Shown piece after piece: positions 1 through 64,000 of a DNA stretch of 64,000 bases (the stretch's first letter is position 1; each line of letters opens with the position of its first letter). The notes beneath the pieces are model-generated. The model was given only the letters and a program-made list of their open reading frames with translations. It searched no databases and had not been told where the DNA came from. Origin of the DNA: Humidesulfovibrio mexicanus (lineage in GTDB: Bacteria; Desulfobacterota; Desulfovibrionia; Desulfovibrionales; Desulfovibrionaceae). The translations under genes were made by a program, and so were the position numbers. The stretch lies in NCBI RefSeq assembly GCF_900188225.1, contig NZ_FZOC01000002.1, positions 62,001 to 126,000 of the forward strand, given 5' to 3'.

Positions 1-1024
1 CCAGCACGAACTCGTGGTCCTGCATGGCGAAGGTGCCCAGGCCTCCCTGGGTCCACAGGGGCAGGGTGGGGCCGGGGTAGCGGCGCACCACCTCGGGGTT
101 GACCTTGGTGGAGTAGATGAGCGGGATGTCCGAGGCCCATTCCTCGTCCAGGCGGTTGTACACCGAGAGCATGGAGCCGTCATAGTCCAGCGCCAGGCAG
201 AAGTGCGGCTTAAGGTCCAGGCGGCGCAGGGCTGGCAGGGTCTGCAGGGCCGAGGCGTACAGGGCGTAGCCGGGGTTTGCCGCCAGTTCCGGGGCGAAGC
301 GCTCCAGCGAGGGGCCGGCGCCCAGCACAACGGCCCCGACGCCGCGCGCGGCGTCCTTCAGGGGCAGCAGGCTGCCATCGGCCTGGGCGCGGCGGAAGTT
401 CTTGAGCTCGTTGCCCACCATCACGTCCTGGCGGCAGCGCAGGGTGACCATCTCCACGCTGAAGTTCTCCAGGCGGTTTTTCACCGTCTCGGTCCAGCGG
501 GCGTACTCCGGGCCCAGCTGGCGGCTGGGGATGTCGCCGCGCAGGTAAATTTTGCCGTACACGTACTGCAGGTCCAGGTGGCGAATGTACTCGTTCAGGT
601 GTTCCTCGTTGGGGGCGAGGAAGTGCAGCTTCTTGTTGGCGAAGAACGGCCTGTAGTCGGTTTGGCCCAGGCAGGCCAGCAGCAGTTCCGCGTTGGGCTC
701 GATAACAAGGATCTTGTGCGAGTCCGGGCTCTTGACGAGCAAGTGGTTGAGCCCGTAGCCCACATTGCAGCCAATGATGATGCTGGCGGAGAGGTCGGGC
801 TTGTCCATGTTCGGCCAGTCGCGGTAGAGCAGCCCCGGAGGCATGGCCTCGAACAGACCGGGCCCACCCGGAATGCGCCAGTCGATGTTGCCCCATCGGT
901 TGACAAAGACGGCGGTTTTCAGGGACTGTTCATCGAACTGGCTGTGGGACAGCCAATCATACAGCGCCGGGCTGGCCTTCTCAAGCGCGGTGATGTTGTC
1001 TTTCAGGAACGGGAACATGGTCAT
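1..1024 (-). CDS. MptE-like (DUF115) protein, flagellin-glycosylation associated; 3' end outside window
   Basis: The first 341 codons of a gene whose C-terminus lies off the left edge. The N-terminal part holds a Rossmann-like stretch (SIIIGCNVGYG, then ILVIEPNAE, about residues 85-115). It is followed by the hallmark GAGPSLE motif (about residues 230-240) of the 6-hydroxymethylpterin diphosphokinase MptE-like family, and by LALDYDG. In bacteria this family is best known as motility-associated factors that glycosylate flagellin with nonulosonic acids; whether this copy acts on flagellin is inference. The ATG at 1024 was chosen because GAGAGGT sits 6-7 bases upstream; a second ATG at 1018 is possible. 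It is divergent from the cysteine synthase fusion, 88 bp away. No membrane segment is seen in the visible part. Confidence 0.75.
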   Translation of the reverse strand, partial: MTMFPFLKDNITALEKASPALYDWLSHSQFDEQSLKTAVFVNRWGNIDWRIPGGPGLFEAMPPGLLYRDWPNMDKPDLSASIIIGCNVGYGLNHLLVKSPDSHKILVIEPNAELLLACLGQTDYRPFFANKKLHFLAPNEEHLNEYIRHLDLQYVYGKIYLRGDIPSRQLGPEYARWTETVKNRLENFSVEMVTLRCRQDVMVGNELKNFRRAQADGSLLPLKDAARGVGAVVLGAGPSLERFAPELAANPGYALYASALQTLPALRRLDLKPHFCLALDYDGSMLSVYNRLDEEWASDIPLIYSTKVNPEVVRRYPGPTLPLWTQGGLGTFAMQDHEFVL

Positions 1025-1112
1025 GGGCCGACCTCTCTTGTTTGGGCCCGACAATGCAAATCACGGGCCAGAGGCTCCGCTGCACGGCGGGCCCTGGCGC
1101 AGGGGCGCATAG

Positions 1113-3458
1113 ATGGAACGCACGGACATTTTGCGGCTTGTGGGCGGCACCCCGCTGGTGGAGATTCGCCGCCTGAATCCCCATTCTGGCGTCAAAATCA
1201 TGGCGAAGCTGGAGTGCATGAACCCCGGCGGCTCCATCAAGGACCGCGTGGCCGCGGCCATGATCGAGGCGGCGGAGCACAGCGGCGAGCTTGTCCCCGG
1301 CAAGACCATCATCGAGGCCACCAGCGGCAACACGGGCATTGGCCTGGCCATGGTGGCCGCGGTGAAGGGCTACAAGATGTGCCTCATCATGCCCGATTCC
1401 GCCAGCGAGGAGCGCAAGCGCATCATGCGCGCCTACGGCGCGGAGATCCGCCTCACTCCCGGACGGCTGGGCACGGATGGCGCCATCGAGCTGGCCTACC
1501 GCCTGGCCCGCACCGAGCCGGACACCTACGTGCTCATGGACCAGTTCAACAACCCCAACAGCATCGCCGCCCACTACAACGGCACCGGCCCGGAAATATG
1601 GGAACAGACCGGCGGGAGCGTGACCCATGTGGTGGCCGCGCTGGGCACCTCGGGCACGGCCATGGGCCTGGCCAAGAGCATGCACGAGCATCCGGGCGTG
1701 GCGGTCTGCGCCATAGAGCCTTTTGCCGGGCACAAGATCCAGGGCCTCAAGAACATGCACGAGTCCTATCCTCCGGGCATCTACAACAAGAAGGCCCTGG
1801 ACCGCATCCTGCGCGTGGAGGACGAGGAGGCCTTCGAATGCTGCCGCCGACTGGCGCGCGAGGAAGGGCTGTTCATGGGCATGAGCTCCGGCGCGGCCCT
1901 TGCCGGGGCGCTTAAGCTGGCGGCGGAGCTGGCGGCCGAGGGCAGGGGCGGCTACATCGTGGTGATTTTTCCGGACGGCGGGGAACGCTACCTGTCCACC
2001 CCGCTGTTCGCCCCCAAGAGCAAGGACGGCCTGCGCCTGATGAACCTGGCCACCGGCGGCAAGACCCACCTCGACGCCTCGGGTGCGCTCCACGTCTACT
2101 GCATCGGCCCCAGCCTGGACGAGCCCGACGAGCCTGACGCCTGGCGCAGGTTCGTGCTTTCCGACGTGCTGGTGCGGCATTTGCGCGCGCGCGGCCTGGA
2201 GGCCCGGCTGGCCGTCGGTCTGGCCGACCTGGACGACCGCACCCTTGCCGCGGCCCGCGCGGCCGGTCTCTCGCGCGCGCAGTACGCAGAGGGTGCGGTG
2301 GCGCGCATCACTGCCCGCGCGGCCGAGCTGGGCGCGCTGCCGGACACGGTCTTCGAGTCGGCCTCGGCCTCGGTGCCCAGGGCGCTGGAGATCTGCCGTA
2401 AGCTCTTGGGCAAGGGCCTGGCCTACGAGAAGCTCCGCAGCGTGTATTTCGACGTGCGCCGCGATCCCCGCTACGGGGCCATGAAGCTTATGGACATGGA
2501 CGGGCTTTCCGTGGGCAAGACCGTGGACCTGGGCGACTACGTGAAGGACAATCCCCTGGACTTCACGCTGCTCAAGCGCGCTACCCTGCAAGACCTCAAG
2601 CTCGGCGACATCATCGAGACCGAGTGGGGCAACGTGCGGCCCAGCTGGTTCATGCAGGTGGCCGTGGCCGGGCTTGCCGCCCTGGGCCGCGTGGACGTGC
2701 TGGTGGGCGGCGAGGAGCACCAGTTCCCGCACCTGGAGAACCTGCGCGCCATCTGGAGCGCGGCCGGGGTGGAGGTGAAGGCCTGGCTGGCGGACCGCAA
2801 GATATCGCGGCCCGAGGGCGGGGAACCCGTGTCCCTGGAACGGCTCATGGAGCTGGCCGGCGGAGCGGCGGCGCTTCGGTTGTGGCTTTTGTCCTCCTCC
2901 TACCGCAAGAGCCTTGCCGCCGGAGAGCAGAGCCTCTCCATGTGGGCGCGCAACTGGCACAAGGTGCAGGAGGCCGCCTGCGCCCTGCGCCTGGCCCTTG
3001 GCGACGAGGCCGCGTCCGGTCAGGACCGCGAAGCCGGGCCAGCGGAAGAGGTGGAGCAGGCCGTTTTCGACCTCAAGGCCGCCCTTACCGCCGCCTGCGA
3101 GGACGACCTTTCCCTGCACCGCTACTGGCCGGGGCTGTTCACCTTCGTCAGGCGCGTCAACGCCTGGATTACGGCGGGCAGGCTGAACCGGGCCGGGGCC
3201 GCCGCCTGCCTGAAGCAGTTGGAGGCCGCGGATGCGGTGCTGGGCATTCTGGACGCCAGCCGGATGCCCGTGGCCTGCGGTTGCCTGCCGGACGCCGTGC
3301 GCACCCTGGTGGACCGGCGCGAGGCCGCCCGCAAGGCCAAGGATTTCGCCGCCTCCGACGAACTGCGCGGGGAACTGGCCGCCCTGGGCTATCGCGTGGA
3401 GGACACGGCGCAAGGCCCGCGCGTGTACCGGCGCGACGCCGCAAGGCAGGACGCTTAG
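1113..3458 (+). CDS. Cysteine synthase fused to a degenerate cysteinyl-tRNA synthetase-like domain
   Basis: A 781-aa two-part protein. Residues 1-300 are a PLP-dependent O-acetylserine sulfhydrylase: the Schiff-base lysine is K43 in SIKDR, the substrate loop is TSGNTG (70-75) and the PLP-phosphate loop is GTSGT (178-182). MRAYGAE is CysM-like. Residues 325-781 align in order with class I CysRS (FVLSDVLVRHL, ADLDDRT, VGGEEHQFPHLEN, LRLWLLSSSYR), but the catalytic elements are gone. HIGH is replaced by EPDEPDA, and KMSKS by KISRPEGG. Of the zinc ligands, the first Cys has shifted to VYCIG, the HIEC Cys is absent (FMQV), and FPHHENE reads FPHLENL. Cysteine synthesis is therefore well supported; tRNA charging is unlikely. 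The role of the second half is unknown; a cysteine- or tRNA-sensing regulatory domain is one guess. AGGGG lies 9 bases before the ATG. The gene is probably co-transcribed with the next one. Confidence 0.9.
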   Translation: MERTDILRLVGGTPLVEIRRLNPHSGVKIMAKLECMNPGGSIKDRVAAAMIEAAEHSGELVPGKTIIEATSGNTGIGLAMVAAVKGYKMCLIMPDSASEERKRIMRAYGAEIRLTPGRLGTDGAIELAYRLARTEPDTYVLMDQFNNPNSIAAHYNGTGPEIWEQTGGSVTHVVAALGTSGTAMGLAKSMHEHPGVAVCAIEPFAGHKIQGLKNMHESYPPGIYNKKALDRILRVEDEEAFECCRRLAREEGLFMGMSSGAALAGALKLAAELAAEGRGGYIVVIFPDGGERYLSTPLFAPKSKDGLRLMNLATGGKTHLDASGALHVYCIGPSLDEPDEPDAWRRFVLSDVLVRHLRARGLEARLAVGLADLDDRTLAAARAAGLSRAQYAEGAVARITARAAELGALPDTVFESASASVPRALEICRKLLGKGLAYEKLRSVYFDVRRDPRYGAMKLMDMDGLSVGKTVDLGDYVKDNPLDFTLLKRATLQDLKLGDIIETEWGNVRPSWFMQVAVAGLAALGRVDVLVGGEEHQFPHLENLRAIWSAAGVEVKAWLADRKISRPEGGEPVSLERLMELAGGAAALRLWLLSSSYRKSLAAGEQSLSMWARNWHKVQEAACALRLALGDEAASGQDREAGPAEEVEQAVFDLKAALTAACEDDLSLHRYWPGLFTFVRRVNAWITAGRLNRAGAAACLKQLEAADAVLGILDASRMPVACGCLPDAVRTLVDRREAARKAKDFAASDELRGELAALGYRVEDTAQGPRVYRRDAARQDA

Positions 3459-3459
3459 C

Positions 3460-3864
3460 ATGGACCGCGCCTCGCTCGTGTGGGTTCTCGCCGCCTGCGC
3501 CTGGCTCAGCTTCGCGGGAATCGCGGTCATTTGCGGGGGGCTGCGGGTGCGCCTGCTGGAGCCCCGCCTGGGCGAGGCCAGGGCGCATGTGGTGGGCACG
3601 CTGGCCGTGTGCGTGCTGCTGTTCGCGGCCATGCAGCCCTTTGTCGTGACCACCGGCTTTACGGACACCTGGCCGCTGATGCGCATCGGCGCCTTCTGGA
3701 CGCTGCTCACCATTGGCTTCGAGTCCGCCTTCGGCCTGCTGGTGTTGAAAAAGCGCCTGGACGAGCTGTTTGCCGACTACAACTTCTTCAAGGGCCGCCT
3801 GTGGCTGCTGGTGCTGGTCACCACCTTCTGGGGGCCGGTGTGGTGGGGGATGCTCAGAAGCTAG
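3460..3864 (+). CDS. Small integral membrane protein, function unknown
   Basis: 134 aa, starting one base after the stop of the cysteine synthase fusion, so translation is probably coupled. I see four hydrophobic segments (about residues 5-27, 43-63, 72-95 and 108-130). Short basic or acidic loops (RVRLLEPRLGEARAH, KKRLDELFADYNFFKGR) separate them. No catalytic motif is recognisable. The conserved-looking tryptophans near the end (FWGPVWWG) suggest a small inner-membrane protein. Its position suggests a link to sulfur or cysteine metabolism, for example transport or membrane anchoring, but this is only context. The gene ends just before a strong bidirectional terminator, closing the operon. 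Confidence 0.7.
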   Translation: MDRASLVWVLAACAWLSFAGIAVICGGLRVRLLEPRLGEARAHVVGTLAVCVLLFAAMQPFVVTTGFTDTWPLMRIGAFWTLLTIGFESAFGLLVLKKRLDELFADYNFFKGRLWLLVLVTTFWGPVWWGMLRS

Positions 3865-3883
3865 CCAAGCTTCGCCCGTTGCC

Positions 3884-3940
3884 CGAATGAAAAGCCCCCG
3901 GTCGGAAGGCACTGCCTTCTGCCGGGGGGCTTTTCATTCG
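3884..3940. terminator. Bidirectional rho-independent terminator
   Basis: An 18-base inverted repeat (CGAATGAAAAGCCCCCGG and its complement) encloses a smaller AAGGC/GCCTT hairpin. The arms carry AAAA/TTTT next to a GC core, so a T-run follows the stem in both directions. It lies between the convergent small membrane protein (plus) and the secreted adhesin E-like gene (minus) and can serve both. Confidence 0.9.
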
Positions 3941-3951
3941 GCGGGTCGCCG

Positions 3952-4362
3952 CTATTTGATTTTTGGGACACAAAGATGCTTGTATTCATCCTCACCGATG
4001 GTCCCAGGGACCACGGTCTGCATGGTAACGCCGGGCTCCGTACGGATGACAACGCCATCGGCGTTGTAGAAAAGGCTACGTTGTTGCTGGATGCTCTTGG
4101 TCTTACAGTTTAACGCCATTTCGCTCTTGCTGATTATGGGAAGTTCATCAAGTTTGTTGTTTTTTTTGATTCGTTCCGAGGCTTTGAGAGAATAGTCTGT
4201 CCGCTCAAAAAAGGTGACTAACTCACCGTTTCGGACGATGGTTTCTTTATCGACCAAGACCTTGGAGCCTTCTTGTGTTGTTCCGATGTGAACCCAATCC
4301 GCAGCATAGGCGCTGGCGGCGAACCCCAGGACGACAAAGGAGGAGAGGATAATTTTTTTCAT
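3952..4362 (-). CDS. Secreted surface-adhesin E-like protein
   Basis: 136 aa. It starts with a clear Sec signal peptide (MKKIILSSFVVLGFAASAYA, cleavage after AYA), so the mature protein is about 116 aa. The mature part begins DWVHIGTTQEG and continues with alternating strands (KVLVDKETIVRNGELVTFFE), two cysteines (ALNC and HLCV) and a CxTKS-type segment. This resembles the surface-adhesin E domain family of short periplasmic or surface beta proteins; the family match is by eye. The open frame extends upstream, but the methionine at 4362 gives the signal peptide and sits right behind a consensus promoter. There is no Shine-Dalgarno sequence. Base composition is clearly lower in GC than the neighbours, which hints at transfer or surface-gene turnover. 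Confidence 0.65.
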   Translation of the reverse strand: MKKIILSSFVVLGFAASAYAADWVHIGTTQEGSKVLVDKETIVRNGELVTFFERTDYSLKASERIKKNNKLDELPIISKSEMALNCKTKSIQQQRSLFYNADGVVIRTEPGVTMQTVVPGTIGEDEYKHLCVPKIK

Positions 4363-4369
4363 ATAAAAG

Positions 4370-4398
4370 CTGATATCAGTCCAACATTTTACTGTCAA
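4370..4398 (-). promoter_or_regulatory. Sigma-70 promoter of the adhesin E-like gene, probably leaderless transcript
   Basis: On the minus strand, TTGACA (4393-4398) and TATCAG (4370-4375) are separated by exactly 17 bases. Only 7 bases separate the -10 hexamer from the ATG at 4362, so transcription should begin at or next to the start codon. This fits the lack of a ribosome binding site. Confidence 0.7.
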
Positions 4399-4437
4399 GA
4401 ACTGATATGCGCATATGCTCACGGCTCCTGTGGTCTC

Positions 4438-5859
4438 CTATCTCCGTGTCAGCCCGTACTTCTTGAGCTTGTACTGGAGCGTGCGGCGGCTGATGCCCAG
4501 CGCATCGGCGGTTTTTTCGCGGTGCCCGCCGGAGGCGTCCAGCGCCTGGCGCAGGGCCTCGCGCTCGGCGTCCTCCAGGGCGGCGGGCAGTCCGGGGGAG
4601 AGGGCCACGCCCTGGCCTCCGCCCGCTACGCCGATTCCGGCCCCGCCCGCGCCATCGGCGCCAGCCCCGGCCAGTCCCGCCATTTGCGGGGGCAGCAGCT
4701 CCGGACCCAGGGTGTCGGAGCGCGAGAGGATGAGCGCGCGCTCCAGCACGTTCTCCAACTCGCGCACGTTGCCGGGCCAGGAATAGCGCGAGAGCGCCTC
4801 CACGAAGGCCGGGGCGATGGCGCGTATCTCCTTGCGGTTTTTCGTCCCCAGCTTGCGCAGCAGGTGCCCGGCCAAGAGCGGCAGGTCGCCGGTGCGTTCG
4901 CGCAGGGGGGGAATCTGGATCTCCAGCACCGCCAGGCGGTAGTACAAGTCCTCGCGGAAGCGGCCGCTGGCCACGTCGGCGCGCAGATCGCGGTTGGTGG
5001 CCGCCAGGATGCGCACGTCGGTCTCCACGGGTTTCACCGCGCCCAACGGCTCCACGATTTTTTCCTGCAGGGCGCGCAAGAGCTTGGCCTGCAAGGTCAG
5101 CGGCATGTCGCCGATCTCGTCCAGAAAGAGCGTGCCCCCGCTGGCCAGCTGGAAGCGGCCGGGCTTGTCCTTCACCGCGCCGGTGAACGCGCCCTTGACG
5201 TAGCCGAAGAGCTCGCTCTCCAGCAAGTCCGCGGGCAGGGCCGCGCAGTTGACCTTGATGAGGGGCTTGCGGGCACGCTGGCTGGCCAGATGCAGGCCCT
5301 CGGCCACCAGTTCCTTGCCCGTGCCGGATTCGCCCAGGATGAGCACCGTGGCTTCGCTCGGCCCGGCCTGCTCGATGAGCTCGCGCACGCGCACGATGCT
5401 TGGGCTGGCGCCCACCAGGGACTCGGCCACGCCACCCTTGAGGGCCGTGCGCAGGCGGGCGTTTTCGTCCACCAGGCGGCGGTACTCGTAGCTTTTCTCC
5501 AGCACGGCGGCCAGTTCGTCATTGTCCGCCGGCTTGGTCAGGTAGTCGAAGGCCCCTTGCTTCATGGCCTCCACCGCCGCGCCCACGCTGCCGAAGGCTG
5601 TGAGCAGCACCACCGGCAGCACCGGGATGCGGGCGTGCAGTTCGCGCATCAGGGTCACCCCGTCCATGCCGGGCATCTTCATGTCCACCAGGGCCACGTG
5701 GGGCTGGGCGCGGTCAAGCAGGGCGAGGGCCGCCTCGCCGGAGGGGGCGTCGGTGACGCGCCAGCCCGCGTCCTCCAGCACGGCGCGCACCAGCATCCGG
5801 TGTCCGGGCTCGTCGTCCACCACCAGGGCGGAGCGCTGTTCACTGTTCGGTTTGCTCAT
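4438..5859 (-). CDS. zraR: Sigma-54-dependent response regulator, ZraR/NtrC type
   Basis: 473 aa in three domains. The receiver has the acidic pair VVDDE (about 14-16), the phospho-acceptor D59 in LVDMKMPG and K109 in LTKP. The AAA+ domain has Walker A GESGTGKE (about 176-183), the sigma-54 contact loop GAFTGA (223-228), Walker B LFLDEIGD and the arginine-finger region. The C-terminus is a Fis-type helix-turn-helix (GGHREKTADALGISRRTL), after a glycine/alanine-rich linker. It activates sigma-54 promoters when phosphorylated. The ATG at 5859 was chosen for its upstream GGAG; it overlaps the kinase gene by 20 bases. An alternative ATG lies at 5874. The kinase neighbour and zraP suggest a zinc or envelope-stress circuit. 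Confidence 0.9.
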   Translation of the reverse strand: MSKPNSEQRSALVVDDEPGHRMLVRAVLEDAGWRVTDAPSGEAALALLDRAQPHVALVDMKMPGMDGVTLMRELHARIPVLPVVLLTAFGSVGAAVEAMKQGAFDYLTKPADNDELAAVLEKSYEYRRLVDENARLRTALKGGVAESLVGASPSIVRVRELIEQAGPSEATVLILGESGTGKELVAEGLHLASQRARKPLIKVNCAALPADLLESELFGYVKGAFTGAVKDKPGRFQLASGGTLFLDEIGDMPLTLQAKLLRALQEKIVEPLGAVKPVETDVRILAATNRDLRADVASGRFREDLYYRLAVLEIQIPPLRERTGDLPLLAGHLLRKLGTKNRKEIRAIAPAFVEALSRYSWPGNVRELENVLERALILSRSDTLGPELLPPQMAGLAGAGADGAGGAGIGVAGGGQGVALSPGLPAALEDAEREALRQALDASGGHREKTADALGISRRTLQYKLKKYGLTRR

Positions 5860-7792
5860 TGCTCTCGTCTCCATGGCCGTGTCGGCCTTCGGGATCGGGG
5901 AAGAACAGGCGCAGGGCGGTCCCCTGGCCGGGTTCGGAGTCTATGACGGCGCGGCCCCTGTGCCCGCGCATGATGCCCTGGACAATGGCCAGCCCCAGGC
6001 CCGTGCCCTGCTTCTTGTCGGTGAAGAACGGCTCGAAGGCCTTTTCGCGTACGGTCTCGTCCATGCCCGCGCCGGTGTCGGCCACGGTGATCCAGACTCC
6101 GGAAGGCTCTTGGCCGGGGTCGCTGCGGCGCGAGGAGATGGTGATCCGCCGCTCTGTCCCCTCGGTCTGGGACAAGGCGTCCAGGGCGTTGACGAGCAGG
6201 TTCAGCAGGCACTGCTTGAGGGCGTCCTCGTCCGCGTAGACGGTGTCGACCTGGAGGTCGAGCTCCGGGGTCACGCCTCTGTGCTCCAGGTCGAAGCGCA
6301 GCAGGCCCCGCAAGCTCTCGGCCAACCTGCGCAGGTCCACTTCGGCGGGGGCCAGGTCGCGCGGGCGCGCCAAGAAGAGCAGGTCCGTCACCACGCGGTT
6401 CAGGCGGTCGGCCTCCTGCACCATGGTCGCCGCGTAGGAGGCCAGCGGCTCCTGGCCCTTGAGCTTGGTGGCGAAGAGCTGGGCGAAGCCGCGCAGGGAG
6501 GACAGCGGGTTGCGGATTTCGTGGGCCACGCCCGCGGCCAGGGAGCCTATGGTGGCCAGGCGCTTGGCCTCGGCCAGGTCGTCCTCCAGGGTTTTGATGC
6601 GTGTGCGGTCGCGCAGGAGCACCATGCGCTCCCCGCCCGCGCCCGCGCTGGAGGCATCGGCCTGCAACGGCAGGCAGAGGATTTCCAAGACGCGCCCGGC
6701 GTGCTCGAACTGGCGCCACTGGTAGGGGCGCGCGCCTTCCGCTCCCGCGGCGAGCCCGGCGAAGGGGAATTCCGCCCAGTTGCGGCCGATGAGTCGAGGA
6801 GGCGCGGAATCGGCGGCGGAGTCTGCCAGCAGCAGCCGCGCGGCGGAGCCGTTTGCCGAAAGGATGGAGCCGTCCGGACCGAGGGTCACCAGGCCGTCGG
6901 GCATGTTGTCCAAAAGCTTGGACTGGAAACGCTCCAGCCGGGCCGCCTTCAGGGCCTGCTCGCGGCGGCGCAGGTAGGCGAAGGCCAGCACCCACAAGAG
7001 GCTCGCCGCGCCGAACACGTATCCTGCCTGCAGCAGGGCCGCGCGGCGGTAGGCCTGGAACTGGTCCAGGTGGCGCTGGGGGTTGAGCCCCGCCACAAGG
7101 AACATGGACGGCACCTCCGGAGAGCGGTGGATGCCTGGAACCGAGGGCGAGCCGGGCATGTCCTCGGGGTCGTCCTCCGGGTCCAGGGGCGGGGGTTGCC
7201 GCTGCTCGGTTGTCGTCCCCTTGCCTTGGCGGGGGCCGCCCTGTGCATCGTCCCGCAGGGGGAAAAGCTGCTCCGGTGGGCAGGGGAAACCCAACCGCGC
7301 GCCCTCGCACAGCACCGAAAGGCTGGCCCGGGCGCGAATGGCCGAAAAGATGGCGGGCTTGTCGCGGTACACCAGCGCCCCGGACCAGCGGCCCTGCACC
7401 TCCAGGGCGGCGATGATCTCCTCGGGCAGGATGAGGTCGTGCGGGGCCTCGCTTTCGGACGAGGAGGCGACCAGATGGCCGTCCTCGTCGAAGATGCCGA
7501 TGAACACCACATCGCCGGAGGAGGTCATCTCGCGGAAGAGCTCGTGGATGGTGGGGAAGAATTTGGAGGCGGCGTCGGGGGAGCGGCGGAGCGAACTCAT
7601 GACCCGCATGAGGTTGGCCTCCACCCCGTGCACCACGGCGCCGCCAGCAAGCTGCATGTGCTGGTCCACAAGGTCGCGCTGGCGGCGGATGCTCTGCAGG
7701 GTCAGGAACATGCTGCCCAGGCCCACGGCCAAGAGCGCGAACACCGCCAGAATGATGGGCCCCTTGTCCCTATTGAAGGTGCGCAGTTCCAT
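5840..7792 (-). CDS. zraS: Membrane sensor histidine kinase, ZraS type
   Basis: 650 aa. TM1 is about residues 12-32 and TM2 about 252-274, with a roughly 220-residue periplasmic sensor between them that contains an acidic, proline-rich stretch (about 198-215). A cytoplasmic PAS-like domain follows (about 290-395). The dimerisation/phospho-acceptor helix has H424 in VAHEIRNPL. The ATPase domain shows an N-box (NLLVNALDAL), DTGAGM, FEPFFTDKKQGTGLGLAI and a further G-box. It should phosphorylate the overlapping response regulator. AAGGA lies about 10 bases before the ATG. Metal sensing is inferred from neighbouring zraP; the sensor domain itself does not reveal its ligand. Confidence 0.87.
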   Translation of the reverse strand: MELRTFNRDKGPIILAVFALLAVGLGSMFLTLQSIRRQRDLVDQHMQLAGGAVVHGVEANLMRVMSSLRRSPDAASKFFPTIHELFREMTSSGDVVFIGIFDEDGHLVASSSESEAPHDLILPEEIIAALEVQGRWSGALVYRDKPAIFSAIRARASLSVLCEGARLGFPCPPEQLFPLRDDAQGGPRQGKGTTTEQRQPPPLDPEDDPEDMPGSPSVPGIHRSPEVPSMFLVAGLNPQRHLDQFQAYRRAALLQAGYVFGAASLLWVLAFAYLRRREQALKAARLERFQSKLLDNMPDGLVTLGPDGSILSANGSAARLLLADSAADSAPPRLIGRNWAEFPFAGLAAGAEGARPYQWRQFEHAGRVLEILCLPLQADASSAGAGGERMVLLRDRTRIKTLEDDLAEAKRLATIGSLAAGVAHEIRNPLSSLRGFAQLFATKLKGQEPLASYAATMVQEADRLNRVVTDLLFLARPRDLAPAEVDLRRLAESLRGLLRFDLEHRGVTPELDLQVDTVYADEDALKQCLLNLLVNALDALSQTEGTERRITISSRRSDPGQEPSGVWITVADTGAGMDETVREKAFEPFFTDKKQGTGLGLAIVQGIMRGHRGRAVIDSEPGQGTALRLFFPDPEGRHGHGDESNEQTEQ

Positions 7793-7838
7793 GGGCTTCA
7801 GGTCCTTGTGGCGGCTGGGGGCGACGTGGCCGTTATCC

Positions 7839-7868
7839 TAGCTAGGCCGTTTGCGGGGCGGGTGTCAA
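7839..7868 (-). promoter_or_regulatory. Probable sigma-70 promoter of zraSR
   Basis: On the minus strand TTGACA (7863-7868) is followed after 18 bases by TAGCTA (7839-7844), itself inside the palindrome CCTAGCTAGG. The start of transcription would be about 40 bases before zraS. This would give zraSR basal expression independent of the sigma-54 promoter of zraP. Confidence 0.5.
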
Positions 7869-7971
7869 CGTGCCGCGCATACGCAGGGCGGGGCGGCCCG
7901 GCCGGAGAATGTCCGGTCCGAACCGCCCAGCGGGCCCAAAGCGCGGGGACGGGCCCCGTTGTGAAGAAGGT

Positions 7972-8466
7972 CTAGTAGCCGCCGCGGCCGTAGCCCTTGC
8001 CGCCGTAGCCGGGGCCGCAGTCGTCGCCGCAGCCGTATCCCATGCCGCCGTTCATGCCGCCGCTCATGCCGCCGCGATGGTAGCCGCCGTGGTAGCCGTA
8101 GCCGTAGCCATAGCCCTTGAGTCCGGTCTTCTTCTCAATGTCGGTGCTGATGGCCAGGCGTTCCTTGTGCATGGCCTCGCGCAGCTTGGCGATGTCGGCC
8201 ACAAGGGACTGGATGTCGCTGCGCTCGGCCTTGCCGGAGTTGGACAGGGCCTGCAGTTCGGCGTGCTTGGCCCAGATCTTCTCGCGCAGTTCGTAGAGCT
8301 TTTCCTGGTGGTCCTCGATAACCTTCTGCACGGTTGCGCGCTGTTCCGCGTTGAGGGCCGGCTGGGCCGGACCAGCTCCGCGACCGCCGCGCGGTCCGGC
8401 GAAGGCCACTGCGGAAAGGGCCAGCAGGGAGGCCACGGCCACGAGCATGATGATGCGCTTCTTCAT
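7972..8466 (-). CDS. zraP: Periplasmic zinc-responsive chaperone, ZraP/Spy-like
   Basis: 164 aa with a signal peptide (MKKRIIMLVAVASLLALSAVAFA). The core (about residues 40-115) is a helical hairpin: LNAEQRATVQKVIEDHQEKLY, then IWAKHAELQALSNSG, then DIQSLVADIAKLREAMHKERL. This is the arrangement of the LTXXQ/ZraP-CpxP family. The tail (about 120-164) is almost entirely Gly, Tyr, His and Met with two cysteines (GYGCGDDCGPG), a likely metal-binding region. ZraP is a periplasmic zinc-binding chaperone that is induced by, and feeds back on, ZraSR in E. coli. GGAGG lies 9 bases before the ATG. It sits just upstream of zraSR on the same strand and has its own sigma-54-type promoter. Confidence 0.85.
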   Translation of the reverse strand: MKKRIIMLVAVASLLALSAVAFAGPRGGRGAGPAQPALNAEQRATVQKVIEDHQEKLYELREKIWAKHAELQALSNSGKAERSDIQSLVADIAKLREAMHKERLAISTDIEKKTGLKGYGYGYGYHGGYHRGGMSGGMNGGMGYGCGDDCGPGYGGKGYGRGGY

Positions 8467-8545
8467 TTGAACAATCCTCCGGGTTGTGGTCTTTGGGTGA
8501 CACCTGTCCGAATGCCGGGGCAGGCGATGTGCTTGCCTCGTTTTA

Positions 8546-8561
8546 AGCATCGGGCGTGCCA
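8546..8561 (-). promoter_or_regulatory. Sigma-54 (-24/-12) promoter of zraP
   Basis: Read on the minus strand the site is TGGCACG-CCCG-ATGCT. It matches the consensus TGGCAYG-N4-TTGCW at all but one position, with the essential GG and GC exactly 10 bases apart. Transcription would start near 8535, giving a leader of about 70 bases. The adjacent zraR encodes the type of activator this promoter needs. Confidence 0.8.
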
Positions 8562-8612
8562 AGTGTATTTTGTTAATTATTCCAAAGATTGACCGTGGTA
8601 TAGTCTGGGTTG

Positions 8613-8642
8613 TTGTGCAGATGTGTGCACTTTCGTGCACAA
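8613..8642. promoter_or_regulatory. Palindromic activator site upstream of the zraP promoter
   Basis: An inner perfect inverted repeat TGTGCAC-TTTC-GTGCACA (8624-8641) is nested in an outer TTGTGCA (8613-8619) / TGCACAA (8636-8642) pair. A further half-site TTGCACAA lies at 8670-8677. The inner palindrome begins about 63 bp upstream of the -24 element, a usual place for a sigma-54 enhancer. Binding by ZraR is inferred from position, not from a known consensus. Confidence 0.55.
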
Positions 8643-8756
8643 CGATTTGTGTTCGGTCAGGGGCGGATGTTGCACAATTGCTGCTCGCGCAGGGCTTGAC
8701 GGACGCTCCTGGCGACCCCATTTCCTGGCCGACGAGATGAAGCGGAGGTGAGCGCC

Positions 8757-8975
8757 ATGCCCATGTTTGAATATGAATGCCGTGCTTGCGGCCATGTTTT
8801 CGAGGAACTGGTGTTCGGCCAAGAGGACGAGGCTGAACTGCGCTGCCCTGCGTGCGGGGCGGACAAGCCGGATCGCCGCCTGTCCGCCTGCGCCGTGCGT
8901 GTGGGCGGCGGGGTCGCTTCGGCCCCGCCGATGGGACCGACCGGAGGGTGCGGCGGCGGAGGCGGCTTTACCTGA
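8757..8975 (+). CDS. FmdB-family zinc ribbon protein
   Basis: 72 aa. The N-terminus MPMFEYECRACGHVFE, with two CxxC knuckles (CRAC and CPAC, about residues 8-11 and 30-33), is the signature of the FmdB/regulatory-protein zinc ribbon family. The tail is glycine-rich (GPTGGCGGGGG), as is usual in the family. Exact function is unknown; members were first described next to formamidase and amidase genes. An ideal GGAGGTG lies 6 bases before the ATG at 8757, which decides this start over an upstream GTG at 8748. It is transcribed away from zraP and converges on the radical SAM gene. Confidence 0.85.
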   Translation: MPMFEYECRACGHVFEELVFGQEDEAELRCPACGADKPDRRLSACAVRVGGGVASAPPMGPTGGCGGGGGFT

Positions 8976-9010
8976 GGGGCCTAAGTCCGGGCTCCCGTGC
9001 GGAGTCCATT

Positions 9011-10717
9011 TCAGATTTGCTCCAGCCAGCGGTCCATGCCGCACGCCCCGCAGCCCGCGCAGCCCAACGCCGGGCAGCCGGGACTGTGCACCGCGCGGTC
9101 TGCGCGGCCATACTCCCGCCACAAAAGCTGGCGCGAGACGCCGATGTCCACGACCTCCCAGGGGAAGGCTTCGGTTTCGCCGCGCTGGCGGTCCAGGATG
9201 TCCGCCGTTTCGGTTTCGAAGCGGCGCATGGCCTTTTTCCAGCCCCCCTCGGCCGCCAGTTCCACTAGCCGGAACGTCTCTTCCCCGCCACGCGAGAGCA
9301 CGCCCTGCAGCCGCGCCTGAAACGGCGCGTCCACGTGCAAGGCCAAGCCCCGCAATTTGCGGGTCATTTCAGTCAGGCGCTTCTGCCCGGCCAGCAGCCC
9401 AGCCTCGGACATCATGGGCGCCCACTGCATGGGGGTGAAGGGCTTGGGCACCAGGCAGCTGGCCCCGAGCGTGATGCGCATGAACTCTCGTGTCCTGGCT
9501 CCGTGTCCGCGGTCGCGCGCGGCCATGACCTGCCCCAAAAACGCTTCGAGCTCGTCGTAGTCTTCAGCCGTTTCCCAGGGCCAGCCGATGATGAGGTACA
9601 GGCGCAGGTGGTTCACGCCCAGCCGGGCGCAGCGCTCCACCGCGTCAAGGAACACCTCGGCATCCAGCTTTTTGTTGGCCGCGCGCCGCAAGCGTTCGCT
9701 CGCGCCCTCCAGGGCCAGGGTGATGGTGCGTATGCCGCACTGGCGAAGGAATTCCAACAATTCTTCGCCCAGGCCATCGGCCCGCAGGGAAGACAGGGAG
9801 AATTTGGTCTTGCGGTCGGCCAGCCAGCGGAGAAAGGGCAGCAGGTCCGGCCAGTCGGTAAGGGCCGTGCCCACAAGCCCGACCTTGGGCGGGGCGGCCT
9901 CTTCCACAAGCCGCACCAGGTCGTCCATGCGGGCGTGGCGCGGGGGACGGTAGATGTAGCCCGCCGCGCAAAAGCGGCAGGCGTGGGGACAGCCCCGGTT
10001 GATCTCCAGCAGCATGGCGTCCGCAAAAGCCGCCTTCGGCCCTGTGAAGCCCGATGCCGCCGGGCAGGCCAAGAGGCCCGGCCGGTCCCGTTCCAGCGCC
10101 AGAACGCGCCGCACCGGGAGCGTGCTCATCCCCGGCACGTACAGCCCCGGCATGTCCTTCACGGAGGCCAGAAACTCCTGCTTGGGCACACCGTCGAAGG
10201 CCGCGCGCTTCATGGCCAGGCAGAATTCCGTCAGCCCGGCCTCGGCCTCGCCGACCCAGAAGGCGTCCGCCAGCGGGGCCAGCGGAGCGGGGTTCAGAAA
10301 GGCCACCGGTCCTCCCACCAGAACCAGGGGGTAGTCCGGGCGTTCCGCCCGTGAAGGCGGAACGCCCGCTGCGGCGAGCGTCCTGAGGAGGGGGAGGAAG
10401 TCCTCCTCGAAACTGACGCTCGCCGCCATCAAGGGGAAGAGTGTCAGATCCCTGCCGCTGTCATGCGCGGCAGGCGCGTTAAAGCCCTTGCCGAGGAAGA
10501 AGCGTTCCACGGCCAGCCCGGGCTCCTGGGACAGCAGGCGATGCACCACCTGCCATCCCAGGGCCGAGAGACCCATGCCCTCGTCGCCGGGGACCAGAAG
10601 CGCCACGGGAAGGCGGCCGCCGAGGTCCGGCGTTTGGGCCGGGGCCTGTCCGGGCCGGGGTGGGCGACCGCGTGACTGCTCGCGCCGCCGCTCCGCCCCG
10701 GAAGGGCGCCTGCCCAC
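9011..10717 (-). CDS. Radical SAM protein at the end of the dcw cluster
   Basis: 568 aa. The radical SAM cluster ligands are C243, C247 and C250 (GCPHACRFC), followed by an aromatic glycine segment typical of B12-binding-type radical SAM enzymes. The N-terminal 200 residues (VALLVPGDEGMG, LVLVGGPVAF, FWVGEAEAG) resemble the cobalamin-binding-like domain that precedes the SAM barrel in this group. The C-terminus is cysteine-rich (SPGCPALGCAGCGACG), a possible extra metal site. The substrate is unknown. The gene follows ftsZ by three bases with a GTG start and no good ribosome site, so coupling to ftsZ is likely. The true start may lie further in, near LPVALLVPG, because the first 35 residues are low-complexity and arginine-rich. 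Confidence 0.8.
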   Translation of the reverse strand: MGRRPSGAERRREQSRGRPPRPGQAPAQTPDLGGRLPVALLVPGDEGMGLSALGWQVVHRLLSQEPGLAVERFFLGKGFNAPAAHDSGRDLTLFPLMAASVSFEEDFLPLLRTLAAAGVPPSRAERPDYPLVLVGGPVAFLNPAPLAPLADAFWVGEAEAGLTEFCLAMKRAAFDGVPKQEFLASVKDMPGLYVPGMSTLPVRRVLALERDRPGLLACPAASGFTGPKAAFADAMLLEINRGCPHACRFCAAGYIYRPPRHARMDDLVRLVEEAAPPKVGLVGTALTDWPDLLPFLRWLADRKTKFSLSSLRADGLGEELLEFLRQCGIRTITLALEGASERLRRAANKKLDAEVFLDAVERCARLGVNHLRLYLIIGWPWETAEDYDELEAFLGQVMAARDRGHGARTREFMRITLGASCLVPKPFTPMQWAPMMSEAGLLAGQKRLTEMTRKLRGLALHVDAPFQARLQGVLSRGGEETFRLVELAAEGGWKKAMRRFETETADILDRQRGETEAFPWEVVDIGVSRQLLWREYGRADRAVHSPGCPALGCAGCGACGMDRWLEQI

Positions 10718-10720
10718 GGT

Positions 10721-11953
10721 CTAATCCGCGTTGCGGCGGATGAAGGCCGGGGTGTCCAGGGCCTCATCCTCGAAGAGGAATTCCTCTTCGCCCGCGCCCA
10801 TGGCGCGCATGGAGGCGTAAGCTTGCCGTCCGTCGCCCGTCTTGACCGCGTTGGCGCGCACGAAGGCGGGCAGATCGCGGTTGGAGTTGGCGATGACCGA
10901 GGCGATGGTGCCGGTGCGGCGCAGGCCCTGCTTGGGGGCGACGGGAACCGGGTTCAAGAGCGGCTTGGTCTCCTTCTCCGGCTTGGGCGCGGCCTCGCGC
11001 TGGTCGATGCTGGTGGCGATGACGGTGACGCAGAGTTCGTCGCCGGCGTCGGGGTCGGCCACCACGCCGAAGACGATGTTGGCGTCCTCGTGGGCTTCCT
11101 TGGCGATGAGGTCGGAGACCTCCTGGATTTCGTCGGTGCTCATGTCCTCGCTGGCGGTGATGTTGAACAGCACCCCGCGCGCCCCGGCGATGGAGACATC
11201 CTCCAGAAGCGGGCTGGTGATGGCCTTGAGCGCGGCCTCGCGGGCGCGGTTTTCGCCGGAGGCGATGCCCGTGCCCATGAGGGCCAGGCCGGAGTTGGTC
11301 ATGATGGCCTTCACGTCCGCGAAGTCCAGGTTGATGAGGCCGTGCACGGTGATGAGGTCCGCGATGCCTTTGACCGCGTAATACAGCACTTCGTCGGCCT
11401 TTTTCAGCATGGTGCCGAAGCCGGCCTTTTTGGCGGCCATCTGCAGCAGGCGGTCGTTGGGGATGGTGATGATGGAGTCCACCACCTGCCGCAACTCGGC
11501 GATGCCCTTGTCGGCCTGCTGCATACGGCGGCGGCCCTCGAAGTAGAAGGGCTTGGTGACCACGGCCACGGTGAGGGCCCCGGCCTCCTTGGCGGCCTGG
11601 GCGATGACCGGCGCCGCGCCGGTGCCGGTGCCGCCGCCCATGCCCGCGGTGATGAACACCATGTCGGTGTTCTGCACCAGCTCGCGCACCTGGTCGATGC
11701 TCTCAAGGGCGGCGTTGCGGCCGACCTCGGGATTCGCCCCGGCGCCAAGGCCCTTGGTGAGCTTGCCGCCCAGCTGGATGGTGTGGTCGGCCAGGGACTT
11801 CTCGATATCCTGGGCATCGGTGTTGGCCGCGATGAAGCTGACGCCGGACAGGCGCGACTGGATCATGTTGTTGATGGCGTTGCCGCCGCCGCCGCCGCAG
11901 CCGATGACTTTGATTTTTGCGCTCATGTCGTTCTCGATCTCGAAATGTGCCAT
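10721..11953 (-). CDS. ftsZ: Cell division protein FtsZ
   Basis: 410 aa, the tubulin-like GTPase that forms the Z-ring. Visible elements are the N-terminal nucleotide loop (IGCGGGGGNAINNM), the tubulin signature GGGTGTGAAP (about 110-119), the T7 synergy loop region (NLDFADVKAIM) and the FtsA/ZipA-binding tail LDTPAFIRRNAD at the very end. A variable linker of about 60 residues separates core and tail. GGAGGAGGAACCC precedes the ATG, a strong ribosome site suited to a highly made protein. It follows ftsA by 65 bases in the same operon. Confidence 0.98.
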   Translation of the reverse strand: MAHFEIENDMSAKIKVIGCGGGGGNAINNMIQSRLSGVSFIAANTDAQDIEKSLADHTIQLGGKLTKGLGAGANPEVGRNAALESIDQVRELVQNTDMVFITAGMGGGTGTGAAPVIAQAAKEAGALTVAVVTKPFYFEGRRRMQQADKGIAELRQVVDSIITIPNDRLLQMAAKKAGFGTMLKKADEVLYYAVKGIADLITVHGLINLDFADVKAIMTNSGLALMGTGIASGENRAREAALKAITSPLLEDVSIAGARGVLFNITASEDMSTDEIQEVSDLIAKEAHEDANIVFGVVADPDAGDELCVTVIATSIDQREAAPKPEKETKPLLNPVPVAPKQGLRRTGTIASVIANSNRDLPAFVRANAVKTGDGRQAYASMRAMGAGEEEFLFEDEALDTPAFIRRNAD

Positions 11954-12018
11954 GGGTTCCTCCTCCCAAAAGCTCTTTGGCTACAGTACGTGAAACTTCC
12001 CCTTGATCGAAACGCCTC

Positions 12019-13260
12019 TTAGGCGATGTCGACGAACCACTTCTTCATGCGTCCCAGGATCCGGTTGAAGACGTTGTCCTCGCGGATCCGGAAGTCCCCC
12101 CCGCCGGAGTTCGGCACCTGGCGCTTCTCGGCTCCGTAGAGCAGAAGGCCCACCGCCGTGGCGTACTTGGGGTTGTTCACCATGTCGTAGAGGCCGCCCA
12201 CGTACTCGGGGTAGCCGATGCGCACCGGCAGATCGAAGACTTGCTCGGCCAGGTCCTGCATCCCCGCGATGAGCGAGGTGCCGCCGGTCAAGACCACGCC
12301 CGCGGCGATCTGATTCTTGAAGCCGCTCTTGATGAGTTCCTGGTCCACCAGGGCCAGAATCTCCTCGCACCGGGGCTCGCAAATCTCCGCCAGCACGCGT
12401 TTGCTCATGGCGCGGGAGTCGCGGCCGCCCACGCTGGGCACCTCGATGCCCTCGTCCACCTTGACCATCTCGGCCAGGGCGCAGCCGTGCTCGATCTTGA
12501 TCTTTTCCGCGCTGGTCATGGGCGTGCGCAGGCCGAAGGCGATGTCGTTGGTCAGGTTGTTGCCGCCAAGGGCCAGCACCGCCGTGTGCTTGATGGAGTC
12601 CTTGGAGAAGATGGCGATGTCCGTGGTGCCGCCGCCCAGGTCCACAAGGCACACGCCGATCTCGCGCTCCTCGTCGGAGAGCACGGACTTGCTGGAGGCC
12701 AGGGACTCGAGCACGATGTCGGCCACATCGAGCCCGCTGCGGTGGCAGGAGCGCACGATGTTCTGCGCGCTGGTGACCGCGCCGGTGACGATGTGGACCT
12801 TGACCTCCAGCCGCACGCCCGCCATGCCCAGCGGGTCGGCGATGCCGCGCTGGTCGTCCACGATGAACTCCTGCGGCAGGGTGTGGATGACCTCGCGGTC
12901 CAGCGGAATGGCCACGGCCTTGGCCGCTTCGATGACGCGGTCCACGTCCTTCTGGGTGACCTCGCCGCCCTTGACGGCGATGACCCCGTGGCTGTTGAAG
13001 CCCTTGATGTGGCTGCCGGCGATGCCGGCGTAGACCGAGTGGATCTCGCAACCGGCCATCAGCTCGGCCTCCTCCAAGGCCTTCTTGATGGATTGCACTG
13101 TCTGCTCGATGTTCACCACCACGCCGCGCCGAAGCCCTGTGGACGGGCTTGTGCCGACGCCGATGATGTCCACCAGTCCGTCTTCCTTGGCCTCGCCCAC
13201 CACGGCGCAAATCTTCGTGGTGCCGATGTCCAGGCCGACGATGATGTCGCTCTTGGCCAT
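12019..13260 (-). CDS. ftsA: Cell division protein FtsA
   Basis: 413 aa, an actin-fold ATPase that tethers FtsZ to the membrane. The phosphate-1 motif (VGLDIGTTKICAVVGE) is at residues 9-24. The phosphate-2 motif (VDLGGGTTDIAIF) is near 205 and the adenosine motif (VVLTGGTSLIAGM) near 335. The amphipathic membrane-targeting helix is the C-terminal RILGRMKKWFVDIA. Length is normal for the family. The strong start context (GGGAGGAAAAC) precedes the ATG at 13260. It lies between ftsQ and ftsZ, the standard order. Confidence 0.97.
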   Translation of the reverse strand: MAKSDIIVGLDIGTTKICAVVGEAKEDGLVDIIGVGTSPSTGLRRGVVVNIEQTVQSIKKALEEAELMAGCEIHSVYAGIAGSHIKGFNSHGVIAVKGGEVTQKDVDRVIEAAKAVAIPLDREVIHTLPQEFIVDDQRGIADPLGMAGVRLEVKVHIVTGAVTSAQNIVRSCHRSGLDVADIVLESLASSKSVLSDEEREIGVCLVDLGGGTTDIAIFSKDSIKHTAVLALGGNNLTNDIAFGLRTPMTSAEKIKIEHGCALAEMVKVDEGIEVPSVGGRDSRAMSKRVLAEICEPRCEEILALVDQELIKSGFKNQIAAGVVLTGGTSLIAGMQDLAEQVFDLPVRIGYPEYVGGLYDMVNNPKYATAVGLLLYGAEKRQVPNSGGGDFRIREDNVFNRILGRMKKWFVDIA

Positions 13261-13314
13261 GTTTTCCTCCCTTGGTTGACTCGCCGATATCCGGCGCTTC
13301 CCTATTCTTCCCCG

Positions 13315-14166
13315 TCAGGAAGCTCCGGGCTTCTGCCTCATTTCAACGGAAATTTTGCCGCCGCTGGCCTCTATGGCCGCCACGCGCCCGGTTTCGCCGC
13401 GCAGCTTCAGGTCGCGCCACACGGTTTCAATGCGGTCAAAATGGGTCTGCCAGTCGGTCAGCTCCGCGCGCACACGGATGCGCAGCGCGTCGAGGTACAG
13501 CTCCACCTGTCCGGCCTCGCTGAACTTGACCCAGGCCATTTGCCCCAGGGCGAAGGGCAGGGCCTGGCGGTTCATGCGCGCCACCATGGCCGAGACTTCC
13601 TCGCGCCTGTCCCCCAGGCCGGGGGCCACTTCCAGCAGGGGAAGCGAAGCCGAATCGCCCGGAGAGAGCTGGGTGATGATCTCGCCCTTGGCGTCGGCGA
13701 AGTAGAGCTGGCCGTCCTGCCGCACCCAGAAGGAGGGGTGGCGCTCCACCAGGGTGATGAAAAGCTTGTCCGGCAGCTCGCGGCGCACGGTGACGAATTC
13801 CACCCAGGGGTTTTGCGACAGTGCCGCCTCCACCCTGGAAACGTTGACGCCCAGGCTGTTCTGTCCCAGGCGCAGTCCGGCGATCTCCAGCACCTGGCCG
13901 TAGGTGAGCCGAAGGTTTCCGGAAACGCCGATTTCCGTAAGCCCCAGGGCCGGGGTGGTGGTGGTCACCCGGTAGACGTAGATAAGGCCGGTGCCGAGCA
14001 CGCCGAGAATCAGGGCCGAGACCAGGAAGAACATGATGCCCTTCACCGCTCCGCCAGGGTTGATGGGCAGCCTTGGCCTGTCGTCCCGACGGGTTCGGTT
14101 GACGCGCACGGGCGCCTTGCGCGCGGGCTGGGTGCGCCGCAGCATTCCGCTTGGCCGCAGGTTCAT
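13315..14166 (-). CDS. ftsQ: Cell division protein FtsQ
   Basis: 283 aa, a bitopic divisome protein linking early and late division proteins. A basic cytoplasmic tail (1-40) is followed by one transmembrane helix (about 43-65). The POTRA domain starts at GLTEIGVSGNLRLTYGQVLEIAG (75-97), and the FtsQ beta domain runs from PWVEFVTVRRELPDKLFITLVERHP on. The start overlaps the stop of murB by 4 bases (ATGA), so translation is coupled. No ddl gene lies between murB and ftsQ, unlike the enterobacterial cluster. Confidence 0.93.
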   Translation of the reverse strand: MNLRPSGMLRRTQPARKAPVRVNRTRRDDRPRLPINPGGAVKGIMFFLVSALILGVLGTGLIYVYRVTTTTPALGLTEIGVSGNLRLTYGQVLEIAGLRLGQNSLGVNVSRVEAALSQNPWVEFVTVRRELPDKLFITLVERHPSFWVRQDGQLYFADAKGEIITQLSPGDSASLPLLEVAPGLGDRREEVSAMVARMNRQALPFALGQMAWVKFSEAGQVELYLDALRIRVRAELTDWQTHFDRIETVWRDLKLRGETGRVAAIEASGGKISVEMRQKPGAS

Positions 14167-15044
14167 TTGAGCACCACCACTTCCATTTCAAGCGTGACGC
14201 CGGAGCGCAGCCGAACGGCGCGCTGGCCCATGTCGAGAAGCTCCAAAGCCTGGGCCGGGGTGCCTTCGCCAAGGTTTACCAGGAAATTCGCGTGTTTTTC
14301 AGAAAACGCCATCCCGCCCAGGCGCTTGCCCCGCATTCCGGCCTGCTCCAGCAGTCTGCCCGCGCTGTCGCATTCAGGATTCTTGAACACACACCCCGCG
14401 CTTTTGGCCGTTACAGGCTGGGAGGCGCGCTTTTTCGCGTAGGCCTGCTCCATGCGCTCGCGCACGGCGACGGGGTCGTCGTTGGTGAGGGCGAACTCCG
14501 CCTCCCAGATGAGGCTGAAACCCTTGCCGACACCGGCGTCGAAGCGGCGGTAGCCGAATGTGCATTGCGAGGCCTGCCGCCACACAAGTCCGCCTTCCGG
14601 GGTCCACATGCGCACGCGGGTCAAGCGGGCGCCGGTCTCCACGCCGTACGACCCCGCGTTCATGGCCACGGCTCCGCCAATGCGGCCGGGAATGCCCGTA
14701 AGCCCCTCCATGCCCGAAAGCCCCATGCGCTGGCACAAGCCAAGAAACCGGGGCAGGCCATAGCCCGCGCCCACCCGCACCAGGGCGCCCACGGCCGTGT
14801 GCTCGGCCACAGGCCCCTGCACATTGGCCGGGCGCACCAGCGTCAGGTCCAGCGGTCCCTCTGTGGCCAGCATGTTGCTGCCCGAGCCTAAGGCCAACGG
14901 GCGGCCGCCCAGGCGCGGAAGCTCTGCCGCCAGCTGGTCCAGATCGGCCTCGGTGCGCGCCACGGCCTCGGCCAGGGCGGGGCCGCCCAGGCGCAGGGTG
15001 GTGCGCTCGGAAAGGCGCGGGGTGTGGATCAGCTCAAGTGCCAT
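14163..15044 (-). CDS. murB: UDP-N-acetylenolpyruvoylglucosamine reductase MurB
   Basis: 293 aa, an FAD flavoenzyme that reduces UDP-GlcNAc-enolpyruvate to UDP-MurNAc with NADPH. The FAD-binding segments are LALGSGSNMLA (about 50-60) and GIPGRIGGAVAMNAGSYG (about 113-130). The catalytic serine lies in KSAGCVFKNP, and the C-terminal segment FSEKHANFLVN is typical. The frame extends 25 codons upstream, but the ATG at 15044 is preceded by AAGGAAC at proper spacing. Its last bases overlap ftsQ. Confidence 0.95.
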   Translation of the reverse strand: MALELIHTPRLSERTTLRLGGPALAEAVARTEADLDQLAAELPRLGGRPLALGSGSNMLATEGPLDLTLVRPANVQGPVAEHTAVGALVRVGAGYGLPRFLGLCQRMGLSGMEGLTGIPGRIGGAVAMNAGSYGVETGARLTRVRMWTPEGGLVWRQASQCTFGYRRFDAGVGKGFSLIWEAEFALTNDDPVAVRERMEQAYAKKRASQPVTAKSAGCVFKNPECDSAGRLLEQAGMRGKRLGGMAFSEKHANFLVNLGEGTPAQALELLDMGQRAVRLRSGVTLEMEVVVLK

Positions 15045-15057
15045 GTGGTTCCTTTTG

Positions 15058-16488
15058 CTAGGCTTCTTCCGTCGCGTTGAGCCAGTTCTCGCCAATTTTC
15101 CAAATGCTGCCCGCGCCAAGGGTCAAAAACAGGTCGCCGGGCTTCAGGATTTCCTTCAACTGCCGCTCCATGCCCGCAAAGTCCGGGAAGAAGCGCACCT
15201 TGGTCTTGCTCACCTGCTTGATGCCCTGGGCCAGGCTCATGCCGTTGACGCCGGGGATGGGCGCTTCGCTGGCCGGGTAGATCTCGGTCAGCAGCAGCAG
15301 GTCCGTCTGGGAGAAGGCGGTGCAGAAATCGCCGAAGAGCGCCTGCGTGCGGCTGAAGCGGTGCGGCTGGAAGGCCACCACAAGCCTGCGGTCCGGGTAG
15401 CAGGCCTTGGCCGTGTCCAGCGTGGCCTTGATTTCGGCCGGATGGTGCCCGTAATCGTCCACCACGAGCACGCCTGCGCGTTCGCCCTTGCGCTCGAAGC
15501 GCCTGCCCACGCCGCCGAAGTTGGCCAGCCCCTGCAGAATGGCCTCTTTGGGCAGCCCGGCTTCCAGGGCCACGCCGATGGCGCCCAGGGAGTTGAGCAC
15601 GTTGTGCAGGCCGGGGTGGGCGAGGGTCGCCTGGCCCCAGGGCTCGCCGTCCAGGGTCACGCTGAAGATGCTGCGCAGGCTGCTGGCCGTGACCTCGCCG
15701 CGCAGGCGGTTCTTCGGCCCCAGTCCGTAAGTGAGGCAGGGGCGCTTGATGTGCGGCAGCAGCCTGGCCACGCCAGGGTCGTCGCCGCAGACTACGTTGA
15801 CTCCGTAGAAGGGGATGGCGTTCATGAAGGTGGTGAAGGAGCGGTCGATGTCCGCCTGGTCCTTGTAGTAGTCCAGGTGGTCGCGGTCCACGTTGGTCAC
15901 AACGGTCATGATGGGCGAGAGGCAGAGGAAGCTGCCGTCGGATTCGTCGGCCTCGGCGATGAGAAACTCGCCTTCGCCCAGGCGCGCGTTGGAGCCGTAG
16001 GTGTTGAGCCGACCGCCGATGATGACCGTGGGGTCCAGCCCGGCCTCGGTGAAGATGGTGGCCAAAAGCGAGGTTGTGGTGGTCTTGCCGTGGGTTCCGG
16101 CCACGGCGATGCCGGTGCGCATCCGCATGAGCTCGGCCAGCATCTCCGCACGGGGGATGATGGGGACGGACAGCTCGCGCGCACGCACAAGCTCTGGATT
16201 GCCGTCCTGGATGGCCGTGGATTTGACCACGACGTCGGCCTGGCCCACGTTGTCGGCCCCGTGGCCGATGAACACCTGTGCGCCGAGTTTCTTGAGCCGG
16301 TGCACGGCGGCGCCCGCGGCCATGTCCGAGCCGGTGACGGTGAAGCCCATGTTCAGCAACACTTCTGCAATGCCGCTCATGCCGGCCCCGCCGATGCCCA
16401 CCATGTGCACGGTGGACACCCTGCTGTACATGGCCGGGCTGGCGCTGCGTCCCGGCACGGGGATGCGTTTTTCGTTCGTCGCGTCCAT
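15058..16488 (-). CDS. murC: UDP-N-acetylmuramate--L-alanine ligase MurC
   Basis: 476 aa, which adds L-Ala to UDP-MurNAc. The dinucleotide-fold start [19 protein letters not shown] is at about 28-46, the Mur-ligase P-loop [12 protein letters not shown] is near 130 and the central-domain [10 protein letters not shown] near 190. [12 protein letters not shown] in the C-terminal domain is the MurC signature. The N-terminal 25 residues before the fold are longer than usual, but GAGGAAC precedes the ATG at 16488. It lies 13 bases before murB and 33 after murG. Confidence 0.97.
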
Positions 16489-16521
16489 ATCAACGGTTCC
16501 TCATCACCGCGCGCCCGGGCA

Positions 16522-17610
16522 TCACGCCTCGGCGCACAGCTCCTCCAGGCCGTCCACGATGCGGCTGGCGGCATCTGGCCTGGCAAAGGTTCTGGCCGCG
16601 CGGCCCATGGAGGCCAGGCGCGCCGCGTCGTCCAGCAGCCCGGCCGCCATGTCGGCCAGGGTGCGGGCGGAAAGCTTCTTCTGATCCAGCAGCACTGCCG
16701 CACCCAGGTCGGCCAAGTGTTCGGCGTTCACACGTTGGTGGTCGTGGGCCGCCTGGGGGAAGGGCACCAGAATGGACGGCGCGCCCGTGGCCGCCAGCTC
16801 GAAAATCGTGGACGCCCCGGCCCGGCACAGGACCAGGTCGGCCCAGGCGTAGGCTTGCGCCATGCCCTCGATGAAACCGTGCGCGCAGGACGGGTCTGCT
16901 CCGGCCTTGGCGTAGGCCTCGCGGATGCGCGCCTCGTCGGCCGCGCCCGTCTGGTGCAGGAGGTTCACCCCTGCGGCCTGGAGCAGGGGCAGGGCTTCCA
17001 GAACGGCATCGTTCAGCGGTTTGGCCCCTTGGCTGCCGCCCAGCACCAGCAGGTTGCGGCGATTCGTGGCCTCCGGGCGCTTCGCCTCGGCGATGTCGGC
17101 GCGCACGGGGTTGCCGGTGCGCGTCACCTTGAGCGCCGGGAACAGGCCGCGTTTGTCGTCGAAGGACACGAACACCCGTCCGGCAACCTTGGCCAAAACG
17201 CGGTTGGTGACGCCCGGCACGGAGTTCTGCTCGTGCACGGCGCAGGGAATGCGCAGCAGGGCTGCGGCCAGCACCGGGCAGAAGCCCGCGTATCCGCCGA
17301 AGCCGATGACCGTCTCCGGCCGGAAGCGCCTGAGTTGGCGCGCGGCCAGCGCAATCCCGCGCGCAACGCCGAAGAGCGACAGCACGCCCTTGACGCCCCG
17401 ACCCAGCACGCCGCTGGCGGGCAGGGCGGCGAAATCCAGTCCGGCCTTGGCCGCAAGCCGCCCCTCCGGACCCGACGCGCCCAGGAAGAGCACGGCGGCC
17501 TTGGGAGCGCGGCGCTTCACCTCCGCGGCCACGCACAGGGCCGGGAAGATGTGCCCCCCGGTGCCGCCGGTGGTGACCACCAGCCGCGTGATGTTTTTGC
17601 GGGCGCTCAT
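16522..17610 (-). CDS. murG: UDP-GlcNAc transferase MurG (lipid II synthesis)
   Basis: 362 aa, a GT28 glycosyltransferase that adds GlcNAc to lipid I at the inner face of the cytoplasmic membrane. The glycine-rich N-terminal loop TTGGTGGHIFPALCVA is at about 12-27. The second G-loop GFGGYAGFCPVL, the HEQNSVPG segment and the UDP-binding ATGAPSILVPFPQAAHDHQ are all present. The frame is open far upstream, but the ATG at 17610 overlaps the stop of ftsW (ATGA) and gives a normal-length MurG. Confidence 0.97.
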   Translation of the reverse strand: MSARKNITRLVVTTGGTGGHIFPALCVAAEVKRRAPKAAVLFLGASGPEGRLAAKAGLDFAALPASGVLGRGVKGVLSLFGVARGIALAARQLRRFRPETVIGFGGYAGFCPVLAAALLRIPCAVHEQNSVPGVTNRVLAKVAGRVFVSFDDKRGLFPALKVTRTGNPVRADIAEAKRPEATNRRNLLVLGGSQGAKPLNDAVLEALPLLQAAGVNLLHQTGAADEARIREAYAKAGADPSCAHGFIEGMAQAYAWADLVLCRAGASTIFELAATGAPSILVPFPQAAHDHQRVNAEHLADLGAAVLLDQKKLSARTLADMAAGLLDDAARLASMGRAARTFARPDAASRIVDGLEELCAEA

Positions 17611-18716
17611 GTGCGGCTCCTGGACAGGTTGAGCAGGATGCCGACGCAGATGAAGGAGGCGAGCAGCGAACTGCCGCCGTAGCTGATGAAGGGCATGGGC
17701 ACGCCCTTGGGCGGCACGGTGCCCAGCACCACAGCCAGGTTGAGGCAGAAGCCCAGGGCCAGGATGACGCTCATGCCGAAGGCCGCGAAGCGCTCCATGA
17801 GGTCCTCCTGCAGGAAGGCCACCCGGAAGGCGCGGATGAGCATGAAGCCCACCAGGAGGAAAATGAGCGAGATGCCGAAGAATCCCAGCTCTTCGCCCAC
17901 AACGGCCATGATGAAGTCGTTGTGGGCCTCTGGCAGGAAGAAGAGTTTTTGCTTGCCTGCGCCAAGCCCCGCGCCGAAGAACTTGCCGGAGCCGAAGGCG
18001 TAGAGCGACTGCACCAGTTGGTAGCCTTCGTCCTTGGCCACGGCGAAGGGGTCCAGGAAGGCGGTCCAGCGCTTCAGCCTGTACGGGGCGGAGGCGATGA
18101 GCATCCATCCCGCCCAGGCGCTGATGGCGGCGGAAAGGAGCAAGTAGATGATGCGGGTGCCGCCAACGAAGCACATGAAGAACAGAATGAAGCACATGAA
18201 CGCCGCGCCGCCGAAGTCGGGCTGCATCATCAGCAGTCCGCACAGCACGCCGGTGACGGCGAAGGGTGGAATGACGCCCACGCTGAAGGACTTGGCCTGC
18301 ACCAGCTCCTGCTTTTTGGCGAAGAAGAAGGCCAGGTACAAGGCCAGGGCGATCTTGGCGAACTCCAGAGGCTGCAGCGAAAAGGGGCCCAGCGGTATCC
18401 AGCGGCGGCTGCCGCCGATGACCGCGCCCACCACCTGGCAGAGCACCAGGAGCGCCACGGCCAGGAACACCCACAGATACGTGTGGTTGAAGAAGAAGCC
18501 GCGTTTCACCCTCGCGCAGAAGATCATGACCCCGGTGCCCACAAGTGCGAACAGCGCTTGCTTCTTGAAAAACAGGTACTTGTCGCCGAAGAAGCGTTCG
18601 GCCATGATGCCGGAGCTGGAAAAGACCATGATGAGCCCGAACCCGGCCAGCAGCAGGGCCGAGAACAGCAGCCAGAAATCCATGGGATAGTATTGCACGT
18701 TGCGGCGCTGGTTCAT
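17607..18716 (-). CDS. ftsW: Lipid II polymerase FtsW (SEDS family)
   Basis: 369 aa with about ten transmembrane helices, the septal peptidoglycan glycosyltransferase that works with FtsI. SEDS marks are visible: RWIPLGPFSLQPLEFAKIALALYLA (about 120-145), the PDFGGAAF segment near 180, LPEAHNDFIMAVVGEELGF in the large loop and the end motif FISYGGSSLLASF. The ATG overlaps the murD stop by 4 bases, and the gene's own stop overlaps the murG start. Confidence 0.96.
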   Translation of the reverse strand: MNQRRNVQYYPMDFWLLFSALLLAGFGLIMVFSSSGIMAERFFGDKYLFFKKQALFALVGTGVMIFCARVKRGFFFNHTYLWVFLAVALLVLCQVVGAVIGGSRRWIPLGPFSLQPLEFAKIALALYLAFFFAKKQELVQAKSFSVGVIPPFAVTGVLCGLLMMQPDFGGAAFMCFILFFMCFVGGTRIIYLLLSAAISAWAGWMLIASAPYRLKRWTAFLDPFAVAKDEGYQLVQSLYAFGSGKFFGAGLGAGKQKLFFLPEAHNDFIMAVVGEELGFFGISLIFLLVGFMLIRAFRVAFLQEDLMERFAAFGMSVILALGFCLNLAVVLGTVPPKGVPMPFISYGGSSLLASFICVGILLNLSRSRT

Positions 18717-20053
18717 CGCCCACCCCCATGTTCGCTGGCGATGGCCTGGGCCACGCGGACGAAGTCGCGGCCGCGTTCGGTGTAGCTGGAATAGGCGTCG
18801 AAACTCGCCGTGGCGGGAGAAAGCAGGATCACGTCGCCCGGTTTGGCCTGGCCGAACTGGCGGCGCACCGCTGCTTCAAGGGTCTGGTCCCAGCTCACAG
18901 GGAAATGCGGGGCGAGCACGGGCTCGAACACCTCGCGCGCGGCGCCGAAGAGCCCGATGGACGCCACCCTGCCGGTGAGCGTGGGCAGCATGGAGGCGAC
19001 ATCGCCCCCCTTGAACACACCGCCCAGAAGCAGCCGCACCGGCCTGCCGAAGCTCTTCACCGCCGCGCACACCGAATCCAAAGTGGTCGCTTTGGAATCG
19101 TTGACGAACAGCACGCCGTTGGTCTCGCCAACGGGTTCGATGCGGTGGGCCAGGGCGTGGAACTCGGCCACGGCCTTGCGCGCCTGGGCCTCGGTGACGC
19201 CGAAGGGGCGCACCATGCGCCACGCGGCGGCGATGTTCTCGCGGTTGTGCGCGCCGGGCAGGCCGGGGCAGTCGAAGTCCGTGTCCTCGGCGGCAAAGCC
19301 TTCCACCCGCGCCTTGGTGAAGCCGCGAGCCACAAGCTCCGCGCGCATGGACTCGGGCACCACGGCGGTGCAGCCGTGGTCCTGCCGGGCAAAGAGCTGC
19401 AGCTTGGCCTGGAGGTACTCCTCCATGTCGGCGTGGTAGTCCAGGTGGTTGGCCGAGAAGTTCAGCAGGGCCGCCACGCGCGGCGCGAAGCTCCGGCAGT
19501 TCTGCAACTGGAAGCTGGAGATCTCGATGACCAGCACATCGGCCGCGCGTTCGGCCATGAGGTAGTCGCACAGCGGTGTGCCGATGTTGCCGCCGACAAA
19601 CACCGACAGTCCGGCGCTTTCCAGAATGCGGCCCACAAGGGTTGTCGTGGTGGTCTTGCCGTTGGTGCCGGTGATGGCGATGACCGGTTCGGTAAGGAAC
19701 CAGGAGGCGAATTCCATCTCCGCCACCACGCGGGCCGGGTCCACGTCCGCCAGCACAGGGGCAAGCTTCTTCACAGGCACGCCGGGGGAGAGCACCACAA
19801 GGTGCGCATCCGCGAACTGGGCCGGAGTGTGCGGCCCCGCCTCAAGCGTCAGGCCAACGGAAGCGGGGTCGGCATGGACCTTCTGGAGCACGCCTGGCGA
19901 GAGATCGGGCTTGGCGTCCACCAGCCGCACGCGCGCGCCGAGCGAAAGCAGGAAGCGGCACGCGGCCAATCCGGAGACCCCCGCCCCGACCACAACGGCC
20001 TGACGATTCTCGAAAATCTTTAGACTTTGAAAGATGCCGACTGTCCTGTCCAT
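18713..20053 (-). CDS. murD: UDP-N-acetylmuramoylalanine--D-glutamate ligase MurD
   Basis: 446 aa, which adds D-Glu to UDP-MurNAc-L-Ala. The N-terminal dinucleotide fold VVVGAGVSGLAACRFLL, the P-loop GTNGKTTTTTLVGR and the central LLNFSANHLDYHADMEEY are present. VNDSKATTLDSVCAAV is the typical MurD C-terminal motif. The ATG at 20053 is preceded by AGGTGAT at good spacing; a GTG at 20062 would add three residues. It directly follows mraY. Confidence 0.95.
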   Translation of the reverse strand: MDRTVGIFQSLKIFENRQAVVVGAGVSGLAACRFLLSLGARVRLVDAKPDLSPGVLQKVHADPASVGLTLEAGPHTPAQFADAHLVVLSPGVPVKKLAPVLADVDPARVVAEMEFASWFLTEPVIAITGTNGKTTTTTLVGRILESAGLSVFVGGNIGTPLCDYLMAERAADVLVIEISSFQLQNCRSFAPRVAALLNFSANHLDYHADMEEYLQAKLQLFARQDHGCTAVVPESMRAELVARGFTKARVEGFAAEDTDFDCPGLPGAHNRENIAAAWRMVRPFGVTEAQARKAVAEFHALAHRIEPVGETNGVLFVNDSKATTLDSVCAAVKSFGRPVRLLLGGVFKGGDVASMLPTLTGRVASIGLFGAAREVFEPVLAPHFPVSWDQTLEAAVRRQFGQAKPGDVILLSPATASFDAYSSYTERGRDFVRVAQAIASEHGGGR

Positions 20054-20062
20054 GCCGATCAC

Positions 20063-21139
20063 CTAGCGCAGCTTGAGCGTGCTCAGGGCCATCAAGGCCA
20101 TGAGGATGGAAAGGATCCAGAACCGGATGATGATCTTGGATTCCGGAATGCCCTTGAGTTCGAAGTGGTGGTGCAGGGGGGCCATGCGGAAGAAGCGTTT
20201 GCCGCCGGTCATCTTGAAGTAGCCCACCTGGAGGATGACCGAGAGGGTTTCAAAGACGAACACGCCGCCAACCAGCGCCAGGATGAGTTCCTGCTTGGCC
20301 AGCACGGCGATGAAGCCCAGCGTGCCGCCGAGCGAAAGGGAGCCCACGTCGCCCATGAACACCTGGGCCGGGTAGGCGTTGAACCACAGGAAGCCCAGGC
20401 CCGCGCCCACCAGCGCCCCGCAGAACACCGTCACCTCGCCCACGCCGGGCACGGGGGTGATGTTCAGGTACTGGGCGATGACCGCGTTGCCTGCGGCGTA
20501 GATGAACAGGGCGAAGCAGGCCGCGCTCACCACCACGGGGCCGATGGCCAGACCGTCCAGGCCGTCGGTGAGGTTCACGGCGTTGGAGGCGGCCACCAGC
20601 ACCAGCACGGCGAAGGGCACGTAGAAGAGCCCCAGGTTGGGGTGGATGTGTTTGAAAAAGGGCACCGAAAGCATGGTGGAGTAGGCGGGCTGGAACAGCA
20701 GCAGGGTGATGGCCGCGCCCGCCACCAAAAGCTGGCCGGCCAGCTTGGCGCGGGGCGAAATGCCCTTGTTCTGCTTCTTGACCACCTTGGTGTAGTCGTC
20801 CCAGAAGCCTACAGCGCCAAAGCCCAGGAAAACCAGCAGGGTGAGCCAGATGTAGACGTTCGTCAGGTCGGCCCAGAGCAGCACGCTGGGCACGAGGGCG
20901 GCGGCGATGATCAGGCCGCCCATGGTGGGAGTGCCTTCCTTGGCCTGGTGGCAGGTGACTTCCTGCAGGATGTGCTGGCGGCAGCGCAGGGCCTTGAGCC
21001 ATTCGATGAGCCTGGGGCCGAACAGAACGGAGATCACCAGCGCGGTGAGCAACGCGTACACGCTGCGGAAGGTGATGTAGCGGAAGACGTTGAACAGCGT
21101 GAACTGTGCCGCCAGGGGGACAAGCAGATGATAGATCAT
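20063..21139 (-). CDS. mraY: Phospho-MurNAc-pentapeptide transferase MraY
   Basis: 358 aa, a ten-helix membrane enzyme that moves phospho-MurNAc-pentapeptide from UDP to undecaprenyl phosphate to make lipid I. Signature elements are EGTPTMGGL near 75, the aspartate pair FWDDYTKV near 115, [13 protein letters not shown] near 190, [10 protein letters not shown] near 265 and the histidine motif [10 protein letters not shown] near 325. The ATG overlaps the murF stop by 4 bases. The length equals that of the E. coli enzyme within a few residues. Confidence 0.97.
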
Positions 21140-22530
21140 GCGCGCCCCCCCGTGTGTGCAAGGCCCGCCAGAAGCGCCTTGGCGTGTTCTTCCATGCGGC
21201 AGGAACGCGAGCCCTTCACCAGGATGGTGCCCCCGCCGGAAAGCCCGGCAAGGGCCTCAAGCACCTGGCCAGGTGCGTCCACGCGCGTCACGGCGACGCC
21301 GGGAGCGCCCTGGGCCACTGCCTGGGCGTATTCGCCCTGAAAAAATACGGAATCGGGCGCGGCTGCGGCGATGGCCGCGCCAAGCTCCCTGTGCGCTTCC
21401 ATTGCGCCGGGGCCAAGCTCCTTCATGTCGCCCAGCACCAGCACCAGTCGTTCCTTTCCCGCCAGCAGGCGCGCGGCCTCGATGCTGCGGCGCATGGACA
21501 GCGGGTTGGCGTTGTAGGTGTCGTCCACCACACGCCAGCACCCGGACTCGGCGCAGCAGAAGCGCTGGTCAGGCAGGTTCGCTCCTGCCAGGCCGGAGGC
21601 GATGCGTTCGGCGTCGAGTCCCAGCATGTGGCAGGCGCCGACAACGGCAGCGGCGTTCTCGGCGAAGTGCGCGCCGCAGGCGGGCAGCTCGGCCCAGAAG
21701 GCCTGTCCGTCCATGATGACTTCATAGAGCCCGCCGCCCTCTGACAGCGTTTCCTCGAAGCGTGCGTAATACTTGGCGAAGCTGTTTTTGGTGGAAAAGC
21801 CTTCCACGTCCGGCAGCAGGGCCTGGGCCTCGGTCCAAAGCTCCGGGTAGTCCATGCAGCACAAACCGCGCCCGCCGGGGGCCAGATGCCGCAAAAGCGA
21901 CGCCTTGGCGCGGGCCACGCCGGAGAGGTCGCCCAGGCCCTGCAAATGCGCGGGGCCGATGTTGAGCACCACGGCAAGGTCCGGGGCGATGATGGGGCCG
22001 AGTTCGTCCATGTCGCCGGGCTGGCTGATGCCCAGTTCCATGACCCAGGCGTCCTCCGTGCCATCGGCGGAGAGGATGGACAGGGGCAGGCCGATCTGGT
22101 TGTTGAAATTCTTGTGGTTCTTGGCCACGCGCAGCACGCCGCCCAGGGTCTGGGCCAGAAGCTCCTTCAGGGTCGTCTTGCCCGCCGTGCCGGTAACCGC
22201 CACCACCCTGGTCCCTTCGCGCGCGCCGAAGCGGTCGCGCCAGCAGCGGGCCAGGCGGCCCAGGGCCTTTTGCGTGTCGTCCACCACCACCACGGGGCAG
22301 GGCAGGCCCGGAAGCTCGCGGGCGGCCACGATGCACGCCGCGCCCGCCTGGGCGACGGTCTGGGCGAAGTCGTGGGCGTCGAACCGTTCCCCCCTGAGGC
22401 AGAAGAAGAGGTCGCCGGGGGCGACGGCGCGGCTGTCCGTGCACACGCGCAAGAGCTCCCGGTCCGCATCGGGACCGGAATACGCCTCGCCGTTCAGGCA
22501 CAGGACCACATCGCGCAGGGAGAGCTTCAT
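21136..22530 (-). CDS. murF: UDP-MurNAc-tripeptide--D-Ala-D-Ala ligase MurF
   Basis: 464 aa, which attaches D-Ala-D-Ala to complete the UDP-MurNAc-pentapeptide. The N-terminal substrate domain includes [17 protein letters not shown]. The P-loop [16 protein letters not shown], the [17 protein letters not shown] segment, the central [13 protein letters not shown] and the C-terminal [17 protein letters not shown] are all MurF marks. It overlaps murE and mraY by 4 bases each, so the three are translationally coupled. Confidence 0.96.
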
Positions 22531-23981
22531 CCCTTGACCTCGTGCACCGCCCGCTTCACCGCTTCGACATCGGAGAAGGGGTGTTTGACATCGCCCACCT
22601 GCTGGTAGGCCTCGTGGCCCTTGCCCGCCACAAGCAGAGCGTCGCCGGGCTCAAGCAGGGCCACGGCCTTGAGCAGGGCCTGGTAGCGGTCGGCGTCCTC
22701 GATGACGCTCCTGGCCTTTTCCAGGCCGGGGCGCACATCGGCCATGATGGCCAGCGGATCTTCGTGGCGGGGGTTGTCCGAGGTGAGCACGCAGACGTCC
22801 GCCAGTTCGGCCACGGCGCGGCCCATGAGCGGCCGCTTGGTGCGGTCGCGATCGCCTCCGCAGCCGAACACGGTGATCAGCCGCTTGAAACCGGCGTTGC
22901 GCAGGGCGCGCTGCACGTTCACAAGCGCATCCGGCGTGTGGGCGTAGTCCACGAAGATGTCCAACCCATGGCTGTTGGACACGCGTTCCAGCCTGCCGGG
23001 GACCCCGGTGAAGGGGGCGAGCGGCTGCATGTCCGCCGGGCCCAGGCCCAGGCCCAGGGCCACGGCTTGCGCCGCCAGCAGATTGGAGGCGTTGTGCCTT
23101 CCCACCAGTCCGGACTTGAGGCTCCAGCACTTGCCTTCCCATTCCATGCGCAGATGCAGGCCGGTGGCCGTGCATTCCACCAGGCTACCGCGCAGCATGG
23201 GACCGTCGCCGCTTTGCGCGTCGTCCAGTGTGAAGCCCAGCGCGTCCGGGAATTCCTTCAGCAGCCGCGCGCCGTAAGGGTCGTCGGCATTTGCGGCCTT
23301 GTGCTTGTCCGGACGCGGGTATGCGCCGAAAAGCAGGCGTTTGGCCTGGTAGTACGTTTCGAAATCGTGGTGGTAGTCCAGGTGGTCCTGGGTCAGGTTG
23401 GTCAGCGCGGCGGCATCGAACTCCAGCCCGGCCACGCGCTTTTGGTGCAGGGCATGGGAGCTGGCCTCCATGATGACCGTATCCACCCCGGAGGCGGACA
23501 TCTGGGCGAAGAGCTCGTGCAGCCGCCAGCAGCCGGGGGTGGTCAGGCTGGCGTCCACGCTGTGGCCGGGCCAGCGGTAGGCCACTGTGCCCAGCACGCC
23601 CACGCTGCGGCCGCAGGCGGAAAGCAGGCCTTCCAGAAGGTAGCTCACCGTGGTTTTGCCGTTGGTGCCGGTTATGCCCACCACCTGCATGGCCTGCTCG
23701 CGGGTGTTGAAATAGGCGTCGGCGAGTTCGCCCAACGTTTCAGCCGGATCCTCCACGCGCACGAGCGAGACCTGGAGATCGCCCGGCACGGCCGTCTCCT
23801 GGTCGACAACGATCCAGGAAGCCCCGCGGGCGATGGCGTCGGCAAGGTATGCCGCGGCCTTGTCCACCGCGCTGGGCATGAGCACGAAAACCTCGCCGGG
23901 AAGCACCTTGCGCGAGTCTGTGCGGACCATGAGCCCCCTGCCGACAAGCGCCAGCAGTTCGTTGAAGCGCGGGCCGTTCAC
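22527..23981 (-). CDS. murE: UDP-MurNAc-dipeptide--2,6-diaminopimelate ligase MurE
   Basis: 484 aa. The P-loop is VGITGTNGKTTVSYLLEG (near 100-117), and the UDP-MurNAc-binding regions include EASSHALHQKRV and LTQDHLDYHHDFE. The C-terminal DNPR motif (TSDNPRHEDP), the mark of enzymes that add meso-diaminopimelate rather than lysine, predicts DAP-type peptidoglycan. TDSRKVLPGEVFVLM in the N-terminal domain is standard. It overlaps both ftsI and murF by 4 bases. Confidence 0.96.
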   Translation of the reverse strand: MNGPRFNELLALVGRGLMVRTDSRKVLPGEVFVLMPSAVDKAAAYLADAIARGASWIVVDQETAVPGDLQVSLVRVEDPAETLGELADAYFNTREQAMQVVGITGTNGKTTVSYLLEGLLSACGRSVGVLGTVAYRWPGHSVDASLTTPGCWRLHELFAQMSASGVDTVIMEASSHALHQKRVAGLEFDAAALTNLTQDHLDYHHDFETYYQAKRLLFGAYPRPDKHKAANADDPYGARLLKEFPDALGFTLDDAQSGDGPMLRGSLVECTATGLHLRMEWEGKCWSLKSGLVGRHNASNLLAAQAVALGLGLGPADMQPLAPFTGVPGRLERVSNSHGLDIFVDYAHTPDALVNVQRALRNAGFKRLITVFGCGGDRDRTKRPLMGRAVAELADVCVLTSDNPRHEDPLAIMADVRPGLEKARSVIEDADRYQALLKAVALLEPGDALLVAGKGHEAYQQVGDVKHPFSDVEAVKRAVHEVKG

Positions 23982-25978
23982 TGCTTGGCCTCCTTATCTC
24001 CCTGTCCCAGCCAGAGGATGAACCCTCCGTCCTTGGCCGTGGTTCCGCCATCTGGCCAGGGTTCGCCCGGTGCGGGCTTCTGGTTCGTTATTTCCATGCC
24101 GCCGCCCTTGAGCGAGGGCACGATGCCGCGTTTGCCGAGGACTTCCAGCGCCCTGCGCACGGACAGCCCCATGAGGTTCGGCACCGTGGCGCCGCCGCCT
24201 TCCGCAGTGGGCGGGTGCGGGGCGCGCGCGGTCATGCTGCTTTCGGAAACGTCCTCCTGCCTGGGGACTTTGGCCTCTGGCAGGCGGCCGTAATAGGCCA
24301 GTGTCTTGAGGGCGATGTCGCGCACGGCGGGGGCGGCCACCACGCCGCCATAGACCACCGGGGTGGGCTCGTCCACGGCGACCATGAAGATGAACTCCGG
24401 CTTCTCCGCAGGCACGATGCCGACAAAGCTGGCCACGATGCCTTCGCCATACCCCTTGCCAGCGCCGCCCACCTTCTGTGCGGTTCCGGTCTTGCCGGCC
24501 ATGCTGACTCCGGGAATGCGCGCCACCTTGCCGGTCCCGTCCTCCTCGACGACTTCGCGCATCATGGAAAGCACGCTGTCCGCGGTCTGCGCGCTGAACA
24601 CGCGCGCGGGCTCGGGCAGTTCCTCGGCCGGGGGATCGAGCACCAGGCGCAGCGGGCGCGCAACGCCCTTGTTGGCCAGGCAGAGGTAGGCCTTGGCCAT
24701 TTGTAGGCTGGTGACGCCGATGCCCTGTCCAAAGGACATGGCCGCCAGGTCGAATTCCGTCCATTCCTTGGCCTGGCGCAGGATGCCCGGCGATTCGCTG
24801 GGCAGCCCCAGGCCAGGGCGTTCGCCGAAGCCCAGGCCGCGCAGGGTGTTGTAGTAGGGCTGCGCGCCCAGGGCCAGGCCGATCTTGGCCGTGCCGATGT
24901 TGCTTGAGTAGCGCAGCACCCGGTTGGCCGAAAGCCAGCGATACGGGTGGGTGTCGCGGATGGTCTTGCCGCGCAGGGTCCATTTGCCGTTTTCGCAGTC
25001 GAAGACCTTGTTGGGGTCCACCACCTTGTTTTCCAGGGCGGAGGCAAAGAGGAAGGGCTTCATGGTGCTGCCCGGCTCGTAGATGTCCAGGGCGGCGCGG
25101 TTTCTGCGCACCGCGGGCTTGGTTTGCCGCGGGATGTTGGAATTGAAGAACGGGTAGTGGGCCAGGGCCAGGATGTCGCCCGTTTCCACGCGCACGACCA
25201 TGGCCATGCCCGAACGACCGTTGAAGCGCGTCACCGCGTCCGCAAGGGCCTGTTCGGCGGCGTCCTGCACAACGGTGTCGATGGTCAGCCGCACGTCTTG
25301 CCCGCGGATGTTCATCTCGCGGCCTTCGTCGTCCAGGTACAGCCTCCGGCCGGAGGCGTCGCGCTGGACCACGAACTTGGCGCGTCCACCGGCCATGCGT
25401 TCGTCAAAGAGGTTCTCGACGCCTTCCAGCCCCTTGCCGTCCACATCCACGAAGCCGAGCACCTGCCCGGCCAGGTGCCGGTTGGGATACATGCGGCGGA
25501 ATTCGCTGGTGAGGTGGATGCCCGGCAGATTGGCCTGCGCCAGGGCCTGGGCCTCGGCATCGTCGATTTGCCGCTTGACCCAGACGAAGCCCTTGCGCGA
25601 GGAGAGATCCTTCTGCAGGTTTTTCCTGGGAGCGCCCAGAATTTGCGCCAGCACCTGCGCGGTGCGGGCGGGGCTCTGTATCTCAACGGGCGAGGCGTAC
25701 ACGCTCTTGCTCTCCACGCTGGTGGCCAACAGGGCGTTGTTGCTGGCGTAAATGCGCCCGCGCTCGCCCAGTTCGAACTCCGTGGCCAGGTTCTGCTTGC
25801 CCGCCGCGGCGGAGAGCGTCGGCCCGAGGAAGAGCTGCACGTATCCCGCGCGGCACCACAAGGCCAGCCACAAGGACGCGAACACGAACGCGACGAAGAC
25901 CAGCTTGAGCCTGACCACGTCCGTCTTGGTTCGGGCCTCCTTGGGCCGCTTGCGCTCGATGCGACTTTTGACCGCCAT
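23978..25978 (-). CDS. ftsI: Septal peptidoglycan transpeptidase FtsI (class B PBP) with PASTA domain
   Basis: 666 aa. A cytoplasmic basic N-terminus and one transmembrane helix (about 25-45) precede the pedestal domain. The transpeptidase domain holds the catalytic S304 in STMK (304-307), SSN (358-360) and KTG (496-498). A C-terminal PASTA domain (about 600-660, VPNLMGLSVRRALEVLGKRG) is added, as in Gram-positive division PBPs rather than in E. coli FtsI. The enzyme cross-links septal peptidoglycan with FtsW and is the target of beta-lactams. It lies 18 bases after ftsL. Confidence 0.95.
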   Translation of the reverse strand: MAVKSRIERKRPKEARTKTDVVRLKLVFVAFVFASLWLALWCRAGYVQLFLGPTLSAAAGKQNLATEFELGERGRIYASNNALLATSVESKSVYASPVEIQSPARTAQVLAQILGAPRKNLQKDLSSRKGFVWVKRQIDDAEAQALAQANLPGIHLTSEFRRMYPNRHLAGQVLGFVDVDGKGLEGVENLFDERMAGGRAKFVVQRDASGRRLYLDDEGREMNIRGQDVRLTIDTVVQDAAEQALADAVTRFNGRSGMAMVVRVETGDILALAHYPFFNSNIPRQTKPAVRRNRAALDIYEPGSTMKPFLFASALENKVVDPNKVFDCENGKWTLRGKTIRDTHPYRWLSANRVLRYSSNIGTAKIGLALGAQPYYNTLRGLGFGERPGLGLPSESPGILRQAKEWTEFDLAAMSFGQGIGVTSLQMAKAYLCLANKGVARPLRLVLDPPAEELPEPARVFSAQTADSVLSMMREVVEEDGTGKVARIPGVSMAGKTGTAQKVGGAGKGYGEGIVASFVGIVPAEKPEFIFMVAVDEPTPVVYGGVVAAPAVRDIALKTLAYYGRLPEAKVPRQEDVSESSMTARAPHPPTAEGGGATVPNLMGLSVRRALEVLGKRGIVPSLKGGGMEITNQKPAPGEPWPDGGTTAKDGGFILWLGQGDKEAKQ

Positions 25979-25996
25979 CTTCCATGATCCTTGCCG

Positions 25997-26305
25997 TTAC
26001 TTGCCGTCTTCGGCGGACTGGGGCTTGCCCTGGTCCGTCATGATGCGCATTTGCCCCGGCCCCACGGGGATCAGCCCGTACACGGCGGCCAGCCGCTTCA
26101 GGCGATAGGGCGAAAGAAGATTGTTGCGCTCCACCTCAAGCTTGGTCGCCAGCGCCGTGCGGTTGCCCAGCTCCTTCTCCAGCTTGTTCAGGTCGTAGGC
26201 CAGGTCCATGCGCTCAATGTTGAGCCACACGCTGGAAAGCCCCAGCACAAGCACCCCCGCTATGGCCAGGAAAAAGGCCCCGACCCAGCCCTTGAGCCTG
26301 CTCAC
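25997..26305 (-). CDS. ftsL: FtsL-like divisome protein
   Basis: 102 aa. A short cytoplasmic N-terminus leads into one transmembrane helix (about 7-29). A predicted coiled coil follows (IERMDLAYDLNKLEKELGNRTALATKLEVERNNL split over about 30-65), then RLKRLAAVYGLIPVGPGQM, the conserved FtsL tail. Sequence identity in this family is low, so the call rests on size, topology and the place between rsmH and ftsI. The GTG start overlaps the rsmH stop by 4 bases. Confidence 0.85.
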   Translation of the reverse strand: MSRLKGWVGAFFLAIAGVLVLGLSSVWLNIERMDLAYDLNKLEKELGNRTALATKLEVERNNLLSPYRLKRLAAVYGLIPVGPGQMRIMTDQGKPQSAEDGK

Positions 26306-27276
26306 CGCGCACCTTCCGCGCCGGGCAGGCGCTCCGCCACGCGCAGCTTGGCGCTGCGGCTTCTGGGGTTGCGGTCCACTTCAAGCTGGGTGGGCTGCTG
26401 GGGCTTCTTGGTCAGCACCTTCAGAACCGGGATGCGGTCGCAGGTGCACACGGCCTGCTCAAGCGGACAGCGGCAGCCCTTGGCCCAATAGCGGAAACTC
26501 TCCTTCACCACGCGGTCCTCGGCGGAGTGGAAGGAGATGACGGCCACCCGGGCGCCCGGCTTCAGGCGGGTCACAATGCGTTCAAGAAAATACGACAATT
26601 CCTCAAGCTCATGATTCACGGCCATGCGCAGCCCCATGAAGGTGCGCGTGGCCGGGTGATTGCGCGCCTCGCGGCGGCGGTCGGGGGGGTACGCCCTGCT
26701 GACGATTTCCGCAAGCCGTGACGTGGTGGCGATCTCGGCCTGCTCGCGCGCGCGGATGATGGCCCGGGCGATCTTGCCGCCCAGCGGCTCCCCGCCCAGG
26801 TCGCGGATGATGCTCCTGAGGTCCTCGTAATGCGTCCGGTTTACGATGACCTTGGCCGAATCCATTCCGCTCGTGGCGTCCATGCGCATGTCCAGCGGCC
26901 CGTCCTGATGAAAGCTGAAGCCCCGCTCCGCCTCGTCCAACTGCAGCGAACTGACGCCCAGGTCCAGCATGGCCCCGTCCACCGCGTCCCAACCCGCCTC
27001 GTCCAAGGCTTCCTCGAACCTGCTGAAGGGCAGGTGGAAGGTCTTGGCGCGGCCGGGAAATTCCTCAAGACGCTTGCGGGCCAGGGCCAGCGCCTGCTCG
27101 TCGCGGTCCAGGCAAACCAGTTCGGCCGCGCCGCCGCTTGCCCGCAGAATGCCCAGGCTGTGCCCGGCCAGACCCAGGGTTCCGTCCAGGTAGCGCCCGC
27201 CCGGACGGGGAGAGAGATGCCCCACCACCTCTTCGAGCATCACCGGGATGTGGGGAACCTTTTCAGCCTCGGACAT
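26302..27276 (-). CDS. rsmH: 16S rRNA (cytosine-1402-N4) methyltransferase RsmH
   Basis: 324 aa, formerly MraW. The N-terminus VPHIPVMLEEVVGHL, the SAM-binding loop DGTLGLAGHSLGIL (about 32-45), the acidic LDLGVSSLQLDEAERGF and the C-terminal ISFHSAEDRVVKESFR with a Cys-containing CRCPLEQAVCTC segment are all diagnostic. It methylates the P-site C1402 of 16S rRNA with RsmI. It is the second gene of the dcw operon, 13 bases after mraZ. Confidence 0.96.
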   Translation of the reverse strand: MSEAEKVPHIPVMLEEVVGHLSPRPGGRYLDGTLGLAGHSLGILRASGGAAELVCLDRDEQALALARKRLEEFPGRAKTFHLPFSRFEEALDEAGWDAVDGAMLDLGVSSLQLDEAERGFSFHQDGPLDMRMDATSGMDSAKVIVNRTHYEDLRSIIRDLGGEPLGGKIARAIIRAREQAEIATTSRLAEIVSRAYPPDRRREARNHPATRTFMGLRMAVNHELEELSYFLERIVTRLKPGARVAVISFHSAEDRVVKESFRYWAKGCRCPLEQAVCTCDRIPVLKVLTKKPQQPTQLEVDRNPRSRSAKLRVAERLPGAEGAR

Positions 27277-27289
27277 TTCCGCTCTCCCC

Positions 27290-27739
27290 CTAGAAGGGCA
27301 GCTTTATATTGGCCTGGGCCATCTCCGTGGAGACGTCCTCGGGGGTTTGCTCAAGAAGGGCCTCGAAGCGGTCCTTGTCCCATATTTCCATGCACTTGCC
27401 GCCGCCAACCAGCACCACGTCGCGGTCAAGGCGTCCGCTTTTGCGCAGGTGCGTGGGCAGTTGGATGCGGCCCTGCTTGTCGAGCACCACCTCCACGTAA
27501 CCGGCAAAGGCCACGCGGCGGATGTTCTGCAGGGTGGGCGAGGGGGTGGCGGGCTTCTCCAGCTCGGCCACGAAGGCGTCCCACTGGGCCGGGGTGATGC
27601 CGATGATCTGCCCCTGGTAGATGGTCAGCACCAGCCGCCCGTCCTGCGATTCCGCCAGGAACTGGTCGCGGAACTCCGGGGTCAGCATGAGCCGACCCTT
27701 GGGATCCAGACTGCGGTGTGCGTGGCCAAGAAGTCTCAC
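27290..27739 (-). CDS. mraZ: Transcriptional regulator MraZ
   Basis: 149 aa with two SpoVT/AbrB-like halves: LLGHAHRSLDPKGRLMLTPEFRDQ near the start and YVEVVLDKQGRIQLPTHLRK near residue 80. Each carries the DxxGR motif of the MraZ fold. MraZ forms a ring and represses its own dcw operon by binding repeats in its promoter. The GTG start is preceded by GAGGGGAA. Four perfectly spaced repeat boxes just upstream (27751-27790) strongly support autoregulation here. Confidence 0.95.
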   Translation of the reverse strand: MRLLGHAHRSLDPKGRLMLTPEFRDQFLAESQDGRLVLTIYQGQIIGITPAQWDAFVAELEKPATPSPTLQNIRRVAFAGYVEVVLDKQGRIQLPTHLRKSGRLDRDVVLVGGGKCMEIWDKDRFEALLEQTPEDVSTEMAQANIKLPF

Positions 27740-27750
27740 GTGTTCCCCTC

Positions 27751-27790
27751 TTCACTCCACTGTTTCCCACGAATTACCACTTCGCCCCAC
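27751..27790 (-). promoter_or_regulatory. MraZ operator: four 10-bp direct repeats
   Basis: On the minus strand, GTGGGGCGAA, GTGGTAATTC, GTGGGAAACA and GTGGAGTGAA follow one another with no gaps. The GTGG core therefore recurs exactly every 10 bp, once per helical turn. This is the known architecture of MraZ boxes (TGGG-type cores with 5-6 bp spacing). The block starts right after the -10 region and ends 11 bases before the mraZ start. Confidence 0.88.
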
Positions 27791-27791
27791 C

Positions 27792-27818
27792 TTTTTACGA
27801 AATTCAAACGGAAGTCAA
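27792..27818 (-). promoter_or_regulatory. Probable dcw operon promoter (Pmra)
   Basis: TTGACT (27813-27818) and TAAAAA (27792-27797) lie on the minus strand with a 15-base spacer in an AT-rich stretch immediately upstream of the MraZ boxes. The spacer is shorter than ideal, so the exact -10 is uncertain; the -35 is good. Confidence 0.5.
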
Positions 27819-27987
27819 CACAAAAACCGTTTTCATCCGCCGGAAATGCGGTTAGTACTCGGTCCAGCACCGGCGCTGTATTTGGGGCTGGTGGTGAAGA
27901 GCAAGCAATGCCTAGTGGTTGGATGCCATGCTTCTGTCATAGACCGGAGCGATGTTTTTTGAGCCGACCGATAGAAGGAGAGCCCTT

Positions 27988-29406
27988 ATGCACACCAAGA
28001 TCATCGCCACCCTTGGCCCCGCAACGGAGACCGAAGAGGCCATCACAGCCCTGGTGGACGCCGGGGCGCGCATCTTCCGGCTCAATTTCTCCCACGGCGG
28101 CAAGGAGGGCTTCGTCAAGCTGGTGGGCATCATCCGCGCCCTGGAGCAGAAGACCGGCCTCACCCTGACCATTCTGCAGGATCTCTCCGGTCCCAAGATC
28201 CGCACCTGCGACATCGGCCGCGGCACGCTGGACATCGCCAAGGGGGCCGAGGTGCTGCTTGGCGCCCCCGGGCAAGAGGAAGGCCGTGACGAGCCCTTCA
28301 TCTGCCTGGACCAGCCCGCGCTTCTGCGCAGCATCAACGTGGGCGAAACCGTGGCCCTTTCCGACGGCATGTTGCAGTTCAACGTGGTGGCCCGCGAGGG
28401 CGACCTGCTGCTGCGCCTGCGGGCCGAGAATTCCGGCATCGCCCCGGCGCGTAAGGGCATCGCCTTTCCCGGCAAGACCACGCCGCTGGCGGCCTTCACC
28501 GCCAAGGACAAGGACGACTTGGCCATCGGCATGGAGCTTGGCGTGGATGTGGTGGCCATGTCCTACGTGCAGAAGGCCGACGACATTTGCCACCTGAAGG
28601 CCGAGATGCGGAACATGGGCCGCGTGCTGCCCGTCATCGCCAAGCTGGAGCGGCAGAGCGCCATCCAGGGGCTGGACCGCATCCTTGAGGAGTGCGACGG
28701 CGTGATGGTTGCGCGCGGCGATTTGGGGCTTGAGTGCGAGCTGGCCCAGCTGCCCGCCCTGCAGAAGCGCATCATTAACGCGGCCAACGCCGCGGGCAAG
28801 CCGGTCATCGTGGCCACGCAGATGTTGTTGTCCATGGTTTCAAGCCCCATGCCCACCCGGGCGGAGACCACGGACGTGGCCAACGCCATCTTGGACGGGG
28901 CCGATTGCATCATGCTCTCGGAGGAGACGGCCATCGGCAAATACCCGGACAAGGCCGTGGCCTTTATGCGCAAAATCGCCACCTGGGCCGAGGAATTCTA
29001 CTTCGAGAACCAGGGCGCCAACCCCAAGCCGCCCAGCGACCAGGAGCATCCGGCCAAGTTCCTGGCCTATTGCGCCTGCCTGCTGGCCCAGAAGACCCGC
29101 TCCAAGGCGCTGGTCACGCACTCCACCTCCGGGTCCACGGCGCGCATTCTGGCGGCGTGCCGGCCCAAGCAGCCGCTCTTCGCCCTGTCCCCGGACAGCC
29201 GCGTGCGCCACTTCACCAACTTCTCCTGGGGGGTGACCCCGGTGTCGCCCATCTCCGAGGAGGACAACCACCAGGAACGGGCCGAACGCTTTGTGCGCGA
29301 GTCGCCCCTGTTCAGCGGCGGCGATGTGGTTGTGGTTACCGCGGGGCAGCCCAAGCGAGGACAGTTGCAGACGCAAACCAACGTGGTCAAGGTCTACGAG
29401 AAATAG
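27988..29406 (+). CDS. pyk: Pyruvate kinase
   Basis: 472 aa. Phosphoenolpyruvate plus ADP to pyruvate plus ATP. N-terminal TKIIATLGPAT, the substrate-binding RLNFSHG (about 33-39) and DLSGPKIRT are present. So are the catalytic region VMVARGDLGLE and the signature around KPVIVATQML and PTRAETTDVANAILDGADCIMLSEETAIGKYP. The C-terminal domain (about 350-470) contains TSGSTARILAA, the usual effector-site loop. The frame runs upstream, but the ATG at 27988 has AAGGAGAG 7 bases before it. It is divergent from the dcw cluster and followed after 3 bases by an HD-domain gene. Confidence 0.95.
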   Translation: MHTKIIATLGPATETEEAITALVDAGARIFRLNFSHGGKEGFVKLVGIIRALEQKTGLTLTILQDLSGPKIRTCDIGRGTLDIAKGAEVLLGAPGQEEGRDEPFICLDQPALLRSINVGETVALSDGMLQFNVVAREGDLLLRLRAENSGIAPARKGIAFPGKTTPLAAFTAKDKDDLAIGMELGVDVVAMSYVQKADDICHLKAEMRNMGRVLPVIAKLERQSAIQGLDRILEECDGVMVARGDLGLECELAQLPALQKRIINAANAAGKPVIVATQMLLSMVSSPMPTRAETTDVANAILDGADCIMLSEETAIGKYPDKAVAFMRKIATWAEEFYFENQGANPKPPSDQEHPAKFLAYCACLLAQKTRSKALVTHSTSGSTARILAACRPKQPLFALSPDSRVRHFTNFSWGVTPVSPISEEDNHQERAERFVRESPLFSGGDVVVVTAGQPKRGQLQTQTNVVKVYEK

Positions 29407-29409
29407 CCC

Positions 29410-30429
29410 ATGGCCGCATCGGACAAAAAGGCCAGCATCGCCGACGCCCTGGATGAGCAGTACTACCAGATCAACCTGGACATCCTGGAGAGCTTCAGCA
29501 AGTACCGGCCGCCATTGAACCTGTTCCGGTTCAAGGAGGACGTGGCCCGCGTGCTGCCCTATTGCAAGGCCGGTGAGCGGCTTTCAAACGAGCAGGTGGA
29601 GCAGCTGGCCCAGCTGGTGGACGAGGGCCTGGTCTTCGTCTCGCGCGCCGACCACCCGGTGTACGTCAAGCACATCAGCTACCAGCTGGACCTGGTGCTG
29701 GTGGACAAGAACCTGCACGAGACCGAAATCGCCGACATCTTCACCCAGGCGCTCACCCGGCGGCTGGGGGAGTTCTTCGCCCAGCCCGTGCCCATGGTTT
29801 TCGCCAAGCTGTGGACCGACATGATGGTGCTTACCGAGTACCTGTTCCACGACGCCCACCGCATCCGGGCGCTTTCCCGGCGCCTGCACCCCACGCACAA
29901 CCTGTGCAACCACTCCTTCAACTGCGGGGTCATGGGCCTGGCCGTGCACATCAAGGCCAACGCCCAGCACTACGAGGCCGGGGAGGTCAAGCGCAAGTTT
30001 TTGGATCACCTGACGGCAGGGCTGTTTCTGCACGACCTGGGCATGACCAAGATTCCGGCCTTTTTGCTGGAAAAGGACAAGCCCCTCACCGGGGACGAGC
30101 GGGCCAAGGTGCAGCGCCACACCCAACTGGGCTACGAAATGTTGGCCAAGCTGGACCTGCGTTTTCCCGAGGTGGAGGAGTGCGTCACCGACCATCACGA
30201 GCGCCTGAACGGCTCCGGCTACCCGCAGAAGAAGCAGGCCCCGGCCCTGGGCCAGGCGGCCCGGCTTTGCGCCCTGGTGGACAGCTTCTGCGCCATGACC
30301 GTGAAACGCCCTTTCGCCCCGGCCATGGAGCCGGCCAAGGCCGCGGCCCTGCTCGCCCAGGACGCCGCCTACGACCAGGAGCTTTCCCGCGTGTTGCAGG
30401 CCCTGGTGATGCTTGCGGGCAAAAAGTAG
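29410..30429 (+). CDS. HD-domain protein related to HD-GYP phosphodiesterases
   Basis: 339 aa, soluble. The N-terminal 150 residues match no domain I can name. The C-terminal HD domain (about 165-320) has HLTAGLFLHDLGMTKIP (HD near 207) and DHHERLNGSGYP, the two motifs that define HD-GYP c-di-GMP phosphodiesterases. The first lacks the usual GKI lysine order (HDLGMTKIP instead of HDIGKIGIP). Activity on c-di-GMP is therefore plausible but not certain. No Shine-Dalgarno sequence is clear; it starts 3 bases after the pyruvate kinase stop, so coupling is likely. The pairing with a glycolytic enzyme may be only operonic. Confidence 0.75.
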   Translation: MAASDKKASIADALDEQYYQINLDILESFSKYRPPLNLFRFKEDVARVLPYCKAGERLSNEQVEQLAQLVDEGLVFVSRADHPVYVKHISYQLDLVLVDKNLHETEIADIFTQALTRRLGEFFAQPVPMVFAKLWTDMMVLTEYLFHDAHRIRALSRRLHPTHNLCNHSFNCGVMGLAVHIKANAQHYEAGEVKRKFLDHLTAGLFLHDLGMTKIPAFLLEKDKPLTGDERAKVQRHTQLGYEMLAKLDLRFPEVEECVTDHHERLNGSGYPQKKQAPALGQAARLCALVDSFCAMTVKRPFAPAMEPAKAAALLAQDAAYDQELSRVLQALVMLAGKK

Positions 30430-30439
30430 CCGCGGCTTG

Positions 30440-30460
30440 CAGGCGGGGAGACTCCTGCCT
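30440..30460. terminator. Weak hairpin between convergent genes
   Basis: AGGCGGGG and its wobble-paired complement CCTGCCT form an imperfect 8-bp stem between the convergent HD gene and the DUF554 gene. There is no T-run, so this is only a candidate. Confidence 0.25.
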
Positions 30461-31143
30461 TAGCCGAAACACTCCATGAGCACCACGGTAAAGATAAGCG
30501 CGGGCAGCATGTTGGGCAGGGAAATGCGTTTGAGCTCCAGCAGGTTGATGCCCGTGCCGATGGTCATGACCCCGCCTACGGCGGAGAGTTCCGTCACGGT
30601 CTTGGCGTCGATGTGGCTGGCCAGCTTGGCCGCCAGCATGGTCAGCGACCCTTCGTAAAAGAGCACCGGAATGGCCGAGAGCACTGCTCCCACGCCGTAC
30701 ACCGAGGCGAAGGCGATGGTGGTCAGCCCGTCCAGAAAGCTCTTGGTGGAGAGCAGGGTCAGGTCGCCGCGCGCGGCCTCGTCCAGCGGCCCAAGAATGG
30801 CCAGCGATCCGCAGCAGAACACGGTGACCGAGAGCACCAGCCCATCGGCGAAGCGCGGGTTTTTCGAGCGCAGCCGACCCTTTATCCACAGGCTGGCGGC
30901 GGTCATGCGGTCCTCTAGGCGCAGCAGCCCGCCCACCACGCCGCCGCACACTAGGCTGGCGATGAGAATGGCCGGGCTTGTGCTGCGCAGGGTGAGGCGT
31001 ATGCCCACCGCCAGCACCGAAAGCCCCAGGCCCTGGAATATGCATGCGCGCACGGCCTCGGGCAGAAAACGTCCCAGGCCGAGCCCGGCCAGGCCCCCGG
31101 CCAGGATCGCTCCCGCGTTCATGATGGCGCCAGTCGGCAGCAT
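30460..31143 (-). CDS. DUF554 family membrane protein
   Basis: 227 aa with about six or seven transmembrane helices. Start MLPTGAIMNAGAILAGGLAGLGLG and internal CGGVVGGLLRLEDRM are the family's recognisable features. Other marks are GFGS-like TTIAFASVYGVGAVLSAIPVLFYEGS and GGVMTIGTGINLLEL. Members are conserved inner-membrane proteins of unknown transport function. AAAGGAGTC precedes the ATG at 31143; the frame continues upstream but without a better start. It is 89 bases downstream of the marR-type gene on the same strand and may be co-transcribed with it. Confidence 0.82.
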   Translation of the reverse strand: MLPTGAIMNAGAILAGGLAGLGLGRFLPEAVRACIFQGLGLSVLAVGIRLTLRSTSPAILIASLVCGGVVGGLLRLEDRMTAASLWIKGRLRSKNPRFADGLVLSVTVFCCGSLAILGPLDEAARGDLTLLSTKSFLDGLTTIAFASVYGVGAVLSAIPVLFYEGSLTMLAAKLASHIDAKTVTELSAVGGVMTIGTGINLLELKRISLPNMLPALIFTVVLMECFG

Positions 31144-31232
31144 GGAGACTCCTTTCGCGCGCCCTTCTGGCGGACGCGACATATCGGCTCCGGGCGCTCA
31201 TGGCGCCGGAGAATGGTTGCGTGGGGGCGTGT

Positions 31233-31691
31233 TCAGGCCTTGGAGCCGACGAGGTTCTGCCGCGCGCGGGCCAGCACGCGCCTGCACAGGCTCAGTTCAT
31301 GGGCGTCGATGCCCGCGCAGGCCTGGTCCAGCACGCCCTGCACCAGGGCCGCCAGGACAGGCATGTCCGCGCGGCCCCGCTCGCTGAGGGCCAAGAGCCG
31401 CTCCCGCCGATCGGACGCCCCGGGCTTGCGGCGCACGTAGCCCTGGCGCTCCAGCCCGGCCACCAGCCGTGCGATGGTGGTTTTGTCCTTGATGAGCCGC
31501 TGTCCCAGCTCCTGCTGGGTGAGGCCTTCGGCGTCCCAGATATGCACGAGGGCGGTCCATTGCTCGCCGGTCACCGCGTGGCCCCCGGCCGCGAATTCCT
31601 GGTTGATGCGCCGGAGCACGGCCTTGGAGAACTGCGTTGCCAGATGGCCCAGGGAGTCCCTGAGCAGGTATCGTGATGACGTTGGATGCAT
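31233..31691 (-). CDS. MarR-family transcriptional regulator
   Basis: 152 aa. It has the winged helix-turn-helix of MarR proteins: AVTGEQWTALVHIW, then LTQQELGQRLIKDKTTIARLVAGLERQGYVRR (recognition helix about 62-85), and the wing KPGASDRRERLLALSERG. Helices at both ends form the dimer interface. The ligand is unknown. The ATG lies only 6 bases behind a consensus -10 hexamer, with no ribosome site. An inverted repeat overlaps that promoter, which suggests autorepression. Divergent from the htrA-like protease, so it could also affect that gene. Confidence 0.87.
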   Translation of the reverse strand: MHPTSSRYLLRDSLGHLATQFSKAVLRRINQEFAAGGHAVTGEQWTALVHIWDAEGLTQQELGQRLIKDKTTIARLVAGLERQGYVRRKPGASDRRERLLALSERGRADMPVLAALVQGVLDQACAGIDAHELSLCRRVLARARQNLVGSKA

Positions 31692-31692
31692 G

Positions 31693-31711
31693 AAGTTGTT
31701 GTATGCAACTT
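31693..31711. promoter_or_regulatory. Inverted repeat operator for the MarR regulator
   Basis: AAGTTG-TTGTATG-CAACTT, perfect 6-base arms around a 7-base spacer. The site covers the -10 hexamer of the marR promoter and ends 1 base before its start codon, so a bound dimer would block RNA polymerase. Confidence 0.65.
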
Positions 31712-31726
31712 GTTTCGGGCGGTCAA
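31698..31726 (-). promoter_or_regulatory. Sigma-70 promoter of the marR gene, predicted leaderless
   Basis: TTGACC (31721-31726), 17 bases, then TACAAC (31698-31703) on the minus strand. Six bases separate the -10 from the ATG at 31691, so the transcript should begin at the start codon. Confidence 0.65.
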
Positions 31727-31766
31727 GCCGCAGCCGTCCTGGCGGGAATTGCCGCCAATTTCCCTC

Positions 31767-31794
31767 TTGAAATGCGTAGCGGAGGCATTACATT
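31767..31794 (+). promoter_or_regulatory. Possible promoter of the htrA-like gene
   Basis: TTGAAA (31767-31772), 16-base spacer, TACATT (31789-31794), about 50 bases before the ATG at 31845. The match is moderate. Confidence 0.4.
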
Positions 31795-31844
31795 GCCGAC
31801 CTTGCGCCAGCGGCGACACGAATGCGGAGCGAGGAGGAACCGGG

Positions 31845-32987
31845 ATGCAGAAGGGAGAAAAGGGCGGAGCCAGGCGGATTGGATGGCTTGTTCTGGTTGC
31901 GGCGTTGGCCGTGCTGGCCGGGTGGTTGTTCCGACCGGAGCTGGGGCGTCTGCTGGGCCGCGAGGAAGCCCAGCCCAGGGCGGTCACCGCGCGTGGCGAC
32001 CTGGCCGCAGATGAAAAAAGCACCATAGATCTTTTCGAGCACTCCAAGGACGCGGTGGTCTTCATCACCACCACCCAGCGCGTGGTGGAGTTCTGGAGCC
32101 GCAATGCGTTCACCATCCCGCGCGGTGCGGGCTCCGGTTTTCTTTGGGACGAGAAGGGCCATGTGGTGACCAACTACCACGTCATCGCCGGGGCCGCAGA
32201 GGCCAGGGTGCGCCTTTCCGACGGCAAGGAGCATGTGGCCGCGCTGGTGGGGGCCAGCCCCATGCACGACCTGGCCGTGCTGCGCATCGACGCCAAGTCC
32301 GAGCGGGCGCCGCTGCCCGTGGGCTCCTCGGCGGACCTCAAGGTGGGGCAGAAGGTTTTCGCCATCGGCAACCCCTTCGGCCTGGACTGGACCCTCACCA
32401 CGGGCATCGTCTCCGCCCTGGACCGCTCCCTGAAAGGGGATGACGGCGCGGTCATCGAGCACCTCATCCAGACCGACGCGGCCATCAATCCCGGCAATTC
32501 CGGCGGCCCGCTCCTGGACTCCGCCGGAAGGCTCATCGGGGTGAACACCGCCATCTACAGCCCCTCCGGCGCAAGCGCCGGGGTGGGCTTCGCCGTTCCC
32601 GTGGACACGGTGAACCGCGTGGTGCCGCAGCTCATCGCCAAGGGCCGCTACCTGCGCCCGGCGCTTGGCATCGAGGTGGACCAACGCGTGAACGAGTACG
32701 CCGCTGCGCACATGGACGTGAAGGGCGTGCTGGTGCTGCGGGTGCGCCCGGGGTCCGGGGCGCAGGCGGCCGGGCTTGTGGCCGCGCGCGTGAACCCGGA
32801 CGGCTCCTTCACTCCGGGCGATGTCATTACCCATGTCGAGGGCAAGGCCGTGGAGTCCGTGCAGGCGTTGCTTTCGCGTCTGGACGACTTCCGGCCCGGC
32901 GATACCGTGCGGTTGACCCTGCTGCGTGATGGAAAAGAGGTTGAGGCCGCTGTGATGCTGCAGGCGGAGGGCGCCCAGGCGGGTTAG
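31845..32987 (+). CDS. HtrA/DegS-like serine protease with one PDZ domain
   Basis: 380 aa. An N-terminal transmembrane anchor or signal (about 11-28, [16 protein letters not shown]) places the rest in the periplasm. The trypsin-like domain has the triad His in TNYHVI (near 110), Asp in HDLAVLRI (near 141) and Ser in [10 protein letters not shown] (near 220). A single C-terminal PDZ domain follows (about 275-370, LGIEVDQ, then [12 protein letters not shown]). One PDZ and a membrane anchor resemble DegS rather than the two-PDZ DegP. The likely role is envelope protein quality control or stress signalling. GAGGAGGAAC precedes the ATG. Its stop codon overlaps the stop of the convergent hybrid kinase by 4 bases. 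Confidence 0.9.
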
Positions 32988-34618
32988 GCCGCTGGCCGGG
33001 TGCGCCGGGGGATCATGGACAGGACGTTCTCCATCTCGGCGTTGTGCACGGGCTTGCCCACGTAGTGGTCCATGCCCGCCTTGAGGAAACGCTCCTTGTC
33101 GCCGGGCAGGGCGTAGGCCGTGAGCGCCACGATGGGCACGCCGGAACGCTCGGGGTCGGATAGGGCGCGAATGGCCTCGGTAGCTTCCAGGCCGTCCATC
33201 TCCGGCATCTGGATGTCCATGAGCACGCAGTCGAAGCCGTCCCGCCGCACGGCCGCCACGGCGTCGCGCCCGTTGCCGCAGCATTCCACGCTGTGGCCCA
33301 TCTTGCGCAGCATCAGGGCTGTGGCCAATTGGCTGATGGGTTCGTCCTCGACCAGAAGGACGCGCAAGGGAAGGGCGGAGTCGCGCGGGGGCGTGGCCCT
33401 GGGGCTTCCGTTGGCGCGGGGGCCTGCCGCGCGGGCTTTCAGGGCTATGGTTATGGCTGTGCCCGCGCCTTCCTCGCTGTCCACCAGAATGCCGCCTCCC
33501 AGGAACTCCACCATGCGCTTGACGATGGCCAGGCCCAGGCCCGCGCCCTCGAACTTGCGCAGGTAGGAGGCGTCCACCTGGGTGAAGCGCCGGAACACCT
33601 GGGCGATCTTGCCGTCCGGGATGCCGATGCCCGTGTCGCTGACGGTGATGTAGAGGTGCAATACCGATGGGTCGCGGCCTGAAGGCTGGGTCCAGCACTC
33701 CAACCGCACGGAGCCGCCGGGCGTGTATTTTACCGCGTTGCCCACGAGATTGAAGAGGATCTGGTGCAGGCGGGCCTCGTCGCCCAAAATCTGCTCGGGC
33801 ACGCCCGGATCCACCGAAGCGGTGAGGGCGAGTTTCTTTTCCCGGCAGGGCACCAGGAAGACGCACAGCACGGCCTTGAACAGCTCGCGCAGGGAAAAGG
33901 GCTTGCTTGCGGGCTCCGCCTGACCGGAATCCATGCGCGAAAGCTCCAGGATGTTGTTCAGCAGGGACAGAAGCCTGCGCCCGGCCTCGTGGGCCATGCC
34001 TGTGTAGGTCTCGCGTTCCTGCTTGTTCAGGGGTCCGCGCAGCACCTGCAGCATTCCCAGTACGCCGTTCAGCGGCGTGCGTATCTCATGGCTCATGTTG
34101 GCCAGGAACTCGCCCTTGGACACGTTGGCCGCCTCGGCTTCCTCCTTGGCGCGCCTGAGGTCGGCTTCGGCCTGCTTGCGGGCGGTGTCGTCCTGGACGA
34201 TGAGCAGCAGAAAGTCCGGCTCTCCCGCCGGATCGCGGATGAGCGTCGCTTCGATGCGCACCCAGACATGCCCGCCTGAACGCGTGACGGCGCGGCGTTC
34301 CCACGCGACCGGGCGCGATCCTTGGGCGGGCGGCCGGAGCAGCAGCCCCAGACCGTCCTCCTGGTCTTCGGCGGACAGTATGTCCTGTACGGCCTTCCCC
34401 GGCAGGGTTCCCGAAGGGTAGCCGAGAATTTCGCGGAGCCTGGCGTTGACGCGCAGCCAGCGTCCCGAAAGGGCGACATGGGCCATGCCAACGGAAGCCT
34501 GCTCGAAGGTGGCCTCAAGGCGTTGCTGGGCGCGCAGATCCTCGTCCTGCCGGGAGCGTTTGGGAGCCGGCGCATCGGCAGGCCCCTTTGGGACCGCTTG
34601 ATCTGGCTGGTTGGACAT
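32984..34618 (-). CDS. Hybrid sensor histidine kinase with PAS and receiver domains
   Basis: 544 aa, no transmembrane segment, so cytoplasmic. A PAS domain (about 30-145, [18 protein letters not shown]) is followed by a coiled-coil linker and the HisKA domain with the phosphorylated His in [15 protein letters not shown] (near 182). The ATPase domain has [20 protein letters not shown] and [18 protein letters not shown]. The C-terminal receiver (about 418-535) has [17 protein letters not shown] and LTAYA, then K near VGKP. The output protein is not fused; partner unknown. AGGAAA precedes the ATG. It lies downstream of, and on the same strand as, the NarL-type pair. Confidence 0.88.
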
Positions 34619-34734
34619 GGCGCTTTCCTGTTGCCTTCCCGTCGGGGGGGATGGTGATGCCGGGAAAAGGGTATTGACCCATCTATCCCGCTATCCCCCC
34701 CCGGAGGAGCTGTCAAGGGAAAGCGTGGCGCGCG

Positions 34735-35409
34735 CTACTCTTCGGTTTCCAGATCGATGAGTCCGAGGCGGGCGGCGTAGCGCACCAGGGCCACCGGGCT
34801 TTTGATGCCCAGCTTGGCCAGGATGTTCGTGCGGTGGTTCTCTACCGTCTTGCGCGAGATGAACAGCCGCTCGGCGATGACGGCCGGGGCGTGCCCCTCG
34901 GCCAGCAGACGGAGCACCTGCTGCTCCCGGCGCGAGAGCTTGCCGTAGGCGGCGTCGGTGGTGCGGGTTTCCTCGTTGGGGCGGGCGAGCAGTTCCGTCA
35001 CCACGCGCGGGGAGAGGGAGCCGTCCAGGTACTGGCGTCCGGCCATGACGGCATCGAGCGCCTGCAGAAGCTGCTCGCGGCTGGATTCCTTGGCCAGATA
35101 GCCCGAGACACCGGCCTGGAAGGCGGTGGCGATGAAGTCCACCTTGGAATGCATACTGAGCATGACCACCTTGGTCTGCGGGGCCAGGGCCAGGATGTCC
35201 CGCGCCAGGTCGATGCCGTTGCCGTCGGGCAGCGAGATGTCCACAATGACAAGATCGGGCTTGATGCTGCGCGCCTGGGCCAGGCCCTCGGCGCAGTTTC
35301 CGGCTTCGCCGGCTATTTCGTAGGCGGCCCCGGAGCGGACGATGGTTTTCAGTCCGTCGCGGAACATTGGGTGATCGTCAATGATGAGAATCTTGTATTT
35401 CGCCGACAT
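34735..35409 (-). CDS. NarL/FixJ-type response regulator (LuxR HTH)
   Basis: 224 aa. The receiver has IIDDHPMFRDGL (acidic pair near 10-11), the phospho-acceptor near D57 in LVIVDISLPDGNG, and K near 107 in YLAKE. The LuxR-type helix-turn-helix at the C-terminus reads KLSRREQQVLRLLAEGHAPA and ISRKTVENHRTNILAKLGI. It is the output partner of the overlapping NarX-like kinase; target genes cannot be read from the sequence. It overlaps the kinase by 32 bases. Confidence 0.92.
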   Translation of the reverse strand: MSAKYKILIIDDHPMFRDGLKTIVRSGAAYEIAGEAGNCAEGLAQARSIKPDLVIVDISLPDGNGIDLARDILALAPQTKVVMLSMHSKVDFIATAFQAGVSGYLAKESSREQLLQALDAVMAGRQYLDGSLSPRVVTELLARPNEETRTTDAAYGKLSRREQQVLRLLAEGHAPAVIAERLFISRKTVENHRTNILAKLGIKSPVALVRYAARLGLIDLETEE

Positions 35410-36583
35410 TGTTACGGTTCTCCACTGGTATTTCGATGTGTACGAGCATTCCCCGGCCCGGGCGCGAGCGCAGGCTCATCAGACCTCCCAAAAGCCGGGC
35501 GCGTTCCCTCATGCCCCAAAGGCCCATGCGTCGCGCTTCGCGGAATTCCTCCTGGCGCTTTTCCAGGTCCACGCCCTGGCCGTTGTCCTCCACGCGGACA
35601 ATGACGCTGGGATGGGAGTGCACCATGCGCACGGTGACCTGGGTCGCGTGGGCGTGCTTGCGGATGTTTGTGAGGGATTCCTGAACCATTCTGTAAATAT
35701 GGATTTGCGTCTCGAAACCGAGGCGCAGGCCGTCCATGCCGTCGGCATAGAAGTCCACGGCGATGCCGGTGCGGGTGGCGAAGTCCGCGCAGTAGCGCGA
35801 CATGGTGCGCACCAGCCCCAGGTCCTCAAGCCCCGGCGGCAAAAGATCGTACGCCAGGTCGCGGATGGCGGTGATGGCGGCCGAGAGCCTATCCGCCAGG
35901 GAGGCCAGCTGGCGCGGAAGCGATTCGGCGTCCGGTCCGGGCGGATCGAGCAGGCCGCCAAGGTCCATTTTGAGGGTGGCCAGGTCCTGGGCAAGATGGT
36001 CGTGCAGCTCCGTGGCGATGCGCAGGCGCTCGGTCTCCTGGGCCTTGATGAGCTCACGCGAGAGCACGAGCATGTGGGCCTCGGTGCGGGCGGTCTGGGC
36101 CAGGCGGCCAAGCTTGTCGGCCACGGCGTCCAGCAGGTTGCGCTCCTCCCGCAGGAACGGCCCCTCGTCGCTTGGCGGGCGGGGATCCAGATAGCACACC
36201 TCGATTTCGCCGATGCGCTCGCCTTGGATGGAGACGGGGCTTTTTTGGCAGGCCGCGCCGCGCGTGCGCCGGTAGTTCCCGGTGCGGATGTCGTGCTCGC
36301 CTTGCGGGGTGCTCATGCGGATGCGGGCGCAGGCGCTTTCCGGAAACTGCCAGGAGGCGCAGACAAGTTCCGCCACCTGCCGGAGAACCTCCTCCATGGG
36401 CAGCTCGCGGTTTTGCGCCAGACGCGAGATGGCATAGAGGCAGTTGAGCTCCTTCACGCGCTCGCGCAGGGCGCGCAGCACCCGTTCGTGCTCCAGCGCA
36501 AGCGCCGCGTCGCGGGCCTCGCCTTCGCGCAGTCGTGCGAGCTCCTCCGCGAGCTGTGCCTTTGTCTTGCGCATGTCCTGCAT
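35378..36583 (-). CDS. Cytoplasmic NarX/DegS-type sensor histidine kinase
   Basis: 401 aa without transmembrane helices. An N-terminal coiled coil (about 5-55) leads to a GAF-like sensor domain (about 60-190, with cysteines at VCASWQFPESAC and GAACQKSP). The HisKA_3 phospho-acceptor is in ERLRIATELHDHLAQDLATLK. The ATPase domain has the N-box MVQESLTNIRKHAHA, VEDNGQGVD and MGLWGMRERARLLGG. The cysteines in the GAF region could bind a redox cofactor; this is speculation. The ATG at 36583 was chosen over upstream codons because the domain starts there, though its ribosome site is weak. Confidence 0.85.
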   Translation of the reverse strand: MQDMRKTKAQLAEELARLREGEARDAALALEHERVLRALRERVKELNCLYAISRLAQNRELPMEEVLRQVAELVCASWQFPESACARIRMSTPQGEHDIRTGNYRRTRGAACQKSPVSIQGERIGEIEVCYLDPRPPSDEGPFLREERNLLDAVADKLGRLAQTARTEAHMLVLSRELIKAQETERLRIATELHDHLAQDLATLKMDLGGLLDPPGPDAESLPRQLASLADRLSAAITAIRDLAYDLLPPGLEDLGLVRTMSRYCADFATRTGIAVDFYADGMDGLRLGFETQIHIYRMVQESLTNIRKHAHATQVTVRMVHSHPSVIVRVEDNGQGVDLEKRQEEFREARRMGLWGMRERARLLGGLMSLRSRPGRGMLVHIEIPVENRNNVGEIQDSHH

Positions 36584-36665
36584 GGGTGTCCGCCTGGCGC
36601 ACCGGGTTCGCCCCGGAACCCCGAACGCTAGCACGGGGCGTGCGCCGCGCCAAGTCCGGGGTGGG

Positions 36666-36695
36666 GCTCCCCCCCGGCCGGGGCCGGAGGGGAGC
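36666..36695. terminator. GC-rich hairpin after the glutamate synthase-like gene
   Basis: GCTCCCC and GGGGAGC arms enclose a CCGGCC/GGCCGG core directly downstream of the stop at 36707 (minus strand). There is no T-run, so its strength as a terminator is uncertain. Confidence 0.4.
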
Positions 36696-36706
36696 TGTAC
36701 GTCCGT

Positions 36707-38347
36707 CTAGCTTTCCAGGATCTTCCTGGCGGTTTCGTCCTGCACTTCGGTGATGAAGGGAATGCCGGTCTCCACGGCCGTCTCGCGGTTGGCGGCGGCG
36801 ATGTCGTTGCGGCTGATCTGCGAGAGGGTGAAGCGGCGCGCCCCGGCCAGCAACTGCTGCAGGCCAGCGGAGAGCTTGTCGGCCAGGGTGCAGAAGGCGA
36901 TGGCTCCGTAGGGGATGTTCTTCATCTCCTTGGCGCCCACGCGCTTTTTGACATCCTCAAAGCAGGCGAAGATCTGTTCCGGGCTCTTGCCCAGGTCGCT
37001 GACGGTCTTGGGCAGGGCGTCCCAGTTGCCGTGAACCTTCTCGCGGCGCTCGGGATGGAGCGCGCCCTCGATGTTGGCCCCCAGGAAGCCGGGGATCATG
37101 ATGGCGCGGCCCATGCAGATGAGTTTGACGAAGGGCGCGCCCAGCGCCATGGCCTTGAACACGTGGTCCTCGCGGGCGAAGCCGCCGGCGAAGGACATGT
37201 CCACCACCTTCTGGCCGCGCGCGGCGAGCAGGGCCGCGTATTCGCGCGCCTTGGCGTGCAGCAGGATGGACGGCACGCCCCAGGTCTCCATCATGTTCCA
37301 GGGGCTCATGCCGGTGCCGCCGCCGGAGCCGTCGATGGTCAGGAGGTCAAGTCCGGCATCGGTGGCGTACTTGATGCTCATGGCCAGCGCTTCCATGCCG
37401 TAGGAGCCGGTCTTGAGGGAGATGCGCTTGTAGCCCAGCTTGCGCAGGTAGGCCACGGCCTCCATGAAGTTCTCGCGCACCTGGGCCTCGGTGGAGAGGT
37501 CGGTGTAGCCGAGGCGGCTGTGGCGGGCGAAGCCGTGGATGGCGCCGCTCTTGAACGCCTCCTGGACCTTCTTGTCCTCGGGGTCCGGGTCCACCAGGTA
37601 GCCGCGCTTCTTGAGGAAGAGGGCGTAATCCAGGCTGGTGACCTCGATTTCGCCGCCGATGTTCTTGGCGCCCTGGCCCCACTTGAGCTCCAGGCAGACC
37701 TTGTCGCCGTATTTGTTGATGACGTACTCGGCCACGCCGTTGCGCGTGTCCTCCACGTTCATCTGCACAATGATGGCCCCAAACCCGTCGTTGTAGCGCA
37801 GGTAGGTCTCCACGCGGCGGTCCAGTTCCGGGGCCTTGGTGATCTTCTTGCCCGTGAGCTTGCTTTCGCGATCCACGCCGACCACGTTTTCGCCCACCAC
37901 CACGGGGATGCCCGCCAGCGAACCGCCGATGGCGAAGGAGTCCCAGTACTTGGCGGCGATGAAGGTGGAGCCCAGCGCGCCGGTCATGAGCGGCAGGCGG
38001 CATTTGACGGGGTCCTGGCGGCCGAAGGTGGTCTCAAGGTTGACCTTGGTGAACAGGCAGTTGTCCGGCGAGTTGGACACGCCCTTGGCCAGGCCGTCGG
38101 CGCCGTAGTTGTAGCCCTGGATGCGCAGGGAGTTGTAGCTGACGCCCACGTGGCAGGTGTTGCCGCTGCCCGCGGTGACCTTGCCGAAGTCGCGCGGGTA
38201 GAGCAGGCTGCGGCCCTTGAGGCTGGAGAGCCACGTCTCGCACTTGCCGGCGCAGTCGCTGCGGCACAGGGTGCACAGGCCGGACTCGCAGGGGTTGCCC
38301 CTGTTCATGGTGTTCAGAACGTCATTGCTTTTGGACCACTGAGACAT
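36707..38347 (-). CDS. Glutamate synthase-like FMN-binding protein with N-terminal cysteine cluster
   Basis: 546 aa. The core (about 80-500) is the FMN-binding glutamate synthase domain: AKNIGGEIEVTSLDYALFLKKRG, SIKYATDAGLDLLTIDGSGGGTGMSP, VVDMSFAGGFAREDHVFKAMALGAPFVKLI, together a TIM barrel. The N-terminus carries a cysteine-rich stretch (CESGLCTLCRSDCAGKC, about 20-36) likely to bind an iron-sulfur cluster. No glutamine amidotransferase domain and no gltD partner are present nearby, so it is not a complete GltB. Related stand-alone proteins occur in archaea and anaerobes; the substrate is uncertain. GGAGGTAAC precedes the ATG at 38347. Confidence 0.8.
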   Translation of the reverse strand: MSQWSKSNDVLNTMNRGNPCESGLCTLCRSDCAGKCETWLSSLKGRSLLYPRDFGKVTAGSGNTCHVGVSYNSLRIQGYNYGADGLAKGVSNSPDNCLFTKVNLETTFGRQDPVKCRLPLMTGALGSTFIAAKYWDSFAIGGSLAGIPVVVGENVVGVDRESKLTGKKITKAPELDRRVETYLRYNDGFGAIIVQMNVEDTRNGVAEYVINKYGDKVCLELKWGQGAKNIGGEIEVTSLDYALFLKKRGYLVDPDPEDKKVQEAFKSGAIHGFARHSRLGYTDLSTEAQVRENFMEAVAYLRKLGYKRISLKTGSYGMEALAMSIKYATDAGLDLLTIDGSGGGTGMSPWNMMETWGVPSILLHAKAREYAALLAARGQKVVDMSFAGGFAREDHVFKAMALGAPFVKLICMGRAIMIPGFLGANIEGALHPERREKVHGNWDALPKTVSDLGKSPEQIFACFEDVKKRVGAKEMKNIPYGAIAFCTLADKLSAGLQQLLAGARRFTLSQISRNDIAAANRETAVETGIPFITEVQDETARKILES

Positions 38348-38416
38348 GTTACCTCCAAGCTGGAATGATTCCCCCGAGAAACACAATTGCCCCTGCCCTT
38401 GGCGCGTGCGCGGCGC

Positions 38417-38463
38417 AAAAAAAGCGGACGGTCCCCCCGCGATTTGCGGGGACGGCCGTCCGC
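38417..38463 (-). terminator. Strong rho-independent terminator after the 64-aa coiled-coil gene
   Basis: On the minus strand GCGGACGGCCGTCCCCGC pairs with GCGGGGGGACCGTCCGC across the loop AAATC and runs into seven Ts. It lies just downstream of the gene ending at 38482 and insulates it from the glutamate synthase-like gene. Confidence 0.9.
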
Positions 38464-38481
38464 GCGCCTGCGTGCGGTGCG

Positions 38482-38676
38482 TCAGGAGAACCCGCGCGGG
38501 TACTCCTCGACCATCCGGCGCGAGGACACCTGATTGGAGAGAAAGGCGACCTTCTCCTCCAGGGCCTCCACCTTCTTGCGCAGCGTGCGCAGCTCCTGTT
38601 CCATCAGCTCCTTCTCGGCGCGTTCCGTCGCCTCGGCCCGGAACTGCCTGTGCGCGTATTCGGAATTGCTCGGCAT
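38482..38676 (-). CDS. Small coiled-coil protein, unknown function
   Basis: 64 aa. Nearly the whole length is a charged heptad pattern (RAEATERAEKELMEQEL, then RKKVEALEEKVAFLSNQ), so a parallel or antiparallel coiled coil is expected. No signal peptide or membrane segment. The ATG at 38676 has GGAGG 8 bases upstream; a longer frame starting at 38718 lacks this. It has its own strong terminator and a 328-bp upstream region with paired operator-like palindromes, so it looks like an independently regulated single-gene unit. Confidence 0.65.
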   Translation of the reverse strand: MPSNSEYAHRQFRAEATERAEKELMEQELRTLRKKVEALEEKVAFLSNQVSSRRMVEEYPRGFS

Positions 38677-38822
38677 GGTTCCCACCTCCCGCTGAACGGC
38701 GCTCCCATGCAGTTGCATAGGCTGCCGGGAAAGAGTCCTATGATGTCTTGTGGTATCCCTGCGCGTGGCTACGGGAAATAGGTGAAAGCGCCATTTGGGG
38801 CGGGATATCGGCGCTGTCTGTT

Positions 38823-38856
38823 CGGGAGTATCTCCCGTTATAGGGAGTTTTTCCCG
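38823..38856. promoter_or_regulatory. Tandem palindromic operators
   Basis: CGGGAGTATCTCCCG (38823-38837, perfect) and AGGGAGTTTTTCCCG (38842-38856, near-perfect) have centres 19 bp apart, nearly two helical turns. They agree at 12 of 15 positions. They lie about 150 bp upstream of the small coiled-coil gene. The binding regulator is not known to me. Confidence 0.45.
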
Positions 38857-38946
38857 AATGCGGTGAGCGGAGAACAGAGAATCGCCGTTGCCGATCGACG
38901 GATCACGGCGGCTTGAGCGGCGGTGCGAAGGGGAGGCGGACGCGAG

Positions 38947-38987
38947 CGAAACGCCCCGCCGGAGCGCAACTCCGACGGGGCGTTTCG
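38947..38987. terminator. Terminator after the chemoreceptor gene
   Basis: CGAAACGCCCCG and CGGGGCGTTTCG, with inner CGGAG/CTCCG arms around a 5-base loop, form an 18-bp stem 18 bases past the chemoreceptor stop. TTT lies inside the distal arm in both directions. Confidence 0.75.
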
Positions 38988-39004
38988 TGTTTGGAAGGCC
39001 GGAA

Positions 39005-41020
39005 CTAGCCGCCGGTCTTCATGCGTTCGATGATGGTGCGCAGGGTTTGCGCCTGGTTGGCCAACTCGCCCACGGCCTGCGCCGACTCGTTCATGGCGCT
39101 GGCGGTCTCCCCGGAGATGCGGTTGATGTCCTCGATGCTGCGGCCGATCTCCTCGCTGGCGGCGGACTGTTCCTCGCTGGCCGCGGCGATGGAGCGCACC
39201 TGGTCGGTGGAGACATCCACCATGGAGACGATCTGGGTGAGGGCCTCGCCGGACTGGTTGGCCAGATCCGTGGCCTGCTCGATGGTGGCCACGGAGTGCT
39301 CCACGTTTTCCAGGTTCTTCCTGGCGCCGAGCTGGATGCCGCTGACCGCGTCGCCCACTTCCTTGGTGGCGGTCATGGTCTTTTCGGCCAGCTTGCGCAC
39401 CTCGTCGGCCACCACGGCGAAGCCGCGTCCGGCGTCGCCCGCGCGGGCGGCCTCGATGGCGGCGTTGAGCGCCAGCAGGTTGGTCTGGTCGGCGATGTCG
39501 CTGATGACGTTCATGATCTGGCCGATGCCCTCGGCCTGCTTGCCCAGTTGGGCCATGTCGTCCTTGAGGACGACGGACTTCCGCTGGACCTCGGTGATGC
39601 TCTCCACGGCCTTTTTGACCACCTGGGCGCCCTCGGCCGCCTTGGCCTTCGCTCCGGCGGAGGAGTCCGCCGCCTGGGAGGCGTTCTTGGCCACCTCAAG
39701 CACGGTGGCGTTCATCTCCTCCATGGCCGTGGCGGTTTCGGCCACGCGCTGGGACTGGATCTCGGTGCCGCGGCTGGACTGCTCGATCTGGGCGGAGAGC
39801 TCCTCGCTCGCGGAGCTGATGACCTCCACAATGGTCTCCAGCTGCTGTGCGGCGTGGATCATGCCTTCGGTCTTGGCCCGCTCGGCCTGCAGCTTGGCCT
39901 CCACGGCCTCGGTCTGGTCCAGCCATATGGAGATGGTGCCAAGAAGCTGGCCCTTTGCGCCGAAGAAGGGCGAGGACGAGATGCGCACGTGCCGCTTTTT
40001 CCCGGTCCTGGTCTCGACATCGGCATCGGAGCGAAGGGGCTTCTTTTCCCGCAAGGCGCGGGTGGAAACGGTCTCGCGGCTTTTTTCGCCGAAGATGAAT
40101 TCGCCGGAACCCCGTCCATAGTAGTCTTCCGGCTTGCCGGGAATTTCCATCAGGTCGGTCATGGCCTGGTTGGAGTAGAGCAGGGTGTCGTCCGGCCCGA
40201 ACACGGAGAAGGGCGCGGCCACGCCGCTCATGAGGCCCTGGCTGAAGGCCAGCTCCTTGCGCAGCTTGTCGACCATGACCCGTATCGCATCGGCGAGCTC
40301 GCCGATTTCGTCCTTGAGCCGGATGTCCAGCTCGGCGCTGAAGTCGCCATTGGCGATGCGCTTGGAGAAATCCACGCAGCCGGTGAGGGGCCTGTGGATG
40401 CGTCGGCCTGTGTACACGCAGGCCAGGGTCATGAGCAGCATCACCAGCGCGCCGCCGCACAGGGCGAGGGTGAGCATGGTCTTGGAGGCGCTGTCGTAGT
40501 CGGCCAGAATGGCGGCGGAACGCTTGTCCTGCAACTTGGTGAGCTCGGCCAACACCACCTTGATATCGCGCCAGACCGGGGTTTCCTTGCTCCGCAGCAG
40601 TTCCGCCGCCTCGGCGGTCTTGCCTTCCCCGGCCAGGGCCATCACCTCAAGCTTCAGCTTGTGGGCCTGGTCCCACAGTTCTGCCAGCTTGGGCAGGCCG
40701 TCCTTGAGGGGCCCCTGCACCTTGGCGCGCACCAGGTCCAGATCCTCATGGAAGGATTGATTTGCGGCTTCGTAGTTCTTTTTCGCCTTGTCGTCCGCCG
40801 GGTTGAGCACCACGTTGCGCGTGGCCTGCTCGGTCTGCAGGCCCTGGGCGTACATGTCGCGGAAGGCCGCGCTGACGGGTTCCTCTTCATTGACGATTAT
40901 ATGGAAGGCGTGGTCGGCCTTCTGGGAAGAGAGCCACAACATGCCGAGCAGCACGCCGCAGCCGCAGACGGTGAGCGCCGTCAGAAGGATGAGCAGTTTT
41001 TTGATGTTGAGTTGCTGCAT
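39005..41020 (-). CDS. Methyl-accepting chemotaxis protein with PAS domain
   Basis: 671 aa. TM1 is at about 8-30 and TM2 at about 180-202, with a roughly 150-residue helical periplasmic sensor between them (four-helix-bundle type). A HAMP domain (about 203-255, [23 protein letters not shown]) and a PAS domain (about 268-385, [18 protein letters not shown]) follow. The signalling domain has the hairpin tip [20 protein letters not shown]. This is the conserved contact for CheA and CheW. No C-terminal pentapeptide for CheR docking is seen. AGGAG precedes the ATG. The ligand is unknown; chemotaxis partners are not in the window. Confidence 0.92.
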
Positions 41021-41081
41021 TTGTAATACTCCTGGTGTGTTGTATCGTCACGCTCTGCCCTGGACGGTCCAGGGAGGAGCG

Positions 41082-41351
41082 ATGAATGTTCTGCTGCGCA
41101 AAAAACGGGCGCGAGGGGGGGCGACCGTTCCAAAAGTGAAAGGGGCGGCTATTTCAGCTCCGTGTGGGCGAGGGAGGGGGAGCGATGACGCTGCTGGCCC
41201 ACTATTGCGTATGTTTATGCGCGAATTTCTGGTTGAAGTCAAAGTGTTCAACATGGGAGAAAGGCATTTACCCCGTATCGGGGCTGAAAAGACAGACGTA
41301 TTTTTTTTAAAAAAACTACGTATCGTGCTCACGGCGTATGACGCGAGATGA
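41082..41351 (+). CDS. Possible small ORF, doubtful
   Basis: An 89-codon frame whose ATG is preceded by GGGAGGAGC, a good ribosome site directly behind a 17-bp palindrome. The product starts MNVLLRKKRARGG and ends FFLKKLRIVLTAYDAR. It resembles no family I know. Its third-position GC is low compared with neighbouring genes, and it runs through palindromes, so it may be a chance frame. Confidence 0.2.
   Translation: MNVLLRKKRARGGATVPKVKGAAISAPCGRGRGSDDAAGPLLRMFMREFLVEVKVFNMGERHLPRIGAEKTDVFFLKKLRIVLTAYDAR
41296..41321. repeat. 26-bp AT-rich palindrome
   Basis: ACGTA, eight Ts, seven As, C, TACGT: 12 of 13 pairs match around the centre at 41308/41309. Such a tract is unusual in this GC-rich sequence and lies upstream of the RND efflux operon. 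Confidence 0.6.
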
Positions 41352-41365
41352 GGGCGCACCCTTGG

Positions 41366-41402
41366 AGGCCTGTTTTGATTGCCCGCAATCGAGCGCAGGC
41401 CT
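41366..41402 (+). promoter_or_regulatory. Nested stem-loop in the RND operon leader region
   Basis: Outer arms AGGCCTG (41366-41372) and CAGGCCT (41396-41402) enclose inner arms GATTGC (41377-41382) and GCAATC (41385-41390), with a TTTT/GAGCG internal loop. It could be an RNA structure in the efflux mRNA leader or a DNA operator; the sequence does not decide. Confidence 0.4.
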
Positions 41403-41536
41403 GGGGAGCGGCTGGCCTGATGCTTTCGTGAACGCTTTTTTCTTGCCGTGCCCGGGCGATATGGCGTAAGCGAATCCATACTTGGGAACGTTGCGGCGTG
41501 TGCTCACCCGCCGTCATTCCATTCTGGAGGAAGCCG

Positions 41537-42772
41537 ATGATCGACCCTGTGCGTATTGTCCTTGGCCGGAGTCCTGCCCCGCGAGTGTTTCTGGCGCTGA
41601 CCCTGGCGTCGTGCCTGCTTGTGTGCGCCTGCGGCAAGGGCGACGACGACGCGAAGGACGACCAGCCCGTCGCGGTCGCCACTCTTGTGCTGCAGCCCAG
41701 GACCGTGCCTTTGGTGTCGGAATTCACGGGCCGCACGGACTCCGAGTCCACGGTGGAGCTCCGGGCGCGCATCAGCGGTTTTCTTAAAAAGATAAATTTT
41801 GTTGAGGGCTCCCTGGTCAAGAAGGGGGATCTGCTCTTCGTCATCGACCCCGTGGAGCAGCAGAACACCCTGGCCCGCACCAGCGCCGACGTGGCCCGCG
41901 ACAAGGCCCAGCTGGACTACGCGCGCAAAGAGCGCGCGCGCTTCGAGGCCCTGGTGAAGCAGGGCGCCGTGAGCCAGCAGGAGTACGACGCCAAGGTGAC
42001 CAACGAGCGGCAGCTTGCCGCCAGCGTGGCCGCAGCCGCCGCCACGGCCAGCGAGGCCCGCGTGAATTTGGGCTACACCCGGGTGCTGGCCCCGCAGGAC
42101 GGCCGCATCGGCAAGAGCAATTTCAAGGTGGGCGATCTGGTGAACCCTGGAGAGAACAGCCTTCTGGCCACCATCTCCGCCACGGACAACTTCACCGTCA
42201 CCTTCAACATCACCGAGCGCGACTACCTTTACGTGGCCAAGGAGTATGTGGAGGCCAAGGCCAAGGGCGCGGAGTACAAGCCGCAGCCCGCCACGGTGGT
42301 CCTGGCGGACGGGTCGGTGTATCCCCACCAAGGCTTCATCGACATGGCCGACCGGGCCATCGACCCCTCCACCGGAACGCTTCCCGTGCGCGCGGTGTTC
42401 CCCAATCCCGACGGCATCATCAAGCCCGGCCTCTTCGCCAAGGTGCGCATCGAGGGCGGCGTGGCCCAGAACGCTCTGCTCGTGCCCGAACAGGCCATCA
42501 GCGACGTGCAGGGCAACAAGATCGTCTTCGTGGTGGACAAGGACGGCAAGGCCCAGAGCCGCCCGGTGACGTTCGGCCGCCGGGTGGAGGCCGCCTTCCT
42601 TGCGGAAAAGGGGCTGGCCCCCGGCGAGACCATCATCGTCGACGGTTGGCAGAAGGTGCGCAGCGGCACTCCCGTGGTTGCCGCGCCCGTCCCGCCAGCC
42701 GCCCCCGCAGGGCAGCCTGCGGCGCAGCAGGCCGCGCCCGCGGCAGGTCAGGGCGGCCAGTCCGGATCGTAA
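41537..42772 (+). CDS. RND efflux periplasmic adaptor (AcrA/MexA family), lipoprotein
   Basis: 411 aa. The N-terminal hydrophobic stretch ends in LLVCAC-GKGDDD, a lipobox with C32 as the probable lipidated residue and an acidic +2 region. The hairpin, lipoyl and beta-barrel domains follow: TDSESTVELRARISGFLKKINFVEGSLVKKGDLLFVIDP, then a coiled-coil hairpin (about 100-165), then GYTRVLAPQDGRIGKSNFKVGDLVNPG. The C-terminus is Ala/Pro/Gln-rich. It bridges the RND pump to an outer-membrane channel. GGAGG lies 7 bases before the ATG. It is 99 bases upstream of the pump gene. No TolC-type channel gene is in the window. Confidence 0.92.
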   Translation: MIDPVRIVLGRSPAPRVFLALTLASCLLVCACGKGDDDAKDDQPVAVATLVLQPRTVPLVSEFTGRTDSESTVELRARISGFLKKINFVEGSLVKKGDLLFVIDPVEQQNTLARTSADVARDKAQLDYARKERARFEALVKQGAVSQQEYDAKVTNERQLAASVAAAAATASEARVNLGYTRVLAPQDGRIGKSNFKVGDLVNPGENSLLATISATDNFTVTFNITERDYLYVAKEYVEAKAKGAEYKPQPATVVLADGSVYPHQGFIDMADRAIDPSTGTLPVRAVFPNPDGIIKPGLFAKVRIEGGVAQNALLVPEQAISDVQGNKIVFVVDKDGKAQSRPVTFGRRVEAAFLAEKGLAPGETIIVDGWQKVRSGTPVVAAPVPPAAPAGQPAAQQAAPAAGQGGQSGS

Positions 42773-42871
42773 CGAATGCCGGGGAGGGCGCGCCCTCCCC
42801 GGACGGAACAGCGCGTTTTCGCTTCCTCCATCCGATTCGGCGCGTCCGCGCCAGCACAAGGGAGCCTCTGG

Positions 42872-45800
42872 ATGGTCAATTTCTTCATTCACCGCCCTAT
42901 TTTCTCGGCCGTCATCTCCATCATCATCACCATTGTCGGCGGCCTGTGCATCGCCGTTCTGCCCGTCTCCCAGTTTCCCAGCCGCATCGCGCCCTCCACC
43001 GTGCAGGTGGTGGCCAGCTACAGCGGCGCCAGCGCCCAGGTGGTGGAGGAGACCGTGGCCGCGCCCATCGAGCAGCAGGTGAACGGCGCGGACGGAATGC
43101 TCTACATGAACTCCGTGAGCTCCAACGACGGCCGCATGGTGCTGAACGTCTCGTTTGACGCCAATCGCGATCTGGAGCTGGCCACGGTGGACGTGCAGAA
43201 CCGCGTGCAGCTGGCCACGCCAAGCCTGCCTGCGGACGTGACCCGCGCGGGCGTTTCGGTGATGAAGCAGTCGCCGGACATGGTGCTGGTGGTGAACCTC
43301 ACTTCGCCCAAGGGCATCTACGACTCGCTGTTTCTGGAGAACTACGCGCGCATCAATCTCGTGGACGCCATCAGCCGCATTCCCGGCGTGGGCAACGTGA
43401 CCCTGGCGGCCAACCTCACCTATGGAATGCGCGTCTGGCTCGATCCGAACAAGATGACCGAGCTGGGCCTGACCGCCGTGGATGTGGCCAACGCCATTTC
43501 CGAACAGAACGTGCAGGCTCCGGCGGGTCAGTTCGGCCAGCAGCCAGCACCGGAAATCGTCGCCAACCAGATCACCGTGCAGGTGAAGGGGCGGCTCAGC
43601 GAACCCTCGGAGTTCGAGAACATCATTCTGCGGGCGGGCACGGCCGGCAACATCGTCCGCGTAAAGGACGTGGGCCGCGTGGAACTGGGCAGCGAGAGCT
43701 ACCGCGGCTACTCCAGGCTCAACACCCAGCCCACCTCCACCATCTGCATCTACCAGCTGCCCGGCGCCAACGCCATCGACCTGTCCAACAAGCTGCGCGC
43801 GCTCATGGCCGACCGCGCCAAGAGCTTCCCCGAGGGCATGGAGTACAAGATCCCCTTCGACACCACGCGCTTTGTGCGCGCCTCCATCGAAAGCGTGCTG
43901 CACACGCTTTTCGAGGCGGTGATCCTGGTGCTCGTGGTGGTGTTCATCTTCCTGCAGGACTGGCGGGCCACCCTCATTCCCATGATCACGGTGCCGGTGG
44001 CGCTCATCGGCACGTTCGCCTCGTTCCCGCTTCTGGGCTTCTCCATCAACACCATAACGCTCTTCGCCATGGTGCTGGCCATCGGCATCGTGGTGGACGA
44101 CGCCATCGTGGTGGTGGAGGCCGTGCAGCACAAGATCGATCACGACGGGCTTGCGCCCATCGAGGCCACAAAAAAGGCCATGTCCGAGGTGGCCGGGCCC
44201 ATCGTGGCCATTTCCCTGGTGCTCATGAGCGTGTTTCTGCCCTCGGCCTTCATGAGCGGCACCACCGGACGCCTGTACCAGCAGTTCGCGGTGACGGTGG
44301 CCGTTTCCGTGGGTATTTCGGCCCTGAACGCGCTGACCCTCTCCCCGGCCCTGTGCTCCATCCTGCTCCGCCCCGCCCAGGAGAAGTCCGGTGCGCTGGG
44401 CCGCTTCTTCGGGGCCTTCAACCGCGGCTTCGAATCCTTGACGCGCGGGTACGGCGAGCTGGTGAAGAAGGCCATCCGCATGTCGGGCATCGTCTTGTTG
44501 GCCCTGGGCGGCGTGGTGCTGGGCACGGGCGGGGTGCTCAAGGTGCTGCCCACGGGCTTTGTGCCCAGCGAGGACATGGGCTACTACATCGTGGCCGTGA
44601 ACCTGCCCGAGGCGGCCTCCCTCAAGCGCAACGACGCGCTGGTGAAGAAGATGGAGGCCGTGCTGGTGAACGACCCCGCCGTGGCCGACACCATCGTGCT
44701 GGGCGGGCTGAACATCCTCACCGGCGGCTACAGCTCCTACACCTCCTGCCTGTTCGTGGTGCTCAAGCCCTGGGACGAGCGCACCACGCCGCAGCTTTCC
44801 CTGGGCGCTTCGCTCAAGCGCGCCCAGGCCGCCTTCAGCCAGATGCCGGAGGCCCGCATCGTCTGCATTCCGCCGCCAACCGTGCCCGGCATGGGCAGTA
44901 CCGGCGGCTACCAGTTCGAGATGCAGGACCGCGGCAGCAAATCCGTGGCCGAGCTGGCCCGGAATTCGGGCGAGCTGTGGAAGGCCGTGGCCGCGAACAA
45001 GGCCGTTGGCGGGGCTTTTACGGACTTCAGCGTGAACGTGCCGCAGTACTTCTTCGACGTGGACCGGGAGAAGGTGAAGAGCCAGGGCGTGGCCTTGAGC
45101 GACGTGTTCAACACCCTGCAGATCATGCTTGGCGGAAAGTACGTCAACGACTTCAACAAGTTTGGGCGCACATACAGGGTAATGCTCCAGGCCGAGTCCC
45201 AATACCGCGCCACGGAGGCGGATCTCTCCCGCTTCTTTGTGCGCAATTCCTCCGGGGTCATGGTGCCCCTGAACACCTTGGGCGCGGGCGCCAGCATCAA
45301 GGGGCCGGAATACATCCGCCGCTACAACCTGTACCGCGCGGTGGAGTTCACCTCCGGCGCGGCGCCGGGCCACAGCACGGGTGAACTCATCGCCGCAGTG
45401 GAGCGGGCTGCGGCCAAGAACCTGCCGCAGGGCTACGGCATGGAGTGGACGGGCATCGCCTTTCAGGAGAAGCAGTCCGGTTCGCAGGCCGTGGTGGCCT
45501 TCGGCATGGGCCTCTTGATGGTTTTCCTGGTGCTGGCCGCGCAGTACGAGTCCTGGTCCATCCCCTTCGCGGTCATCCTGTCCATTCCCACCAGCGTGTT
45601 CGGCGCCATGACGGGCCAGATGCTGCGCGGCTTCGACAACAACGTGTACGCGCAAATCGGCCTGGTTGTGCTCATCGGCCTGGCGGCCAAGAACGCCATC
45701 CTCATCGTGGAGTTCGCCAAGGTGCGGCGCGAGTCCGGCCTGCCCACGGCCGAGGCCGCTCTGGAAGGCGCGTTGGCGCGCTTCCGGCCCATCCTCATGA

Positions 45801-46024
45801 CCAGCTTCGCCTTCATCCTGGGCGTGGTGCCCCTGGCCCTGGCCAAGGGCGCGGGCGCGGCCGCGCGCAATACCATGGGCACGGCGGTGTTCGGCGGAAT
45901 GCTGTGCGCCGCGGCCATGGGCGTGGTGCTCATTCCCGTGCTGTACAGCGTTATCCAGAACCTTTCGGAGCGCCTGCGCGCCAAGCGCGGGCCAGGCGCG
46001 CAGGGCGGCAAGGGGGGCGCATGA
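42872..46024 (+). CDS. RND multidrug efflux transporter (AcrB/MexB, HAE1 family)
   Basis: 1050 aa, the normal length of HAE1 pumps, with 12 transmembrane helices and two large periplasmic loops. Key proton-relay residues are present: the aspartate pair in [14 protein letters not shown] (TM4) and the lysine in [15 protein letters not shown] (TM10). The N-terminus [20 protein letters not shown] and the first-loop [29 protein letters not shown] are family standard. It exports hydrophobic or amphiphilic compounds using the proton gradient. The upstream frame extension is ignored because AAGGGAG precedes the ATG at 42872. The HD-GYP gene follows after 4 bases. Confidence 0.95.
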
Positions 46025-46028
46025 GCGC

Positions 46029-47432
46029 ATGACCGGGCAGAAGGCGCGTACCGGGCGGCTCGCCGCCTCGCTGCACCGCCTGCTCATCCGGCGGCTGCTG
46101 GGCATGACGGCGCTGATTTGCGCGCTCATGGCCGGCGGCGCGTTCCTGCGCATGTACACGCAGTATGACGATCTGGTCATTGAGAATTCCCTGCGCGGGG
46201 CCGAGGACTTCCGGACCGTTGTTTTGCCGCTTCTGGACGCCCCTGGCCCGCTGAATCCGGACAAGGTGCAGGCCGCCCTGGACTCCCTGTCCGGCGGCCC
46301 CAGGCGGCCCACCCTTGGCTTCACCGCCTCTGTGCGCGTCCTGGACTCCCGGTCCGTCGTGCTGGCGCGCCGCGCCGTGACCAGCTATCCGTTGGCGGGG
46401 GAAGTGGAAGGCTACCTGGACCGCCACGGCTACCGCTTCCAGCCCGGCCAAGTGGTCCAGAGCCGCGAGATGGTCAGCATTGGCGGCAAGCCGCACCTGC
46501 ACCTTGCCGTGTCGCTGTCCAACAGCAAGGGCGTTGTGCGGGCCTACGCCGAGAGCGTGTACGCCGTGTCGCAGCTGGTGCAGGACGACATCGCCGCCGG
46601 GATGCTGCGCAGCGTGCTGACCGTGGTTCTGGTGGCGCTGGCCACCACGCTCTTGCTCTATCCGGTCATCATTCGTCTGTTGCGCCGGGTGACCGGCCTT
46701 TCCGTGCACCTGCAGGAGGCCAACCTGGAAACCCTGCGCGTGCTGGGCAGCGCCATCGCCAAGCGCGATTCCGACACCGACCGCCACAACTACCGCGTCA
46801 CCATCTATTCCGTGCGTCTGGCCGAGGCGCTGGACCTCACCGGCCGGGCCATCCGCTCCCTGGTCAAGGGGGCCATGCTGCACGATGTGGGCAAGATCGG
46901 CATTCGCGACGCGGTGCTTTTGAAGCCCGGCGCCCTCAGCGATCGCGAGTACCGCGAGATGCAGTCCCACGTGCAGCACGGGCGCGATATCGTGTCCCAG
47001 GCCAGCTGGCTTTCCGACGCCATGGACGTCATCAGCGGCCACCATGAGCGCTACGACGGCTCCGGCTATGACAAGGGGCTGGCCGGGGTGGACATTCCGC
47101 TGGCGGCGCGGCTCTTCGCCGTGGCCGACGTGTTCGACGCCCTCACCTCGCGCCGCCCGTACAAGGAGCCCTACAGCTTCGAGGAATCCATGCGCATTCT
47201 GGAACTGGGCCGCGGAAACCAGTTCGACCCGGTCGTGCTCGACGCCTTCCGGCACATTGCGCGCGGCCTTTACGACACCGTGGCCCAGGCCGACGAGAAC
47301 TGGCTCAAGGACTGCCTGCAGCGGATTTTTGAGACCTACTTCATCGGAGACATCGAGGAGATGCTGTCCGGCATGGAGGAGTTGGTTTCCGGGCGCGCGT
47401 CCGCTCACGGCGACAGGAGCCCCCAGAACTGA
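46029..47432 (+). CDS. Membrane HD-GYP domain protein
   Basis: 467 aa. TM1 (about 22-42) and TM2 (about 195-215) flank a periplasmic sensor domain of about 150 residues. The cytoplasmic HD-GYP domain (about 235-440) has HDVGKIGIRD (HD near 285) and HHERYDGSGYDKGL. The last motif reads GYD instead of GYP, so c-di-GMP phosphodiesterase activity may be altered. The start lies 4 bases after the RND pump stop and has only a distant G-run as ribosome site, so translation is probably coupled. Co-transcription with an efflux pump suggests a link between c-di-GMP or envelope signals and efflux, by context only. Confidence 0.82.
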   Translation: MTGQKARTGRLAASLHRLLIRRLLGMTALICALMAGGAFLRMYTQYDDLVIENSLRGAEDFRTVVLPLLDAPGPLNPDKVQAALDSLSGGPRRPTLGFTASVRVLDSRSVVLARRAVTSYPLAGEVEGYLDRHGYRFQPGQVVQSREMVSIGGKPHLHLAVSLSNSKGVVRAYAESVYAVSQLVQDDIAAGMLRSVLTVVLVALATTLLLYPVIIRLLRRVTGLSVHLQEANLETLRVLGSAIAKRDSDTDRHNYRVTIYSVRLAEALDLTGRAIRSLVKGAMLHDVGKIGIRDAVLLKPGALSDREYREMQSHVQHGRDIVSQASWLSDAMDVISGHHERYDGSGYDKGLAGVDIPLAARLFAVADVFDALTSRRPYKEPYSFEESMRILELGRGNQFDPVVLDAFRHIARGLYDTVAQADENWLKDCLQRIFETYFIGDIEEMLSGMEELVSGRASAHGDRSPQN

Positions 47433-47452
47433 CTCCACCCTTGGGCGCCTGG

Positions 47453-47481
47453 TTGACAGACGCTTTCCCGCGTATTAGTTC
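47453..47481 (+). promoter_or_regulatory. Promoter of the tetR-ABC exporter operon
   Basis: A perfect -35 TTGACA (47453-47458), 17 bases, then TAGTTC (47476-47481). The -10 is weak, which suits a regulated promoter; transcription would start near 47488, about 27 bases before the GTG start. Confidence 0.6.
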
Positions 47482-47493
47482 AGTCGAACGAAT
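47474..47493. promoter_or_regulatory. TetR operator overlapping the -10 hexamer
   Basis: ATTAGTTC-AGTC-GAACGAAT, 8-base arms with one mismatch and a 4-base centre. It covers the -10 element and transcription start of the promoter for the TetR gene, a position expected for autorepression. Confidence 0.6.
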
Positions 47494-47514
47494 GAAAGTG
47501 CGGGAGGGCTGCGG

Positions 47515-48222
47515 GTGAAGGCGAAGGAGCCACGGAGCAACGACAAGGAGACGCGCCAACGGCTCGTCCAGGCGGGATCCAGGCTGTTCGGTCTGCACGG
47601 TTTCGAGGCCACGGGCACGCGCGCCCTGGCCCAGGAGGCCGGGGTGAACCTTTCGGCCATTGTCTACCACTTTGGCGGCAAGGAAGGGCTGTACCGAGCC
47701 GTGCTTGAGCACGTCATCGCCGTGAAGCACGAGGAGGTCGGGGCCGACATGGCCCGGGTGCTGTTCGCCTGCCAGAATCCCGCCTCCACGCGGGAAGAGC
47801 TGCTTGCGGCTCTGCGCGGACTTGTGCGGACCATGGTCGAGGTGATGCTCGGCAGTTCGGAATCGCAGAGCTTCAGCCAGATCATGATGCAGGAGCAGAT
47901 AGCCCCCACCAACGCCTACGATGTGTGCCACGATGGGTTTTTCGCCCGCGTGCATTCCATGTGGGCCATGCTGCTGGGGCGGCTTTTCGGCCTGCCGCCG
48001 GACAGCCTGGAGCTCAAGCTTCGGGCCTTGTCGGTCATGGGGCAGATGGTCATCTTTCGCGTCGGCATGACCGGCATTCTCAAGGTCGTGGGCGCGGAAA
48101 GGCTGTCGCGGGAGCATTTGGACTGCATCGGCAGACTCTGCGTGCAGCAGGTGGAGGCCATGGTTGCGGGCTACTCCCCGGTATGTCCGGGTGCGGCGCC
48201 CAGCCCGGAGGACGGCGTATGA
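47515..48222 (+). CDS. TetR-family regulator, CecR (YbiH)-like
   Basis: 235 aa. The N-terminal helix-turn-helix reads RQRLVQAGSRLFGLHGFEATGTRALAQEAGVNLSAIVYHFGGKEGLYRAV split over about 13-62. The longer C-terminal ligand domain (SSESQSFSQIMMQEQIAPTNAYDV) matches the DUF1956 type found in E. coli CecR, which controls the ybhGFSR exporter. The same gene set follows here. The start is GTG with CGGGAGGG about 10 bases upstream. The stop overlaps the next start by 4 bases. The likely role is local repressor of the exporter operon, released by an unknown drug. Confidence 0.87.
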   Translation: MKAKEPRSNDKETRQRLVQAGSRLFGLHGFEATGTRALAQEAGVNLSAIVYHFGGKEGLYRAVLEHVIAVKHEEVGADMARVLFACQNPASTREELLAALRGLVRTMVEVMLGSSESQSFSQIMMQEQIAPTNAYDVCHDGFFARVHSMWAMLLGRLFGLPPDSLELKLRALSVMGQMVIFRVGMTGILKVVGAERLSREHLDCIGRLCVQQVEAMVAGYSPVCPGAAPSPEDGV

Positions 48223-49403
48223 ACAGGAAGCGTCTGATCGCCATCGCCGGGGCGGCCGCCCTGTGCGCGCTGGCTTGGTTCATTTTCCGCAACGGCGCGG
48301 ATGCCAACGGAAAGGTGAAGCTTTACGGCAACGTGGACATTCGCGAGGTGGAGCTGTCGTTTCGCGTGCCGGGACGGCTGGCCGAGGTGCGCGTGGACGA
48401 GGGGGACGCCGTGAAGGCCGGGGACGTGCTGGCCACCCTGGACGCCCAGCGCTACCGCGACGCCCTGGCCAAGGCCATGGGCGACCGCGACGTGGCGGCG
48501 GCCAACATGGCCAAGTTCCGGGCGGGCTACCGCAACGAGGAAGTGGGGCAGGCCCGCGCCCTGGTGTCGCAGATGGAGGCCCAGGTGGAAAACGCCGTGC
48601 GCGTGGCCCGCCGCCGCGAGGAGCTTTTGAAGAGCGGGGCCATCTCCGCCCAGGAGCGCGACGACGCCGTGGCCCAGCGCGATGCGCTGCTGGCCCAGTT
48701 GCAGAGCGCGCGCAAGGGCTTTCAGCTTCAGTCCTCGGGCTACCGCGCCGAGGAGGTGCAGGGCGCGGCGGCGGGTCTGCGCGCCGCAGAGGCCGCCGTT
48801 GCCGCCGCCATGACCGACCTTGCCGACACCGAGATCATCGCCCCGGCCGACGGGCGCGTGCTCTCCCGCGTGCGCGAGCCTGGGGCCATGGCCCAGGCCG
48901 GGGCCACGGTGCTGGTGGTCTCGCTCCAGCGTCCGGTGTGGGTGCGGGCCTATGTCCCGGAGCCCCTGCTGGGCAAGGTGCGCCTGGGAATGCCGGTGTT
49001 GGTGCGCACGGACAGCCGTCCGGACACGCCCTATCCCGGCACCGTGGGCTTCATCTCCCCCGTGGCCGAGTTCACCCCCAAGAACGTGGAGACCGAGGCC
49101 CTGCGCACGGACCTGGTGTACCGGCTGCGCATCGTGGTGGACGCCCCGGACGGCGGCCTGCGCCAGGGGATGCCGGTCACCGTGACGGCCGACCCGTCGC
49201 GGCCGGACAAGCCGGTTGCGACGGAAGCCGCAGCGGCACCGGCAAACGCCGGGGCCGCAGGTGCGGGCAAGGCCGCGGACCCTGCCGCCGCCTTCAATGC
49301 CGCCGCCGCCGAGGCCGCCGCCGCGGCCGCAGGCACCAGGCCCTCCGCGCCAACGGCCGCCCCCGCACGTCCTTCGGCCAGCGCTCCAGGGGCCGGGAAA
49401 TGA
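48219..49403 (+). CDS. HlyD-type membrane fusion protein of ABC exporter (YbhG-like)
   Basis: 394 aa. One N-terminal transmembrane anchor (about 5-22, IAIAGAAALCALAWFIF) is followed by NVDIREVELSFRVPGRLAEVRVDEGDAVKAGDVLATLD, the first half of the lipoyl domain. A long coiled coil (about 80-200) and the second half (ADTEIIAPADGRVLSRVREPGA) come next, then a beta-barrel domain. The last 65 residues are an Ala/Pro-rich low-complexity tail, which is unusual for YbhG. It joins the inner-membrane ABC exporter to the outer membrane. It overlaps the TetR gene by ATGA. Confidence 0.9.
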   Translation: MNRKRLIAIAGAAALCALAWFIFRNGADANGKVKLYGNVDIREVELSFRVPGRLAEVRVDEGDAVKAGDVLATLDAQRYRDALAKAMGDRDVAAANMAKFRAGYRNEEVGQARALVSQMEAQVENAVRVARRREELLKSGAISAQERDDAVAQRDALLAQLQSARKGFQLQSSGYRAEEVQGAAAGLRAAEAAVAAAMTDLADTEIIAPADGRVLSRVREPGAMAQAGATVLVVSLQRPVWVRAYVPEPLLGKVRLGMPVLVRTDSRPDTPYPGTVGFISPVAEFTPKNVETEALRTDLVYRLRIVVDAPDGGLRQGMPVTVTADPSRPDKPVATEAAAAPANAGAAGAGKAADPAAAFNAAAAEAAAAAAGTRPSAPTAAPARPSASAPGAGK

Positions 49404-51220
49404 GCCTGCTCCCGGATGACGGCGGCGCGTCCGCCCTCATTGCGGGGCGCGGGCTTGTGCTGCGCTACGCCACGGCCCAGGCTGGCGCGCCGCCTGCGTT
49501 GGACGGCGTGGACGCGCGCGTGTCCGCCGGGCGCATCACCGGGCTGGTGGGTCCGGACGGCGCGGGCAAGACCAGCCTCATGCGGCTGCTGGCCGGGCTT
49601 ATGCACGCCCAGGGGGGCGAGCTGTCCGTGCTGGGGCTTGATCCGGCGCGCCAGGCGCGCGAGCTGCACGAACGCATTGGCTACATGCCGCAGAAGTTCG
49701 GCCTGTATGAGGACCTCAGCGTGGGCGAGAACCTGCGCCTGTATGCGGAAGTGCGCGGCCTGCCCGGAGCGGAGCGCAAGGCGGTCTTCGAACGGTTGCT
49801 TGCCTTCACCGGTCTGGCCCCGTTCACCGCGCGCCTGGCCGGGCGGCTCTCCGGCGGCATGAAGCAGAAGCTCGGCCTGGCCTGCGCCATGATCCGGCGG
49901 CCGGAACTGTTGCTTTTGGACGAGCCCAGCGTGGGCGTGGACCCCATTTCCCGGCGCGAGCTGTGGCGCATGGTGCGCGAACTGGCCGACGACGGCATCG
50001 GCGTGGTCTGGAGCACCTCGTACCTGGACGAGGCCGAGGCCTGCGACGAGGTGCTGCTGCTCTCCGAGGGGCGGTTGTTGTTTTCGGGCAGGCCTGCGGA
50101 GCTCACCGGTCGGGTGCAGGGCCGCGTGTTCCAGGTGCGCGGCCTGCCGGACAACGCCGGGGCGAACCGGCGGGCCGTGTTGCGCCGGGCGCTGGGCCAG
50201 CCGGGCATCATCGACGGCGTGATCCAGGGCCGCCATGTGCGGCTGGTGCTGGCGCAGGGCGCGGCCCTGCCGGACCTCGCGGCCATGCGCGCCGGGGAGG
50301 GCGCCGTGCTCGCGCCCGCGCCGCCGCGCTTCGAGGACGCCTTTTTGGACGTGCTGGGCGGTGGTCCTGGCGGGGTGTCGGCCCTGGCCAAGGCCATGCG
50401 CCAGAAGCCGCCCAGCGGGACAAGCCCGGTGGAGGCGCGCGGCCTCACCAAGCGCTTTGGCGACTTCACCGCAGCCAGCGATGTCACTTTCGCCATCCGC
50501 CAGGGCGAGATCTTTGGCCTGCTTGGCCCCAACGGGGCGGGCAAGTCCACCACCTTCAAGATGATGTGCGGGCTCCTGCGTCCCTCCGAGGGGCAGGCCC
50601 TGGTGGACGGGCTGCTTTTGGGCAAAAGCAAGGGGGCCGCGCGCGAGCGCATCGGCTACATGGCGCAGAAGTTCTCCCTGTACGGCGCGCTTTCCGTGCG
50701 CCAGAACCTGGACTTCTTCTCCGGCGTGTACGGGCTGGACGGCGCGGCGCGCAAACAGGCCATCGAAGGCATGATCGAGACTTTCGGCCTGGGGCCGCAC
50801 CTGTCCGATTCGGCCGACGAACTGCCGCTGGGCTTCAAGCAGCGCCTGGCGCTGGCCTGCGCGGTGATGCACGAGCCCGCCGTGCTCTTTTTGGACGAGC
50901 CCACCAGCGGCGTGGACCCCATCACCCGGCGCGAGTTCTGGACGCACATCAACGGCATGGTGGAGCGCGGGGTCACGGTGATGGTCACCACGCACTTCAT
51001 GGACGAGGCCGAGTACTGCGACCGCATCGCCCTTGTGTACCGGGGGCGCGTCATCGCCCTGGGCTCGCCCGATGAGTTGAAGGACGGGGTGCGCGGCCCG
51101 GAGCTGGCCGAGCCCAGCCTGGAGGACGCCTTCGTGACGCTTGTTGGGCGCGACGACCGGGAGCGGGAGCTCCGGGAGCGCGCGGCGGCCGGGGTTGGCG
51201 GGTCGGGGAGGGCGGCGTGA
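49400..51220 (+). CDS. ABC exporter ATPase with two fused nucleotide-binding domains (YbhF-like)
   Basis: 606 aa. NBD1 (about 10-300) has Walker A GPDGAGKTS (51-59), signature LSGGMKQKLG and Walker B LLLLDEPSVGVDP. NBD2 (about 340-590) has Walker A GPNGAGKST (near 376-384), a diverged signature LPLGFKQRLA, and Walker B VLFLDEPTSGVDP. The diverged second signature is also seen in YbhF-type proteins. Both domains energise the two-permease exporter encoded next. The upstream frame extension is ignored because the ATG at 49400 overlaps the previous stop. Confidence 0.93.
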   Translation: MSLLPDDGGASALIAGRGLVLRYATAQAGAPPALDGVDARVSAGRITGLVGPDGAGKTSLMRLLAGLMHAQGGELSVLGLDPARQARELHERIGYMPQKFGLYEDLSVGENLRLYAEVRGLPGAERKAVFERLLAFTGLAPFTARLAGRLSGGMKQKLGLACAMIRRPELLLLDEPSVGVDPISRRELWRMVRELADDGIGVVWSTSYLDEAEACDEVLLLSEGRLLFSGRPAELTGRVQGRVFQVRGLPDNAGANRRAVLRRALGQPGIIDGVIQGRHVRLVLAQGAALPDLAAMRAGEGAVLAPAPPRFEDAFLDVLGGGPGGVSALAKAMRQKPPSGTSPVEARGLTKRFGDFTAASDVTFAIRQGEIFGLLGPNGAGKSTTFKMMCGLLRPSEGQALVDGLLLGKSKGAARERIGYMAQKFSLYGALSVRQNLDFFSGVYGLDGAARKQAIEGMIETFGLGPHLSDSADELPLGFKQRLALACAVMHEPAVLFLDEPTSGVDPITRREFWTHINGMVERGVTVMVTTHFMDEAEYCDRIALVYRGRVIALGSPDELKDGVRGPELAEPSLEDAFVTLVGRDDRERELRERAAAGVGGSGRAA

Positions 51221-52341
51221 GCCCGGCCCTGCGGCGGTTGGCCGCCATCATGATGAAGGAGGGGCTGCAGATCGTTCGCGATCCCTCTTCCATCCTCATC
51301 GGGATCATTCTGCCCATCTTCTTGACGTTGCTTTCCGGCTATTCCACCAATCTGGACCTGGACCACCTGCGGGTGGGCGTGGTGCTGGAGGACCATTCGC
51401 CCGAGGCTCGCGACCTGGCCGCGTCCTTTTCCTCCACGCGGTTCTTCGACGCGCGCATCGGGCATGACCGGCGCGAGTTCGCGGAGGACATGGTGTCTGG
51501 CCGGGTGCGGGGGCTCATTGTGATTCCGCAGACCTTCAGCCGGGATCTGGCCCGTGCGGATGAAAGCGTGCCGTTCCAGATCATAGCCGATGGTTCCGAA
51601 CCCAACACCGCGCAGTTTTTGCAGAATTATGCGCAAGGGGTCTGGATGTCCTGGATGCAGGTGCGCGCCGAGGGCAACGGCGAGCAGTTCGCCCAGCCGG
51701 TGCGGCTCACCCCGCGCACCTGGTACAATCAGGAACTGCTGAGCCTGAACAGCCTGCTGCCCGGCGGCATGGCCATCAACCTGACGCTTATCGGCGCGCT
51801 TCTGACCGCGCTGGTGGTGGCCCGCGAATGGGAGCGCGGCACCATGGAGGCCATGCTGGCCACTCCCGTGGGACCGCTGGAGATGCTGCTCGGCAAGCTT
51901 GTGCCCTACTTCCTGTTGGGCATGGGGGCCATGTTCATCTGCCTGGGCATTACCCTGGTGGTGTTCGGCGTGCCGTTCCGGGGCTCGATTGCCGGGCTTT
52001 TCGCCGTCACCTCCGTGTTCCTGCTCTCCGCCTTGGGCATGGGGCTGTTCATCTCCTCGGTGGCGCGCAACCAGTTCGTGGCCTCGCAGGCGGCCATCCT
52101 CTCCGCGTTCATGCCCGCGTATTTCTTGTCCGGCTACGTGTTCGAACCCACCGGGATGCCCTGGCCCATCGAGCTGCTCTCCCGGGCCATTGCGGCGCGC
52201 TATTACGTGTCCTGCCTCAAGACGCTCTTCCTGGTCGGCGACGCCTGGGCGCAGCTTCTGCCCAACATGGGCGGCATGGCGCTCATCGCCCTGGCCTTCC
52301 TGGGCCTCACCCTCAAGAACACTGCGAGGACCGTGGCATGA
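51217..52341 (+). CDS. ABC-2 type exporter permease (YbhS-like)
   Basis: 374 aa. One N-terminal helix (about 23-42), a large periplasmic domain (about 45-180), then five helices in the C-terminal half. The second helix region holds AREWERGTMEAMLATPVGPLEMLLGKL, the ABC-2 coupling loop. LSGYVFEPTGMPWPIELLSRAIAARYYV is the usual late motif. GTG start overlapping the ATPase stop by 4 bases. It pairs with the next permease as a heterodimer. Confidence 0.92.
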   Translation: MSPALRRLAAIMMKEGLQIVRDPSSILIGIILPIFLTLLSGYSTNLDLDHLRVGVVLEDHSPEARDLAASFSSTRFFDARIGHDRREFAEDMVSGRVRGLIVIPQTFSRDLARADESVPFQIIADGSEPNTAQFLQNYAQGVWMSWMQVRAEGNGEQFAQPVRLTPRTWYNQELLSLNSLLPGGMAINLTLIGALLTALVVAREWERGTMEAMLATPVGPLEMLLGKLVPYFLLGMGAMFICLGITLVVFGVPFRGSIAGLFAVTSVFLLSALGMGLFISSVARNQFVASQAAILSAFMPAYFLSGYVFEPTGMPWPIELLSRAIAARYYVSCLKTLFLVGDAWAQLLPNMGGMALIALAFLGLTLKNTARTVA

Positions 52342-53489
52342 GCGCCGCCAAATCCTCCGGCGCCGAGCGGCTGCATCGCAGCCTGCACCGGGTGCGCGCC
52401 TTGGTGGTCAAGGAGCTGCTCGCCGTGCTGCGTGACCGCAAGAGCCGCATGGTGCTCATCCTGCCCCCGCTTTTGCAGCTCACCATCTTCGCCTTCGCCG
52501 CCACGCTGGAGGTCAAAAACATCGCCCTGGCCGTGCTGGACAAGGACGGCGGCAAGGCCGCGGTGGAGCTTGTGCAGCGCTTTTCGGGTTCGCCTTCGTT
52601 TTCCCGCGTGTATCCTCTGGCTTCCCAGGGCGAGGTGGCCACGGCCCTGGAGGACGAGAAGGCCATGGCCGTGCTGGTCCTCGGCCAGGACTTCTCCCGC
52701 GACGTGGCAGCCGGGCGTCCGGCCGAGGCCCAGCTGCTGCTGGACGGCCGACGCAGCAACTCCGCCCAGATCGTGCAGGGCTATGCCCAGTCGATCGTTG
52801 AGCAGTACAACCGCGACTTGGCTGAGCGCTATGGGCAACCGGGCCCGCCCGCCACGCTGGTGGCCCGCAACTGGTTCAACCCCAACCTGGACTACCTGTG
52901 GTTCACGGTGCCGAATCTGATCGGCATGTTGACCATGGTGGTGGGGCTCATCGTCACGGCGCTTTCGGTGGCCAGGGAGCGGGAACTCGGAACCTTCGAC
53001 CAGTTGTTGGTGTCGCCACTCTCCCCGCGCGAAATTCTGGCGGGCAAGACCATTCCGGCCATGATCCTGGGCGCGGTGGAGAGCGTGCTCATCGTGGTGG
53101 CGGCCATTGTGGCCTTCCGCATCCCCTGCGTGGGCTCGCTGTTTGTCCTGGCGCTGGCCATGCTGCTGTTTTTGTTTTCCGTGGTGGGCTTCGGGCTGTT
53201 CATCTCGTCGTTGTGCAACACGCAGCAGCAGGCCATCCTGGGCACCTTCACCTTCATGATGCCCGCCACGCTGCTTTCCGGCTTCGCCACGCCCATCGAA
53301 ACCATGCCGATGTTCCTGCAGGTGGTTTCCCTGGCCAACCCGCTGCGGCATTTTCTGGTGGCGGTGCGCGCCATCATGCTCAAGGGGATGCCCGCCTTCA
53401 TGGTGCTCGACACCCTCTGGCCGCTGGTGGTCATCGGGGCCGTCACCCTGGCGCTGGCGGGCTGGCTGTTCCGCAGGGGCATCGGCTAG
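52338..53489 (+). CDS. ABC-2 type exporter permease (YbhR-like)
   Basis: 383 aa, same architecture as the preceding permease. Helix 1 (about 37-54) follows the cytoplasmic VKELLAVLRDRKSRMVLI. A periplasmic domain (about 58-185) leads to five C-terminal helices, with the coupling motif ARERELGTFDQLLVSPLSPREILAGK and LLSGFATPIETMPMFLQVVSLANPLRHF. The substrate is unknown; homologous systems export drugs such as cephalosporins or chloramphenicol-type compounds in E. coli. ATGA overlap with the first permease. Confidence 0.92.
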   Translation: MSAAKSSGAERLHRSLHRVRALVVKELLAVLRDRKSRMVLILPPLLQLTIFAFAATLEVKNIALAVLDKDGGKAAVELVQRFSGSPSFSRVYPLASQGEVATALEDEKAMAVLVLGQDFSRDVAAGRPAEAQLLLDGRRSNSAQIVQGYAQSIVEQYNRDLAERYGQPGPPATLVARNWFNPNLDYLWFTVPNLIGMLTMVVGLIVTALSVARERELGTFDQLLVSPLSPREILAGKTIPAMILGAVESVLIVVAAIVAFRIPCVGSLFVLALAMLLFLFSVVGFGLFISSLCNTQQQAILGTFTFMMPATLLSGFATPIETMPMFLQVVSLANPLRHFLVAVRAIMLKGMPAFMVLDTLWPLVVIGAVTLALAGWLFRRGIG

Positions 53490-53516
53490 CGGGACGCCTG
53501 TATCGGCGCGCCCCCC

Positions 53517-53545
53517 TTTCGCCCCTTCGCGGGATTTGCTATCAT
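53517..53545 (+). promoter_or_regulatory. Promoter of the deoxyribosyltransferase gene, predicted leaderless
   Basis: TTTCGC (53517-53522), 17 bases, TATCAT (53540-53545). The good -10 ends 6 bases before the ATG at 53552, and no ribosome site exists. Confidence 0.55.
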
Positions 53546-53551
53546 GGCGAC

Positions 53552-53965
53552 ATGATATACCTTGCTGGACCTCTCTTCACCCAGGCCGAACAGGCCTGGC
53601 TGCGCAGCGTCAAGGCGGAGCTCATGCGGCACGGGCATGAGGTCTGCTGGCCCTTTGAAATGTTCACGGAAGGCCAGATCGCCGACTGGGGGCCCATCGC
53701 GCCCCGGCGCATCATGGAGCGTTGCCGCGAGGCCCTGGAAGCCTCGCGCACAGTGGTGGCCTGGCTGGACGGCGTCCAGGTGGACGACGGCACCGCCTGG
53801 GAGATCGGCTACGCCCACGCCCGCGGCAAGCCCGTCCTCGGCCTGCGCACCGACTCCCGGCAAGCCGGCGACACCAGCCATTCCGTGGTCAACGCCATGG
53901 TGGAGGCCACCTGCCAGAGCATTTCACGCTCCGTGTCCGAACTGGTGCTGGCGCTCAAGCGCTGA
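53552..53965 (+). CDS. Nucleoside 2-deoxyribosyltransferase family protein
   Basis: 137 aa. The N-terminus MIYLAGPLFTQAEQAWL is the family's nucleotide-binding start (YLAGPLF). The catalytic region ASRTVVAWLDGVQVDDGTAWEIGYAHARGKPVLGLRTD (split over about 70-108) contains the expected Asp and the catalytic Glu of the GTAWEIGYA motif. These enzymes move deoxyribose between bases in nucleotide salvage, or hydrolyse nucleotides. Length is normal. There is no Shine-Dalgarno sequence; the promoter -10 lies right before the start. It is followed by the terminator of the convergent polA operon. Confidence 0.85.
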   Translation: MIYLAGPLFTQAEQAWLRSVKAELMRHGHEVCWPFEMFTEGQIADWGPIAPRRIMERCREALEASRTVVAWLDGVQVDDGTAWEIGYAHARGKPVLGLRTDSRQAGDTSHSVVNAMVEATCQSISRSVSELVLALKR

Positions 53966-53975
53966 GGCCGGGCGC

Positions 53976-54005
53976 AAAAAAGGCCGACAGGTCGCCCTGT
54001 CGGCC
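53976..54005 (-). terminator. Rho-independent terminator of the cbiR-cobU-DHH-polA operon
   Basis: GGCCGACAGG and CCTGTCGGCC around a 4-base loop; on the minus strand the stem runs into six Ts. It lies 25 bases after the polA stop. Confidence 0.88.
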
Positions 54006-54029
54006 CGAAGGTGCGCGTTGCGTATGTCC

Positions 54030-56858
54030 TTAGTGGGCCTCGGCCCAGTTGCGGCCCTGGCCCACGTCCACCTTGAGGGGCACGGCAAGCTCCGCCACGC
54101 CCTGCATGATGCGGGCGAGTTCCGCAGCCGCGGCCGGGGCGTCGGCCTCCGGCGTCTCCAGCAGCAGTTCGTCGTGCACCTGCAGGATCAGCCTGGCGTC
54201 GAGACGCTTCAGCTCCTCGCTGCCGTGGACGCGCAGCATGGCCAGCTTGATGATGTCCGCCGCGCTGCCCTGGATGACGGTATTGATCGCCTGCCTGCGG
54301 GCCTGGGCCTGCACCTGCTGATTGCGCGAGAACAGTTCCGGCAGAAGCCTGCGGCGACCCGCCAGGGTGGAGACGTACCCGCGCGCCAGCGCGTCCTGCA
54401 CCAATCCTTCGTAGAAGTCCTTCAAAGCGCCCAGCTTCTCGAAATAGCGGGCGATGAATTCCTTGGCCTGATTGGTGGTGATGGACAGCTCCCGGGCCAG
54501 CTTCTGCGGGCCCATGCCGTAGATGAGCCCGAAGTTGATGGTCTTGGCCCCGCGCCGTTGGTCCGGGGTCACGCGGTCCTGTGTTGTGTCGAAAAGCAGG
54601 GCGGCCGTGCGCGTGTGGATGTCCTGGTCATGGTGAAAGGCGTCCAACAACGCGGGATCTTGTGAAAAGTGCGCCAGGACGCGCAGCTCCACCTGGGAGT
54701 AGTCCGCGCCCACCAGCAGCTTTCCCGGCGAGGCCACGAAGCAGGCCCGCATCCGCGCGCCCTGGGGGCCGCGTATGGGAATGTTCTGCAGGTTCGGGCC
54801 GGAGCTGGACAGCCGCCCGGTCGCTGTGGCCAACTGGTTGAAGCGCGTGTGCAGGCGACCGTGCGCATCCGCCAGGCGCGGCATGGGCTCCAGGTAGGTG
54901 GAGCGCAGTTTCTCGGCCACGCGGAAGGCCAGAATCTCCTCAATGACCGGGTGCTGCCCGGCGAGCTTCTCCAGGGCCTCGCTGCCTGTGGAGAGCGCGC
55001 CGCCGGGGGTCTTGCCCGCGGGCTTGAGCCCCAGCTTCTTGAAGAGCAGCCCGGCCAACTGCTGGCTGGAACGCACGTTCAGCGGTTCGCCCGCCAGCTC
55101 CTGGATGCGCCTGCCGTGGGCCTCCACCTCGGCGCTCACCTCGTCCAGAAAACTCTTGAAGGCCGCGAAGTCGATGCGCACGCCCCGGCGCTCCATGGCC
55201 GCCAGCACCGGGATGAGGGGAATCTCCAGTTCGCGCATGAGCTCCGCAAGCCCGGCGTCCCGCAACCGGCGCGCAAGTACGTTCTGGCAGGCCAGGGCGG
55301 CCAGGGCCTGGGCCTCCGGATGCGGGGCGGGGTCGCCGGAAGCATCCGGCAGGGGCTCGTCCGTCTCCACTTCAAGGCCTTCGATAAATTCGCGCGGGGC
55401 AACGAACAAGGCCTGGCGCAGGCGCTCGAAAGAATAGTTTCGGTCTTCCGGATTGAGCAGGTAGGCGGCCAGGCCCAGGTCGAACCAGCGGTCCATGGGC
55501 ACCGTCTCCCAGGCCTGGCCGGAGCGCAGCAGGTCCTGCCAGCTGGGCGCGGCCACGCTGGCTGCGCTGGCCAAAAGCGGGGCCAGGGCCTCGGCCGGGC
55601 CGGAGAAGAGAATCTCGCCCTCGTCGCCTTGGCGGGCCAGGCGCAGTCCACCGCCGTTCTGGCCGGTCTGGCCCGGCACGGGAACAAGCCCCACGGCGTG
55701 GCCGGAGAAGTCCGGCAGGGCGGCGGCATCGGCCACATGGCGCAGGGCCAGCGGCGGAGTGGCGGCATCCGGACGCGGCAGATCCAGCAGGGTTGGGGCC
55801 GCGGCGGGCGCTCCGCCCCCGAAGAGCGAAAGCTGGTCGGCCTTGGCCGGTCCCCGCTTGGCAGGCTTCGGCGTGGCGGCCGCGGCGGGCGCAGAGGCCT
55901 CGCCCTCCCAAGGGGGCGGGCCGTCCCACCCGGCGGAGTGCGCGTCTGGCGCGGCCTCCTGCCTGGGCAAGGGAATTTCGCGCAGCAGACTCTTGAATTC
56001 GTAGGTGCGCAGGAATTCGGCCAGCTTCTCCACGTCCGGGGGGCGCACGGCCAGGGACTCAAGGGTCAGCTCCGGGCAGGCGTCTGTTTTGAGCCGGGTC
56101 AGCTCGCGGTACAGGAACACGTCGTCCATGCGGCCGGCGAGCTTCTTGCGAAAGCTTTCGGGCAGGCGCGGGTCGCTGGAGGCTTCGGCTTCGCGCAGGG
56201 CCTCCAGGGTGGGAAAGTCGTGCATGACCTTGAGGGCGGTCTTGGGGCCGACGCCGGGCAGTCCGGGGATGTTGTCCGACGTATCGCCCATAAGAGCCTG
56301 CAAATCCGGCCACTGCGCGGGGCGGATGCCCATTTCCGCAAGGAACTCGGCCTCGCCGGTGACCTTCTCGTTCTTGCCCGCCGGATCCCAGAGGTACACG
56401 CTGGGCGTGAGGCACTGCTTGAGATCCTTGTCCGAGGCCACCAGGACCACCGGGCGCTGGGCCTGGTTGGCGGCGGCCAGGCTGGCGATGCAGTCGTCGG
56501 CCTCCACGCCCTCGCTGACGATGAGCGGCAGGCCGAGGAGCTGCACGGCCTCGCGCAGGGGCTCGATCTGCGCGGCCAGGTCCTCGGGCATCTTGGGGCG
56601 CTGGGCCTTGTAGGGCTCGAACAGGGCATGGCGGAAGTTCGGCCCCTTGCCGTCCATGAAGAAGCCCAGGTACTTGGGCCGTTCCTCCTTCAGGATGCGC
56701 AGGAGGATGCGCAGCACGATGAAGATGGCGTTGGTGGGCTGCCCGTCGGAGCGCTTGAGGTCCGGGTAGGCGTAGAAGCCCCGGTAAAGGAAGCTGGTGC
56801 CGTCGACGAGGTACACGGGCTCGGCGTCGCCGAGGTTCAGGCGGGCTTTGAGGGCCAT
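54030..56858 (-). CDS. polA: DNA polymerase I, proofreading domain degenerate
   Basis: 942 aa. The N-terminal 5'-3' exonuclease domain (about 14-300) has VYLVDGTSFLYRGFYA, ADDCIASL, VASDKDLKQ and GDTSDNIPGLPGVGPKTA. A Pro/Ala-rich linker (about 320-390) joins a shortened middle domain (about 395-560). There the DxE motif of the 3'-5' exonuclease is missing (HAVGLVPVPG in its place), so proofreading is probably lost. The polymerase domain is complete: motif A DYSQVELRVLAH, motif B RRGAKTINFGLIYGM, motif C QVHDELLLE. Its role is in Okazaki fragment processing and repair. The frame is open far upstream, but the ATG at 56858 follows the DHH gene stop at once. Confidence 0.95.
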   Translation of the reverse strand: MALKARLNLGDAEPVYLVDGTSFLYRGFYAYPDLKRSDGQPTNAIFIVLRILLRILKEERPKYLGFFMDGKGPNFRHALFEPYKAQRPKMPEDLAAQIEPLREAVQLLGLPLIVSEGVEADDCIASLAAANQAQRPVVLVASDKDLKQCLTPSVYLWDPAGKNEKVTGEAEFLAEMGIRPAQWPDLQALMGDTSDNIPGLPGVGPKTALKVMHDFPTLEALREAEASSDPRLPESFRKKLAGRMDDVFLYRELTRLKTDACPELTLESLAVRPPDVEKLAEFLRTYEFKSLLREIPLPRQEAAPDAHSAGWDGPPPWEGEASAPAAAATPKPAKRGPAKADQLSLFGGGAPAAAPTLLDLPRPDAATPPLALRHVADAAALPDFSGHAVGLVPVPGQTGQNGGGLRLARQGDEGEILFSGPAEALAPLLASAASVAAPSWQDLLRSGQAWETVPMDRWFDLGLAAYLLNPEDRNYSFERLRQALFVAPREFIEGLEVETDEPLPDASGDPAPHPEAQALAALACQNVLARRLRDAGLAELMRELEIPLIPVLAAMERRGVRIDFAAFKSFLDEVSAEVEAHGRRIQELAGEPLNVRSSQQLAGLLFKKLGLKPAGKTPGGALSTGSEALEKLAGQHPVIEEILAFRVAEKLRSTYLEPMPRLADAHGRLHTRFNQLATATGRLSSSGPNLQNIPIRGPQGARMRACFVASPGKLLVGADYSQVELRVLAHFSQDPALLDAFHHDQDIHTRTAALLFDTTQDRVTPDQRRGAKTINFGLIYGMGPQKLARELSITTNQAKEFIARYFEKLGALKDFYEGLVQDALARGYVSTLAGRRRLLPELFSRNQQVQAQARRQAINTVIQGSAADIIKLAMLRVHGSEELKRLDARLILQVHDELLLETPEADAPAAAAELARIMQGVAELAVPLKVDVGQGRNWAEAH

Positions 56859-56860
56859 GG

Positions 56861-57856
56861 CTAGAACCGCTGGAAGCCCGCGGTCTTGCCCCGCGCGAGC
56901 TTCTTCAGGACGAACATTTCTGGGTCCTTGCCGTCCAGGGCGTCCAGAGGAATCTCCGCCCGGGCCGCGCCCTTGTGCCCCCCGGCGGAGCCGATCTCCG
57001 CGAAGAGCGAGGCGGCGTACTTGCCCATGTCCTTGCGGATGCCGTCGCCCCGGAAGATGACGACCAGCTTGTCGTCCGCGATGCCGGACACCGCGTCCCA
57101 GGAGATGGAGTGCACGCGCATGAAGAAGTCGGCAACGACCACAAGGATGTCCGGGCTGGCCACCTTGCCCAGGTGGGCGGCCAGGCCGGTGCCGATGCGC
57201 CGCAAGTTGTAGAAGGCGCGCGAGAAGTAGCGCATCCACTCCAGGTGGTATTCGCTGCGCACGATGCGCGTGATGAGCGTGTGGTCGGCGTACTTGGAAA
57301 GGTACTTGAAGGCGTCGATGTCGGCATCGATGAACTTGCGCTGGAAGTTCATGGTGTCGGCCTTGATGCCGTAGAGCAGGGCCGAGGCCATGAGCTTGGG
57401 CGGGCGTATCTTGAGGCGCTGGACGTACTCCGTGAGCATGGTGCAGGTGGCGCCGAACTTGGGGCGGATGTCCACCAGCGGGGCGCTGACCGGTTTGTCG
57501 GGCAGGATGGGATGGTGGTCGATGACCACCGAATAGTCGAGCTTGGCCAGCTCCGGGTGGTGGTGGGGCTGGGAGTCCACCAGGGCGAAATGGTCGTACT
57601 GGGCCACCAGGTTCGGGATCAGCCTGCGGGTGGGCACGCGCAGGTAGCGGATCATGGCCAGGTTGTCCGGCCGCTTGATCTCGTTCACATGGCCGATGCC
57701 GATGTCGTGCACGCGGCGCGAAAGAATGGCCTTGAGCCCGAGGGCGGCGCCCATGGCGTCCGGGTCCGCGTTGATGACGATGAGCCAGCGCTGGTCCTTG
57801 GAAAGCAGGTCCAGCAGCGCCTGCACCTTCTCGTCAGTCTGCCTGGATACGCCCAT
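56861..57856 (-). CDS. DHH-family phosphoesterase, NrnA-like
   Basis: 331 aa. The DHH domain has NADPDAMGAALGL (about 29-41), LVDSQPHHH, and the name-giving VIDHHP near 112. The DHHA1 domain ends with GSAGGHKGAARAEIPL near 298. These metal-dependent enzymes degrade short oligoribonucleotides or pAp, or cyclic dinucleotide products such as pGpG. NrnA-like function fits the size; the first motif is DPDA rather than the usual DGDA/DADG. AAGGCGGA precedes the ATG; it overlaps cobU by 23 bases and is followed directly by polA. Confidence 0.85.
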   Translation of the reverse strand: MGVSRQTDEKVQALLDLLSKDQRWLIVINADPDAMGAALGLKAILSRRVHDIGIGHVNEIKRPDNLAMIRYLRVPTRRLIPNLVAQYDHFALVDSQPHHHPELAKLDYSVVIDHHPILPDKPVSAPLVDIRPKFGATCTMLTEYVQRLKIRPPKLMASALLYGIKADTMNFQRKFIDADIDAFKYLSKYADHTLITRIVRSEYHLEWMRYFSRAFYNLRRIGTGLAAHLGKVASPDILVVVADFFMRVHSISWDAVSGIADDKLVVIFRGDGIRKDMGKYAASLFAEIGSAGGHKGAARAEIPLDALDGKDPEMFVLKKLARGKTAGFQRF

Positions 57857-58370
57857 GATCCGCCTTTTTGAGCGCCAGTGGAAGCCCTGCCGCCACGAGG
57901 AACGCCTCGTCCGAAAGGGCCGCCACGGCCTGGTTGAGCCGCCCGAGGGATTTCATGAACCTCCTGGCCTCGCGGGAGGCGGGCAGCGGGGAGAAGCCGA
58001 TCTCGCAGGACACGAGCACAAGGCGGGTCGTGTCCTCCCAGTTGGAAAGCAGGTCCAGCAGCGCCCGGACAGGCTCGTCCTCGCGCCCGTCCTGGGAGCA
58101 GACGAAAAGCCAGAAGTCCAGGCTGTCCACCAGAACGGCCTTGTATTGCCCTTTAGCCTCCAGCAGGGCCTGTGGCAAGTCCCGGCCCACCTCCACCACC
58201 GGCAAGGCGGGGTCGCGGCGCTGGCGGTGGGCGGCTATCTGGCTGCGGAAGGCCATGTCCCTGGCCTTGCCCGTGGCCAGAAACAGCCTTGGGCCGGGGC
58301 AGCGCTCAAGCAGCCCCATGGCGTGGTCCGACTTGCCGGACTTGTTGCCGCCGATGACAAAGGTGATCAC
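57834..58370 (-). CDS. cobU: Adenosylcobinamide kinase / guanylyltransferase CobU-like
   Basis: 178 aa. The P-loop GGNKSGKSDHAM is at 8-19. FRSQIAAHRQRR (about 40-51) holds the histidine that becomes GMP-linked in CobU. LVDSLDFWL, VSCEIGFSPLPASREARRFM, and GRLNQAVAALSDEAFLVAAGLPL follow the family order. The usual NEVG motif reads CEIG, so it is a diverged member. It phosphorylates and guanylylates adenosylcobinamide in the nucleotide-loop step of cobamide assembly. It overlaps the cbiR-like gene by 4 bases. Confidence 0.85.
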   Translation of the reverse strand: MITFVIGGNKSGKSDHAMGLLERCPGPRLFLATGKARDMAFRSQIAAHRQRRDPALPVVEVGRDLPQALLEAKGQYKAVLVDSLDFWLFVCSQDGREDEPVRALLDLLSNWEDTTRLVLVSCEIGFSPLPASREARRFMKSLGRLNQAVAALSDEAFLVAAGLPLALKKADHGRIQAD

Positions 58371-59146
58371 GGGCGTCGGCCTCCCATCCGCGCGCTCGCC
58401 GCGCGCAGCAGCTCCAACGATTCGAACAGGGCCGCCTCGCCGAAGAGTTCCAGCACCGCAACCCGGCCGGGGGCCAGCAGGGAGAGCAGCCGGTCCATCA
58501 CGGCCAGGCCGTGGGCGTCCAGCAGGGCCAGCGATGCGTGCCGGGCGGGTTTCTCCGGGTCCGGCGCGTTCAGATGGACCATGGAGAGCCGCGCCTCAAG
58601 CCCTGGCAGAGTAAGGAAGTCCTCCTGCCCGTGCACCAGCATGTGGCCCAGGTCCAGGCATACGCCAAGGTCGGCGTCCGCTATGACGGGCCACAGCTGC
58701 TCCAAATCGCGGCCCTGGATGTTCTCCACCAGCAGCGATTGCGGGGCCATGCCGCCTTGGCGCAGCAGCGCGGCCAGTTCGGCCAGTTGCTCCGGCACGG
58801 CGGGCGGGTGCAGCACAAAGGCCCTTGGCGAGAGGAAGCGCACGCTTCGGGCCAGGGCGAGCGCCACCTCGGCCACGCGCGCGGTTCCCGCCGCCCAGGG
58901 CAGATCCAGGGGCAGGTGCATGTGCCAGCCCACGGGCAGCTTCGTCAGGCTGTCCGGCACATCCTGCCGGGTATAGGCTAGGCAGGCGTCGGTCTCGAAA
59001 AATGCCAGTGCGATTTCGTCGAAAAACGGGGCGAGCAGGTCACAATTTTCCGCCACTCCCGCGGGATACACGCAGGAAGGGGCGGCAGTGCGCCAGGGCA
59101 GGCCACAACTTTTGTTTGAAAGCGTTGGGGAATTCACGACAGGCAT
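58367..59146 (-). CDS. cbiR: CbiR-like cobamide remodelling protein (AP endonuclease 2-type TIM barrel)
   Basis: 259 aa. GLPWRTAAPSCVYPAGVAENC near the start is followed by the strand ends of a xylose isomerase-like barrel that carry metal-ligand candidates. They are WHMHLPLD, FVLHPPAV, LLVENIQGRD, LGVCLDLGHMLVHGQ, MVHLNAPD and LELFGEAAL. This is the pattern of CbiR, which hydrolyses the phosphoester of cobamides so their lower ligand can be exchanged, as described in Akkermansia. Adjacent cobU strongly supports the assignment. The ATG at 59146 has only a weak ribosome site (AAAGG, too close), so the start is uncertain. Confidence 0.75.
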   Translation of the reverse strand: MPVVNSPTLSNKSCGLPWRTAAPSCVYPAGVAENCDLLAPFFDEIALAFFETDACLAYTRQDVPDSLTKLPVGWHMHLPLDLPWAAGTARVAEVALALARSVRFLSPRAFVLHPPAVPEQLAELAALLRQGGMAPQSLLVENIQGRDLEQLWPVIADADLGVCLDLGHMLVHGQEDFLTLPGLEARLSMVHLNAPDPEKPARHASLALLDAHGLAVMDRLLSLLAPGRVAVLELFGEAALFESLELLRAASARMGGRRP

Positions 59147-59156
59147 GGCCTTTGCT
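59141..59156 (+). promoter_or_regulatory. Sigma-54-type promoter upstream of the 49-aa ORF
   Basis: AGGCATG-GCCT-TTGCT matches TGGCAYG-N4-TTGCW at all but the first base, with GG and GC exactly 10 bases apart. Transcription would start near 59167, 33 bases before the ORF. The site overlaps the start codon of the divergent cbiR-like gene. Confidence 0.65.
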
Positions 59157-59199
59157 TCTGCTTGCGCAGGCAAACGTCCCCGCCAAGGAGGGGAACGCC

Positions 59200-59349
59200 A
59201 TGACAAGAACCATGCGCCTGCGTCTGCAACATCTGCTCAATCCTCTGCACCTGTACTGCCGCCTTGTGGAAGCCGGGGTGGCCCGGAGCCTGGCCCGGCG
59301 CATGAGCCGCGCCTACGAGCGCGCCCTGTACCGCCGTCTGTTGACCTAG
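59200..59349 (+). CDS. Small basic protein of 49 aa, unknown function
   Basis: 49 aa. Its sequence is rich in arginine and leucine (MTRTMRLRLQHLLNP, then SLARRMSRAYERALYRR), with a likely amphipathic helical character. No signal peptide. An ideal AAGGAGGGG lies 7 bases before the ATG, and a sigma-54-type promoter lies 44 bases upstream, which together make translation credible. No family is recognised. The regulation suggests a stress, nitrogen or motility response; RNA or membrane binding is possible given its charge, but this is a guess. Confidence 0.6.
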   Translation: MTRTMRLRLQHLLNPLHLYCRLVEAGVARSLARRMSRAYERALYRRLLT

Positions 59350-59453
59350 CCCCCCCTTACAACGTCCGCACATGCCGCGCAATGCGTAGTCCTTGCGCGC
59401 GGAGCCCGCCTTGCGGTACGCATTCGGCACACGTCCGTGCAAGGAGGACTCCC

Positions 59454-60065
59454 ATGCCCGCGTCCGGCGCCATCGCCCTCGCCATCATCGACATGCAGCA
59501 CGATTTCGTCGCCCCCGGAGGCGCGGCCTGCGTGGCCGGAGCCGCGGCCACGGTGCCGGTGCTGCGCCGCCTGCTTGAGCGCGCCCGCGCGCGGGGCTGG
59601 CGCGTCATCCATGTGACGCGCTCCCACAGGGCCGACGGCGCGGACGCCGAACGCTTCCGGCGCGAGGCCTTTTTGCAGGGCCGGGGCATCTGCGTGGCGG
59701 GAACGCCCGGCGCGGGCATCGTGCCCGAACTGGCCCCCCTGCCGGGGGAGACCGTGCTGCGCAAGACCCGCTTCAGCGCCTTCTTGTTCACGGAGTTCGA
59801 CGCGCTGTTGCGCCGCATGGGCGTGGACACCCTGGTCATGGGCGGCACCCAGTACCCCAACTGCGTGCGCGCCACCGCCGTGGACGCCATGGCCAGGGAC
59901 TATCGCGTGGTGGTCGTCACGGACGCCTGCTCGGCCCAGACCCCGGAAGTGGCCGCGGCCAACATCTTTGATCTCTCGCACATGGGCGTGGACTGCGTTG
60001 CCCTGGACAGACTGGACGGCCTGCTCGGCCCAAAGCGTCCGCCCTTTGCGCCGTCTTCGGCTTGA
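59454..60065 (+). CDS. Isochorismatase-family cysteine hydrolase
   Basis: 203 aa. The catalytic triad of the family is visible: Asp in IIDMQHDFV (near residue 13), Lys in VLRKTRFSAF (near 105) and Cys in GGTQYPNCVRATAVDAM (near 140). The non-prolyl cis-peptide region GGTQ is typical. Members hydrolyse amides such as nicotinamide or ureido compounds, or enol ethers; the exact substrate is unknown. AAGGAGGACTCCC precedes the ATG. The short spacing to the following ABC-F gene reflects that gene's own promoter inside this one's end. Confidence 0.87.
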   Translation: MPASGAIALAIIDMQHDFVAPGGAACVAGAAATVPVLRRLLERARARGWRVIHVTRSHRADGADAERFRREAFLQGRGICVAGTPGAGIVPELAPLPGETVLRKTRFSAFLFTEFDALLRRMGVDTLVMGGTQYPNCVRATAVDAMARDYRVVVVTDACSAQTPEVAAANIFDLSHMGVDCVALDRLDGLLGPKRPPFAPSSA

Positions 60066-60090
60066 CCGCCTGCGCGTGGCGGCTTACGAA
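60062..60090 (+). promoter_or_regulatory. Promoter of the ABC-F gene, predicted leaderless
   Basis: TTGACC (60062-60067), 17 bases, TACGAA (60085-60090). Seven bases separate the -10 from the ATG at 60098, and no ribosome site is seen. Confidence 0.55.
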
Positions 60091-60097
60091 GCCCGCC

Positions 60098-62035
60098 ATG
60101 GCACTCATCAGCGTCAATAATGTGAACATGAGCTTCGGCGGCCCCAGGCTGCTGGACGGCATTTCCTTCCAGATAGAGGCGGGACAGCGCATCGCCATCG
60201 TGGGCAGAAACGGCGAGGGCAAGAGCACGCTGTTGCGCCTCATCTCCGGCGATTTGACCCCGGACGGCGGCGAGATTTCCCGCGCCCAGGGGCTCAAGAC
60301 GGCGCGCCTGTCGCAGAAGGTGCCGGAGCGCCTGGTGGGCTCGGTCTACGAGGTGGTGACCCAGGGATTGGGCGAGCTGGGGCTGCTCATGGCGCAGCAC
60401 CACCGCGCCCAGGCCGCCGGGGACGAGGCCCTGCTGGCCCAGGCCCAGACCGCCATCTCCGATCTCGGCGGCTGGGCGGCCATGGCCGATGTGGACGCGG
60501 CCGTGTCGCGCCTGTGCCTGGACCCGGACCGGCGTTTCGAGGAGCTGTCCGGCGGGCTCAAGCGCCGGGCGCTTTTGGCGCGGGCCATCGTGTCGCGCCC
60601 GGACCTGCTGCTTCTGGACGAACCCACCAATCACCTGGACCTGGACTCCATCGCCTGGCTGGAGGAGTTCCTGCTGCGCCACGTGAGGACGCTGGTGTTC
60701 ATCACCCACGACCGCATGTTCCTGCGCCGCGTGGCCACGCGCATCATCGAGTTGGACCGGGGCCGCCTGGCCGACTGGTCCTGCGACTACGACACCTTTC
60801 TGGCCCGCAAGGAGGCCTTGCTGGAGTCCGAGGAGAAGAACTGGGCCGAGTTCGACAAGAAGCTCGCGCGCGAGGAGGTTTGGGTGCGGCAGGGCATCAA
60901 GGCCCGGCGCACCCGCAACGAGGGCCGCGTGCGCGAACTCAAGAAGCTGCGCGAGGAGCGCGCCCGCAGGCGCGAGCGCACGGGCCAGGCCAGCATCGCC
61001 GTGCAGGAGGCGGAACGCTCCGGTCGGCTGGTGCTCGAAGCCCGCGGCCTGGGCCTCGCCTGGCCGGGCAGCGCGGAGCCCGTGTTCCGGAACCTGGACC
61101 TCACGGTCATGCGCGGGGACAAGATCGGCGTCATCGGCCCCAATGGCGCGGGCAAGAGCAGTCTCATCCAGACCCTGCTGGGCCGCGTGGCCCCAAGCGA
61201 GGGCCGCCTGCGCCTGGGCACCGGCCTCGAAGTCGCCTACTTCGACCAGCACCGCGAGGAACTCGACCCGGACAAGAGCGTGCGCGAGAGCGTGGCCGAC
61301 GGGGCCGACCAGGTGACCGTGGGCGGCCGCACGCGCCACGTCATGGGCTACCTCAAGGACTTCCTTTTTTCCTCCGACCGGGCCAACAGTCCGGTGCGCG
61401 TGCTCTCCGGCGGGGAAAGGAACCGCCTGCTGCTGGCCCGGCTGTTCACCCGGCCCTGCAACCTGCTGGTGATGGACGAGCCCACCAACGACCTGGACGC
61501 CGAGACCCTGGAGCTGTTGGAGGACCGATTGGTGGAGTTCTCCGGAACCCTTGTCATCGTCAGCCACGACCGCGCCTTTTTGAACAACGTGGTCACCAGC
61601 ACCCTGGCCTTCGAGGGCGGCGGGACTGTGCGCGAGTATGTGGGCGGCTACGACGACTGGCTGCGCCAGCGACCGGAGCTTGCCCAGGCCGAGGCCGTCC
61701 CGCGCGACAAGCCGCTTCGGGCCGACAGGCAGCCCGGAGCCACCGCCCGGCTGCGCAAGCTCAGCTTCAAGGAACAGCGCGAGCTGGAGGAACTCAAGGC
61801 CGAGCTGGAGGCCCTGCCCGCGCGGCTGGAGGTGCTTGAGGCCCAGGTGGGGCAGGCGTCTGAGCGTCTGGCCGATCCGGAGCTGTACAAGGGGCCGAGC
61901 GAAGCCATCGCCAGCGCCAAGGCCGACCTGGCCGCGCTGGAGGCGGAGCTTGCGTCCGCCTTTGCCCGCTGGGAAGCCGCCGAGGCCAGGGAGCGCGAAC
62001 TCTCCGGCATTGCGCAGGGGCAGACCCAGGCATAA
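60098..62035 (+). CDS. ABC-F family ATPase, Uup-like
   Basis: 645 aa, soluble, two ABC domains and no transmembrane part. NBD1 has Walker A GRNGEGKST (near 37-45), signature LSGGLKRRAL and Walker B LLLLDEPTNHLDL. NBD2 has GPNGAGKSS, signature LSGGERNRLL and LLVMDEPTNDLDA. The interdomain linker (about 255-310, charged helices) is the ribosome-facing P-site tRNA-interaction motif region. A C-terminal coiled coil (about 560-640) is typical of Uup. ABC-F proteins act on stalled or structurally hard-to-translate ribosomes. The ATG is decided by the MALISVNNVNMSFGG start of NBD1. Confidence 0.9.
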   Translation: MALISVNNVNMSFGGPRLLDGISFQIEAGQRIAIVGRNGEGKSTLLRLISGDLTPDGGEISRAQGLKTARLSQKVPERLVGSVYEVVTQGLGELGLLMAQHHRAQAAGDEALLAQAQTAISDLGGWAAMADVDAAVSRLCLDPDRRFEELSGGLKRRALLARAIVSRPDLLLLDEPTNHLDLDSIAWLEEFLLRHVRTLVFITHDRMFLRRVATRIIELDRGRLADWSCDYDTFLARKEALLESEEKNWAEFDKKLAREEVWVRQGIKARRTRNEGRVRELKKLREERARRRERTGQASIAVQEAERSGRLVLEARGLGLAWPGSAEPVFRNLDLTVMRGDKIGVIGPNGAGKSSLIQTLLGRVAPSEGRLRLGTGLEVAYFDQHREELDPDKSVRESVADGADQVTVGGRTRHVMGYLKDFLFSSDRANSPVRVLSGGERNRLLLARLFTRPCNLLVMDEPTNDLDAETLELLEDRLVEFSGTLVIVSHDRAFLNNVVTSTLAFEGGGTVREYVGGYDDWLRQRPELAQAEAVPRDKPLRADRQPGATARLRKLSFKEQRELEELKAELEALPARLEVLEAQVGQASERLADPELYKGPSEAIASAKADLAALEAELASAFARWEAAEARERELSGIAQGQTQA

Positions 62036-62069
62036 TTTCGGGCAAGGACCCGCTCCGGCGATTCTCGCC

Positions 62070-62099
62070 TTGCGTGCAGCGGCGCGGGCGTGCTACCGT
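62070..62099 (+). promoter_or_regulatory. Promoter of the HD-GYP/ABC-binding fusion gene, predicted leaderless
   Basis: TTGCGT (62070-62075), 18 bases, TACCGT (62094-62099), ending 5 bases before the ATG at 62105; no ribosome site. Confidence 0.45.
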
Positions 62100-62104
62100 T
62101 TGGC

Positions 62105-63925
62105 ATGAGCCCCTCACGCGTGGTTGCCATGCTTGCGTTGCTGTTTTGCGCCTTCGTCCTGCCCGCCGCGGCGGATGAACAGGTGCTGCGCCGCAGTGTG
62201 CTGGTGCTCCATTCCTACGGGCCGGACTTCTCCTGGACCCAGGACGAGCACCGGGGCATTCTCTCCGTGCTGGACTCCCCGCAGGTGCAGGCGCGCTACC
62301 GCGTGGAGTATATGGACACCAAGTTCCAAAGCTCTCCGGGCTACCTGACCCAGTTGCTCGAACTGTACCGCGCCAAGTTTTCCGGCCAGCGCTTCGACGG
62401 CGTGGTCGTGACGGATAACAACGCCCTGGACTTCGCCACGCGGCACCGCACGGAACTCTTTCCCGGCGCCTTCATCGCCGCCTGCGGCATCAACGATCCG
62501 GCCTCCATTCCGCCCGGCGCCGAGGGCATGAACATCGTCATCGAGCGGGTGCCGCATCTGCGCACCTTGCGTGCGGCCCTGCGCCAGAACCCCGGCACGC
62601 ACACCATCCACGTCATGGTGGACAATACCCTCACCGGGCGTTTCATCCGGCGCGACTTCCAGCGGCAGGCGCTGGAGCTTCCGTCCGGGGTCGCGGTCAA
62701 CATCCTGCCTGTCGTGCCCCTGCCCGAACTCATCCAGTTCGCGCTCAAACGCCAAAAAGGCGAAATCATCTACCTGCTGGTCTATTTTCAGGATGAATCC
62801 GGCCGGGCCTACGCGCCGAACGAGGCGCCCAGGGCCATCGCCGCCAGTTCCCCCGTGCCCGTGTACGTGGCCTGGGACTTTCAGATGGGCACTGGCGTCG
62901 TGGGCGGTTGCATCCTGAACGGCGAGGCCCACGGCCGCCGGGCCGCCGAGGTGCTTTTGGACCGGATGGCGGGCAGACGGCCCCCAGCGGTCATCGACGA
63001 GCCCCTTGGCATGGCCGGGGCGGTCTTTGACTACACCGCGCTCAAGCGCTTCGGCATCGATCTTGCGCTTACGCCAGAGGGGGCGGTGCTGCTCAACAAG
63101 CCGACAACCTTTTTTGAGCGGCACCGGCCGGTGATCCTCGCCGCCCTGGGCGTCATCGCCGTGCTTTCGGCCATCATCGCCCTGCTGGGCTTGAACGTGC
63201 GCAAACAGCGCCGCATCAACAGGAACAACGCCGAGATCATGGCCCTGAACCGGGAGATGATCGAGATGCAGGTGGAGCTGCTCTCCACCCTGGGGCAGGT
63301 CATCGAGACGCGCTCTCGCGAGACGGCCAACCATGTGCGCCGTGTGGCCGCGTATTCCGGCCTTTTGGGCCGCAAGTACGGCCTGCCGCCGGAGGAGGTC
63401 ATGCTCCTTGAGACCGTGTCGCCCATGCACGACGTGGGCAAGATCGGCATTCCGGAGCGCATTCTGAACAAGCCCAGCACCCTGAGCCCGGAGGAGCACG
63501 ATGTGGTGAAGCACCACACGGTCATCGGGCACAAGATCTTGCACGCCAGCGACCACAAGCTGCTCTGCGGCGCGCGCGACATCGCCCTGCAGCACCACGA
63601 GCGTTGGGACGGCCAGGGCTACCCGTGCGGGCTCAAAGGCGAGGAGATCAGCCTGCTGGCGCGCATTACCGCCCTGGCCGACGTGTACGACGCCCTGTCC
63701 TCTGACCGGGTGTACAAGAAGGCCTGGCCCAGGGACGAGGTGCTCCGGCACCTGCGCGAGCAGAGCGGCGCCATGTTCGACCCGCGCCTGGTGGACCTCT
63801 TTTTCGAAAATTTGCCGGAGATCGAGGCCATCAAGGAACGCCTCGCCGACGAAGGCTGCGCCGGGGACATTTCCTGCCCTTCCGGCCCGGTTCCGTGCCC
63901 GCTGCGCTGCGGGGAGCGGAAATAA
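62105..63925 (+). CDS. HD-GYP protein with periplasmic ABC-type substrate-binding domain
   Basis: 606 aa. A signal peptide (MSPSRVVAMLALLFCAFVLPAAA) is followed by a periplasmic domain (about 25-325) like the ABC-transporter binding proteins of the TrpX/YtfQ type. Its marks are SVLVLHSYGPDFSWTQDEHRGIL, VVVTDNNALDFATRH and GFVGGCILNGEAHGRRAAE-like segments. A transmembrane helix (about 343-365) and a coiled coil lead to an intact HD-GYP domain: HDVGKIGIPERIL (HD near 445) and HHERWDGQGYPCGL. It should couple an extracellular small ligand, perhaps an amino acid or sugar, to c-di-GMP breakdown. It ends with a short Cys-containing tail (CAGDISCPSGPVPCPLRC). Confidence 0.88.
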   Translation: MSPSRVVAMLALLFCAFVLPAAADEQVLRRSVLVLHSYGPDFSWTQDEHRGILSVLDSPQVQARYRVEYMDTKFQSSPGYLTQLLELYRAKFSGQRFDGVVVTDNNALDFATRHRTELFPGAFIAACGINDPASIPPGAEGMNIVIERVPHLRTLRAALRQNPGTHTIHVMVDNTLTGRFIRRDFQRQALELPSGVAVNILPVVPLPELIQFALKRQKGEIIYLLVYFQDESGRAYAPNEAPRAIAASSPVPVYVAWDFQMGTGVVGGCILNGEAHGRRAAEVLLDRMAGRRPPAVIDEPLGMAGAVFDYTALKRFGIDLALTPEGAVLLNKPTTFFERHRPVILAALGVIAVLSAIIALLGLNVRKQRRINRNNAEIMALNREMIEMQVELLSTLGQVIETRSRETANHVRRVAAYSGLLGRKYGLPPEEVMLLETVSPMHDVGKIGIPERILNKPSTLSPEEHDVVKHHTVIGHKILHASDHKLLCGARDIALQHHERWDGQGYPCGLKGEEISLLARITALADVYDALSSDRVYKKAWPRDEVLRHLREQSGAMFDPRLVDLFFENLPEIEAIKERLADEGCAGDISCPSGPVPCPLRCGERK

Positions 63926-64000
63926 CGCCGCAGGTCTCGGACGACCTCCGCCCCGTTCCGGTGCAACAGCGCGGGCAGCAAAAATCCCCTTGCGGACTGC

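Follow-up and report, generated by a model that had tools for sequence, protein, structure and literature searches.

The window (the whole 64,000-nucleotide stretch of DNA that was analyzed) carries a gene in which an apparently intact cysteine synthase is joined to a half resembling cysteinyl-tRNA synthetase (CysRS) that has lost its ATP motifs. We give an even chance to the reading, drawn from sequence comparisons, that the product is a cysteine synthase independent of serine acetyltransferase (CysE) and that its dead CysRS is an attached domain that senses or docks tRNA-Cys. The synthase half would make cysteine from O-phosphoserine (or serine) and not from O-acetylserine, while the CysRS-like half would bind tRNA-Cys through the anticodon without charging it. 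The bound tRNA-Cys, probably through its charging state, would adjust the synthase; alternatively, its binding would hold the synthase where cysteine gets used. In lineages that retain the zinc pocket, cysteine is a possible second ligand. The narrower proposal, that across much of the phylum cognate tRNA-Cys gates a CysE-independent synthase fed by O-phosphoserine through the fused dead synthetase, is tentative, and we lean against its holding in full. If correct, these ideas would explain how cysteine is made in many genomes of the phylum lacking a recognizable serine acetyltransferase, and would add a case of a dead synthetase coupling amino-acid biosynthesis to the cognate tRNA. They predict specific binding of tRNA-Cys requiring the arginine and aspartate residues named below, and cysteine formation without CysE.

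The gene is a single open reading frame on the forward strand (positions 1113-3458) encoding a protein of 781 residues followed by a stop codon. It matches the Pfam domains PALP (residues 7-288, E 4e-73), tRNA-synt_1e (324-607, E 3e-27), and CysS_C (725-767, E 1e-7), each above the Pfam cut-off. The CysRS-like half is whole and covers about residues 324 to 773 (~450 residues). The fusion proposed in the original prediction is thus found as one frame containing both domains. We aligned 146 fusion proteins (159 minus 9 duplicates, 3 short sequences, and 1 with unknown residues) with 26 canonical CysRS as references, one from E. coli and 25 from the phylum. The features of the gene are as follows.

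1113..3458, + strand: whole gene, cysteine synthase plus CysRS-like half (open reading frame and Pfam)
1113..2012, + strand: cysteine synthase half of the CysK/CysM type, residues 1-300 (PF00291 at 7-288; TIGR01136)
1239-1241, + strand: PLP lysine K43 (alignment; K43 in 143 of 146 fusions, gapped in 3)
1749..1757, + strand: K213-N214-M215, a fusion-specific block of the substrate loop (K213 and N214 in 146 of 146)
2082..2933, + strand: catalytic domain of the CysRS-like half, residues 324-607, without the ATP motifs (PF01406, E 3e-27)
2103..2744, + strand: span of the former zinc site, with I331/V516/H540/L544 in place of C28/C209/H234/E238 (alignment with E. coli CysRS)
2130..2150, + strand: EPDA (340-343) at the HIGH position, then WRR including R346 (alignment with E. 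coli CysRS)
2427..2531, + strand: family-specific connective block 439-473, EKLRSVYFD ... GKTVDL (alignment of the fusions)
2799..2813, + strand: KISRP (563-567), near the lost KMSKS loop (alignment)
3285..3413, + strand: anticodon-binding domain CysS_C, residues 725-767 (PF23493, 32.1 bits, cut-off 23)
3318..3404, + strand: kept anticodon-domain residues R736, R740, D749, R752, and D764, equivalent to E. coli R423, R427, D436, R439, and D451

The fusion is widespread. Of 395 genomes sampled from the phylum, 152 have a CysRS-like half (profile E 1e-70 or better), and among the matches listed every such half lies within an open frame of at least 740 residues. Both halves were in one frame in all 139 loci first read and in all 20 further, diverged loci, which gives the 159 proteins mentioned above. 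Among relatives of the window's genome, 46 of 59 have the fusion, own genome counted; in three genomes (G003, G006, and G055) it is interrupted by contig ends or gaps. A scan of named genomes confirmed 583 stretches, and the best 80 are titled Deltaproteobacteria or groups within it (75), only Proteobacteria or Pseudomonadota (4), or Bacteroides (1). The latter record (LJUQ01000146.1, Bacteroides sp. SM23_62_1) does have the fusion and is perhaps a misnamed metagenome bin. We also considered spread of the fusion by plasmids and rejected it: 546 plasmid records have matches to the CysRS-like half, none reaching 60% identity, and the 15 listed include 10 annotated as cysS and 5 without a listed feature.

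In a phylogenetic tree of 60 fusions and 24 canonical CysRS, built by a quick method with SH-aLRT support and without bootstrap, all fusions lie beyond one branch (SH-aLRT 100). A single ancient fusion event is the simplest reading. The 15 sequences from the window's order, which we take to be Desulfovibrionales, form one clade with a long stem (1.37 changes per column). In the eight pairs of lowest dS among 78 same-genus pairs, dN/dS ranged from 0.185 to 0.357 in the CysRS-like half and from 0.060 to 0.234 in the synthase half. Both halves are under purifying selection, which is looser in the CysRS-like half, and the open reading frame is therefore not a chance occurrence.

Along its whole length the CysRS-like half can be aligned with solved structures of bacterial CysRS, among them 3tqo (E 5.5e-33) and the E. 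coli enzyme (E 7.9e-32), and it has a weaker match to MshC (E 1.4e-3). It remains below the cut-off of the cysS equivalog TIGR00435 (137.5 bits vs 340). The HIGH position reads EPDA in the window protein, and an HxGH motif was found in only 2 of the 146 fusions (L064 and L087). The KMSKS position is gapped, and the nearby KISRP is not conserved among relatives. Across the 146 fusions, 70 have Lys266, 3 have Lys269, and none reads KMSKS, keeping in mind that the alignment of this loop is uncertain because most sequences of the window's order have a gap here. The loss of HIGH and KMSKS was anticipated in the original prediction, and proved to be near-uniform among the 146 homologues. The best preserved copy, L087, has HLGH and KPSKS, and residual ATP use is possible there judging from these motifs.

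The disappearance of HIGH and KMSKS speaks against a working CysRS joined to a cysteine synthase, as does the finding of canonical enzymes elsewhere. The window's own genome encodes a canonical cysS on contig C6 (E 7e-136, KMSKS present), a separate gene whose existence had been predicted, and canonical CysRS were identified in 14 of 14 genomes of the phylum that were checked and in 41 of the 45 other fusion genomes of the order. One of these 41 canonical genes (G002:C2:129281-130649) is in two reading frames, reflecting a frameshift or a sequencing error. What favors a working enzyme is that no canonical cysS was found in the remaining 4 of the 45, i.e., in G011 (73% complete), G049 (84%), G050 (97%), and G012 (100%), the last being of the same genus as the window. 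In these four, a full-length cysS profile matched the fusion and, weakly, other long frames, but nothing else. Assembly gaps are most simply the cause, we infer; still, this is the one result that leans toward what the original prediction had named as its refutation, the lack of another cysS together with charging of tRNA-Cys by this protein. Given the motifs and the second cysS, we rejected a working CysRS, which we consider extremely improbable.

The zinc site is also reduced. The residues C28, C209, H234, and E238 of E. coli CysRS, which we take to be the zinc ligands, are replaced in the window protein by I331, V516, and L544, with only the histidine (H540) kept. This one ligand out of four agrees with the prediction that most of them were lost. 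The picture differs across the family: 93 of the 146 fusions retain C28, C209, and H234 together, vs none of the 32 from the window's order, and the pocket residue Trp205 is retained throughout. These retained residues are what one would expect if the CysRS-like half were a tRNA-free sensor of cysteine as end product, with the old amino-acid and zinc pocket feeding back on the synthase. However, C28 and C209 are missing in 32 of 32 fusions of the order, where the half is still under selection, and such a sensor leaves the frozen anticodon domain (see below) unexplained. We find this alternative unlikely. Sensing by the zinc pocket as a general mechanism was rejected for the window's order, and for this protein the cysteine sensing raised in the original prediction is not supported as far as it would use that pocket.

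The fusions have also fixed residues of their own. An arginine is present at position 43 (R346 in the window) in 144 of 146, whereas canonical enzymes have serine, alanine, or threonine. Other newly fixed elements are Thr168, Leu189, Leu192, the EKLRSVYFD block, and the GKTVDL block. These fusion-specific residues and blocks, including the region 439-473, are perhaps the interface with the synthase.

In contrast with the nucleotide fold, the anticodon-binding domain is highly conserved. Using the numbering of E. coli CysRS, all 146 fusions have R423, D436, R439, and D451 as well as an aromatic residue at position 432, and 141 have R427 (the remainder being 4 Lys and 1 Gln). A published study gives Arg423, Arg427, Trp432, and Asp436 as the contacts to G34 of E. 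coli tRNA-Cys (PMC12684709). The window protein thus has a CysRS feature comprising the anticodon-binding domain and the residues in contact with G34. To quantify the contrast, we took the 96 positions that are invariant in the 26 canonical CysRS and counted them as kept when conserved in at least 97% of the fusions. In the nucleotide fold, 3 of 22 such positions were kept in the N-terminal part and 7 of 39 in the C-terminal part. The connective region kept 13 of 25, the helical bundle 0 of 4, and the anticodon domain 5 of 6. The difference between the anticodon domain and the two nucleotide-fold parts taken together (10/61) has a Fisher p of 0.0016, a descriptive value since neither positions nor sequences are independent and kinship is ignored. 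The suggestion in the original prediction that the protein might sense tRNA-Cys gains support from these conserved residues. The helical bundle counts against our reading, and the residues of the anticodon domain could instead be retained for folding.

This brings up another unlikely alternative, in which the half is retained chiefly as a scaffold that helps the synthase to fold or oligomerize, or recognizes an anticodon-like loop of an mRNA, and does not read tRNA-Cys as a metabolic signal. ThrRS is known to bind such a loop in mRNA. A scaffold or mRNA-binding role fits the strong divergence of the nucleotide fold in the window's order, where 0 of the 22 canonical N-terminal invariants are kept at 97%, and the higher dN/dS relative to the synthase half. 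Yet, few residues of the half vary as little as those of the anticodon domain, and at Rfam thresholds we found no known RNA family beside the gene in 11 loci, a search that covers known families only. Its only matches were two tRNA genes in one locus (L084), lying downstream of the fusion at a distance of about 1.8 kb.

The other half of the protein looks like a normal cysteine synthase. It passes the cut-off of the cysKM subfamily TIGR01136 (357.3 bits vs 344.15) while missing those of the narrower equivalogs, both cysM (358.8 vs 394.2 bits) and cysK, and among solved structures those of E. coli CysM are the closest to it. The PLP lysine K43 and the TSGNTG and GTSGT loops are all retained, in agreement with the original prediction, in which this half keeps its lysine and loops. 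At the position of K213, the three standalone CysK that we compared have a gap followed by GAGF, vs K213 and N214 in all 146 fusions, and the SPVLSGGxxGPH loop of these three enzymes is missing from the fusions shown. K213 may bind the phosphate of O-phosphoserine. A study of Thermococcus kodakarensis describes an organism with no clear serine acetyltransferase that uses O-phosphoserine, for which a phosphate-recognizing lysine or arginine was proposed (PMC5120207).

The distribution of cysE bears on the substrate of the synthase half. We searched the 395 genomes of the phylum with the fusion profile, with TIGR01136 for cysKM (E 1e-70), and with TIGR01172 for cysE (E 1e-36, a limit set after the results of smaller tests were seen). 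The 152 genomes with the fusion comprise 72 with a single cysKM match, which we assumed to be the fusion itself, and 80 with further cysKM matches. Only 2 of the 72 sole-fusion genomes have cysE (G151, 80% complete, and G199, 9% contaminated) vs 76 of the 80 with another cysKM (the exceptions being G185, G187, G288, and G374). The Fisher p of this split is 1.2e-35 with kinship ignored; ten families hold both states and present the same split. Among genomes without the fusion, cysE is found in 184 of 243. As a side observation, cysKM is without a match at E 1e-70 in 12 of these 395, some of them near-complete, e.g., G303 (100% complete).

The smaller tests gave the following results. The first, at 1e-20, gave cysE matches in 4 of 15 sole-fusion genomes, 9 of which had been preselected for having no second CysK; the match in G199 is typical and the other three are weak (110 to 120 bits at best, with the first 22 to 24 profile positions missing). 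The second test covered 56 genomes, of which 53 have cysE: all 34 that carry the fusion plus another cysKM, and 19 of the 22 that lack the fusion. That the fusion can be the sole cysKM was also seen with a stricter limit (E 1e-30), at which this was so in 15 of 22 genomes (including the 9 preselected for no second CysK). In the window's order, cysE belongs with the standalone cysK, since it lies within 2 kb of it in 29 of the 36 genomes where both were placed, own genome included. Because cysE is so rare in sole-fusion genomes and so frequent in those with another synthase, serine acetyltransferase is most likely not needed by the synthase half. The window's genome has itself the usual standalone cysK with an adjoining cysE (C9:16371-18202), and therefore the fusion is not the sole cysteine route there: this genome probably has two.

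Regarding the amino-acid donor, O-phosphoserine is perhaps used, and serine itself is possible. Of 16 genomes searched for serC (TIGR01364), own included, just 3 gave a match, which counts against a supply of O-phosphoserine. This scarcity agrees with the published gap in the serine synthesis of Desulfovibrio vulgaris: one source found no high-confidence genes for standard serine synthesis in this species (PMC7311316), and another mentions that phosphoserine phosphatase was not found in earlier work (PMC5764234).

The absence of cysE from 70 of the 72 sole-fusion genomes, and the union of a sulfhydrylase fold with a domain of the tRNA-binding type in one protein, would also suit a ligase or tRNA-linked chemistry, in which cysteine or a tRNA-bound serine derivative is presented to the synthase, as in MshC or in the archaeal Sep-tRNA route. 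Against this, the ATP motifs are lost, the MshC model TIGR03447 gives 47.9 bits for a cut-off of 485.1, and SepCysS is stated to be absent from D. vulgaris in a passage of PMC5764234. We regard such chemistry as very unlikely. An MshC-like ligase was rejected on the TIGR03447 score and the lost ATP site, and the ligase-type reaction raised in the original prediction is, on the same evidence, not supported for this protein.

How does a synthase carrying a putative tRNA-Cys sensor compare with known systems? The fusion resembles CysS (PF01406/TIGR00435) in having the same domain order, including an anticodon-binding domain of which 5 of 6 invariants are kept, but it lacks HIGH and KMSKS, has a reduced zinc site, and is joined to a synthase. 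It shares with CysK and CysM (PF00291, TIGR01136) the catalytic lysine and the substrate loops, whereas the K213-N214 loop, the occurrence without cysE, and the CysRS-like half set it apart. A dead synthetase paralogue is the regulatory partner of an enzyme making the same amino acid in HisZ-HisG, where HisZ is a separate subunit derived from the class II HisRS and has no anticodon domain. Set side by side by description, the two systems share a dead synthetase serving the enzyme of its cognate amino acid, which is a separate subunit there and fused here. To our knowledge, MshC has no anticodon domain. MshC is presented in PMC2922099 as a CysRS paralogue used outside translation; it adenylates cysteine, unlike the fusion, whose HIGH/KMSKS adenylation site is gone.

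The archaeal O-phosphoserine sulfhydrylases (A. pernix OPSS and T. kodakarensis CysK), which we also set beside the fusion by description, are cysteine synthases of organisms without a clear serine acetyltransferase, according to excerpts of PMC5120207 in which no CysRS-like half is described. The trait of occurring without serine acetyltransferase fits the sole-fusion genomes, while the window's own genome has cysE. In open-licence papers we found no description of a fusion of cysteine synthase and CysRS, which is weak evidence of absence. The subject of PMC2922099 is the role of synthetase-like proteins in making peptides, with cysteine synthase named there just as a neighboring gene, and the topic of PMC4301749 is fungal synthetases. 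PMC3431258 reports that DVU0663 of D. vulgaris, a cysK by annotation, is increased in biofilms.

Finally, we clustered the flanking open reading frames of 79 named loci, and no cluster points to a function. The commonest one, which matches nothing in Pfam or NCBIfam, is found in at least 16 loci. Upstream of the fusion, genes for SurE, a YhaM-like exonuclease, and dTMP kinase recur in at least 12 to 14. These counts are lower bounds because many loci end at contig ends. In the window, the upstream gene is MptE-like and on the opposite strand, and hence the fusion probably starts its own transcript. This upstream frame (1-1054, - strand, extending beyond the window) also matches, weakly, the N-terminal domain of the Maf flagellin glycosyltransferase.
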